A stretch of 64,000 nt of DNA, from contig HG738148.1 in assembly GCA_000499405.2 (NCBI GenBank), positions 7,803-71,802 of the forward strand, read 5' to 3'. The notes under the pieces were generated by a model that saw only the letters and a list, made by a program, of their open reading frames with translations, searched no databases and had not been told where the DNA came from. Positions 1 through 64,000 of this stretch are shown here, piece by piece; the first letter of the stretch is position 1; every line of letters starts with the position of its first letter. The DNA comes from Onchocerca volvulus (lineage: Eukaryota > Nematoda > Chromadorea > Rhabditida > Onchocercidae). The translations under genes were made by a program, and so were the position numbers.

Positions 1-539
1 GTAGGACTTTATTTGTACTTCATTTTATTCTTCTTATTCAACAAGAAAAATTTTTCATTCCGTTCTTTTTTTTCCGATTCAATACTTTGATACGAAGTTG
101 TGACATGAAAAAGTCTATTCATTCGAGTAATGAATAAATAACAGAATCACATTTCTTAGTCCTCATATAATTAACGTGTGAACTTCCACCTATTATTCAA
201 TCCAAGGATGATCCATATAAAAAGAGGGTTTTCGAGGGCAGCAATATCAGTCCGTTATAAATCAGCGTTTTCAACAAGAACAATCCCTTCTACACTGGTA
301 ATTTTAACGGTGCAGTTTGTTCAACAATAGTTTTGTCAACGTCAGTATTAGTGACAATTCAGCAGGAGACATTGTTAGTATCTTTTATACGTACCGTTTA
401 TTGTTCATTTCATTTTTTACTATTGTAATGACAATATTACCCGAAAAAGCCTATTGCTAACCTTGCAGAGTCATAATAACAAATAGCAATTTCCAGTCCA
501 ATCAATCTACAATCCAAGTCACAAATCGATCAAGATTTT
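1..539. other. left edge, no confident gene
   Basis: No gene is supported here. Positions 60-160 are one copy of a dispersed repeat (see that entry). Positions about 190-420 are less AT-rich than the surroundings. On the minus strand they show two short open stretches in different frames, one of them interrupted by a stop, as expected of a decayed coding fragment. I could not identify the family. Confidence 0.5.
60..160 (+). repeat. dispersed repeat, copy 1 (copies near 3300-3415 and 4262-4345)
   Basis: A T-rich lead, then a block containing AAAAAGTCTAT, GAGTAATGAA and AGAATCACA, recurs with clear divergence at 3300-3415 and more weakly at 4262-4345, all in the same orientation. The first two copies bracket the composite duplicated block at 541-3095. 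No terminal inverted repeats or coding capacity are visible, so the element class is unknown. Confidence 0.5.
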
Positions 540-540
540 T

Positions 541-880
541 TCCCCAACAAATGAAATCTGTTTCAACAATATTATAATCAATATTAGTAATTTATAAAAT
601 CGATTCATCATATGTTTTCCACAATTTTAATCCATGTTTTTGGCCACTAAAGGATTGATAATGACCAGTACATGGCGACGCGGCCTTATTAAGCCGTTGG
701 TTAAATGTGCTGAAAATCGAAAAATCGGTGATCATTTTTCAAATCAATTTTTTATTGCTAACAAATTGTATTAAAATAAAATATTGATCTGTTGTTTTTT
801 TTTTCTTTATTTAGCAACTAATCAAATTGAAGAGTCTCGATTTCCGATATATCATCATTAGTGTATTCAAATTATTTGAA
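541..880 (-). pseudogene. sphingosine kinase exon copy, frameshifted
   Basis: This block aligns along its whole length with 22680-23025, which holds the ATP-binding exon of the sphingosine kinase gene downstream plus parts of both flanking introns. The encoded start (PRRHVLVIINP) is preserved. One G is missing directly after the NP codons, so the copy shifts frame, loses the SGQKHG glycine motif and reaches a stop within seven codons. No other kinase exons lie beside it. Because intron sequence is included, the copy arose at the DNA level and not through mRNA. It sits directly against a copy of zinc-finger flank DNA, an order not found at the source. Confidence 0.85.
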
Positions 881-899
881 AAAAAAAAAAAAAAAACTT

Positions 900-3095
900 G
901 AGTTTTCTCTTTAGTGTGATTCAGTGTCCCAATTTCCAAATTTCCTATTAATTTTTTTTTTTTTGGCGTCGGCAATGACAAGTCCAGTCTTTTTTGTTTG
1001 ATAAATCCAACGATTGTGTTTATTGCAGTTGTGCTTCCTCAAATTGTATGATATTGTCCATCTCAGAATGCGATAAAATTTTGAAATCTTCAAAAAAAAA
1101 AAAAAAAAATGTTTTTCTTTTTTCCCTTCAAAAATTTAATGAACTTAAGATAGTTTGTATGTTGTACAGTTGAATGAAGAAAAAGAAGAAATAAATGAAA
1201 TACATATTGATTGTCAATATTCAAATTAACAGTACGCTGAATGATTGGATGAAAATTGCTTGGTGAAGAATTTTTGTCTAAATAGTATTGAAAAAATAAT
1301 GGTCTAAAATTCATTGTTGTTGAAATATGGCATATCTAACTCAAATTATAAACATAACAAGTTAACCGTACCAAAGATGAGTGAATGAGTGATACTATTT
1401 ATTCAAAAGTTTTTTGCATAATCTGCATAAGTAATGAAGAAATAGTATTGCAACGGAAAGAAACAAACCTATGAAATTGATAAAAAAAAAAAGTTTTATT
1501 TAAAAAATAATGCTTATTTACACGTTTATCTTCAAGTTGTAAAATCTTTCGTATAATATGAAATTCTAAAAAGCGTTTAACATTGCGTAATGTGATAAAT
1601 GAAATAAAGTGAAATTCGCAGGAGAGAAATCGTAAGCCTTGACTGCTGAATACCGAAAAGATCGCACGTATAAATGCTTGTCATTTGGACGTCGCAATCC
1701 ACGTGTATTAGAAGTGATAATTCAACTGTGATAAAAATGATAACCCACATGTGATAATGAGAATATGCAGTCAAATGTTTGCAATCATTGTTTAATCCTT
1801 TATATGAATAAATTTGTTTGAATTACTGCATTGCATTGTTCAAAAATTTATGCAAAGCTTTCATAACATTTTTCATAACTTATTTCATTTCACTTCACTT
1901 TTTCCATATTTTCGAAATTGAGGCGATATTAGTGAGAGGGAAAATTCACAGTGATACATCTCTTGTAATTAATATTTTAATTTATAAATGCCTAAAATGA
2001 TTTCCTCGATTTTTTTTTGCTTGGATTTACAAACTCTTATTTAAAATTAAATTTACTTTATCAAACTTAATTTTCAAAATTTAGTGTATAGTAAATGTAT
2101 AAGTATTATGTATATGTGTAATGTAATTGCAAATACAAATTAATTGTAGTAAAATTGATAAATTTACAATGAATTAAAATATAATTAATAATTGCCAGTA
2201 AGACAGAAATAACAATTTTATATTGATCAAGATTTCAATATCTATTACTTATTAATTCGAAACTTAATATTTGAACTGTTTCATTTCTAGTATTTCATAA
2301 TTTCGTTTATGTATATAATCTGAAAACAAAAGTTTCATTTTTTTTTTTTTTGAGGGAGATTGATTGTTTTTTTCTTGAAGTTCTCTTTCGAACAATTTCG
2401 TACACACAATTCATCCTCTAAATTCTACGCTTTCTAGATTGACATTGCCAAATAGCTTCAATAATGTTAAAAAAAAATTCATACTTGAATAATGATAGAA
2501 TTCTTCGGGGAATTTAATACATGCTGAGAAAGTTAGTAGAAATGTATGATTTTTTTTTTTTGTATTACAATTTTTGTTTTAAAATTTGAAATGAATCAAA
2601 ATGGAAAAAAATTGTTTCTTTTCATTGCCCAGTTTATTATGATGTTCGTTGGAATTCTTCCAAAAATTGCGCAATTTGATTTCTTATCATTTTTGTCGAT
2701 CAAAAAAGCAATTGAAATTGTTCAAATTCTAAGTTTAAATTAGCCAAGTTAATTTGTATTTTTCTCTCATTTAAATAAAAAAATTATGTTTTTTTTTTTT
2801 GGATTTGACAATTAATTCGTATCATTTCAAATCAAGAAAAAGCTCATTATTAATTTCAATTATCAAACATTTATATGGAATTTAAATTAAAGCAAATTTG
2901 AAGATAAAGCTGTGGATATTTCTGTTTAAAAAAAAAATAATAATAGAAATTAAAATAAATAGAACCAGAAAATAGACGTAAAGCAAGATTCATGGATGCC
3001 TTTTTAATGTCATGCCATAATTTTTATTTTATTCTCTAAAATCAATTTCATCCTATTTCATTTTTAAATTGAAAATCATAAAATTTGAAATTACT
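900..3095 (+). repeat. segmental duplication of 16186-18055
   Basis: This block is a diverged direct copy of 16186-18055. Matching landmarks include the stretch around 1540-1720, almost identical to 16920-17110, the stretch 1801-1965 matching 17320-17470, and 2865-3085 matching 17815-18050. The left copy has extra material at about 2330-2850, while the right copy has an internal tandem duplication at about 17152-17430 that the left lacks. The source covers the 5' part and upstream flank of the zinc-finger gene. Confidence 0.8.
906..1062 (-). pseudogene. zinc-finger gene 5' fragment, decayed
   Basis: This is the coding end of the duplicated block. It matches parts of the zinc-finger gene at 16186-16216 and 16419-16485, but roughly 200 bp of the intervening coding sequence, including one copy of the 54 bp internal repeat, is missing and replaced by an A/T-rich joint. 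The fingers themselves (15.72-16.15 kb) are not included. Both copies have an open minus-strand frame containing SYNLRKHN, but in the intact gene the finger-encoding frame is a different one, so that open frame is likely incidental. Confidence 0.65.
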
Positions 3096-6000
3096 GTGCT
3101 GTGCGAAAATTCCAGATAAGAATCAACATAAAATTGTTTAATTCAATTATATTCAATTCATTCATTTTATTTTAATTTTATTTTGAAATTATTTCCAGAA
3201 ATCTTTGCACTACAACAAATTTTTAAAAACTAAGTTTTTTTTTTGCATAAATTGCGCTTTAAATCGCATAATAAAATGAATTTAATAATTTTTTCGCTTT
3301 TTCTTTTTTTCCTTTTCGTTTTTTGATTCCATATTTTGATAAAAAGTTGCGAACAGAAAAAAGTCTATGTATTTGAGTAATGAAAAAAGTAATAGAATCA
3401 CAATCTTGTCATCCTTCGTTTTACTTAAAATTTGGGAACTTTTTTATGGTACAGTAAAAGAGAAAAAAAAAAACGAAGTTTTTTGCTTTGTTTCACTTTT
3501 TATACACCAAATGTGAATTTAAAAATCAAAATATATTTCTACAAACATTCGTCAATTGCCGCAATTTTTGAATATCAATCATTTCCAAATGATCACATTA
3601 CTTTTATTTATTTGTTTGTGGCAATATTTTTCGTTTTTTTTTGTTAATTTAAAAAAAAATATTTCCAATTTTTCACCCAAATAATTAACCTGGAATATAT
3701 TATAGAAAAGTATCTGAAATAATTTATTCATTTATCAATGTAATTATTATCGATCTTGAATAAAATAAGTTATTAATGCAAAGGATGAATTAAGAGTGGA
3801 CAAGGCTATCGAATTTTTCAGTTCCAAAAAAAAAAAAAAGAAAGAATGACAAGCAATTTGAACTAACGAAGCGAAAAACGATTGACGAAAGAAAGTTTTA
3901 GGAAAAAAGAAAAACATTTTCTGATATGACAGATTTTTTTAAGAAACTTTATTGAAATATTTGAAACGCCTAATGCTAATTTATCCTGGTGACAAGCTAT
4001 TCAATTATTTCGTACACAATAAACGTTTGAAATTGAAATGTGCAAGAAATTTAAGTAGATATACGAAGTATATTTATGGTCTATATTGACAAAAAACTAT
4101 TAGTTTCCATTTCCATCAGCATATTTCGCAAAGTTTTTAATTTCTAAAATTATTCGTTACTTTGGTTTACAAAAGTTAAAACATGTCAATTTCAATATTT
4201 TTTATCATTTTTTTAAAAATAATTATTCATAATTTAGCAAAATAAAGCCTGTTTTTCACGTTTCTTTTTGCATATTTAATAAGAATTTCTGGCATGAAAA
4301 AGTTATCACTTTAATCAAATAATGAATAAATTAATAATATTATTGGATTAAATAATAATATTATGGTGAAAGATTAAATAATGCCATAAAGCAATGAATA
4401 TAAATACGTTAAAAAAAAAAATTGTTTATGCTCATGCATATTTCCTTCGATTATAATTATAATTTTCAATTTTTCTTAATCGAAAAACTTCATTTCATAT
4501 TTTATCCCTTCATTGGTATCGGATTATTTCAATTAATTTAAAAATTAGTAAGATATCGGAATTTGTTAAAACTTTCGTGCTTTCCTTGATTTTATGAACC
4601 TAATAATTTGTATTTTTGCAAGTTTAAAAAGGAGAAAAAAAAAACTAAAATTAAACAAAAATATATATATATATCAATAAATTATCAATGATTTAACTGT
4701 TTGTTTTTCATACATGTAAAATTCAACTTTAAAAATAATAATAATCATTGTTTACTCTTTCGTTATTTCAATTTTACAATTAAATTAAATAATTGAAATT
4801 TATTCATTGATATTAAACAAAAATTATTTGTGCATAAAAACAGGTTCTATTTGTAGTCACAAGCAATAGCAGACATTTCATCAATTTATCATTATTTTCA
4901 TTTAATTCAACTAAAATAGAGCAAACGGAAATCCATTTTTCATCCAAATTATCGATTAATTCAACTTTATATTTCTTATTTTAGGTTACAAGAAATTTCC
5001 CTTTTTCTTTTTTTTTTTTCGTTTTCTTTATCTAAATCATTCTGAATTTTTTATTCAGCTTTTTACCGAATATTTAAAATTTTTCCCGCCTAAATTTCTT
5101 TTCATCAATTTAAATTTCGATTGTTGAAATGTTAACATAGTGATAGTTATGTAAACATAAACATCACATGCAAACAGCCCCTGTATACATTATATATTTT
5201 TATACATTATTACATAAAATTAATTGTAGTAGAAAATTTCGATGATTATGAATAAAACGTTGATATTCAAGACAATTTTGATTTCTTTTTATCTTTTTTT
5301 TGCGACGAATATTTGATTGATTGCGACAATTTTGTTTATTCATGAAAAGAGAAAAGTAAAAAGTTCAACATATGACAGTAGTAGAATGATGTTTTCCATT
5401 CGATCAGATTGAAAAAAAGATGGTAGCAAAGACAGGAAATTGATTTTATGCCAAAAATGATGTAAACATAGATATAAATAATGAAGTGTAAATACCATTC
5501 GTATAGCACTTAATTATTCTATTTACGAAAATTGATATTATGTACATAATGCGAATTAAAAGCATATTTCATTTCAATTTTCACTAACTCTAACATCATC
5601 TAATATTAATCATTAATTAGTTTACTTTGTGTTGGTTAAATTTTCCATTCCTTTGAATTGAAAATTTAATTAGATATGAAGCAAACTTTACTCTTCACTA
5701 TCTAAGATTAATGATATAAATGAGAATTTCTGTTTTTTTTTTTTGTTTTTTGTTTTCTTTTTTTTCGAATCTTAAATTTGATGGAGCTAAATAGTAAAGT
5801 TGTTAGATTTCAGAATGAACAGTTGTTAGAGTAATAACAAAAAGTCTTTAAAAGCTTTCAATTTAAACTCTTCATAAATTTAAGAAGTGTAGCAAAATAA
5901 AGAGAAAGAATTTAATATTCTAGTATTTCTTCAACTTTTTTTCATTTGCTAATTTATTATCATTGTTAATTACTAATTATAATAATATTAATGATTAATA

Positions 6001-6687
6001 AGTCATAATGATGATAATAATATCGAAATGCTTTCGTTAATTAGTGCTTATTTTTATTTCAATATTATTTCAATGATTATTTTAATATTATTACAATTGA
6101 AATTGTCCATATATGATAATTTTCGTGATGTGATAATTTTCGAATGATAAATATCGATTTTTTGGAGCTAATTTATTAGAAATTATGATTTTAATATTTG
6201 AATTTTACATTAAAAAATTACATGGATACTGAGATTTATATGTTTGTTTCAATGTTATTCAATCCGGCATGATGTTTTTTCATATAATAGGAAAAAAAAA
6301 AAACCGATTAAAATGAATGGCTTAGTTGAAAGTAATCTATTAAGGATAGCTAATTGTCAAATTTCATCAATTTTTTCAATTCGATCTTTCAATTTTAATT
6401 TCATTTGTCTTTCCTTCATTTTAAAAATTTTAATTAATCTATTTATTTTAATCGATTTTTCCTATTTTAAAAAATAGGGTGATAATGGTGATAAGAAAAA
6501 AAGTTTTTCATTTTATGTATTCCGGGGGCGAATTGTCATAATTGAATTGTTGAAAGAAAGGGAAGAGAAAGAGTAAAACGATGGTACCTTTCAAATTATG
6601 CCCCTCTTCCATTTCTCATTTATGAATTCCACCTTCCGTCAAATGTCCGATAAAATACCTTTGTAAATTGTGTGATTGAAAAAGGAT

Positions 6688-6783
6688 ATGTATGTGTGTA
6701 TGTGTGTATGTGTGTATGTGTGTAGGTGTGTATGTGTGTATGCGTGTATGCGTGTGTATGTGTGTATGTATGTGTGTGTGTGT
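6688..6783 (+). repeat. TGTG/TATG microsatellite
   Basis: About twelve units of a TGTGTATG-type motif in tandem, with a few units changed to TGCG or TAGG. A simple-sequence tract with no gene around it. Confidence 0.9.
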
Positions 6784-7264
6784 ACTCCTTAAAAATTCAA
6801 CAAATCAAATCCTTTAGTTATACTATTTATTGTGTTTAATGTGTGTACAACACAATATGCATGAATAGATACATATATATTGATAATGATTGATATCTTT
6901 TTCTTATCTTTTTGTTTCCAAAAAAAAAAAGAAAGAAAGAAATTAATCAAATCTTTTTTTTTAAACAAAGCATTTTTTTTTGAATTTTAATCACTATAAT
7001 AAGTAAACTTTTGAAATATATTTCATTCTTCCTCCTACATTTGTTACACTTTAACGTATATTATCGATTTTTACGGTATAATTTTTTTTTTTCTTCCTTT
7101 GACAAATTTTTTTGAAAAAAATTANTTTTTTTTTTTTTTTTTTTAACTCTCTTTTTCTTTTTTTATATGTGTTTGTGTGTTGTTTATAATCATTTGATGG
7201 AAATTGTTTTAGAAGAAGCTTTTTTTTTCTTTCTTTCAAGAAAAAGTTATCAAATGAATTAAAT

Positions 7265-7402
7265 AAAAATAGTTTTATAAGGATTAAAATAGAAATTTTA
7301 TAATGATTAAAATGATTAAAAATTTTATAATGATTTTCAAAAAATGATTAAAAATTTTATAATGATTAAAACGATTAGAAATTTTATAATGATTAAAATA
7401 GT
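7265..7402 (+). repeat. degenerate AT-rich tandem repeat
   Basis: Five to six imperfect units built on the motif AAATTTTATAATGATTAAAA, of roughly 25-35 bp, in direct tandem. Confidence 0.7.
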
Positions 7403-8758
7403 GATTTGGATTCGTTTAAGCGATGATTATGATAAGTGTTTTTAACAAATTTAAACATTTAATGAATAAATAAAATGAATTTTCTCATATGTAAACAGCA
7501 ATTAGCAGCAATTTTCTTTTACTTAATTTTTTAATTTGATAAATAAAACGATATTTTCTTTCTTTTTCTTTTTTTTTCAAGCATTTTTAATATCAAAATT
7601 TTGCAATATTTAAATATTTATTATTTACGAAAAATTTCTAATAATACTGATAATTTTCATTTTTCATATTTTTTGATTTGTTGACTGCTTAAAATACATA
7701 ATCAAATAATCGATCAATAGCATTTAACGATACTTTTGTAATTTATTTTAAAGCATTTGACAAATATATGTATATTCCATTCTTATTTCTAAATCATAAA
7801 TAGAAGACATTAAAATTACATTTTACTTAAATATTTTTGAGTTTTTTCCGTTTTTTTTAAATTTTTATTATTTTACAAAAATATGCAACGTTTATCTTCA
7901 TTATACATTAATTGCAATAATTTTTAATTTAAAAAATTGAAAGTCCAAGTTACTTTATTTTGAAAGAAACTTTTAATTTGTTTATATCTTTTATTAATAC
8001 TCAACGGATTCTTAATTATTTTAATTGTTACAAATTCAATTAATTTTCGCAAAATTTACCAATTTTTTCGAATCGATATTTCGAGATTTCATTATTAAAA
8101 TCATAAATCTATATGATTGTTTTGTGGATTAACCTCTTTCTTTTAATTCGTTACCACTTCACACTTTCCTATAATTGTTCAATTATTTCATCTCATCTTG
8201 TCAATTCATATTTTTCAAATCGATCGATCGATTCGTCCTCCCATTGTTCAACTTGGTAATTCGTCTTGAAATACTGCCAATATTTGATTTTTCATAGAAT
8301 TTGAAATTTATCCTTTTCTGAAAATTAATTTTCAATAAAATATTCGATAAAAATGTTAGTTTTACAATGTGTAATAGTTTGGATACACATTATTTCACAG
8401 AATCTTAATTTCTACATAAAATAATTCTTTTATAATTAAAATATTTTTCATCACGCTCAGTATTGATTAATTTATTTCCTAAAGCATCTAATTAATTTAA
8501 GCTTTCTATTAATTAAATATATCTATTCCTTCATCATTGTATAATTCCAAAAAAAATTAATTTTAATCTTGTTTTTTATTTTTCTATTTTCTATTTTTAA
8601 TAGAATTTATCCATCCACATTAATTCAACTTTCTTACAGAAAAAAAAAAGAATTAGACTAATCTTGACAAAGTTGATGAAAAAGATTGACATGAATAAGT
8701 TGACAAATAAAATTAATTAATATAAATAAAGATGGCGAAAAAATAGAAATAAAGTAGG

Positions 8759-8810
8759 GCCTAAGCCTAAGCCTAAGCCTGAGCCTAAGCCTAAGCCTAA
8801 GCCTAAGCCT
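8759..8810 (+). repeat. interstitial telomeric repeat (GCCTAA)n
   Basis: About 8.7 consecutive GCCTAA units, one of them changed to GCCTGA. This is the complement of TTAGGC, the canonical nematode telomere repeat. On the plus strand it has the orientation expected at a left chromosome end, with the gene-rich DNA to its right being the internal side. The DNA to its left is gene-poor and carries decayed duplicates. Confidence 0.95.
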
Positions 8811-9992
8811 TCATTCTAAAAGGGAAATCATTCCGGATCGAATAATTTGCTTATTTTTCTTATTTTTATCAAATTAGTTAGCCAGTTTTGCGATATATTT
8901 ACATAACATTTTACATTTTATTTCTTCTATTTATTTATTTAATTGTGTACTATTTAATTGCATAGCTAATAAATCTATTTATTTATTTGCTCTGCTATTT
9001 ATATATTCAAACATTTATAATTTATACTTTGTTTATTTGCAATCTTTAGCAACATTTATTGCTTATTTGCTCAGTAAAATGCATTTAATTACACTTATTG
9101 TCCATTAATTTTTATTTACATGCTTGATTATTTGTTCATTTTATCGATTTAATTGTTTGCATAAATTATTCATTTATTTGTTTACTATTTTTTTTTTTTT
9201 CTTACAAGAAAAATACATCACAATAGCGATATTGAAATAATTTGAATTTCTTAGAGTTTTGTTGAAAATATTTGATTCGATGATTAAAGATCAAAAAAAT
9301 TTTTAAAAAACAAAAGTTTTTCTACTTTTTTTTTTTCTATTTGCAAATTTTTTTTCATTTTTAACGAGTACGGAAAAGGAATAAAAAGAGATGATTATTA
9401 AAAAGAATTGAAATCTAATATATTCATTCATCGAATTTCAAATGAATTTCTGGAAAATTTCCAAATTATAAAGTTGTTTTTTTGATTTATTTATGGTTTA
9501 ATTTGTAATCATTCCATTATTAAACAAAAAAATGTTCACTTAATGAATAGATTTAGAAGGATGATTGACTGATAACTTTTTCTTTCTTGTTTTCATTTTT
9601 ATCGTTTAAAAAGATCAAAGGAAAAAAAAAACTCTTTATAATCTTTCGAAAAATAGACGATTTTAGAAGATATATTAATTAATTAGTCTCTAAGGACATT
9701 TTTAAGTTTCCTCAAACTTGCAAAATTTTCTTGTTTATTATCGAAATATTATTTATTCTTTTCTTTTTTTATTTTCAACAAAATTTTATAAATATATATG
9801 TATGTATATATTTATTCATTTGTTTGTTATTTGTCCATTTATATTTGTATTTATATTTTTCCTAGTATTTTGGCACACATTTTATTTATTAAAAATGAAA
9901 ATATTGATTAAATTAATTTTCTTTTTTTATAGAAATATCAGTGATTCGTTCATTTGTAACAATTTTTGTTGAAAAAATAAAAATTTGAAACG
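8811..9992. other. AT-rich intergenic DNA
   Basis: No gene, RNA or ordered repeat recognised. It probably contains the promoter and 5' UTR of the gene starting at 9993. Confidence 0.5.
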
Positions 9993-12900
9993 ATGGGCAC
10001 AATGGACAAAGGAAAAAGTTTCAAATGGCAGGTACAAAAATGATTTTAATTTTTATGATACAATATGAAAAATAAAACTTCAAATTTTATGATAGTTATT
10101 AAGGAAAAGAAGGAGTTAGAATTTTATTCTAAATTTAAATTAAGAATGAAAATTTTCTCCTCAGCATAAATTAAATTCAAATATCTCAATTTTTTTTTGT
10201 TTTTTTTTTTCGTAAATAAAAAAAAAATGATTTTATTTCAGATGTCATCAATGGTTGATAAGGTACGTCGTGGTGTAGCAAAAACAATACAAGCAGCTTC
10301 TGAAGGTGAAGTATTTGATACATTACCAGATTGTGATATTCTTGGAATAAGTAATCGATTTACGATCAAAATTTTACCTTCTGATGAGTAAGTTATTCAA
10401 AAAATTTTTTAAATTCTTTTTCAGGTACTTTAATTTCCTAAAATGATTTCAACCAATAGATTTGCAAAAAATATTAAAATAAAAATAATTGGAAATTTTT
10501 TTGAACAAGAATTTTGATTAAATTTTTGATTTATTAGTTTTTTTCTCAAGTTAGCAATATTCTTCATTAATTATAGTTTAATAAGATTATATAAGTTATC
10601 GGAACATTTGCTCCCAGCATATAATTATCATATAATTGATAATTATCATTTTATTATGAAAAACTATTCCATAAATTCTGATTTAAATTGAAAATTACTT
10701 CTTTAACACATTTTAATTTTAAGATTTATTTAATTTTATTGTTCAGTAATGCTAAAAATTTTTAGCGATATGATTGTTTTTATTCCATTGTTTTTTCGAT
10801 TTCTTTATAAAATATGTTTCCAAAAATAGTAAAATAATTGCGGAAAATAATTAAATAGGTTAGATTGTGAAAAATAATTAAATAGGTTAGATTGGGGAAA
10901 ATAATTAAATAGATTAGATTGTGGAAAATAATTAAGTAAGTTAAACTAATGATTTATTAGCTCCAAAAATGGATAAATTATGGATTGAGAAAAAAGTAAA
11001 AGAAAGCCAGCTAGAAAAAATTTGAATAAGAGATGAATTCGATAAGATTTATGAATTAATTTCTCTATTTTTCAATCAAATTATTTTAACTTTTTTCTTT
11101 TTTTTTTAAATTTACATGTAAACAAATGACTTATAAATCGGCCATCTATGATAAATAATCTGAAATTTCTCATTTCTAAATTTTCGCTACTTATTCAAAC
11201 AATGATTTAGAAAACCGTATTAGAATTGCAAAAAATTACGTAATTTTTTTTTCCTTGCCTGTTATTTCAGAATCTTTTGAATTAAATAGGAGAAATGGTA
11301 CCAGCAAAAAGTTTCATTTTTCAGATTAAAGCCTTCTGCGTCCAATTTCACACCGATTCATCTTGTTATTAAGGATAAAAAAGGTAATCGTCAAATTGCC
11401 TTTAATTGTGAAATGATCGCTGCTCAAGGTGTTGTAGTTAAAACATTACGAGGTAGTACTGTAATGGAAATACGACTTCCGGATAATTCGCAAAATTCCA
11501 TCGGTAAAATTCTACATCCTGCTGGATCAACCCTATATAAGGTACATCATGTATTTTGATTGTATTTTGATTTATTAAGATTAACAATAATAACAAAAAG
11601 TTAAAGTCCGAAAATTAACAAAAAAAAAGAAAAAAATGTTCGTATAGTTATTTGAAAATTTAAAATTTTTGCATCAATCATAGATGTAAGATTTTGAACA
11701 AATTTTCAAATTTTTATATTTCAAAAGAAAAAATTCATGGATATCTTATGCTTTGTAAAATATAAATATACTGGATAATAAATTTTTTGTTTAGATTGAA
11801 CAAATAAAATCTCAGTCAGGTGATCGAAAATTCGTAATTTTAAAATTCGGCGAACCATTCATGAATATTGTTAATACACCGATCACACAAGTAATGAAAT
11901 TAATTTTTAGCATTTGATCAAAATTTTATTATTTTATTCTATCAGTCAATTTTTTGTATTAAATTAGATTACCGTATATGTGATTTTTATTGCTGTTAAA
12001 GTATAATGCTGATGAATAGCATTATTGATCGGTTTCTAGGATTTTAATGAAATTAGAGTATTTCCTAAGCGATGATTACTTTACTACTTCAATTCTGCAT
12101 AATTAACAATTACGGACTTTTTTTCTTCGATGTATTGATTGAATTTTCCGATGTACGATTTAGCATCAATAGTATCACAAAAAATAAAAATAAAATATAT
12201 CTTTAAATTTTCAAATTAAATCCCAATTAGTTGGAAAGTAAAAAATCGATTTTATCAACAACAGCTTTATTCGAAATATAAATCGATCCTAAGTTTTTTC
12301 CAAAAGAATTTTATGCAAAACATGATGAAGAAATTAGCAAGCAAACTGTGTCAAGAGTAATTCGATCATCTTAATGATGTGGTTTTCTTTTTTTCTTCTT
12401 TTTAAAAAATAAAATTTAAAAAAAAAATTTTTTTATTTCTATTCTAGATTTTTGGATCATTCAGCAATATATTGCAATATTTTTACCTCATTAATGCTAA
12501 CCAAGCGTTGGAATTTTTCAACTTAAACAATCGAAGGATTGGTTTTTTGAGGCCCTCATACTTTTCAACAGCTAAATCTGTCATTATTAATTACAGGTTT
12601 AAATTATCATTTATTAAAATTTGACAAGGAATTGAATAAAATTCAATCATATTGAAATTTGACAAAAGATTGAATTTTATTCAATCTTTATTTATTTATT
12701 TTTTTTAAGAATTAAAAGAAATTTTTAAGAATTGATATTTTCCTTTTTTTTTTTTATTAGAATTGTTTGTTTTTTTTCCTTTTTGTTAGATTAAATTTTT
12801 ATTTGCAAAATAATATGATATAATATTCATTTTTTGTGCAAAAATACTAATTAATTAATGAAGAATCTCTTGTAATTCCCAGAATTTTAAAAACTATACC

Positions 12901-13260
12901 TGATAAGAGAAAAATTACCACGAAAAATTGATATTTTGTAATTTGTCATGCAGATTTGTATTTTTTATATTCCGTCAAATAATGCCAAAAATCAGATTTG
13001 ACGAATAAAATTCATTCTTCATTCTCAAATTTTTTAAAATTTTAAGATGAACCGAAAATCGTAGTTTTAATTTTATAAATTCAAATTTCAAAAAGAAAAA
13101 GGATTTTTTTTTATTTAATTTTTTAAATTTCATCATTTTTTTTAGTAATGAAACAACAGCAATTCAAGAACGAGCTGCTATGCTAGGTGCAAGCATATTG
13201 TTTCTAATTGTTGCTGTTCGACCAGAATATGGTACCATGCTCCAGAATACACTCCACTAA
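9993..13260 (+). CDS. tubby-C/scramblase-like fold protein, putative
   Basis: Six exons join in frame with GT/AG borders: 9993-10031, 10242-10387, 11325-11541, 11795-11890, 12448-12596 and 13146-13260, giving about 253 residues. The start codon follows a short A-rich leader; a second Met opens exon 2. Exons 3-6 encode a run of short beta-type segments (HLVIKDKKGNRQIAFN, IGKILHPAGSTLYK, RRIGFLRPSYF) and a final hydrophobic stretch (MLGASILFLIVAV) near residues 225-245. Strands followed by a buried C-terminal hydrophobic helix are the layout of the tubby C-terminal/LURP-one/phospholipid-scramblase fold. That assignment is inference from pattern only; the gene could also be a nematode-specific family. 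Two direct Mets at the start of exons 1 and 2 leave the true start slightly uncertain. Confidence 0.7.
10841..10946 (+). repeat. intronic tandem repeat, about 28 bp unit
   Basis: Four imperfect units of the form GAAAATAATTAAATAGGTTA plus GATTG in the second intron of the gene at 9993-13260. Confidence 0.8.
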
Positions 13261-14601
13261 AATGAAATTATCGATTTTTTATGTAAATTTGCTAAATTTT
13301 TATCAGCAAAATATCATTTAAATATTTAAATTATCATTTGATATGCTTTGCATAAAATCCTTTTACAATAATTCTATAAGTAATGATTTGTCGCTTTATT
13401 GCTCCACCTCAAATCTTGCCTTTATCATTCATATTTCTCAGCTGATATTGATTAATTTCAATAAATTTTCAAATGGTTAAATGAAGAGGGATAAAGAAAA
13501 GGAAAATGAATGAAATATATTTTTATCTTTTTTTCTTCCATCGAGACAATTTGATTTTGCTGCTTTTTCTTAAATTTAGAACAATGTCATATCTAATTCA
13601 AATTGTTTCTCTTCCGTTCTAACAACTTTCCATTGCTATTTATTCAAATCAAATATATTTTTTCATGAAATTCATCAAATCTTTCGTTTTATTTTTTTTT
13701 TTTTTGTGCTATAAATTTGATCAGAATGATATAAATTTGAAAAAAATACTGCAATTCTTTCCTTCTTCATGTATAATTTTGATCATACAAGAAATAAATT
13801 AATTCTGATAGGTATAATTGCACGAAAAAAAAAATCAATTGATAGAAATTTTAATACATTTTTTATGCTAATGATTCTTTTGTTCTCCTCAAATCTCTTG
13901 TTGCTGATTTCAAATAATTGAGTGTTTATGCTAATCAGTTATTTACGAATTCAGATGTATAAGTTCAAAGCTGGATTTTCAAATATGTGGATTTAATGAA
14001 ACTTTGATTGTAAATGGTACAGTTAAATTATGGAACTTTGAATTGCAAATGATACGGTTAAACTGCTTATCATCGCTAGAACTATGCATGGAATTGACAA
14101 ATGAAAGGAATAAATGAAATTTTAATTGCAAAAAAAAAACAAAAAGAAAAAAATTTGGGGTACTTTTATGAACTAACGCATGAAACTTCAAATGTTGACC
14201 TTTTTCTTTCCAAAAATTTACTTCCACTTATATGGATAATGTTTCATTTGAAAAAATTCGATTTTATCAGTAATTTAATAAAAGTTTGCATTTGCCAATG
14301 AGCATGGTTATATTGCAAAAGCTGTGCAATCGATGAACAGGTAAAACGAGATAGGAAATTTATTATTGAATTGAAAAAGTAGTAGAAAATGAAAGAAATA
14401 CAATACAGAATGAATTTCAACAAAAAATGAGTAAAAGATAAGTAAATAAATGATAATGATAATCGCAATAAACTATAATCAGTAAAATGAGGAAAACAAT
14501 CAAGCATAAGAAACTGATAAAATGGCAAGAATTTAATGAATAGAATACATAGATAATCAATAATACCAAAAATAGCAACACGTGTTTAGTTTAAAATATT
14601 C
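13261..14601. other. intergenic, nothing recognised
   Basis: Contains an AATAAA at 13460-13465, which could serve the gene ending at 13260. Open frames on both strands here overlap each other and carry no recognisable domain. Confidence 0.5.
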
Positions 14602-14715
14602 CTAATTATTATTTCTTTTTTCAGCATGAAACTTTTTCATATGTGATTTGCAAATCGCATTTCTAGCGAAATTTTTATTGCATACAGTGCAAAAAGAAAT
14701 GGAAGTTCTTGATCA
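14602..14715 (-). CDS. C2H2 zinc-finger terminal exon (orphan)
   Basis: The minus-strand frame encodes one complete finger with the ligands C-x2-C-x12-H-x4-H: FCTVCNKNF, then KSHMKKFHA, followed by a short basic tail and a stop at 14602-14604. An in-frame stop lies about 35 codons upstream, so if transcribed this is a 3'-terminal exon. The neighbouring zinc-finger gene at 15.7 kb already has its own stop, so this is either a separate gene, an alternative last exon or a relic. A more damaged relative lies at 51868-51960. Confidence 0.5.
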
Positions 14716-15717
14716 TCAATTTGATTCGAAAATTTTATGAGTTTCTTGAAATTTTGTCAAAATGTTAGTACTAAAGTTAGTAAATTTTCTCAACAATCAA
14801 AAAATAAGATGCTATTAGCAAACCGCTAAAAATGAAGATATCGACCAAAGTTCGGAAATATGAAAAACAGTTTCGCAACATAATATTTTTCTCTTTTTTA
14901 AGTTAACTTTTATTGCGAACTTTTTAGAAAAAACTGCGTCTTTATTTCTTTAAGTAGGCATATGACTTCAGATTTAAACAAAATGTAAAGGCTAGAATGT
15001 TTCGAATTAAAAAATTTATTCTTAAATTATCTTTATAATTTTGCAAAAATTGCTCGACGAAAATAATTTCAAAGATAGATTAACGTTTTTATGGGTGAGG
15101 TATTAACAATATTGTGGAATATCAAAACAATGAATGAATGAAATCAAAAGAAATGAGCATTTTATTTCTAATAGGCATCAATAATAATTATGATTATTTA
15201 GAAGTAAGCAATTACAATAATATCAATAATAAACTGTTTGCTGTAAAAATTCATTAAATTGCGAGAATTCAATTGAAGACATGCATCGATAATAGGAAAA
15301 TATTGAATCTTATATTCATTTCATGAAATTTTGGGCCATTAATTTTGGGCCACTATTGTACCTTTTGGGTATCATTATTTTCTTTTGTATTTAAATTTGG
15401 TCTATCTTGGCTGTTATTTTGCAACGCTTACCTTGCGCCTAGAATGAAATTATAGCAGGAAAATATTGAATCTTATCGTCTAATTTTTTTTCCTATCGTT
15501 TAATTTTTGCGTTATTTTGCACTCTATTACAATATTTTTACAAGGTAGCCCCCTTTATCCATATAATGTGAAAAACACACTTATAAAATGTCAATTAATC
15601 ACAATGACTAGAATTAGCAATGAATATTAAATTTTAAATCCAACTAGCTGTTTTTTTTCATCGAACCGTTTCATATATCTCTTAAAATTCCACTTTCATC
15701 TGAAATTTTAACTACAT
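14716..15717. other. intergenic between zinc-finger pieces
   Basis: No gene recognised. A segment near 15250-15300 resembles 51786-51830, suggesting that the two zinc-finger pieces share flanking DNA. Confidence 0.45.
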
Positions 15718-16452
15718 TTAGTGCAAATTGGACCTTCCCTTACAGCTACTTTTCTGGTGCCTTTTCAAACTAGATGATAGTGAAAACTTTTTGCCGCATA
15801 ATTCGCAACTGTGCGGCTTTTCCTTGGTATGCGTTAGCATATGCCGCTTCAAATTCCGTAATCGAGAGAAATCTTTTCCGCATATCACGCATAATTTCAA
15901 CTTCATACGAGCATTTTCATCATACATATGCGGTTTATGAATTCGCATGTGCCATTTTAAATAAAACGGTTGAGAGAAATCTATTCCACATATCGCACAA
16001 ACAAATAATTTCTCTTGGATATGAGTAGGTATTTGAGATTGCAAATGTGATAATCGAAGTAAACGCCTTATGCAGCTGTCATAAAGCCAGAGCTTCTTAT
16101 GAACTAGCCAATGGGATTTCAAACATTTTAATGTTTTGAAATTTTCCCCGCAATCCAGACAACTGTGCATCTTCTCTTCAGTACGATTCAGCATCGCAAT
16201 TTCCAAATTTTCTACGAATTCTCTTTGGCTTTTATCATGGTTAATTTCCTTTTTTTCATTCTCTTCCTGGATTAATAAGTTCCACAAATTCGTTCCTTGT
16301 TTTTCACTTTCTTTTGAAGTTGATGAGCCAAATAGTCCTTTTTGTTTCTCACTAACTTTTGATAAATCCAATGGTTCTGTTTGTTCCGGTTGTGCTTCTT
16401 TCTTACTAACTTTTGATAAATCCAATGGTTCTGTTTGTTCCGGTTGTGCTTC
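15718..16452 (-). CDS. C2H2 zinc-finger protein with PLDLS motifs, 5' end unresolved
   Basis: One long open exon of 245 codons, ending at 15718-15720. The N-terminal part carries the motif PLDLSKVS twice inside an 18-residue tandem repeat; PxDLS is the known docking motif for the CtBP corepressor. The middle is Glu/Lys-rich. The C-terminal half holds fingers starting CLDCGENF, CAICGIDF, CVICGKDF and CELCGKKF, plus a degenerate unit between the first and second that has lost its first cysteine. The last finger ends in Cys instead of the second His (C2HC). A role as a DNA-binding transcriptional repressor is inferred. There is no in-frame ATG before the first PLDLS motif. An AG at 16453-16454 would act as splice acceptor, so an upstream first exon is expected but was not found. 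Part of this exon and its flank is duplicated at 0.9-3.1 kb. Confidence 0.75.
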   Translation of the reverse strand, partial: EAQPEQTEPLDLSKVSKKEAQPEQTEPLDLSKVSEKQKGLFGSSTSKESEKQGTNLWNLLIQEENEKKEINHDKSQREFVENLEIAMLNRTEEKMHSCLDCGENFKTLKCLKSHWLVHKKLWLYDSCIRRLLRLSHLQSQIPTHIQEKLFVCAICGIDFSQPFYLKWHMRIHKPHMYDENARMKLKLCVICGKDFSRLRNLKRHMLTHTKEKPHSCELCGKKFSLSSSLKRHQKSSCKGRSNLH

Positions 16453-18055
16453 CTCAAATTATATGACATTATTCATTTCAAACTGTGTTAAAAATTTTGA
16501 AATTTTTGAAAAAAAAAAGTTCTGTCTTTTTTCTCTTCAAAAACTTAATGAACTTACAACAATTCGTATGTTGCACAGTTGGATGAGAAGAAATAAGGAA
16601 TAAATGAAATGCATATTGATTGTCAATATTCAAATTAACAGTACGCTGAATGATTGGATGAAAATTGCTTGGTGAAGAATTTTTCCTTAAATAGTATTGA
16701 AAAAATAATGGTCTTGTTGTTGAAATATGGCATATCTAAGTCAAATCATAAACATAACAAGTTATTCGTACCGAGAATGAGCGATACTATTTATTCAAAG
16801 TTTTTTTCATAATTTGCGTAAGTAATGAAGAAATAGTATTGCAACGGAAAGAAACAAACCTATGAAATTGATTTTAAAAAAAAGTTTTATTTAAAAAATA
16901 ATGCTTATTTACACGTTTATCTTCAAGTTGTAAAATCTTTCGTATAATATGAAATTCTAAAAAGCGTTTAACATTGCGTAATGTGATAAATGAAATAAAG
17001 TGAAATTCGCAGGAGAGAAATCGTAAGCCTTGACTGCTGAATACCGAAAAGATCGCACGTATAAATGCTTGTCATTTGGACGTCGCAATCCACGTGTATT
17101 AGAAGTGATAATTCACGTGTGATAATGAGATTATGCAATCAAATTTTTATTGTCATTATTTAATCCTTTATATGAATAAATTTTATTTTATTTTTTCAAA
17201 TATTTTTCTTTTTACTTTTGTTTGAATTACTTCACTGCATTGTTCAAAAATTTATGCAAAGCTTTCATAAAATTTTTCATAATTTTATTTCATTTCATCA
17301 TTATTTAATCCTTTATAAGAATAAATTTATTTGATTTACTGCATTGCATTGTTCAAAAATTCATTCAAAACTTTCATAACATTTTTCGTAATTTATTTGA
17401 TTTCTCTTCACTTTTTCCAAATTTTCGAAATTGAGGCGATATTAGTGAAAGAGAAAACTTGCAGTGATATATCTATTTTGATTTATATATGCTGAAATGG
17501 TTTTCTAAATTCTTTTGCTCGGATTTATATACCCTTGCACAAAATTAAATTACTTTATCAAATTTAGTTTTCAAATTTGACATGTGGCAAATGTGTATAT
17601 ATATATGTATGGTTAAAGTGCATATTAAGATTAAAGTCAATTAAATTAATAAATTTACAAGAATAAAAATGTAATTACTAACTGACAGCAAGAAAGAATT
17701 TACAATTTTATATTGATCAAGCATTCAAAATATATTGCTTTATTAATTCAAAGCATCATATTTGAACTGTTTTGTGTTTAGTATTGCATAATTACATTAT
17801 ATTAAATTCAATTATCAATCATATACATGGAATTTAAATTAAAGCAAATTTGAAGATAGAAACTATGGATATTTCCATTAAAAAAAAAAAAAAAAAACAA
17901 TAATACAAATTAAAGTAAATAAAACTATAAAGTAGACAAATCAAGGGTGTCTTTTTGGTGTAATGCAATAATTTTCATTTTAATCTCAAAATCAATTTTT
18001 TTCTATTCCATTTTAAAGTTGGAAATCATGAAATTTAAAATTGCTATGCCACTTA
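16186..18055 (+). repeat. segmental duplication, source copy of 900-3095
   Basis: Partner of the block at 900-3095. It contains the 5' part of the zinc-finger exon and about 1.6 kb of upstream DNA. Inside it, about 17152-17290 and 17301-17430 are a further local tandem duplication (both start with a TTTAATCCTTTATA-type segment). No exon for the zinc-finger start could be picked out here. Confidence 0.8.
16348..16455 (-). repeat. 54 bp in-frame tandem duplication
   Basis: Two almost identical 54 bp units (16351 and 16405 start the same hexamer ACTAAC) encode the repeated 18 residues that carry PLDLSKVS. The unit length keeps the frame, and the near identity implies a recent event. The partial copy at 0.9-1.06 kb holds a single unit. 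Confidence 0.9.
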
Positions 18056-19077
18056 TAAATCTCATGATGGATGAATTTGCTAAACAAAATAAAATTTATA
18101 TAGATTGAAAGCTAGAAGGCGATGAAAATTTGCAAATATTTGAGGTTACGATCAAATTTTATCAAAAAAAAAAAAACCCGCTAAAAAAATTTGTCTGACA
18201 AATAATAAAATGAAAAAAAAAAAAACCATTTCTTTGAGAGAAATTTTATTGTACTGCTATATTTATCACATATTGTTAAATATGTTAAATATATATTGTC
18301 ATCCTAACAATCGTATATATTTATAATTATGTTAGAAATTGAAATTCTACTGACTGAAAAAGCCTTTTTTATTGTTTTTCATATTGTGTCGATGAGAAAT
18401 ATAATAGCACTTTGCATTTTTGGAAATAATAGATTACTCAAATACTTAAATCAATTATTGTTTCACGAAGTGATTGGCAGTGATTAATTTCGCATTCGTT
18501 TTATTCTGACCTTTTATACTTCTTGAATAGAACCAATAGATATGGTGTGACAAATTGGCACTCAAACTTGTTCAAATTAATTCAATTTGAAGTTCAATAT
18601 TTCGTTGCTAATTGCTTCTTGACTTGAGTTCAATAACTTCATGCTAACACACAATGATCTATGCAGATAACTTCTATTTAATTGGACATTTTAAGATCGA
18701 TCATGCTTGATTTAGATGATTATATAAGATCTTCGTTCTTATCAGAATCATCTAATATTTTAAAAAAACAGATTGAATTCAATTTCCAAATAAATATCTT
18801 CAAAATTGATACGAAATTCCATGTTAATCTATCGAAACGAACGATAGCTCCATATGATTACATGATAAATGGCCGCGTAAATTCATATAACAATTATTTG
18901 AGTGTGTTGTTTTATTGCATATATATAATATACAATTAATTGTTGAATAAATCATAATGTTAGCTAATGATTTCAAATATATATATATATCAAAATTTCA
19001 AATATTCCAAAAGTCAAAGATTTGCAATACTGATAAAAAAAAAAAGATAATAGAATTATATCAGTCATTAACAGTAA
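18056..19077. other. intergenic, downstream of sphingosine kinase
   Basis: Apart from the hypothetical small frame, nothing is recognised. A TTTATT at 18911-18916 gives AATAAA on the minus strand and could be the poly(A) signal of the kinase gene that ends at 19078. Confidence 0.4.
18703..18939 (+). CDS. hypothetical 78-residue protein
   Basis: An ATG-initiated frame of 78 codons plus a stop, preceded at 18659-18666 by a CTATGCAG acceptor-like site (possible trans-splice site) and followed by AATAAA at 18946-18951. The sequence opens with an acidic MLDLDDYIRSSF and ends with a hydrophobic tail. No family is recognised. The small size and AT-rich composition mean it may be chance. Confidence 0.25.
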   Translation: MLDLDDYIRSSFLSESSNILKKQIEFNFQINIFKIDTKFHVNLSKRTIAPYDYMINGRVNSYNNYLSVLFYCIYIIYN

Positions 19078-22000
19078 TCAGTGTCGTTGTTTCCGTCCAA
19101 TAACTGTTGTACAATGTCTGGTTGGTGTCACTTGAAATGCTGATCCAGATGTTATTGGTTCGCCATCTACGGTTACATAACCACCACAATTGTCTAGTGG
19201 TTCTACACGACAAGCTCGAACTGGGATTACCTGCAATTTCTCATCATAAAACTTTTTCGAAAAAGCTTAGGAAATGCAAAACGGACAGTCAAAGCATTAG
19301 CTCGACTTGCCCTTATAAACAAGGAAAGAATAAAGAAAGCTGATTNNNNNNNNNNNNNNNNNNNNNNNNNNNNNNNNNATAGAAGAAAAAATTTGAACAA
19401 TTAGCTTTCTCATTTCTTTCTTCTGCCGAATATGGACCATATAATGTAATATTTGAAATACCATTTTGGATTTCAAATTTCAAATTTACTTAATATTTTG
19501 GTGATTTAATGCCTTCTGATAATTATGCGTTATATGATTTGCATTATGTTTCAATCTATTAGTTATTTGAACAACGAACCAATTGTTGTATAAGTTGTTA
19601 ATTAAATAATTAAGAAAAATAATATTTGCTTACTATAAAAACTTCTCATCAAGTATTTTAGCTAAAATACTGACTGATCGAATGGTTAGCTAGTCAATTA
19701 TCATACTAAGAATGGATGTTCAGCAAACTCCTTTAGAAATTATCATAAAAAAGAATCAATCCATCTATCAATCAATGCATGATAAACAATTATTTAACAG
19801 ATCAATAATCTATTTTAAAGAGAAAGAAAAAAAGATGGGAATGAAAATGAATTGAAGCTTTTGGAAAAAACAGACGAAATTGATAAGAAAGAACCTACCT
19901 AAATGAGAAAGACTTGCCAAACAAATGTATACGAAGTAACCTTCGAGTATATTCCAGTCCGATCCGACAGGTTCACAGAGAGCAGGCATCTACGGATTGA
20001 TTAATTTATTTCTAAAGAATTTTCCATGTCCAAGTCTAATTTTAGAAAAAGACGAAGTTCAGAGATATTAAATTTTGGTACAAATTGCTCAACCTTTAAT
20101 AAATGATGCATGATAATTTCTTAAACATTCTTGAAATACTACATTTGTTAGAAATGATTATATTTCCATTTCTGCCTAAATTTCGACTAGATCTTAATTT
20201 TGGTTTACTGTGACTTATCATTGAAAAATGCTTTAGTTTGAAATCAAATTCCGAATTTTCATTTGTTAGAAATGATTATATTTCCATTTCTGCCTAAATT
20301 TCGACTAGATCTTAATTTTGGTTTACTGTGACTTATCATTGAAAAATGCTTTAGTTTGAAATCAAACACCGAATTTTTTTGATCACTTTCAATTATTTTT
20401 AAGAAATTTGTCTTCTTAATATTTATTATATACTGCCTTACATTTCACTTCTTTTTTTCACATTAATTTGAATAATTAATTTTAATTAAATATATGGAAA
20501 AATTGAAATGTTCTACTTGCACAAGATCACTGCTTCCAAAAATATCCGAGAAACTATTATTGATGCTATTATTTGCTTCACCGCATTTGAAATTCGTGAA
20601 ACTCTCAACGGGCTGATAATCAAAATGACCTTTGGCATATTTTTCACGTACCAAATCATTCCTAAATTTGATGTTTTCCTTATAAAATGATAAATTACGG
20701 TAATATCAAACATTTCTCACATATTAAGCTATTTGGCAATATTATCAGATTAGTCAATTCCATCAATGGTTAAAAAATTTTCAATGTTAAATGTGTACCT
20801 TAATGTTAATAATGGAAATGATAATTCAAACTTAGACCGATCATTAAAATTCTTATGTTTCAGTCAGAATCTACACTATTTTCAAAGAAAACTTTTCGAA
20901 AAAAAAAAAAAACTTTCTAAAGCCGAGAAAAAAAAGATATTACCATAACTTTGTCGAGTACTGCAAAGCATCACCGTGAACTGGCAAGTAGGAAATCCTG
21001 CCTTTATAATGAGCAACTTGTGGTAATTCTAGAAAACGAGCAATATAAAATCCGAAGAAAAAAATTGCGAAATACTTAAAAATCATTAAAAACGATTATT
21101 TGTCATTTTTTTTTCGCCTTTTTTTTTTTTTTTTTTTGTCAAAAAAAATTACTTGTAAATCGTAGAAAGGCTTCCATATGCAATCGTGCCATACCAGCCC
21201 AACGAAAACGTTCACTTGCGATATCTTCAAATTATTAATATTAATTAAATAATTTCATATTTACATTATATACAAAGAATTCGTTGAGTATTTTACTTAT
21301 AAGGGAGACTTATTGTTGTCGGCTTTATTGATAACACTCGAATCGTACATTAAAAATGATATTTGAGAGGAACTGATATCGAAAGAAAAAAAAAAAAAAG
21401 AAGAAAGAAAAAAAGATGATCAAGAATAATGAATAGTTATCATAAAACTGAGGAAATATGAGAGAAAATATCTAGCGTATGTTAGAGTAAAAGTTTTTTT
21501 TTTTTTTTTTTTTTTTTTTTATTTATCAATTTCAGCAAATTAATTATATAATCAAGTGAATTGCAATACACAGTACTTTTAAATTGAATACTTTTAAAAT
21601 ACTTTTTAAATTTAATTTTTTTTTAAAAAATTATCTCAAAACTATCGTTATACAAAAAAACATTTATAACATTTAGCTTTGGAAACAAAAAAAAAATTAG
21701 ATAATTTATGGCATCAATAACTGAATTGAAATGAATGAATATAATTGAGTGAAACGAACCAATATCAGCAAAAAGACCCCAACAAACTGCCATTAACATC
21801 GCCTTATCACCATCATGTTCCGTTTGTACATGATTGATACGTAATGGAAGATAACGTGGTTGTGCCAACATCAGAGCCATTTCGGTACAAAAAATCCCAC
21901 GTGGAAGAAATGGTTCACTGAAAATTAAACGTTGTAAATGAAGTTAGTTGTGAATTATTGCTTGTGCTATAAGAATTCCCTAAGAGGAATGCTTGATATT

Positions 22001-24148
22001 ACTGATAATATAGCTGATGATAAAATAACTCCGCCAAAAAATGTGATTAGATATGATGAAGATAATGCATACTTAGTAGTTACGGCAGATAACGGTACTG
22101 CTTCATTTTCTGATTATGCTAATCAAATAGCCTCTGATTATCATTTTTGGCTTCGTGATACATTTGAATCTGGGTGGATCAGCTGATTATGATCACAAAA
22201 AGATGGGTATCATGGCCAGAGGTGCATGGATTGCAGCTTGCTGATAATTTTATTATTTTTTTATTTTTCGTTCAATCACATAATCAGCAATCAATCAATT
22301 AAAAATTAATGGAAATTTTTAGCACATCTTACTTGCATTGAAAGCATATACTGGCTGCAAGTCCATTACATGTACCACCAGGTATATGAGCTAACGGCAT
22401 CTTTAATGCCCGTTCACGATCCTGTCGCATCAAAAAACCTGATATTATTTCCAGTATCAATCCATCACCACTAACAACAGCTACAGCATCATAGGTATCG
22501 AGTTTAAGATCCTTTGCTATTTCAAATGCATGTCTTCGATGAACTTAAAAATTTTTAGAAGTTTTAATTAAATTTTGTCGAAAAAAATAATTGATTAAAT
22601 CACATATACAAAACTGCATGATTTTAACAAATTTAAATGATAAAAAAAAAAAAAAGAAAAAAAGAGAAGATGAAAGTGGGAAAAACTAATGAAACCTGTT
22701 TCAATAATATCATAATCAATGTTGGCAGTTTGTAGAATCGGTTCAACATGAGTTTTCCATAATTTTAATCCATGTTTCTGGCCACTAAACGGATTAATAA
22801 TGACCAATACATGGCGACGTGGCTTTATCAGATTGTCGGTTAGATGTGCTGAAAATAAACAAATCAGTGATTCATTTATCAAATCACTAATTTTTTATTG
22901 CTAACATGTTGTATTAGGATAAAATATTGACCTGTTATTTTTTATATTTAGCATATTGAATTATTATCTCTTAAAGAGTATCGATTTCCGGTATACCATC
23001 ATTATTACATTCAAGTTATGTGAAAAGAATTTGAGTTATACGAAAATTTGTGTTCTTTATTATTTTTTTTTCATTTAGGAATTGTTGTAGAATTTAAGAA
23101 ATTTCCAAAAAAAGAAAAAAAAAATGAAAAAATTCAATTTTTTTTTCTTGACTAAGAAACCAAAAAATCATTAAAAAATTTATTTATCTTAACAAAAATT
23201 GAAATGAAATCAAATCTACTTCTGTACTTACGTGCCCTTAATGCCGTAATTTTTTTGATAATGAATTTATTTGTACGATTCACTGTTTCTTCGCAATTGA
23301 AAATTAATGAAACTCGAACAAAACGGCGTCTTTCTTTAATGACAGGATAAGTTATTAAAATAAGCTGCCACTCGTTTATCTCTTTAATATCATCTAAAAT
23401 AATTTCATTTATGAATTGTCATTCGAATAAAATCTGAGAGATTTTTATAAAAATAAACGATAATTTAAGAAATCATTTATAATTCAATATTTTCCATTAT
23501 TTTTGATTAGATTTTTCCTGATTGCTAAAAGATAAATTCTGTCCTTTGCTTAAGATAATTCAATCAACAATCAGATGGATAGATTCGATAATCTTAAAAA
23601 TGATTAAATGATTGAGAAAATAGGTTGAAATATGAAATAATCGTAAATGTGCACACATGATTACTTTCCTACTTTACTTTATCCATTCGAAAGCATATTT
23701 CTCATAATATATTTTTACTTTTTACATCATAATATTTTATGAAAAATTTTTAAAAAATATGGCATAAGCTAGCTGAAATGATATTTCAGAAATAAAATGG
23801 TCATATCAATTTTTTCTCTTTTTTTTTGGAAAAAAATAAATAAATAAATAAATAAAACTAAAAAAAAAAAAAGAAAAGTAAATGAAAACGTACGATTGAG
23901 AGATGCGAATTTCGACATTAAAATATCATCATATTTCATTTGTATGAAGCAATTTTTGGCAAATTTAAAACGAATTTCATCATTTGTTTGCAAGCAAGCA
24001 TCTATTTTAAATCGTTTTTTGTTAAGATAAACGAAATTTTTAATTTCATGTAGCGAATCATTCACCATATCGTTGTATGGTACATATTGTTTAGAATTAT
24101 CCACTTTTGAGATTTCTCCACCCATTCCATTCAATTGTAATATGATTT
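19078..24148 (-). CDS. sphk-1: sphingosine kinase
   Basis: This enzyme phosphorylates sphingosine to sphingosine 1-phosphate. Exons, with matching phases: 24148-23894, 23393-23232, 22848-22696, 22543-22333, 21917-21760, 21224-21153, 21028-20944, 20661-20517, 19989-19899 and a last exon ending at 19078. Family marks include RRHVLVIINPFSGQKHG (nucleotide loop), VVSGDGLILEII (catalytic SGDG), IPGGTCNGLAAS, GLFADI, HYKGRISYLP, VIPVRACRVEP and VTVDGE near the C-terminus. An N-terminal extension of over 100 residues precedes the catalytic core. The first exon may begin at the in-frame ATG of MGGEIS or continue upstream. The last exon contains a 33-base gap and a one-base frame break at about 19254-19266. 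One intron holds a bacterial gene fragment. Assignment to the family is secure; only the start and the last exon are uncertain. Confidence 0.92.
19346..19378. other. assembly gap (33 N)
   Basis: A run of 33 unknown bases inside the last coding region of sphingosine kinase. The sequence on its left encodes a stretch resembling the LFYVRAGVSRA region of the family (here LFIRASRANAL), so the gap hides part of the C-terminal domain. Confidence 0.98.
20142..20367 (+). repeat. 118 bp tandem duplication in intron
   Basis: Two nearly identical 118 bp units (20142-20259 and 20260-20367) lie in direct tandem inside a sphingosine kinase intron. They begin with CATTTGTTAGAAATGATTAT. No coding content. 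Confidence 0.95.
21945..22237 (+). pseudogene. bacterial NAD-glutamate dehydrogenase fragment (likely Wolbachia transfer)
   Basis: About 290 bp on the plus strand, opposite to the host gene, encodes an internal piece of the large (about 1600-residue) bacterial NAD-specific glutamate dehydrogenase: LRGMLDITDN, PPKNVIRYDEDNAYLVVTAD, NGTASFSDYANQIA, FWLRDTF, then after one extra G (about 22174) a shift to GSADYDHKKMGIMARGAW. This enzyme type is found in alphaproteobacteria including Rickettsiales and not in animals, whose mitochondrial glutamate dehydrogenase is unrelated in this region. There is no start, no stop in the right place and a frameshift, so it is a dead fragment. It lies in the sphingosine kinase intron between 21917 and 22333, beginning within about 30 bp of the splice acceptor. 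Wolbachia as donor is inference from the worm-like host context; the bacterial origin is strongly supported by the peptide pattern. Confidence 0.85.
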
Positions 24149-26835
24149 CTAAATAAATGTTAAATTTAGTACTGATTAAATTTAATATACAAGAAATCGA
24201 ATATTTAATAAAATTTTTTGCAAAATATTGAGTGTTAAGAAAAGTGAAAAGTAATAACCATTCAAAAAAGTACTGTGAAAGCAAATGTGAGAAATTACAC
24301 ACTGATTCTTCAATAATGGACAACAAATAAAAATTTTTTGATTTCTGTTGTGCTGTCTGAAAAAAAAAAAAAATCTATTAATCAAATTTTCCAATGTTAA
24401 AATTTTTACTAGCACAAATAAGTTTCCGTTTCATTATCAATTAATTTATCAATTGATAATCATCTATCGTATGTATGAAAATTTCTCACTTTGCTACTAT
24501 AACAATATTAGATTGCATTTATAATTGAATACAAATATCAATATATTTAGCAGTTAAATGTTATTTCAAGTATCCACATATATGGAATATAAAATTAATT
24601 ATATTAAGAAATCAATAAATTTGGATATATTAAGAAAGTAATAATATATATATTCAAATATGTTCATGTGTATTCTACTATCTGAATAATTATTATTCAA
24701 AAAAGTAATTACCATTTTTTCAAAAAAAATATTTTTTCCAAAAAAATATTTGTGCAGTTACAGTAAAAAAAAAGTGGAAAGCATTTATCATTCAAAACAG
24801 TACTTTTAAGCCAAATGTGAAAAATTACAGACTGATTTTTCAATAATGGAAAAAATAAAAAAGAAAAACTTCTATAAATGATAATTTCCGCAAAAAAACT
24901 CGCAGGAATTCTACTTCTAAGCATTAAAGATGAAAATTTCTTGTGAAAATAAAAAAGGAAAAAAAGATATTTAAAAAAATGATATTTATCATTATATCAA
25001 TATGCTGATGATTTTTACTGAAAAAAAAAAAAACCAGAAATGATGAATTGTTGCAATTTTACCAAAATGACATTAAAAAAAAAAAAGAAAGACAAAATGA
25101 CGAATTTTTGTGACGATTGTTTCAAATTCAAATTTTAAGATATATGCGACAGTGATCAAAAGATATTTAAATTGATATTAATATAAAAGGAATAATTTTT
25201 TTTTTAGAAAGAAACCAAAATATTTCAGTCACCAATTTGATGAATGCAAAAAAAAAAAAAATAGAAAATTAAAAATTTCATTTCCGCAATCAAAAAAAAA
25301 AAAAACCTGTTTGTTTTTTAAAAACAAAACAATATTCATTTTATGTCCTTCAAATTCGAATGATAAATATATTCTTTAGCTTAATTAATTAGCAAAAAGT
25401 CTAAAAATTGAAAAATTTCAAAAATTGAAAAAAGGAAAAAAAAAACAATTATTGTTTATTTAATTGTTAGCAAATTCAGTTATTTAGTTATATATATATA
25501 ATTCTATATAGCGATATTTCTTTTCAGAAATAAAAATAAATAAATAAATAATTATATTTTAAAATTTTAAAACAAATAATAAACAATTTTTTTTCTTACT
25601 TTTTTTTTTAGGAAAAAATAAAAAAACAGAATAATGAAAACTTCTTTTTTCTTTTCCTAATCGATAGCAACAAGTATTTTTACCGCGGAATTTACCGCGC
25701 CTTCTCTCAAAGTATTTACAACTTTTTATGGATCTTCAGCTTTTTTTTTTTTTTTCTAAACATCGTAATGGATTATAAAGTTGTAAGTTAAACTTGCAAC
25801 TTTATGTTTCATTCTTTCTCACATTTTAATTCTTTCTTATATTTTTCTTTTGCAAAATTAATAATTTAATTTATTAATTTCTGCTATACTATAATAATTA
25901 TTGAAATTTCTAATACATATATTTTCTTGATAATTTAGTAAATATACAAAAAACATCTTACTTGGATGAAATAATTCCTGCAAGAAAGGAATGGCAAAAA
26001 AAATTAATGATTACTTGCACATTATTGACTTTTCGTCCAAAAAAACAATAAAAAAAAGAAAAAGAAAAAAAGGTCAAAGATCAATCTAAGACCGTTGACC
26101 ATAGCTTAATGTGATGGAAATGTTCGCATTTCGAATTAGAACCTATTAGAAAATATCACAAAATATCGCCAAAATGCTTCCTGTATGATTTTTAAATTTT
26201 TTCTTTTCCTTTTTTTTCCATAATTTTTTTATTTGCTAAATTATTTAAATATTTTTTCTATGATTTTTTCTGACATTTTTTTCATTAGTTTTTGTTATTA
26301 TAAGGCTAAAAAGTTTTATTTATTTATTTTTAATTTCTATACCGTTAAATAAATTGTTGTAATTGTTTCTGTTAGCATTTTTTTTTTCAAATTTTAATTA
26401 ATGTTTCATGTCATTTCCTATCATTCCATCGTTTTATTGATTCTGCTATCCTCAACTCTTCTTATTCAATCGTTTATGAACACACACATCTACACAACAT
26501 ACATACACATATATACACACATCCACATACAAAAATTAACAAAATGCTAAAATGAGGAAAGTTTTTGTCACAAAATTTGTAAAAAATATTAATTTTGTGG
26601 AAATAATGGATTTTTTTATTCTTTTTTTTTTGGAATTCATTTCTTCCTCTTTTTCAATTCTTTTTCGCTATCTTAGTTACTTTTTACTCTGTAATCTTTC
26701 AAATTTAATAAATCAAGCTTTAATTAACAAAGTATATGTTGTACTTACATTAATGAATATAATTTATGGAATGTAATTTTATTTTTTTTTTATTTTTTTC
26801 TATGGCTTCATTTATAAATTTTAGGAAATAACATG

Positions 26836-26911
26836 CTGGACATTTGTTGATTCATGTATGTTGACATCTGACATCCGTTGGACATCGTTGGACATCTCTA
26901 CATCGGTAGAC
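26836..26911 (+). repeat. short GACATC-rich repeat cluster
   Basis: The hexamer GACATC and its extension TTGGACATC recur about five times within 75 bp, about 85 bp upstream of the S34 start codon. It could be a promoter element array or simple repetition; the sequence does not decide. Confidence 0.5.
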
Positions 26912-26971
26912 CATGTAAATAGTTACGTATGAAGAATAGTAATAATAGAATAATGGTAAATTTGGAGTAAA

Positions 26972-26981
26972 TTTTTTGCAG
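26972..26981 (+). promoter_or_regulatory. probable trans-splice acceptor of S34
   Basis: TTTTTTGCAG lies 12 bases before the ATG with no upstream exon apparent. This matches the usual placement of a spliced-leader acceptor in nematodes. Confidence 0.55.
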
Positions 26982-26993
26982 ATATTATAGAAA

Positions 26994-28658
26994 ATGGTTC
27001 CAAATATACGCTATATCGGTAATTATGACATAAATGCGGAAGGGAAATTTCTTTGGGAAATTCTTTGTCAATTGAGAAATCTTGGAATTGGAAGAGTTGT
27101 AACGAAGAATGAATGGGCGAGAAAATGGCCGAAACAACCATCATATTTAAAAATTGTTCGGGTAAGTTGAATGAATTTGTTCGAGTATTCTTATGAAATT
27201 GATAAAAGTGGAAAACATATGCCGATGATATTTTAGTAATATTTACTTTTTCCATCGGTGATCACAATTAATTAGCACTGAATTGTTTAATTAATTAATC
27301 GTTTTTTGATATAGTTGACAGTAATTTATTGAAGATGAATTGTTAGCAAAGAAATGACATTGTCATACGGCAGATTTTGGTTTACGCGATTGAAAATTCG
27401 TTTTTCTTGAATAGATTGAATTTTTAGGCTTGTCCAGCGATGGATCGATGGTTACTTCGAGGGAAACTTTGGGCAGATTGGACATTTAGAGGCATTAATT
27501 TAGGTTTATACGAATTTAGTACCGACCTAGCACGCTCAGGTATGCTCAGTTTATGTTCTTTTATTTTGATAACTTCTCAAAAGTCTCTTAGATCCTGAAT
27601 TTTATGTTCTTTTCCAAGAGCATTTTTTCCAGTGATTAAATCAGTTTTGATTAAATAGAAATATTGTTAATTGGTTTGGCTTTCTTTGGCACTGAAATTA
27701 AGAAGATATTGCAATTAAATTCAATCCAGTGTTGATTTAATTCCTAAATTTAATTAGTTATTTTCTTTTCTGTAGATTGGCGTTTAATCCACAAGCATGA
27801 GGAAGCTGAATTCATGAAATGTGACAGTCCTATGAAACCAATTGAGTATCCGAAAACAATGCCACTTCCTCCTTATCTTGTATGAAATTATTCTTTAAGA
27901 TTCCCTCAGTACATTCAGAATTTTTTTCTTCCTTAGAAGCATCAAATTTGAATTTGCTTAAAGATAAAAGTTTTTCTTCTATATTTATGAACTCCTTTTC
28001 ACTGAAATCTCTCATATTCCTCAAACAAAATCGAAATTTTCTCACAAATAAATTTCAGCGAGCTGTATGTGAAAACGGTGATGTGGTAAGAATGGAGGAG
28101 AAACGGATAAATTTGGATTTATGTTTGGATCCTCAGTTTATCATGATTAAGCATCTTTTCAAGCAGGTTTACTTGAATTTATCACATACGCTATTTTTTT
28201 TTCTCAGTTTATATATATACGTTTTCACTTTTTTTTATCCTTTGTTAGAAATTTCAGCAGCGAAGTTCATTTTAAATGTAGCATTTTATAGATGAATTTA
28301 GTTTCATAATTTATTATTTAGTATATCGTTAAACTTACTCGCACTATTTGAGTATATTCCTTCCTTCTTATCAAATGAATCATTGCAGGTTGAAGCGCGA
28401 CATGGAAATTCTATTTATGAAGAAACAAGACCTGAAATTTGGTTAGATTTATATGGCGATGAAATGCCGACAAAAGTAGAGGCATGGACGGTTGGTCCAG
28501 CAGAGTTGCGACCTCATTTTGATAATTCTGTTCCGACGCCTTGTCCTTCGGAACTAAGCAATATGTCATTGCCTGAATTTAAATTCGATTTTCCAGAATT
28601 AGAAAATATTAATAATGTTGCAAATGTGGAAAATTCGGATGAGAATAAACATCCGTAG
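26994..28658 (+). CDS. mrps-34: mitochondrial small ribosomal subunit protein mS34
   Basis: A component of the small subunit of the mitochondrial ribosome. Five exons join in frame: 26994-27161, 27428-27539, 27776-27879, 28059-28166 and 28389-28658, giving 253 residues. Family marks are GIGRVVTKNEW (human GLGRLVTRKSW), LWADWTFRG and, at the start of exon 3, DWRLIHKHEE (human DWRLVPKHEE). The protein starts close to the conserved core, without the longer N-terminal segment of the human protein. It has a C-terminal extension rich in acidic residues and prolines. No clear mitochondrial presequence is visible, so targeting is internal or the true start lies upstream. AATAAA follows at 28707-28712. 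The next same-strand gene starts about 730 bp later. Confidence 0.9.
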
Positions 28659-29390
28659 AATACTGTGATGTTTAACTAAATGATATGGGATCAACAGTAG
28701 ATACTTAATAAAGGAGTAATAAAAAAAAAAAAACTTTTGATTAGTAATGAAGAAAAGGAAGAAAGGAGAAAAATATATCCTTTCAGTAAATTGGTGGTGC
28801 ATATTTGATTGAAAGTTAACGATTAAATAGCGATGAGATCAGATGGTTTGTGCATTAATATCCCATAAATCAATTAATGTCTGTAAGTATTTTTTCTTTG
28901 TTCGTTTTTTAATTTTTATTTCGAATTGTCATTTCTCCCTTCCACTTTTAGTTCCCATTGAATATTTCCTACCAAGTCGATGTATAGTGTTGGCATATTG
29001 TATATAAATTATAGTTTGTTGTTGAATAAAACATTAATAGGCGTTTCATTATTTTGCTTTCCATAAAATTGAAACGGTCGTTGCCGTTAAGACAAATGTT
29101 GATTATTTAGAGAATGCTTATAATCAATCTGAATAAGGAATAACAGTTAAGGAGCATACTGTTGGCAGCTATATTTCAAAATGATATTTTTGTTGAATTT
29201 TTTTTATTGTACATATGTAAATGCACGCATAATTTCTATAAGCAAATAAATATTTCGCACGTTTGATAATTATATATTTATCAAACATATATATTTATTT
29301 ATTTTAAACTCATTATATGTATCTTCTTATCACAATTGCAGCTTTAGTTCAACTGGTTTTGTTTGTATTTCAAACATATTAGACACAACA
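28659..29390 (+). other. S34 to CTP synthase intergenic region
   Basis: Contains the S34 poly(A) signal (AATAAA, 28707-28712) followed by a genomic A run. At 29333-29341 is a CAATTGCAG site that could receive a spliced leader for the CTP synthase mRNA. The spacing is longer than in a typical nematode operon but does not rule one out. Confidence 0.5.
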
Positions 29391-34989
<5,599 letters not shown>

Positions 34990-37854
34990 AACGAAATGTC
35001 GGTGATTCAGCTTATATTTGGAAATTTTTTCATTTTTTACGAAAATATTTTAGGCATAATTCTTTCCTTATTGATTGTTATTTTATCTGTACATTGTTAT
35101 TTTTACGCTTTAAATCTGTTTCAGCAATCAGGATCAATTTATTTACTCATGGATTTATCAGATTATGATTGATTTTTCTCTTTTTTTTTTTTTGTTTGTC
35201 GAGTTTCACTTAACTATTGTATCCCAATATTTTGCAATATCTTTTTTTTTCTTAAATATTATGCCAACATCCCTTTATTTTCGTTCAAAAAGGAACAAGC
35301 ATGCATGAATGTGTTTTATTATCATTTGCTGTCTACATTTTTAAATAATTTCTTATTATTTTTATTCATCTTATTTTCACCTTTATAATTCTTAGTCATT
35401 CTCTTTTTCATCTTAAAAAAAATAGTTTCACTTTACTGTACTTCAACATTTTGCATTATCCCATTTCAGTATTTCAATAACAATTGCATTATAGAGATGC
35501 AATGCTTTTTGATCTTGTGGATAATGATTACCCTTCTAAAGGCATACAAAATTTGATCAGTTTTGTTAAAAATACTTTTATTTCGAAATAGCATCGAACG
35601 ATGAGAAAGACTGAAAAATATAAGGGAAAAAATTGGAAGAAAAAGGGATAGGAAAATTCATTCCAAAAATTTCCATTTGCAAATTTTGTTGCTAGGATAT
35701 AAAATATTCTCTCATTGTTTTTTCCATTTTTTCTTTGAATGAAGAAAACCTGAGAATTACGAAGAACAATCAATTTTTCTGATATCTGAAAATTAAGGGA
35801 TTTTTTTGAGATTTTTTAGGCTCTAAATCTATAATAAAATTAATATTGAAGATCTGCAAACAAAGGAGAAATGGGGAAATAATAGTGCATGAAGTGTTTA
35901 ATATTGCGAAATAACAGGAATTGAAATTTGATTTGTTTCGAAAATTCCAGGTATTTTTTTCCTTCTAATTTTCGCCCATTTCCTAATTACTTGTCATTGG
36001 TAACTTTTTTTTTGCTAATTTTGATGAACAAAATTTTGAGTATTCTCTGAATAAGAGGTTTTTCTTTAACTGAATCTTGCGAATCGTTTCACATTTCTTC
36101 AGTCCTTCTTGTTTTATGTCGTTGATCTGTTATGCACTTTTCTTTTTTCGTTTTATTCTTCGCATTAAAAATTTTTTGATAAAGTATCATTGATTTGCTC
36201 TTAAGGACTTTGTATGAATAATTTCGGATAAGATTTATGGTATACAGCATCGATTTAAATCAAAAAAAAAAGAAAAAAAAAAGATTAAATAATCGATTGG
36301 AAGTAATAGTTATTATTGAAGAAATTATGACAATTATCGTTGTTATCCCGAAAAAAAGTAGATTAATGTTCTAGTTGAGAAATAAATTGACAAAACTTTT
36401 GTTTTGCTCTTCGATTTGGATTGGGCTATAGTTTGTTCGGAATTTGGTGTAAATTTGAAATGCTTACGAAATATGTGCATTGTTACGTAATGAGTCATTG
36501 GAAGTGAAATAATCGCTATTCGATATAAATATTTTGATTATTTGTCAGGTATTTTGATTATAAATATTTCAATTATTTATCAAATATTGCTTAATCTTGA
36601 TGTTGCTAAATAGTACTTTGTTATATTTCACGTAATACTAATATTTTATGCGAGGAAAAATTTGATAAATTCATTTTAATTTATTTTTATTAAATTTCCT
36701 AAGCGCTTGTTGTGCAGAAGTGAAATAACACTTTTTAACGACAATATCTTCTTATCAGTACATAATCGATAAGTTAGTTAATCTTGATTTTTCGAAAATA
36801 AAAGATAAGATAAAACTATCATTCGGCCGAGGTTATTTTTTGTTTTGTACTATAATGTTGGGAGTTCAAAATAAGACTTGAAATAACATATGGATTTATA
36901 ATAAATAGAGCTATTTCGATAATTTAAATAGTTAATTGAAATTCAAAAGAAAAAGAAAGAAAGAGTTTGAATTATTAATGCAGGATTGTTTCATAGGATT
37001 ATTTTGCAAAAGTTCATTAGAATATTGCAAAATATACATTAAATATATTTAACCTAAAATTCTTATAAATTTTATAAATTCTTATAAAAATTCTTATAAA
37101 TATCTTAATAAGATTATTATCATTGTTTATGTTTATATTTGCATTATTTATTTTTTATTTATTTATTTTTTTTTTTTTTGTATTGGTATGATGAATTGGT
37201 AAACTTTCTTGCACAAATGATAGAGCAATAGTGTAAATGCAGACATGGAGCAACTGGTTTTGCATGGTATAAAGTTTTTTTTTTTTCTAATTTAACATTT
37301 TTGAGAAAAAGAGAAAAACAATTTAACAATAATTGGTTGTAAAGAATGACGGCGCTATTGGGCAAATTTCTGAAGTTTGTTGTATGAAAAAGAAGAAAGA
37401 ATTGTCGACTAATGAAGTTTATTTATTTTGTAGTTGTTAGAATTCGCTTTTTTTTTTTTTTTCTGTTAAATATATCTGTGAAATCTAATCCGGAAAGAAG
37501 AATTTTAAATTGAAATTGATAAGATATGATTCGGAGATAACGAATATTTTATGCACGGTAAATCTTACATGTCATAAAGACTTTAGTAGAAAATTTTGGT
37601 TTTTTGCATTTATTGGTTCATTTTGAGGAAGGAAAGAACATTTTTAATTTGGTCATTAGATGCTCCATGTTCGAATCATATCTCTGACCTAAATAAAGCC
37701 TAAATTAACTTATAGTGATTCTGTGAATGTTTTTCTTACATTCTTTGTTCCATTCTTTCTTGAATAGCTTGAACAATTTATATTATCAGATGTGTCGAAT
37801 TTATTCATTTCCATATTTATAGTAATTGATTTAATTTCTATTACAGATCTCAGA
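34990..37854. other. intergenic, no gene recognised
   Basis: Should hold the 3' UTR of CTP synthase and the promoter of the PI 4-kinase gene. Open frames here are short and lack domains or matching splice sites. The TAAATTCTTATAAA-like motif is repeated several times at 37020-37110. Confidence 0.5.
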
Positions 37855-38663
37855 ATGAAACGAAATCAACAAATTAAAATGTTTTGGCGTCGATTGTACA
37901 GAGAAGATAAGAAATTAAAGATATTAATGTTAGATGTTGATGATGAAGATTTTTTAGAAAATTTGAATGATTGTTTGGATGCATTCCAATCTGACATTCA
38001 TCCAATTTTAATTCCATCCGGAAGTTCAGGTATGTAAAATTCATCAAATATTTTACTGTTATAAAATACGAAGATTAATATTGCTGTGTATAAAAAAATC
38101 AAAATTAGACGAAGTATTTTTAATATAAATGTATGGTCTAATTATTTAGTTTAATAATTCTTCACCTTTCCTTAACCAATATTTCTCATGCGATTAAGTT
38201 AGCCATTTTGTAATCACATATTTTACGAACCTATTATAATCCTTTTTTTTTTTTTCAAAAAATTCAAAACTATATTAATAAAATGGAAAGATAAATAGAA
38301 ATATTTTGAGTAATAAGAAAAAAAATCTCAATTTTTTTTCTATTTCACATTATCTCTATATTAAGGCGATAATTTTTTTTTTTCAGGTTCATATTTTATT
38401 CGAAATTTACAAGGCCGACATATTGGTGTGTTCAAACCAAAAGATGAGGAACCATTTGCTGAAAATAATCCGAAATGGCCAAAATTCTTACAACGATTCC
38501 TTTGTTTTTGCTGTTATGGACGTTCATGCTTGATACCACTTAATGGTTATCTATCTGAGGTAGCTGCTTCATTAGTCGATGAACGATTACAGGTTGGTAT
38601 AGTTCACTTATTCATCTGAAAAATACTTGTCGATTCTTTATGGTTTCTTACAAACAAAATACT

Positions 38664-38698
<35 letters not shown>

Positions 38699-40336
38699 AC
38701 GTAAAGTGATATTTTATTCTTCCTTCAAATTTATCCATACATTGTCTTGCAGCTATATATAGTTCCAAAAACTCGTGTTGTCAAAATGGCATCCGCTTCA
38801 TTCTTTTATCCAAGGCGATGTTGGTCGGCATCAGAAGTATATCCAAAAATTGGAAGTTATCAAGTAATCCTAATGTTTTTATTCAAATCAGTTTTTTGAT
38901 GATTTCTATTTCACGACTTAGTCTTATTGGAAACATAAATTTCATTATTGTTAGGATATTATTTGTTTTCATTTCATCATAAATTTGTTCCAGATTTTTT
39001 TCTTGTTACTTTTCGGAAAAAAGTAGGAAGTTAAGTACATTTAAGGTTTTTGTTCATGGTTATAAACCAGCGTATGATGTGGTACCTGGTTGGGAGCTTA
39101 TCGGTACTAACGATCCACTTACATCTATTGAACGGAAGCGTTTCCTCGTTTTATTTCAAAAAATGTGTATATTAGATTATGTGATTCGAAATACCGATCG
39201 AACCATGGATAATTGGTTGATACGGTTAGTTATTTATTTTGCATTTCAGTTCTCCCAAATTTATTCTATGTATATTCCAATTTTAATTTGAATTTATTTC
39301 AGATATGTTCCGGATGAAATACTTGATATTGCAGCTATAGATCATGGTTTAGCATTCCCTGTTAAACATCCGGAAACCGCAACTGTTCTACGACCATTTG
39401 TATATGGTTGGGCAAATATGGATAGCACACGAGAGGCATAACTTAATTTACTTTTTTATCTTTTTTCCAGATATCCTAGATTAATATTTGAATACATCGG
39501 TAATTTCAAATATATTTCTTAACTACTCAAAGTAATTAACAATTTCACAAGCATACTACTACTTTTTCGCGAAAGTATTATAGCAAATAAAATTAAAATT
39601 TATGATGAATGATCAATTTTCTTTTTTTTTTCACCAGATAAATTGTTTTCCAATGCTAAATATAACTTTTCGTCCACTTTTTTTCCATAATTGACTATTC
39701 TCTTGTTTAAGAAAGATATTTTTTCTTTCTCAGATAATGAAGTTGAAATTGCAAAGCAATCAAATTTTTAAGAGATTGAGTTTTCAAGTAATTTTTTCTT
39801 CATTCTCATTACCTATGAATGATATTTCATTGCTGCCTGAATTCGCCATTTATTTCCAGGTTTGGGATGAACAACTACGTGAGCATTTGCTAGCTCTTCT
39901 TACGCCAATGTTCGTTCATCGTTTATGTATGGAGATCAAAAAACTCTTCATGATCGATACTACCAATAATAGATTTCTGATAAATAATCAGCTGAAAGTA
40001 TTCCGAGGACAGGTGATTCTCATTTAAATCATTAGTTGGCTGACTAACTAGAGTGAGAAATTCTTAATTAGTTGGCTAATTAAGCAAGATTACTTAATGA
40101 AAAATATTTAGTTTGAGATCTATCTGCCAATCAATCAATTACTTTCGGTTACCTAAATAGTCTTACAGATATGGAATTTGCGACTTGCTTTGCTGGAGAA
40201 TGAATCACCGCTGAAAATGATTCAACGACCACTTGTTATCGTTACTAAACGATATCATAGATATCCGACATCCGATGTTTGGGAAGAATGTTTTAAAGCT
40301 AAAACTCCAGATTATTCGGGGAGACGTTGTTGTTAA
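37855..40336 (+). CDS. phosphatidylinositol 4-kinase type II
   Basis: Makes phosphatidylinositol 4-phosphate on Golgi/endosomal membranes. Exons: 37855-38029, 38387-38592, 38753-38863, 39046-39224, 39303-39435, 39860-40012, 40169-40336; 374 residues. Family marks: GSSGSYFIRN and GVFKPKDEEP (nucleotide-binding loop and catalytic Lys), a cysteine cluster CFCCYGRSC equivalent to the palmitoylated CCPCC of mammals, GYLSEVAASLVDE, YVIRNTDRTMDNWLI (catalytic Asp and Asn), AAIDHGLAFPVKHP (metal-binding Asp) and VFRGQIWNL. The exon 5 donor is GC if the conserved PFVYGWA segment is kept. The N-terminal region before the kinase is much shorter than in mammals; an upstream exon is possible because an acceptor (TTACAG) lies just before the ATG. 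The protein ends in two cysteines. AATAAA follows at 40388-40393. Confidence 0.93.
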
Positions 40337-41648
40337 TTTGAATGATTCGAACTAAAGTTCCAGAGTGTATTGAAAGAAATCTTCCTCAATAAATTGTTAC
40401 ATTCCTTCAAAATACTGTCCAGATTTTCAAAAATTTTCAAATCCAACTGGGACCATATCTTTCAAAAATAAAATTTCCTTACGGAATAAATTTTTTATCA
40501 GTAAAGTTGATGAGTTAAGATTCATTTTATAATCTTATGCTTTAAATTGGTCCCTAGAATTTGTATTTGCGATTCCTCTAGTTTCTTTATAATACACTTC
40601 CAACTCTTTTGCTCTCTGTTAGCCCACGGATTGTAATGATATATTTATGAACCATTATTATTATACTAAAATTCGTACTTTCCTATTTTCAATTCTTCAC
40701 GCTAATTTTTCATTTTCTTTCTTCACTTTTATATTCTTCCATGTTGAAATATGTAATTTCTAGCTTTTTCATATAATAAAATTTTTTTCATGTTATCAAA
40801 CTTTTACTTTCATGTAATAAGAGTTTATAGATTACCAGCTACAATAAAATGATGATTCTGACTGTGCAAATCATTTCCTGTGTTTAGTTTATTAAGTAAA
40901 GCAAAAATATTTTTATTTACCGACAAAATTTTGAAAGATGTTTACATCAGTATTATCAGTCTTAAATCCTAAAAAGAAAAACAACTCTTATACTGACCAT
41001 CAACAACATAGCATCCAAACGATATTTACAAGTTCAAATATTGTAAAGAAATCTTGATGCCTGAAAAAAGAGATTAAAAAAGAACACAGGAAAAGGACGA
41101 GAGAGAGATCTCATTGTCCTAATTTCTTACCAGTGGCATATGCTGAATTTTTTGCTAATGGTTCTTCCAGAAAATTACAGATCTATGATATTAATCTTTT
41201 TTATATGGCATCTAGTTTTCAAAATTAAAAAACTGATAGGGGGAGAATGGAATGCACGTATCAAAAACAACACAAATTATAGATATATAAGGAAAATATT
41301 ACTGCTGCGACCACTGAATCATTGAAAAAGTCTGAAACTCACGCCAAACACTTTTGGGTATATCAAAATTATGTAATATAAAGATACGTGTCTTCTGGGG
41401 AACTTCCTTCACTCTCTCTCTCTCCTTTTTTACTAAATCAAAATAAGTAATTGTACTGTTAAAATAGCGAAACATTGAGTTCAAAAAACATTAAACAAAC
41501 TTCTTACACGGCAGATCGATAGACATGGTACTTTCACATTGTATCCGACTCACACTTTCATCTTATGAACCAATTTATAAGTGCCTGCATTCAAAACATC
41601 CTATACAGCTAATTTTTCATATTTTTGTGCTTAGGAAAATTTTAATTA
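40337..41648. other. convergent intergenic region
   Basis: 3' ends of two converging genes. A poly(A) signal for the PI 4-kinase is at 40388-40393. A CTCTCTCTCTC tract lies at about 41410-41425. No gene seen. Confidence 0.5.
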
Positions 41649-44600
41649 CTATTTGCCCGTTTCTTCAGCGATTGCCTGCTGCAATAAATTCATGATTTCT
41701 GTATGCAAACGATTTAAACGCATTGGACTTTGAATCATATCCAACTTTTTCCAAATCATTTTTGCTGAAAATGAGGGCTTAGAAACATTGCAAACTACAT
41801 ATTTTCTTGATAATCTATTTTTCACTGTTTAACCACAGATAAATTCAGAGAGAGATATTAAAAGCTGGGATCTTTTTTTTTTTTGTAACCCTAACTATCA
41901 TAACACGAAGTATATAACCGAAACATTAATCAGAAACATCATGCGATTAATACAGAATTTTTTAATATTAAAAAATAGTATTGCTTGAAGTTGATTAGTG
42001 CTTTAGTCTAATAAAAATAAAAGAAAATAATGGTGTATTGCCTTTCTATTTTATTGACTTTATAGAATCAATCAACAAATTATTTTCTCATCATTGCATA
42101 CAATGGATTAAACGATGTCATGGAAGGTGACATAACTAATCACATTTCACTAAATAACAGTGTTCGACAGATTTAAAATTTAATTAGTTTTTAATTGTTC
42201 GCTTTTCCCTTACGGCAATATCATGCGATTACACATTTTAAAAAAAAAATAAATAAAATAAAATTTCAAAAAAAAGCAAAAACAAACAAAAAATAAAATT
42301 TCAAACATACCAAACAATTCATTCATCCCACCTTGCTGTTCGTTTGGGCCGGCTGATTTATTACTTCCGATTTCTAGCGTCGACCGAATAAGCGGTCTAC
42401 CCTAAAATATATTGTAGTAGAACACTGAATGTTTTAAACCTAACTGAAAACTCAAATCCATAAACGCAACTTAGGAATTTTGAAATGATTCATTAAAACT
42501 ACCTATTGATTTTTTAAGATGAGAAAACTGAAGACATTCAGTAAAAATAAACTAATTGAAATTCCAACAGTAGATAGTCTACTCCGAATTTCAACCGCTG
42601 CCGAGAAGCTGTAGGATGGATGAAGATCGCGCACAGCTCTTAATAAGTCTTCTAACACCACTAGTGTTTATACAAAATTTTTAAAATAGTAAAAACTTGT
42701 GGTATGAATTAAAGGTCTTACATTTAGTTCAGTATCGCCTCGTCCTGAAGTAACTAATAACCTCGGTGGTTTCGGTACCGATTTTTGCCGTATTCTTATC
42801 TGTTCTAGAATGGTAAAACTAATTCATCATAAAACGGAGAATTGAAGCCCGTTAAAAGTGAATAAAGGAAGAATACTTGTGAAATAGAATACGTTGATGC
42901 AAACAGAAAAATAAAAAAAAAAGTGTGTGAAAGAAAAAATGGATGCTTGCTTTTTAATTTTGTGATTATTTGAAAAAAAGAAAGGAATTTTCTTGAAAAA
43001 ATTATTTCTGCCTTAAATTTTGTATAATGATTTTCTTTTGAGGAATTTTGAATGACATTTGAAGATTCAAATATGTGAAACAAGATGTTCACATTTATCA
43101 AATTCTTTAGTTTATAGCTGCCACATTTTCCCCACTCTAGCTTTCCGCAAGCTTAACATTTCTCTATGATATTATCATTCTTAAATGCATAAATCCATAT
43201 TCCGTTTGAGTACTTCAACTTATCACATGAATATAACAGAGTAATTCACATTTCCGAACTAAACAATTAAAAATATAGCTCGAGAACCAATAAATCTTTC
43301 TTGGGCATTCTTCTCGCCCTTAAGCCTTAATTAATAAGTGAAGCCTTACGTATTATTATTTTAATGAAAAAATTCTTGCATTGTTACATCATCGTTTTTT
43401 TGTGAATTTTGCAAAAAAAAAAAAAAAAAAATTTTAAAACGATGAAAAACCAAAACCTTCCATCATCAAATGCGGCTTCGGTGGGCCTTCGTAAATACGT
43501 TTCTGCAATTCTCGAATGCATTATTTGAAATTCAGAAAGTTCATAAAGATTATGAACTTCCAATAGTAAACATGACATCAGCACTTGTTGTATGCATACC
43601 ATTTATTGGTGAATGAATGACGCTATTAGTAGGGCACTTTTAGGATTTTTACATTATCAAGATATACGTTCTTATATTAGAAAGAATTCGAGGAAATAAT
43701 TTTTAAAAATTCTTTCGAATTTCTTTTCTTTTGCTGTTCTGCTTTCAACACCGATATATTTTTTTTAAAGGCTTCCCAATCAAAATAACTTTTTTTAAAA
43801 AGTAGCTGAGATTGCCATCATTTTTTAAATTTAAATCAGAAATTAATTTCTAGCTCTTCTATAAGAATTTATAATGTGTTAAAAACGAGTTTTGAGCAAA
43901 TCTGCTGAAATGAAAAGAGCAATTACAGATATCCAAAGAGTACATACGAGTCACACGTTTTTAAGTGCTTTTCAGAACTTTTTTGCATTTCATAATTCGT
44001 TTTCAATTTCACACATTTTAAAGCGTTTTATCCCCTTACATTTTTGTTTAATGACCAGAAAAAATGTGGTACCTAAATATTGCTTACATCAAATATTTTG
44101 AAAATTTTCAAAGCGAAAGCACCTTCGCAATGTTTGGGACCTAAATGCAATGCAAACCTGTTCAAAATAATTTTAAAAAAAAGCTTTATATTTGATGCCA
44201 TGATGTGAGCTAAACAGCATCACTATGAGAAGGGCATTTTTCATCACTTTTTTTTTCAGAACTAAATAGTTCAAGCTAATAAGCAATTCAATTGTCCAGA
44301 CTATTTTTATTTTAAAAAAAAAGTCAGCTATTAAAAAAAATTAAATAAAAAAAAAAACCGACTGACCTCCGACCCTGGATGACCAGGATGTATCGATGGT
44401 GTCGCTTCGTTGAAAAAACCAAATTTTTGTGGTGGAAAAAGATGAGGAGGTCCGGATACATTAGGATATCGTGTGGGCATCACTCTTTGTGCAGCATCCG
44501 TTCCAGGAGGATGCAGTGGCTGCAAATTTTATGCGACAAATATATAATCAAGAACTTGGTAACACACGAAAATCCAAAACATTGTATCTCAAACAATAAA

Positions 44601-45550
44601 TTTCCTTTTACGTATCTAAGATATCACAATACTGAATAATTTTTTAAGCCACATAATTATTTCTGAAAGCCATGTATCGAAAAATCGATCTGCAAAAAAA
44701 TAATTCCGAAGCTCTTTTTTTATAATGTATGAGAAGAAATCAATGATTTCTTGTATGAGAAGAAATCAAGTTTGATCTTTTCCATTTCTTATTTTTTATT
44801 ATTCTTATCAAATAATATTTGAAGAAAATGACACTGAAAAACAAAAGAAAAAAAAAGAGAATATTACTCTTCCACCAGGATGAGCCCCACGCATTAGCAT
44901 GTATTGCTGTTGATGATATGCTAATGAGGCCATTCGTCTTTTCACACCACCTCGTTTAGCATTATTTCTGAAAGAAATATGATTTTGCAAAAATATACTA
45001 GAAATTTAATAAAATAATAAATTAATCATGTTTATATAATTAAAACTATTTTATTTCCTTCATACGAATGTCTGAAAAATTATTTCAAAAATGGAAGCAT
45101 ATTTATTTTTAAAAAAACCTTGAAATTTAATATATCAATAGAACTCTAAAAATGTAGATAACACTTAATAAAAAATAGCAAAGATAATTTAGTAAACATA
45201 TTTTACAGATTATTTCAAATAAAAGAAACAAGACAGATATTAATACGATTACCAGCATAATCCGTCAAATAAATGTAGGTATAATAATCACAAATCGATA
45301 TACCATTAAAAAAAAAAAAAAGAACACGGTACTTGCAAGATATTTCTTCCAATGAAAAAATATTTCATGCAACTAATCTATAAAAAAAAAAAAAAAAAAA
45401 TAAAAATACATAAAAAAAAATACCTTAACATTGAAAGTAATACCTTTTTCTGCTCGATTGTTTTTCAGTAGTTACATTCTGATTCCCTCTGCGTCCTGAT
45501 TTGCCAGTACTATTCGCTAGATCCATACGACCACCAATCGTTGATGTCAT
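41649..45550 (-). CDS. unrecognised basic protein with BESS-like C-terminal helix pair
   Basis: I do not recognise the family. Exons with compatible phases: 45550-45444 (ATG), 44967-44868, 44519-44367, then about 43556 or 43583-43457, 42818-42722, 42401-42311, 41764-41649 (stop). The join between exons 3 and 4 does not keep phase as drawn, so a small exon is probably missing between 43.6 and 44.4 kb. Residues 1-50 are Ser/Thr/Arg-rich with a nuclear-localisation-like KRGGVKRR. Next comes a Gln/Met stretch (YHQQQYMLMRG), a Pro/His/Gly-rich low-complexity segment, and a helical segment around FQIMHSRIAETYLRRP. The last 35 residues (FAKMIWKKLDMIQSPMRLNR and beyond) resemble the BESS interaction motif of some chromatin proteins. 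A nuclear role is inferred only. Confidence 0.65.
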
Positions 45551-47087
45551 ATTATTTGCTTTGTAATGTGATAAATGAGTAGTACGTGTAATGTAAGTAT
45601 AAATATGAATGTATACTGAAACGAAAATAACAGAACATTCATAGGTCAAAAATTGACGTCATTTCAAAATCACGTCACCCATTAAATCTATGCTAACATG
45701 TAGTCATTTCAATATCCACTATCCCCTTTTTCTAATTCATTTTATGATACCTTTTGATTTAAAAAAAAAAAGAACCAACTCACGCCAACCTAAAACACAC
45801 ATTCCACGTCATACGTGAACCATACAACTGGAGAGTCTATTTCAGACTTATCCCAATAATCGCTCGCAAGACAATCCATAGGGTCCACTTTGCAAAAATG
45901 TTATCCCAGCAAGTATGGCAAAATATCATTTGCTTGTTTATAGAAAATTAATGTTATGAATTTTGAAATATTTTGTTTGAAAACTGTAAATTAGAAGAAA
46001 TGATCTGGTAATTTGAGAAAATAAGAAATATATATTAATTTAAAGATCGAAAAAAAAGTGAAAATATTGATGACTTATAATAATAGCAACAGTGAATAAA
46101 AGTAGAAGAATAAATGATTGATAATATTGATAAAGCGATACGGATGGAGAAATTGAAGAAAAATGTTAAAGATGGTATTATTTCAGAGGAAACAAAATGA
46201 AAGTTTAAAATATAGTCGAGCGGAGATTTATGCGAATGTATTGGAACTTGTAAGTCTTTTAAGTTTATTTACATCTGAAATGTATTGAAATCACATTTTT
46301 TCTATCCTTATTTAAATATTAGATTGTACTGGTTTTGTTGTTTTACTTTTTACATATTTTTATACCTTATTTGTTGATTTTTTCACGTAATTTAATTATT
46401 CAATTTTAAAATTTGAACATATCGATTATAATTATTTACGTGAAAAAAAAACTACCATATACGTAAGGTACATTTTACGTAAATTGCCTGCAATAATTGT
46501 TGGCTAATATTGTGTTCATTTCGAAATAAAATAAAATATGTGGACAAATCATATTGCTTAATTTTATCAACCAATTCGAGAATATTTATCATTCATGATC
46601 TGTCAATATTGACGTGAAAAATAAAAAAAAAAAAGATCATTTGGATATTTAGAAGAAATAATGGGTTTTGTAATGAAAAACAGTAAACTTGAATAAGACA
46701 ATCTGTTATGAATAATAAATTAGGTAATACAATCATTTGATAAGATCATTAAAGTTATCAGACAGAAAGCATAAAATTATCTTTACTAATTATTCCATTA
46801 TTTATTCGAATAAGCTATATGAAATTTTAAAAATGATAAAATTTTTAGGAAATCAAAGAGTGAAAATTTAAAAAAAAAATAAAAAGTTTCAAAATTTCAA
46901 GTTTATATTTTGTTTAATAAAAGTAACATAAGTTAGAAGAATAGTATAAAAAATTTATTAGATCATCAAAAAATTAATCTCGAAACAGATGATTTGACGA
47001 AAAGAATCACAGGGTTGCTTTTCCATAACTATTGTTGCTAGATAACCAAAATGATCATCAAAAATTTTGATATTTAAGTCTGGCTAA
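45551..47087. other. intergenic, possible small plus-strand frame
   Basis: At 46114 an ATG opens a 27-codon frame (MIDNIDKAIRMEKLKK and so on). It overlaps a TTATTTCAG acceptor, and a good donor (CTTGTAAGT) follows about 60 bp later, so an exon of an unidentified plus-strand gene is conceivable. Nothing else was recognised; a run of A-rich tracts lies at 45300-45420. Confidence 0.35.
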
Positions 47088-49214
47088 TTAATATTTCCAT
47101 AAATTTCGACCATCTTTTTTGATCACCGTTTTAAGGATTTCACCTTTGAAATAGGGATTCTGATGATTTTGGGGAAATTGTATGGGCATTTCTCTGACAG
47201 AGCGCTTTCGACGAGGTTCCTGAAATTCTAATTTTTTTTTTTTTTGAAAATTTATTTAAAAAAAACAAATTTAAAACTGAATAAAACTTGATGAAAAGAT
47301 GTGAGACATTAATTGAACGATATGATAAACTACAAATTTGAATTTGCATTAGAAATCCATTTTTTTTCTGTTGCAAACTATAATCTTAAAAGATTGTTAT
47401 CTTATCGTCCAATTCTTTTTTCATGAAAAAGTTTTTTGAATCATCAAAAATAATGCAACTGGCATCATACAGATTTCATAAAATTGAGTAAATATTACGA
47501 TTCAAATCAAAATGCCAAAATAATTATTGCTCTACTATTAGTTGAATATACAGATTTAAAAACTTAGATGTAAAAATTCAATTCTTTGAAACAATAATTT
47601 AAATGCACAAATTTAAAAAACCCAAATATTTCGCATTGATTAATTGCAAAATACATTATCATCCTCTTTTATTCTTTACACTTACCATTTCTTGCGATCG
47701 TTTTTCATGAAATTTTTTAGCAATAAGAGTTTTATGTAATCCTTGATCGTTGAGAATATTTTGCAAACTTTCTTCCAAATCTTCATCTGCCTTTTTATCC
47801 GGACAACTGAAACTTTCACTTATTTGTTCACTAAAAAAAAAAAAAACACTAAATATAACAGGAATTTTTAAATTTTCCATTTTTTCATTTCTACAAAATT
47901 CGATCTAGGTAATTTGTCATAATACAGGATTAATTGCAAATCAATCAGGAGGAATAAATTAACATGGTACATTATTGATCCAGATAATATAAAATATATA
48001 TTAATCGTCAACCAATAAGTTTTTCTTTAAATTATTGATAACTTTAATCGGTAAATAAACTGAAGATAAAAATCAAATTTTAGCATCATTAATTTGTTTC
48101 TCGCCTTTTTATCTTCTCTTTATGGCAACACAAACCAATTTTTGTTATTTGAAAAATTGTTATTATTAGCGTATGATTTTTATATCAAAACATTTTATTT
48201 ATTACCATTGTTATTTAATAATTCCATACCATTCAAATGATTATTACACTGACTAATTTGATAGTTTGTGTATCATTTAAATGAATTGTTTTGAAAATTT
48301 TTTCGAACCAAAAATTAAAAAATCTCGTTTTTCAAATTTCTTTCGAAATCTACAAATTGAAAAATAACACTCAAAAATTCGATAACTTACAGTGATATGA
48401 ATCAATAGAATATTTTTTTAATATATGCTTTTTTGGATATTCCATTGTTTAAACTTATCATTAGCATAATCTATCATCTCGCTATTGTCAATTACTACTT
48501 ATCATAATTTTTTTTATCACTCTTATCTTTTTTTGATCATTTTTGCTCGATTTAAATCTTCTATTAATGATTTTTGATTACTTGAACATATGTTCTTGAT
48601 CGCAAATGCATGTTTGACTGGCTTGATAATTTCGTGAAAATTCGGCGCTATTTTCAAATTCTTCCAAGCAACCATCCGCTGCTGTATAGCCCAATGGACA
48701 TGGATTTGGTGGTTCACAATAGGATGGCAATATGCTGTCGCTTTTAACCTATAAGTTAGAAATCTAAAACTTTTTGAATGTCAAAAAGATGCTAAAGAGT
48801 TGTGATAACAAAATTTAGCTATAAATGATTTTCGTTTTGCTGAAATCAAAACAATAATGCATTGCGCCATGGAAATAAGCTCACCTTTTCTCGTTCTTCA
48901 TAACTCGAATCAGGCCGCAGAAGTTGCGAACCTTCACCAGCTCCACCTGCAACTGATTCTGCTTTATCATATCTTTGTATCCCTGTTAAACTGGTAGTTT
49001 TCATTATGCATTTATTTTAGCAAATAAATTTAGTTAAAATATGAACAAAAGGAATTCTAACCTTCCATACTAATAATTTTCTAAAATTTTCAAGAAATTT
49101 CTAAAAATAAAAATCATAAAGATACCTGTCATGTATTTATGCCCCAAAGATAGTGGACTCGGAATGGTTTCAATGCCACGATTTATCAAACCAAGAAATT
49201 CGGGTATATCCTAC

Positions 49215-49245
<31 letters not shown>

Positions 49246-49771
49246 GAAAATAAAATAAAAAAATAAAAAAAAATATCAGTTATGGTAATACAAAGAATTA
49301 CAATGTCACTATCAATTAAGAAAGAATGGTTTCATTTCCATAGTTTTTTTTATCAAATCTTTTGATAAATAGCAATTTTGTCGATTAGAAAAAATTATTC
49401 AAAATTTTTGCAATTAAATAATTTAGTAATTAGAGATGCAAAATGAATTTCAGTAATGCTATAATCCCTAATCTTTTATTACAACAAAATTCCAATCAAC
49501 AGATCTATTTTTTTATACTCATTGTAACGGATCTGAATTTACAGTCTAGTCTGACTAGTAGCAGTATTTTTAGCCGAAAAATTAAAATTGAACAATAAAA
49601 AAATAACTTTGTAGAAGTAAATAGAAATAACGAATTTAAGCATCAATTCAGATTTTACTGAGAAAAATTGGATGACAAAAAATAAACCTGATGTGCCACC
49701 AGATCAATAGCTTTGGCATCCTTGAAACAGGCAAACAAAATGATGGCTGTAACTAGGACGAGTATTGCCAT
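47088..49771 (-). CDS. sbt-1: neuroendocrine protein 7B2 (secretogranin V)
   Basis: A secretory-pathway chaperone and inhibitor of prohormone convertase 2. Exons: 49771-49688, 49210-49126, 48982-48885, 48748-48582, 47830-47686, 47219-47088; 236 residues, all phases match. Residues 1-20 form a signal peptide ([16 protein letters not shown], cleavage near DAKA). The family core [17 protein letters not shown] with two cysteines is in exon 4, followed by SAEFSRNYQ, matching human SAEFSRE-type sequence (TAEFSREFQ). Exon 6 begins with the furin-type site RRKRS, then the CT peptide containing [15 protein letters not shown], the counterpart of NPYLQGQRLDNVVAKK. Between RRKRSV and NPY there are about 12 extra residues. 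Expression in neurons and partnership with a PC2-type convertase are inferred from the family. The gene symbol follows the C. elegans orthologue name. Confidence 0.93.
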
Positions 49772-51422
49772 GATTGATTAAAAAAAAAAAAAACGGCCAA
49801 ATGATTGAGGCCAAAATCAGAATGAAAAACAGCGTGCAACTCAACCGCACACGCGGCTCCGATTGCCTCTAACTAAGACGAAAGGCCATGTTTACTCCTC
49901 AGATGATGAGGCCTTAGCAATGCCCAAGAGTAACTGCTGGGAAAAAGTCGATGAATAACAGCGGCCAAACACATAAGAGTGAGTTATATGGGGAAAAAAA
50001 AAAAAAAACTTAATAAAATGACTTAGAATTTGCTCAAATTTTCATTTGCTTTCCCGCAAAATGAGAATTTAGTCAATGGATTGAATACGTGAAAAAGTTT
50101 TTGTCGTTCGAATGAAAAGTTGCGCAAAAAGTGACGCAATTAATTTGAGCATAAAAATTGTACGCAAAAAAGTAGGCATATTCAATATAATTCTGATTAA
50201 ATTTTCATTAGCAATTACAATTCAATTTAATTCGACATTTTATGAGGAATTATTTCAAAAATTTCGCAATTACTAATTTTATTCAAAAATTTGTTGTAAT
50301 ATAAGAATTGAGCTTATGATTATGACGAAATAATGATTAGATACGTAAAACTTGTTAAGCTATAACTATAAACATCGAAAATTATATTAAGGATATTGCG
50401 GACTTCTATGTGATTTGTAACGAAAGATAAATGATTATTTCAGAAGAATGCAACGAAATGAAGTAAAGATAATTCAAATTTTCAATAATTTTAATATAAA
50501 ATGATGTGAGTAAGTTCAAGATATGCCAAAGAAAAATTCAACAAGTGAGATAAAAAATGATAAAAATTCATCTTAAATCAAATTACTGTCTGTAATAATA
50601 ATATCATTGAAATTGATGAAATAATTTGACCGATGATCAATAATTATTAATTGTCAGTCGATATTGATTGAGGGAAGACTGATTGTTTGTTTGTTTTTTT
50701 TTTTAATTTAATCATATGAACAAATATCGTTTGATTAATATTAGATTATTTTGAACTCTTTTTTTTTTTCAAGTGTAATTAAAATGTTAATTAAAAGTTA
50801 TCTTTTTTGATTCAGATTAGATAACACATATTGTGGTTGAAAGAGTAATGATAATATATTTATCATAGATTTTGGCAGATATTTCTCTATAAAATGATGT
50901 AATATTCTCGCAAAAAAAAAGCAGTCTCCGGGGTGAAATTTCCGATCATTAACTTTTTATTCCTCTTACTGATAACAGGAAAGAAGGTGCACAAGATATC
51001 ATGATATCAGAATGGCATCCTCTTTTCATCCAAAAGCCTCAATATTAATCTTTAATTTGTTTTTTAATTTAATCAACTTTACTTTCTTCTTATTACTTTA
51101 TATCCAATTACTTGTTACTTATCTTAATAAAAATTATGTGATAGTGTTATCAGTTCGCAAGGTATGTTTGCCAATTGTTCATACCATGTTATTTGAATAT
51201 TCACCAACGACTAAAGTAACATATAAATTGGTAGTTCAGGAAACTTAACTATACAACTAAAATAGATATGCTTTTTATGTAAAGGATAATTTCGATACAT
51301 GACTGGGGTGGAATTCTAAGAAAATTCATTCCGATCATTCATCTAAATTTGAAGAAGAAAATTTCCTTGAATTTTATTTAAATGATAATTCAGCAATATT
51401 GAAACTTATTTGAACGTATATA
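49772..51422. other. 7B2 promoter side and intergenic DNA
   Basis: The first 200 bp (49790-49990) are less AT-rich than the rest and probably hold the 7B2 promoter and 5' UTR. At 51012 an ATG opens a plus-strand frame with a strongly hydrophobic segment, ending at a good donor (AAGGTATGT, exon end 51161) and preceded by a GATAACAG acceptor. It could be the first exon of a small membrane or secreted protein, but no second exon was found. Confidence 0.4.
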
Positions 51423-51716
51423 TGTTTATTGCGCATGATTTAATCAATGATCATAGAGTAAGTAGACATGCGATCGAGAATTTCATTCATTAAAATAAAA
51501 AATGTAATAAAAAGTAGAAAAAAAATACATTAAAAAATGAATAAATTTGTAAAGAGAAATATGTTTATTGCGCATGATTTAATCAATGATCATAGAGTAA
51601 GTAGACATGAGATCGAGAATTTCATTCATTAAAATGAAAAATATAATAAAAAGTAGAAAAAAAAAACAATATTGATATATATATCAGATATAAAATGAAT
51701 AAATTTGTAAATAGAA
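51423..51716 (+). repeat. tandem duplication of about 138-140 bp
   Basis: Two direct copies, starting at about 51423 and 51560, share ATGTTTATTGCGCATGATTT and the following 100 bp with few differences. The second carries a short TATATA insertion. Confidence 0.9.
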
Positions 51717-51836
51717 AATAATAATAATAGGAAGAAATTTTTTTCAATAAAGTAAGAACAAAAATTAAGAATAGAAAATTGACTGAAATTGAATTTTGCG
51801 GGAATTCAATTGATGGGATGCATAAATAATTAACAN

Positions 51837-51867
<31 letters not shown>

Positions 51868-51870
<3 letters not shown>

Positions 51871-51960
51871 CGTGAAACTTCTTCATATGTAATTTCAAAT
51901 CTCTGTTCGATTTAAAACTTTCATTGCAAAACAGTGAAGGTGAACCACACTTTGCAGTAA
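51868..51960 (-). pseudogene. C2H2 zinc-finger fragment, damaged
   Basis: The minus strand encodes FCNESF, then DLKLHMKKFHA, clearly related to the finger at 14602-14715. The first zinc-ligand cysteine is lost by a small change of frame in the CTVC region. A T run and an N (51836) follow directly, so the downstream sequence is unreliable. A relic of a dispersed zinc-finger exon. Confidence 0.6.
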
Positions 51961-52588
51961 GTTTTCATATGGTTGTTGAAATATCTATTTTGGAGAAAAT
52001 TTGCAACAGCTTACGAAAATTTTTGGAATTTAATTATTTATTTTAAGTATTTAAGTAGTTGATAGTAATTGATAATTGATAGTAATTTAAGTAGTTGGCT
52101 AAGTGTCAATCATTTTGTACTAACCTTTCAAACTTTTCTTCTCGGATTTATATTTTTGCAATCGTTTTTCTGAACTATAATTTGCATTTTTTCTTTTTTT
52201 TATTAATGCATTTTATGTAGCAGTTATATTATGAAACATTTGAAACAAACTATTTTGCTAATAATTTGATATCCCAAATATTTCAACAGTTGAAGAAAAT
52301 GTTTTGTTTTCAATAATTTGAACATTTTTTATGTAAGCAGCAATGCAGAGTTCAAACAATTAGTACGAAAAAATTCAAAACATAACATCGGTGAAAATTA
52401 AAAAGGAAATAAAAAAAGTGAAAATATAAATTGGCAAAGAAAAACTCAAAGGAAAGTAAAACACATCAGAATTTGGTATGTACAATTATATTGGAAACAA
52501 ATAATGAAGTGAAATGAAGTTTAGATGAAAGCAATAAAAGAACCTTGAAAAGACTAATTTTCATTATTCCAAAAAGGATTCAAATGTA

Positions 52589-53846
52589 TCACAGCGATAA
52601 CAATCGCAAGTAATCTTTTAAACTCGACGGTATTGGAAGATTTTCCACAAATCGGCCATTTGCAAGTTGCGATGCTGGGAATGATTTGCGTATAGCAAGA
52701 CGACATAAATGTAAAAGTGTTGGCACCTATAATTTATATGATTTGAAAAGTCAAAAGTATTTTTAGTATTTTAACAAAAGTGTTTTAACATTTCGACTTA
52801 AGTTAAATTGAAAATTATCTAAAAATAAGACAATATGGAATTATTTATTGTTTCTCGAAAATAATAAAAGGAAATATCATATTAATTTTTTTTGTCATCG
52901 TATCTGGTATAATATTGTGAACAGTAAAGAATTTGAATTTATGTTTATAGTTTAATTCATAGATTCCCTTATAATAATCCTTTGTTTTGAGTGTTCATAC
53001 GCACTGATTTGCAGATTATTCAAGACATTATATCACTGATAAGTTAACGGGTGAATATAACTGTAGGAAATCCATAGCTATCTTTGCTTGTAAAATTTGA
53101 ATTGCTAAAATCACATACTTTTTCGCATATTTCATTTGCATGCCCTATTATTCTTTCANTAATAATCCTTTGTTTTGAGTGTTCATACGCACTGATTTGC
53201 AGATTATTCAAGACATTATATCACTGATAAGTTCACGGGTGAATATAACTGTAGGAAATCCATAGCTATCTCTGCTTGTAAAATTTGAATTGCTAAAATC
53301 ACATACTTTTTCGCATATTTCATTTGCATGCCCTATTATTCTTTCAAAAAATGAACAAACCTCTTCTTTCCCTATTTTCATATCCGGCCTGCTGAGTCTC
53401 AAAAGCAGTTCATCAATCTGAATAATTTCAAAATCAATCAATCAGAGAAACATGATTTGTGGCCTTCATTTGACCGACTATAACTATTTTGATTATTTGA
53501 TCATCGAAATGCAAAAGTGCTAACAACTGAGACTCACAACAAGATATTTCCATCGATAATAGATGAAATTAATTCTTGCTTCGATTATTTTCATCCTCAA
53601 ATCATTGAGCAGGTGTCGCAAATCGTTTATATCTAAATTACATGAACGAAATTGTGATAATCAAATTGATAAATTTAGATAAATATGGTTATATACCTAA
53701 TAAAGGCAAGAATTTCCTTGAAAAGGAACTGAAATGATACAAAATGCAGCAAAAAAAGAAAAAAAATACGAAACATATGATCAAAGCCGTATACATCGCG
53801 ACATACCTCTCAACTGATGCTTTGCTTCTTCAATTCTTGTCGACAT
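52589..53846 (-). CDS. coiled-coil and SOCS-box protein, copy A
   Basis: Candidate exons: 53846-53807 (ATG, MSTRIEEAKHQLR, possibly continuing upstream), 53595-53538 (RMKIIEARINF), 53417 downwards (IDELLLRLSR to an in-frame stop at 53208), and the SOCS-box exon 52726-52589. The last encodes VPTLLHLCRLAIRK, an intervening GRFVENLPIPSS, then LKDYLRLLSL and a stop. This matches the SOCS-box pattern (BC box LxxLCRxxIR, then LPLPxxLKxYL), which recruits Elongin B/C to a cullin ubiquitin ligase. The third exon must end at one of several phase-0 donors (for example GAAAAAGTATGT) to reach the SOCS exon. Substrate binding would come from the helical part, with no known domain. The exon chain is hypothetical; the SOCS box itself is well supported. 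Part of exon 3 appears twice because of an assembly overlap at 53159. Confidence 0.6.
52972..53346 (+). repeat. unmerged contig overlap around N at 53159
   Basis: The 187 bp left of the single N (52972-53158) equal the 187 bp right of it (53160-53346) apart from a couple of base changes. The N sits exactly at the repeat border, the signature of two overlapping contig ends placed in series. Probably one locus in reality. Confidence 0.85.
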
Positions 53847-55514
53847 TTCCGGTGAAATTTGCTTGGAAAAAATGCTTTTTCTTTGACTTCTGAAACTTTC
53901 AGCCAAAATTAACACTTCAGATTCTAACGATTACTATCTTAATTCCAATTTCAAGAACATCTTGTCTCACTGCGTAATTTTAGCTGTTTGTCGAAAAATT
54001 CCTCAATAAACCTAGAAAATTTCGTCCTTACAGTGAACAATCTCATACTAATAGTTATTCCTGCTCAAGTATTAACCAAATTCAGATGTCCAAATCTTAT
54101 TCCAAAACTTCCAGGATGTCGGTAAAATCCGAAAGATGTGATTAGAATATCTAAAGGTCTCGGCTAATGGCACTAAATAACTGTCGAACTGTTGCTATTG
54201 CTGTGATGAACTTGAACTGTACATTTCTCCAGAATCCAAATCTTTTAAATCCTTTCGGGGTTACTCCTTCTTTTTTGATCTCCAATGTCGCCTTATGATT
54301 GGTCGATCTTATTTTGTTTATCTCCTAATCGAAGGGTTTTGGCGGCAAACATGTGTATCATTTTGCGATTGACATGTTTATCAGCTTGTTAGCCCTTCCG
54401 AAACTATCTTCGTGATTGTTGATCCTTATCATTCCTTGTTTAAAATAATTATAATTTTCGGATTTTCCCATCATGAGAGCACTGAGAGCGAAAATTCCAA
54501 GTTAATATCTGAAGAAAAATACTAATTTGAGCAAAGAACAAAGAAAGTCATTTCAAACTAATTTCTAAAGAGTTTTTATATATGGCGGAAATGCAAAATT
54601 CGAATTAAAAAATTAGTAAAAAATCCAATATGAAACAATTGAAAACGTAACATAAGCGGAAAATTTGAAAATGTGTGTAAATAAAAGAGGTGAAAATATA
54701 ACATGCTCTTATTTATTTATTAAATATTCAATAAAAATAATCTTTCTAATTTTATTACGATTTGCGAAAATCGCCAATTCATTGCAACAGTTCGACTATC
54801 TTACTACCAGCTACAAAAACACTTGGATCAACACTATACTGCACAAAGATACACCAACTCGAAGGGATATTTTGGTGATGGACAAGGCGAATAACTTGTT
54901 TGATCGAAATAAATTATGAATTTTGCATTTTTAAAATCATTCAAAATTTCGGACTAAATTTGAAAAGAGCATGGATCATTTCCATTTCTCACTATTTTCA
55001 ATATCATTTTGCTCGTTTAATATATAGTATTAATTTTTTTGTTTAAAAATTTCATTATATCTCAAAATATTTAATTTTTATCTTTTTTTTTGGAATTTTT
55101 TATTTAAATACAGATTATTTTCGATCAATTAACTTAACTTTTTAATTGATCGTAGATCAACTACTGATTATGGTACTTTGGCATATTTAAATATTTTTTA
55201 TATACTTTAATTTATTGTTTTTATTTAGGCGTCCGATAAATTAAACAATAAACATGGATCTTGCAATGTGCAAAAAGAAACAAATACAACTCTTCAGAGA
55301 AGAAAGAGTAAAAAATAAAACGTCGTTTTTTTCTGAAAATTTTCGATTGTTACTTTCCATATGTTTTTAATATCAATTTTTTTTTTACACTTATTTATTA
55401 TTTTTTATTGCACAATATTTCAAATTTCATCATAATTTTCCAAATTTGAATAAATCGCAGCATTTAAATATCATTCGTTGATAGCAGTAATATTAGGGAT
55501 TGTAATTTATTATA
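53847..55514. other. upstream flank of copy A and spacer to copy B
   Basis: Within 53847-54600 parallel sequence exists upstream of copy B. A short minus-strand frame near 54030 (MRLFTVRTKFSRFIEEFF) might be a further 5' exon. The rest (54600-55514) is AT-rich spacer with nothing recognised. Confidence 0.4.
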
Positions 55515-56679
55515 CCATGGCGATAATGATCTAAGTAATCTTTTTATAAGTTGTAATGTTGGAAATAATTTACGTATGGCAATATAATTTGAAAGACCAA
55601 AAGTATTTTTAACATTTTAACTTGAAAGTAATTTAAAAATGAAACGAATATTTATTTCTGAAATTCCTAAAGGCCTGCAAAAGTGAATGGTCTACCGATT
55701 TTTTTTACTACCAGATCTGATATAATATGTTCTGAGTAGTAGAAAATTTGAATCTATGTTTATAGTTAAATTCATAATTCCACTTAACAAAACCGGTGTT
55801 TTGAGGTTCATTTACACTCATTTGCAGAATATTCAAGATATTGTATCACTTTTTAATGTCGTAGGGTATTGGACTGATAATTGGGTAGAGTATTGGGCGA
55901 AATTTATAAATGATAACAAATAAATATAACTATGCGAATATAAATTCTATCTCCACACGTAAAATTTTAATTGCTATAATCTCATACATTTGCATATGTT
56001 CATTTTCATGCTAAATTGTTCTTTCCAAACATAAACAAATCTTCTCCTTCATCGCATTCAGCTTGTTCAGTTTTAAGCGTAGCTCATTAAGCTGAATAAT
56101 AATAATATCAATCGGAGAAACATGGCTTTAACCTTCATTTTACCGACTATAATTACTTTAATTGTCTAATCATCAAAATGTAAAAGTTCTATCAAAAGAA
56201 ACCCACTTTCAAAGCAAAATATATACATTGATAATATACTCGATTAATTTTCGCTTCGATCATTTCTCGTTCTTTCTTCAAATCGTTATTGAATTCTTAA
56301 TTTTTTTTTTTTTTAGTTGTCACAAATCCTTCATACCTAAATTACGCGAGCGAAACTATGATAATCAAATTGGTAAATATAAATGGATATGGTTGCCAAT
56401 TTAATAGAGGAAAGAACTTTTTTATGAAATNTTTTTTTTTTTTTTTTTTTTTTTTTAGTTGTCACAAATCCTTCATATCTAAATTACGCGAACGAACTAT
56501 GATAATCAAATTGGTAAATATAAACGGATATGGTTGCCAATTTAATAGAGGAAAGAACTTTTTTATGAAATCAATATAATACAAAATGCATCCGAGATGC
56601 ATGAAAAATATGATCAAAATCACATACATCGCGATATATCTTCCAGTTGATATTTTATTTTTTCAATTCTTGCTGACAT
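55515..56679 (-). pseudogene. coiled-coil/SOCS-box gene, copy B, degenerate
   Basis: Equivalent of copy A. The counterpart of the first exon (MSARIEKIKYQLE, ATG at 56677-56679) has lost its splice donor. The second is interrupted by an A run and a stop. The third keeps IQLNELRLKLNKL. The SOCS-box counterpart at 55520-55595 retains IAIRKLFPTLQL but lacks the first BC-box residues and the whole GRFVENLPIP segment. Several independent lesions indicate a pseudogene. Confidence 0.75.
56301..56570 (+). repeat. unmerged contig overlap around N at 56431
   Basis: The 130 bp from the T run at 56301 to 56430 reappear after the N at 56432-56570 with minor changes, again with the N exactly at the border. 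Likely an assembly artefact inside copy B. Confidence 0.8.
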
Positions 56680-56862
56680 TTTCAGCGATAAAATGTGTTT
56701 CTTCTTCAAATTCTGGAATTTAAAACTAAAGTTAACATTTTGAATTGACACTCCTCAGTTCCAATTCTAGGAACATCTTTTTTCAGTGGATAATTTTATT
56801 TGTAAGAAATTTCTTAATCAACCTAGAAGGTTTCATCTTTGCAACAAATAATGGCATATTAA

Positions 56863-59800
56863 TAGCTATTCCTGCTCAAGTATTAGCCGAAACTCAGATA
56901 TCTAAATCTAATTCCAAAACTCTTGGTATATCAGAAAAATTCGAAAGATGGAATTAGACATGTAGAAGAATATCTAAAAAGGTTCAGCTCGCGGTGCCAG
57001 ATAATTGTTGAACTGCTGCTATTACTGCAATGGACATGAATTATGCTCTGCTCCAAAATCCGAATCATTTAAATCCTTTCGGAGTTCCTCCTCCTTTCTT
57101 GATCTCCAACGTATCGCTTTATAGATAGTCAATACTTTACTTTATTTATCTGTAAATTGGAGAGTTTTGGTGATAAATATGCTTACCATTTTGGCGGTAA
57201 ATATATATTTCGTTTTTGGCGGTTAACATGTTCATCGGCTTGTTTATTTTCTTTGATACTATTTTTGCAATTCTTGACTTTCACCACTTCTTGCTTGCAA
57301 AAATTACATTTTTCGGATTTTCCCGTCACGGCAGCTTTATGAGGGCAAAAATAATAAGTTGAACAAAAAACAAAGAAAGTCGATTCAAACTAATTAGAAA
57401 GCATTTTTTATGTGAAGCAGAAATGCAGAGTTCGAATCAAAAAAAACGACAAAAGACCCAATATGAAACGATAGAAAATGTAACATAAGTGAAAAATTGA
57501 AAATGTATGTAAATAAAAAAAGGGAAAATATAAACAGGGAACAAACTCAAAGGAAAACGAAACATATCAGAATTTGATTCATACAATTATAATGGAGACA
57601 AAAATAGTAAAATGGACAAGTGAAAATTTTTGAAAATTTGCATAACTTGATTTCTGGAAGTTTACAGTATCCCGTCTTTTAAAACCATACTGAATTCTGA
57701 ATCCTTCCATTAATAATACTACGAAGTAATGAAATGAAAAATCCAGTAGGAAGTGAAATACAACTCAACGATTTCTTATTTCTTCACAAAAAATGATCCA
57801 GTTTAATTTCGTTTCTTTCCGGATTAAAATTTAATAAATTGTCGAAAAAAAATAACAAGCACTTGAAATTATTTAAATCAGAAGGAATAGATTTTTTAAA
57901 ATCTTTTTCACGCATACTTTACATAACGTCCATTCAATTAAGCTTAGAAGATGAAGTGAAAATAAATGAACTAAACAGAAAAACCTTGGAAAGACTAATT
58001 TTAATCATTTGATAAATACATCAAATATATCACGGCGATAAAAATCCAAGTAATTTTTTAACCTCGAGGGTATCGGAAGATTTTCCACAAATCGGCCATT
58101 CACAAGTTGTGATGTTGGGAATAACTTGCGAATAGCAAGACGACAGAGATGTAAAAGTTTTGACACCTACAATTTATAAAATTTAAAAAGCCAAAGTATT
58201 TTTAATATTCATCTTAAATAAAATTGAAATCTATCTAAAAATGAAATAATATTTTATTGTTTTCGATTTTTTCTAAAATTTTTGAAGGCTTACACCAATT
58301 TTTTTGTTACCCTATCTGGTATAATATATCGTTACCAGTAAAAAATTTGGTACTATTTTATAATTTAATTCATNTAGCTATTCCTGCTCAAGTATTAGCC
58401 GAAACTCAGATATCTAAATCTAATTCCAAAACTCTTGGTATATCAGAAAAATTCGAAAGATGGAATTAGACATGTAGAAGAATATCTAAAAAGGTTCAGC
58501 TCGCGGTGCCAGATAATTGTTGAACTGCTGCTATTACTGCAATGGACATGAATTATGCTCTGCTCCAAAATCCGAATCATTTAAATCCTTTCGGAGTTCC
58601 TCCTCCTTTCTTGATCTCCAACGTATCGCTTTATAGATAGTCAATACTTTACTTTATTTATCTGTAAATTGGAGAGTTTTGGTGATAAATATGCTTACCA
58701 TTTTGGCGGTAAATATATATTTCGTTTTTGGCGGTTAACATGTTCATCGGCTTGTTTATTTTCTTTGACACTATTTTTGCAATTCTTGACTTTCACCACT
58801 TCTTGCTTGCAAAAATTACATTTTTCGGATTTTCCCGTCACGGCAGCTTTATGAGGGCAAAAATAATAAGTTGAACAAAAAACAAAGAAAGTCGATTCAA
58901 ACTAATTAGAAAGCATTTTTTATGTGAGGCAGAAATGCAGAGTTCGAATCAAAAAAAAACGACAACAGATCCAATATGAAAAATAGAAAATGTAACATAA
59001 GTGAAAAATTGAAAATGTATGTAAATAAAAAAAGGGAAAATATAAACAGGGAACAAACTCAAAGGAAAACGAAACATATCAGAATTTGATTCATACAATT
59101 ATAATGGAGACAAAAATAGTAAAATGGACAAGTGAAAATTTTTGAAAATTTGCATAACTTGATTTCTGGAAGTTTACAGTATCCCGTCTTTTAAAACCAT
59201 ACTGAATTCTGAATCCTTCCATTAATAATACTACGAAGTAATGAAATGAAAAATCCAGTAGGAAGTGAAATACAACTCAACGATTTCTTATTTCTTCACA
59301 AAAAATGATCCAGTTTAATTTCGTTTCTTTCCGGATTAAAATTTAATAAATTGTCGAAAAAAAATAACAAGCACTTGAAATTATTTAAATCAGAAGGAAT
59401 AGATTTTTTAAAATCTTTTTCACGCATACTTTACATAACGTCCATTCAATTAAGCTTAGAAGATGAAGTGAAAATGGATGAAATAACAGAAAAACCTTGG
59501 AAAGACTAATTTTAATCATTTGATAAATACATCAAATATATCACGGCGATAAAAATCCAAGTAATTTTTTAACCTCGAGGGTATCGGAAGATTTTCCACA
59601 AATCGGCCATTCACAAGTTGTGATGTTGGGAATAACTTGCGAATAGCAAGACGACAGAGATGTAAAAGTTTTGACACCTACAATTTATAAAATTTAAAAA
59701 GCCAAAGTATTTCTAATATTCATCTTAAATAAAATTGAAATCTATCTAAAAATGAAATAATATTTTATTGTTTTCGATTTTTTCTAAAATTTTTGAAGGC

Positions 59801-59885
59801 TTACACCAATTTTTTTGTTACCCTATCTGGTATAATATATCGTTACCAGTAAAAAATTTGGTACTATTTTTATAATTTAATTCAT
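56863..59885 (+). repeat. 1511 bp near-identical direct repeat split by N at 58374
   Basis: Positions 56863-58373 and 58375-59885 have the same length (1511 bp) and differ by only a handful of substitutions and one or two indels. The break is a single N with no spacer. This fits two alleles or overlapping contig ends placed head to tail, not a biological tandem duplication. The second copy continues without a break into the ankyrin gene, while the first connects to copy B. Confidence 0.85.
58005..58166 (-). CDS. SOCS-box exon, probable second allele of 59516-59677
   Basis: Encodes VSKLLHLCRLAIRKLF, then LPIPSRLKNYL and the stop at 58005-58007, identical in layout to the terminal exon of the ankyrin gene at 59516-59677. 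Its upstream sequence ends at the N at 58374, before the next exon. It is best read as the same exon assembled twice. Confidence 0.7.
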   Translation of the reverse strand: MSKLLHLCRLAIRKLFPTSQLVNGRFVENLPIPSRLKNYLDFYRRDIFDVFIK

Positions 59886-62800
59886 ATAATTCGATTAATC
59901 TATAGCCCTCCGAATTGTTCGAGAACAAAACAATCCTTCAAATTACTTTAGGTTTATTAGAGCCANTTAATTCATATAATTCGATTAATCTATAGCCCTC
60001 CGAATTGTTCGAGAACAAAACAATCCTTCAAATTACTTTAGGTTTATTAGAGCCAATAACATCAGCTATCTCATTACAACAAGCTGGTATATTTGGTGAG
60101 AAATCCACGAATATTTTCAATAATGCTCGGATATCAAAAATATCTGGTGAATTTATAACATCTTGCACGAGTGAATAGCCATTTTTGCATTTGCACCAAT
60201 TCTGAAATGAGTTGCCGCACTTTTTTCTTTTTTTTCTTTTTTTTTTTCTATTTTTTTTTTTGATAATAAAATATTTTTTGATTCTTTTAATTTTGATACA
60301 TGGATCTCATCAAAACCAAAGTCATTCTGAATGTGCAAAGCTTGGTATAATGCGATCATATCTTCCATGTGTGTTACAGAATAATTAATTGAAAGATTTC
60401 GATTGATATTTTATTGTTAACAGTAAATTAGATTGATTGACTGCAAATGATGGAAATATTGGACATACCTTTAGCATTGGATCTAATCCACTGATCAGAA
60501 GTAAAAACAATTGATCACGTTTACACCATGATAAACTGACGAGCACTGCATCTGGCACATCACATTTCCTCTCATCACTAAAAAATTCTGATTTATTTGA
60601 TATTTCGAGAATACTTTATAAAGTATTACCAAACTTTTTATCTATGAAATAAATGCATTTTTTTTTCTTGGAATATAATTTCAATTTGAAGACCTTAAAT
60701 TGTTTTTTTGAAACATTCCTATATTAAGTATTTCAATATTAAGATGACAAAGCAAACATTTCAACAGTTGAAAAAATTGCGTGCATTCTCTTTATTTGAA
60801 TTTTTGTTATTTCACCAATTTAAAAAAAAAAAAAAAGAAATATTTTTTTAAAATCTCTCAACAATTAATGATGCCATATTTAAAAAAATTTTTTATATTT
60901 CTATGCACTGAATTCTCTAATTGAAAAAAAAAATACATTCTTTTTATTTTTGCTTGAAATTGAAATAACCACCTCATAGCATTAATATCGACATCATTTT
61001 GTAGGAATTGAAACAGAATATCCAAACGACTATGTCGCCAAAGGGCGAACAGAAAAGGTGAAAAGCATTTGCTTGTATAAGTCATCTAATAGAAATAAAA
61101 ATTAGAATGAGTTTTATTGAAAGTTTCGCATAAAAGATAGTTGTCAAAATTTAGGCAATCGTTAAATATCAAGAGATGAATAAAAAGTTTTAAAGGTACG
61201 AATATTTTTATATTAAACAAGCAGAATTCAAAAAAAAAAATTGAAGAATGAAATTTGAATATAAACAGGAAAAATGAATGAATATGAGAGAGATCAAAAC
61301 AATATATTACTTTAGCACCAGCTTTAATTAATAATTCGACAATTGAAGTATTTTGTCGCCATTCAGCTTCACGTAATGCCGTACAATATCGGCGTGTAAA
61401 TAAGGGCATCGTATATGGAGCAAGCATTCCAATCTCTTCTACTCGATAACTCGGAACCTAAAAACTATATCTTTAATTCAAATATTTTCATAATCTTTAT
61501 GAATTAATATTTTCTAACAAAAAATTTTAACTTGTATTATGGTTTTGGTGGTACAAAATGAAAATGTTATGATTATACAAAGTGGTAAATATGTCTAGCT
61601 TTTTATTTTCAAAGTAAATTTTTACTTCAACAGAGTAGCCAGATTTTATTAGCAAAGCGATAGAATCGTAAGAATCATTAGAAGCAGCTGCCAGAATTGG
61701 ATCAACCTAAAAGATCATTTTATTGAATAATAAAAGTTAATTCATACACACAAGTACAAATTAATTTCCGTTTTGACATTTAATTTCATGGTATGTAAGA
61801 GTTGACTATTCATAAATTTAGACAGAATTGAAAAATGAATCAATTCATTAATCGAAAAACAGTGATCAATAAGCTACTTACTGTTTCTTTTAATACTTCA
61901 CGATTTACATGCGGTAGAAGTAGCTCAATACATTTCGGGTGATTATTTAAAGCAGCTGAAGCAATTGGATGTATTTTACCAGGAAACCAGGCAAGTGCTC
62001 CTATTATATTGCAATTTGCACCATATTCAATTAATAATTCAAGAATCTGCAAAAATGATTAAAATGGACATTCAAGATATGCTTTTTTGTTAAGGACTGA
62101 AGGATTGAAAATCAGTTTCAATGTGGTCGATAATTAATCCAAACATACTGATTGCTCAATTCGGTTTATTTCAGTCTAATTCAAGTTTTGTTTTTTAATT
62201 CTACAACATTATACAGAATCTAGCAACTTTTCTATTTAAATTCGTAATTTCAAGGAAATTAAAAAAATTATTTACTCTCGCATATCCAGCAGTAGAGGCA
62301 GTCATAACACATGTTGTTTTATCTTTTGCTTGTATATTAACCAACTCAATCGCTCGTTCTGATGAAAAAAATTAAATTGAGTATTTTGAACGAGTATTAA
62401 TATAATTAGTTTATCCAACATTATACAATTAAATTCTTTTAAATCAATTTATTGCTAAAAATTTGCAATAATTCAAATCATTTTTACAAATTTAGATGAT
62501 AAATTAGGAAATAAAAAGTAAGTAAAAGTTGTGAATGATCTCCGGTTTTAGTTATTCATTTTCTCTTATGCAAAAGACAATTTGATACTTTGTATTATTC
62601 AGTTAAATAATTTCACATATAATTAATCAACTAAAAAAAATAAATCATTCAAACGCTTAAGAAAAAATTCTGAAAATATTCATACTTCCGGCTTTCATCA
62701 AAAACCATTTGACGCCGTCATAGAAATTCTTTTTCGTGGCAATCAATAATGGCGTGTAACCGTCCTCATCAGTATCAAATATATTACAACCCCATTTGAC

Positions 62801-64000
62801 GAATTTTTGTATCATTGACTAAGAAAAAAGTGAATTAAATTTAAGTTTCGATCATTCTATTCCCTTTTTAAACATATCGTTCTACGTATAGAATTGTCTA
62901 ACGGTACCGTATTTTTACAAAAACAATATTTTTCTTTGATCAGTTGATGAAACTTTACAAATGATGAGGTGCGGAAAGACAAATTGATAAAATTAATTAA
63001 AATAAAATACTATTATACCATATCCATTTTTTTTGTAGCTTCACGCAATAACCACCCCATTCCATCAGACAAGTTTATTTCATTGGCACCGTATTCAATT
63101 AATAATTTAATTAATTTATAATTTCTCGATTTTATTGCTTGTTGCAAAGGTTCATTTCCATCGTAATCTTTAATATTCGGATTTGCTCCCTGAAAAGATT
63201 CGGAATTTTTGCTTAATAAATCAAACTTAAATTATCATATTTTGATTGAAATTTGAAGAAAAGAACAGATGAGCAGTAAGAGTGAAAATTTTTTACAGTC
63301 ATTTCAATTTCTGATAATTCTAACCAATTTTTAAAGCAGAATGATTAAGCATTTATTATAAAATATCCAAATCTTTGAATGCATCAATTCATTTTGGTCA
63401 CATTATGCCAATCTATTCATTTATTTTACAAATAGTGAAACTAAAATTTGCAAACATACACTTTCCAAGAAATATTTTGCTAATTCGTATTCCTTCTCAA
63501 TGCTCTGCTTAATTTTAGTTCTCAATGCGCTACAAATTAATAATAACGGTGTAGCGCCATCATAAGCTTGAGTATTTGGATCACAACATTCTTAAAATAA
63601 CTGATTAATAAAAATTTTTTTTTTTAAACTTTGAAACAAAACTTTAAAAAACTGGCTAATAAATTATGATAGAAGAATTGATTTAAAATTTTACTGACTG
63701 AAAAGTTATTGCAAACCTAAATTATTAATTCAAATTAACTAAATAAGCCACAAATCACAGAAATTTAAGAAAATTAATTTCCTTGCTTTCATATGAACTA
63801 TCAATTTAACCATTTTCAAATTTTTTAAAAAGGTTAGTATAATTCTATTATTATTAGTTAATAACTGTCCAATAAATATCACACCAAATTCAATTAGTCG
63901 TTTGCAACAATTCAAGCATGAAGCATATGCAGCTTTGTGAATTCGTGACATAAAATATTTTTTTGGTTCCTGTATCGTATGTAATGATGTTGAAGGACCA
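59516..64000 (-). CDS. ankyrin-repeat and SOCS-box protein (ASB family), 5' end beyond window
   Basis: Substrate receptor type for an Elongin B/C-cullin ubiquitin ligase. Exons, phases matching: 64000-63885 (partial), 63590-63460, 63189-63019, 62818-62686, 62358-62276, 62046-61882, 61706-61626, 61457-61311, 61085-60973, 60577-60469, 60326-60300 (27 bp, tentative), 60201-60037, 59677-59516. About 534 residues lie in the window. Repeated ankyrin signatures are seen: DGATPLLLICS, GANPNIKDYDGNEPLQQAI, IKLLIEYGAN, DGYTPLLIATKKN, ILELLIEYGANCNI, SIALLIKSG and SIVELLIKAGAK. The last exon is a SOCS box (LLHLCRLAIRK, then LPIPSRLKNYL). The substrate is unknown. The terminal exon was copied into the downstream coiled-coil units. 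An isoform could stop just past 60037 by reading through the donor (KVI and stop). Confidence in the domain assignment is high; the short exon is less certain. Confidence 0.88.
59877..60055 (+). repeat. unmerged contig overlap around N at 59966
   Basis: The 89 bp before the N (59877-59965) equal the 89 bp after it (59967-60055). The N marks the exact border, as at 53159 and 58374. The overlap cuts through the end of ankyrin-gene exon 12. Confidence 0.88.

What the first reader, a model, noticed from the sequence alone, without database searches (positions are those of the whole stretch)
21945..22237. Bacterial NAD-glutamate dehydrogenase fragment inside a sphingosine kinase intron
A plus-strand segment encodes a contiguous internal peptide of the large alphaproteobacterial glutamate dehydrogenase (LDITDN, VIRYDEDNAYLVVTAD, GTASFSDYANQIA, then YDHKKMGIMARGAW after a one-base frameshift). 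It lies antisense in a host intron whose splice sites are intact on both sides. In a nematode this most simply means a nuclear Wolbachia transfer. It starts within about 30 bp of the 3' splice site of the 21917-21760 exon, so it could affect splicing or give rise to an antisense RNA.
Basis: partly seen in the sequence, partly recalled or inferred. Interest (0 to 1): 0.85.

Follow-up and report, generated by a model that had tools for sequence, protein, structure and literature searches.

The report
Decayed Wolbachia gene scrap in intron
A 274-base broken piece of a gene from the worm's bacterial partner Wolbachia sits in an intron of a river-blindness worm gene, most likely as a harmless passenger; such pieces are already known by the hundreds in this genome, so it is ordinary, although some of its sister pieces look like striking patchworks.

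Summary
Window 21964-22237 (+) is 90.1% identical over 274 columns to the NAD-glutamate dehydrogenase gene of wOo, the Wolbachia of Onchocerca ochengi. It lies antisense in a 415-base intron (22332-21918) of a minus-strand sphingosine kinase gene. The genome is very probably Onchocerca volvulus. It is a decayed nuclear Wolbachia transfer (nuwt): one extra base, differences at all codon positions. Splice signals are intact, the database O. volvulus protein leaves the intron out exactly, and an Elaeophora ortholog suggests the intron is older than the insert. Most likely a passive passenger; an effect on splicing or an antisense RNA is unsupported and needs RNA data. Nuwts are known here (531, or 653 regions, published). 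Five wOo stretches (24.7 kb) gave 71 matches. The unexpected part is elsewhere: 7 of 35 nuwt loci examined are patchworks of 4-18 short Wolbachia pieces from distant parts of its chromosome, many joined within a few bases, in mixed orientation. That favours shredding before or during insertion over later break-up of long inserts.

The parts
21964..22237 (+). Nuclear Wolbachia transfer: internal 274-bp piece of the NAD-glutamate dehydrogenase gene, one base inserted (22172-22174)
   Evidence: blastn 90.1% to wOo L004:7973-8245, 370 bits vs at most 50.9 in shuffled/reversed controls; Pfam PF05088
21918..22332 (-). Host intron 4 (415 bases) of the sphingosine kinase gene that holds the insert; donor GTAAGA at 22332, acceptor TTTTCAG ending at 21918
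   Evidence: host parts 95 and 46 bases, G+C 0.23 vs 0.36 in the insert
22333..22543 (-). Sphingosine kinase exon 4 (SGDGL...PGGTCNGLAASICFQC)
21760..21917 (-). Sphingosine kinase exon 5 (EPFLPRGIFCTEM...FADI)
20517..24125 (-). Sphingosine kinase gene, exons 1-8 as modelled here; later exons at 19897-19989 and 19081-19236
   Evidence: 406-aa model is 100% identical over its length to O. volvulus A0A8R1XQV6; DAGK_cat E 9e-23; human SPHK1 E 3e-35; tblastn of the Dirofilaria ortholog
15499..15591 (+). Second, shorter nuwt in the window: 88 of 108 aligned columns identical to wOo 99161-99268; no stop-to-stop frame of 100 codons or more overlaps that wOo place
   Evidence: 105 bits

Best explanation
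A short piece of the chromosome of an ancestral Onchocerca-lineage (supergroup C-like) Wolbachia entered a germline nucleus and was joined into a pre-existing intron of the sphingosine kinase gene, in antisense orientation. Being only an internal piece of a gene, it decayed without constraint and is removed with the intron. It has no function of its own; the only visible change is a longer intron (roughly 140 to 415 bases). Shown: the Wolbachia origin, the position in the assembly, the decay, the intact splice signals. Inferred: insertion by end joining of a small fragment (by analogy with the patchwork loci), the order intron first then insert, and absence of effect.
For: 90.1% to wOo, 87.2% to wDim, 86.5% to wDcau, about 75% to Neoehrlichia and Mesenet. 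Tree of the three nuclear copies and 12 of the 28 bacterial loci: window, the two other copies and wOo on one side of a branch, support 89/87.9, not starred. The 26 differences to wOo fall 7/7/12 over codon positions and the 15 states found in the window and in none of those 12 rows 6/6/3, whereas live strains differ from wOo mostly at position 3 (e.g. wDcau 3/3/19, wLbra 4/4/29; wDim least clearly, 5/3/12). wOv is 99.51% identical to wOo (PMC5310847, passage), so 9.5% divergence does not fit present-day symbiont reads. Spliced exons give one open frame (with exon 7 end set to 20944), identical to the database O. volvulus protein. In 13 of 14 proteins aligned (of 64 found; O. volvulus itself and two Toxocara rows included) the residues either side of the intron are joined without insert; the 14th, Elaeophora elaphi, carries 19 extra residues exactly there, as if its annotation runs into an intron at that place.
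Against: No reads were available to exclude a chimeric join. The database protein may be a prediction and so is not independent proof of splicing. No orthologous intron of another filaria could be fetched, so intron-first rests on the Elaeophora protein alone. Tree supports are moderate on 285 columns, and an earlier tree with unmasked columns grouped the copies differently. One 6/7 acceptor-like site lies in the insert (22002) and one beside it (22241), so cryptic splicing is not excluded.
Confidence: 0.92

Rival explanations
1. The insert has been taken into use: it drives an antisense RNA or alters splicing of the sphingosine kinase transcript.
For: 46 bases from the 3' splice site; it makes up about two thirds of the intron; acceptor-like TTATCAG at 22002 inside and at 22241 beside it. 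Transcribed nuwts are reported in Brugia malayi (PMC3849323, passages) and Onchocerca flexuosa (PMC3549793, abstract start in listing).
Against: The database protein uses the normal splice sites; the only 7/7 acceptor and the only GTRAG donor in the intron are host sequence; sites of at least 6/7 inside the insert: 1 against 0.38 in base shuffles; no Rfam match at gathering threshold in 15000-25000; decay looks neutral.
Confidence: 0.05
2. Assembly artefact or contamination: a Wolbachia sequence joined to host sequence by mistake.
For: The contig is a small one (C13, 93,986 bases) and reads could not be inspected.
Against: 9.5% divergence from wOo with a frameshift, while wOv is 99.5% identical to wOo; the two sides are the two ends of one host intron with matching splice sites and phase.
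Confidence: 0.02
3. The window copy came not straight from Wolbachia but from another nuclear copy: three nuclear fragments of this same GDH segment descend from one transfer (compatible with the best explanation otherwise).
For: Copies at C2:27081286-27081612 and C3:24349525-24349633 overlap the same segment, with left ends within 22 bases in the gene; all three share a C at L004 position 8023 where all 12 aligned bacterial rows have T, and window and C2 share an A at 8169 where all 12 have G; the three form a weak clade, 81/75.
Against: The 401-base window query, with about 64 bases of flank each side, matched the two places only within the Wolbachia part (longer flanks not compared); the C2 copy lies inside a patchwork of other Wolbachia pieces; the shared inner branch is very short (about 0.01), so one or two sites, which an extinct donor strain could also have carried; the three were not a clade in the best tree.
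Confidence: 0.3

Closest known systems
Nuclear Wolbachia transfers (nuwts) of Onchocerca volvulus (PMC5310847; passages seen)
   Same: Broken Wolbachia pieces in this very genome; 531 catalogued by genome alignment, described as largely nonfunctional
   Different: Whether this copy is in their supplementary list could not be checked; an intronic, antisense position is not mentioned in the passages seen
Filarial nuwt survey 'Ghosts of symbionts past' (PMC12693587; abstract, sections 11, 16 and 18, part 1 of 2 of section 19, and passages)
   Same: 818 matches in 653 regions in O. volvulus at E below 1e-30; 96% supergroup C; nuwts duplicated within hosts noted
   Different: Patchwork order is not described in what I saw; 'mosaic' and 'intron' have 0 hits in its main text
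Nuwts of Brugia malayi (PMC3849323; passages)
   Same: Junctions in introns/UTRs occur but are depleted; one case of two adjacent nuwts from different Wolbachia regions
   Different: Two pieces there, against up to 18 in one patch here
Wolbachia DNA in Wolbachia-free filariae (PMC2882956; passages)
   Same: Pieces of about 160-175 bp on average; asks whether long inserts broke up or small pieces entered
   Different: Left that question open

Membership tests
Nuclear Wolbachia transfer (nuwt) | Best match to, and phylogenetic place among, Wolbachia rather than other bacteria | tested here: met
   (grouping with wOo 89/87.9, not starred)
Nuclear Wolbachia transfer (nuwt) | Lies in host nuclear DNA with host sequence on both sides | tested here: met
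   Both sides are one host intron between coding exons in the assembly; reads not testable
Nuclear Wolbachia transfer (nuwt) | Decay without constraint: frameshift, truncation, codon positions alike | tested here: met
   274 of 4,749 bp, one inserted base, 7/7/12 differences and 6/6/3 private states
Supergroup C origin | Nearest live relative is a supergroup C strain | tested here: inconclusive
   wOo nearest by identity and tree, but the branch is not starred and wDim did not group with them in the best tree (p 0.29 for holding them together); supergroup labels from PMC12693587
Sphingosine kinase (host gene) | DAGK catalytic domain and match to a characterised sphingosine kinase | tested here: met
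   PF00781 E 9e-23; human SPHK1 chains E 3e-35 over residues 141-347
Expressed or regulatory nuwt | Transcript from, or splicing change by, the insert | not testable with these tools
   No RNA reads held

The most novel reading that the evidence does not exclude
Many nuwts of O. volvulus arise from Wolbachia DNA that was shredded to pieces of about 100 bp and stitched together, in random order and orientation, at or before insertion: one patch (C4 around 4031036) holds 18 pieces from 17 sites more than 5 kb apart on the Wolbachia chromosome in 2.7 kb. The lone sphingosine kinase insert would be a single-piece product of the same process. This would answer, for these loci, the published question whether long inserts broke up later or small pieces were taken in.
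Probability: 0.75. Interest if true: 0.55.

Novelty: new member of a known kind. Interest (0 to 1): 0.27.

Why it matters
The insert itself matters little: it is one more fossil of an old symbiosis, useful as a dated marker if its presence is checked across Onchocerca species. The patchwork loci met on the way matter more. They suggest how bacterial DNA gets into an animal germline (small fragments joined in one step), and the similar age of the pieces within each patch gives a way to test it.

Tried and rejected
A better match outside Wolbachia: all 28 loci returned for the peptide are bacterial, Wolbachia first, but that collection holds bacterial and archaeal genomes only. The peptide's one Pfam match at E up to 1e-3 is the bacterial GDH catalytic domain. 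I did not search the peptide against animal proteins.

Nuwt at an exon edge in the C3 copy (L003): I suspected that the copy sits against an exon of an F-box gene. The O. ochengi protein P0065 joins the exons on either side (ARI|NFSEIE), so the copy lies inside an intron there as well. Rejected.

Weak wOo matches at window 30222-30273 and 32885-32941 (50.0 and 54.5 bits, near the best shuffles): both map to one wOo reading frame that I recognise as CTP synthase (name recalled), so I read them as host exons of a conserved gene, not nuwts; not tested further.

Microhomology at patchwork joins: overlaps of 5 or more in 7 of 37 close joins against 11% of 1,297 synthetic joins; overlaps of 2 or more in 14 of 37 against 29%; rank test p 0.63. 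No excess shown.

First tree included non-homologous columns of the C3 copy and grouped only window with C2 (82/85); replaced. First exon models had frame errors at exon ends; corrected, where exon 7 was still short by two bases (end 20944 used in the typed protein).

An Rfam scan of 15000-25000 at gathering threshold gave nothing. The literature listings (20 of 105 listed) showed, by title and abstract start, no paper on patchwork nuwts; the numt search returned no paper.
Full report
WHAT IS THERE. Window 21964-22237 on the plus strand matches the large NAD-glutamate dehydrogenase gene of the Wolbachia of Onchocerca ochengi (wOo, NC_018267.1; gene at L004:5436-10184, 1,582 codons) with 90.1% identity over 274 columns, 26 mismatches and one single-base gap, 370 bits. 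In the whole 64-kb window against the wOo chromosome (50 overlapping stretches) only two matches stand out, this one and a 105-bit match at 15499-15591. Twenty shuffles and the reversed window gave at most 50.9 bits. Two weaker matches (54.5 and 50.0 bits) fall in one wOo frame that I recognise as CTP synthase and are read as host exons.

WHOSE GENOME. The window lies in a 94.7-Mb assembly of 115 contigs. Its contig C3 is 25,485,961 bases, which is exactly the value listed for the O. volvulus assembly GCA_000499405.2 in the table of PMC12693587 (passage; I read that column as N50; the listed total is 96.3 Mb). The sphingosine kinase model is 100% identical over its 406 residues to an O. volvulus database entry. 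I take the host to be O. volvulus.

THE HOST GENE. On the minus strand eight exons from 24125 to 20517 make one open frame (exon 7 extended to 20944). Pfam gives DAGK_cat, E 9e-23; the best solved structures are human sphingosine kinase 1, E 3e-35. All 11 matches of the Dirofilaria ortholog in the assembly lie on contig C13, so this search shows no second allele without the insert. The intron that holds the insert runs 22332-21918: GTAAGA donor, TTTTCAG acceptor, phase 2; the joined codon reads N in the database protein. The host parts are 95 and 46 bases. Of 64 homologs found I aligned 14, among them O. volvulus itself and two Toxocara rows. In 13 of the 14 the protein runs straight across the junction. 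In Elaeophora elaphi 19 residues are inserted exactly there, which I read as its annotation running into an intron at the same place; if so the intron is older than the insert.

DECAY AND ORIGIN. I aligned the window, two other nuclear copies and 12 of the 28 bacterial loci. Against wOo the 26 differences fall 7, 7 and 12 on codon positions 1, 2 and 3. The 15 states found in the window and in none of the 12 bacterial rows fall 6, 6 and 3. Live strains differ from wOo mostly at position 3, for example wDcau 3/3/19 and wLbra 4/4/29; wDim, 5/3/12, is the least clear contrast. This is the pattern of loss of constraint. A tree of the 15 rows and 285 columns puts the window with wOo and the two other nuclear copies (89/87.9, not starred). 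Holding window and wOo alone together is not rejected (p 0.35), nor is adding wDim (p 0.29). wOv, the present symbiont, is 99.51% identical to wOo (PMC5310847, passage), so the insert is old and not contaminating symbiont DNA.

HOW ORDINARY IT IS. The wOo glutamate dehydrogenase gene as a query gives 19 matches in this genome at E up to 1e-3, the window's included, the longest about 450 bases. Four other wOo stretches of about 5 kb gave 16, 8, 9 and 19: 71 matches for 24,710 bases, 29 of them at E up to 1e-30. A 5-kb stretch of Neoehrlichia, a related genus, gave 1, at E 8e-7. Scaled to 958 kb this would be very roughly 2,700 matches. It is a rough figure: five stretches, two chosen because they are or adjoin the gene; some matches could be conserved host genes, two (L037, L038) look like one duplicated stretch, and at least one (L062) matches another place in wOo better. 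Published counts are 531 (PMC5310847) and 818 matches in 653 regions at E below 1e-30 (PMC12693587).

THREE COPIES OF ONE SEGMENT. Two more places, C2:27081286-27081612 and C3:24349525-24349633, hold the same part of the gene. All three share a C at L004 position 8023 where all 12 bacterial rows have T; window and C2 share an A at 8169 where all 12 have G. They may descend from one transfer or from one extinct donor strain; the data do not decide. The C3 copy lies in an intron of an F-box gene.

FUNCTION. In the intron the only GTRAG donor and the only perfect TTTTCAG acceptor are host sequence. One 6/7 acceptor-like site lies in the insert (0.38 expected by shuffling) and one just outside it. 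No Rfam family matches at gathering threshold in 15000-25000. With no sign of constraint or signal I take it as a passive passenger. An effect on splicing or an antisense RNA cannot be excluded without RNA data.

THE UNEXPECTED SIDE RESULT. I compared the 35 loci fetched for the first two wOo stretches (35 of the 71 matches; about 3 kb each; the window's own place among them) with the whole wOo chromosome. They hold 95 pieces, median 104 bases; 22 of 35 loci hold one piece, 6 hold two and 7 hold four or more. The largest, L053 (C4, around 4031036), holds 18 pieces from 17 sites more than 5 kb apart in 2,693 bases, 7 of 18 on the plus strand, 2,275 bases covered. L034, the C2 copy of the present segment, has 14 pieces of 40 bases or more from 12 sites. 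Of 59 neighbouring pairs that are not collinear in wOo, 37 lie within 20 bases of each other and 21 within 5; the others are up to 898 bases apart. The letter-reversed wOo sequence gave one match in the same loci. Identity to wOo is alike within a patch and differs between patches (seven patches, Kruskal-Wallis p 0.0006; means 75 to 99%; spread widest in L034, 75-95%, and L053, 72-93%), as expected if each patch formed at one time. Overlaps at the joins do not exceed those of synthetic joins (p 0.63). Later break-up of long inserts would not bring distant pieces end to end; shredding before or during insertion would. PMC2882956 (passages) left open which of the two happens; PMC3849323 (passages) describes one case of two adjacent pieces. 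I found no description of larger patches in the listings or in the passages read (supplements could not be read); nuclear mitochondrial patchworks are recalled as an analogy, and my search for them returned nothing. Limits: loci were picked by matches, so patches with many pieces are more likely to be met; some patches may run beyond the fetched 3 kb; reads were not seen.

VERDICT. The finding is true and ordinary: a new member of a known kind. Interest 0.27, raised somewhat by the patchwork loci.

Noticed in passing
L053 (G000:C4 around 4031036), L034/L002 (C2 around 27081286), L057, L052, L060, L054, L061: Patchworks of 4-18 short Wolbachia pieces (3-18 counting only pieces of 40 bases or more) from distant parts of the wOo chromosome, many joined within a few bases and in mixed orientation; 7 of 35 loci examined.
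   Followed up: partly
window 15499-15591: A second, short nuwt matching wOo 99161-99268 with three gaps (15 missing bases) in the alignment.
   Followed up: partly
window 559-707 (minus): A broken second copy of sphingosine kinase exon 3 sequence (two tblastn segments, the second with a stop), about 22 kb from the gene's own exon 3.
   Followed up: no
window 19237-19896: The exon for about 49 residues of the Dirofilaria ortholog (437-485) is not found; an N run at 19346-19378 lies there. The database O. volvulus protein ends in what looks like read-through of an intron, so its annotation is probably truncated.
   Followed up: partly
L037 and L038 (G000:C3:23836076 and 23799389): Two nuwts covering the same gene positions with the same score, 37 kb apart, probably a host segmental duplication.
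   Followed up: no
L054 (G000:C3:20628787): Pieces of 96-100% identity to wOo near each other: a young patch beside much older ones elsewhere.
   Followed up: no
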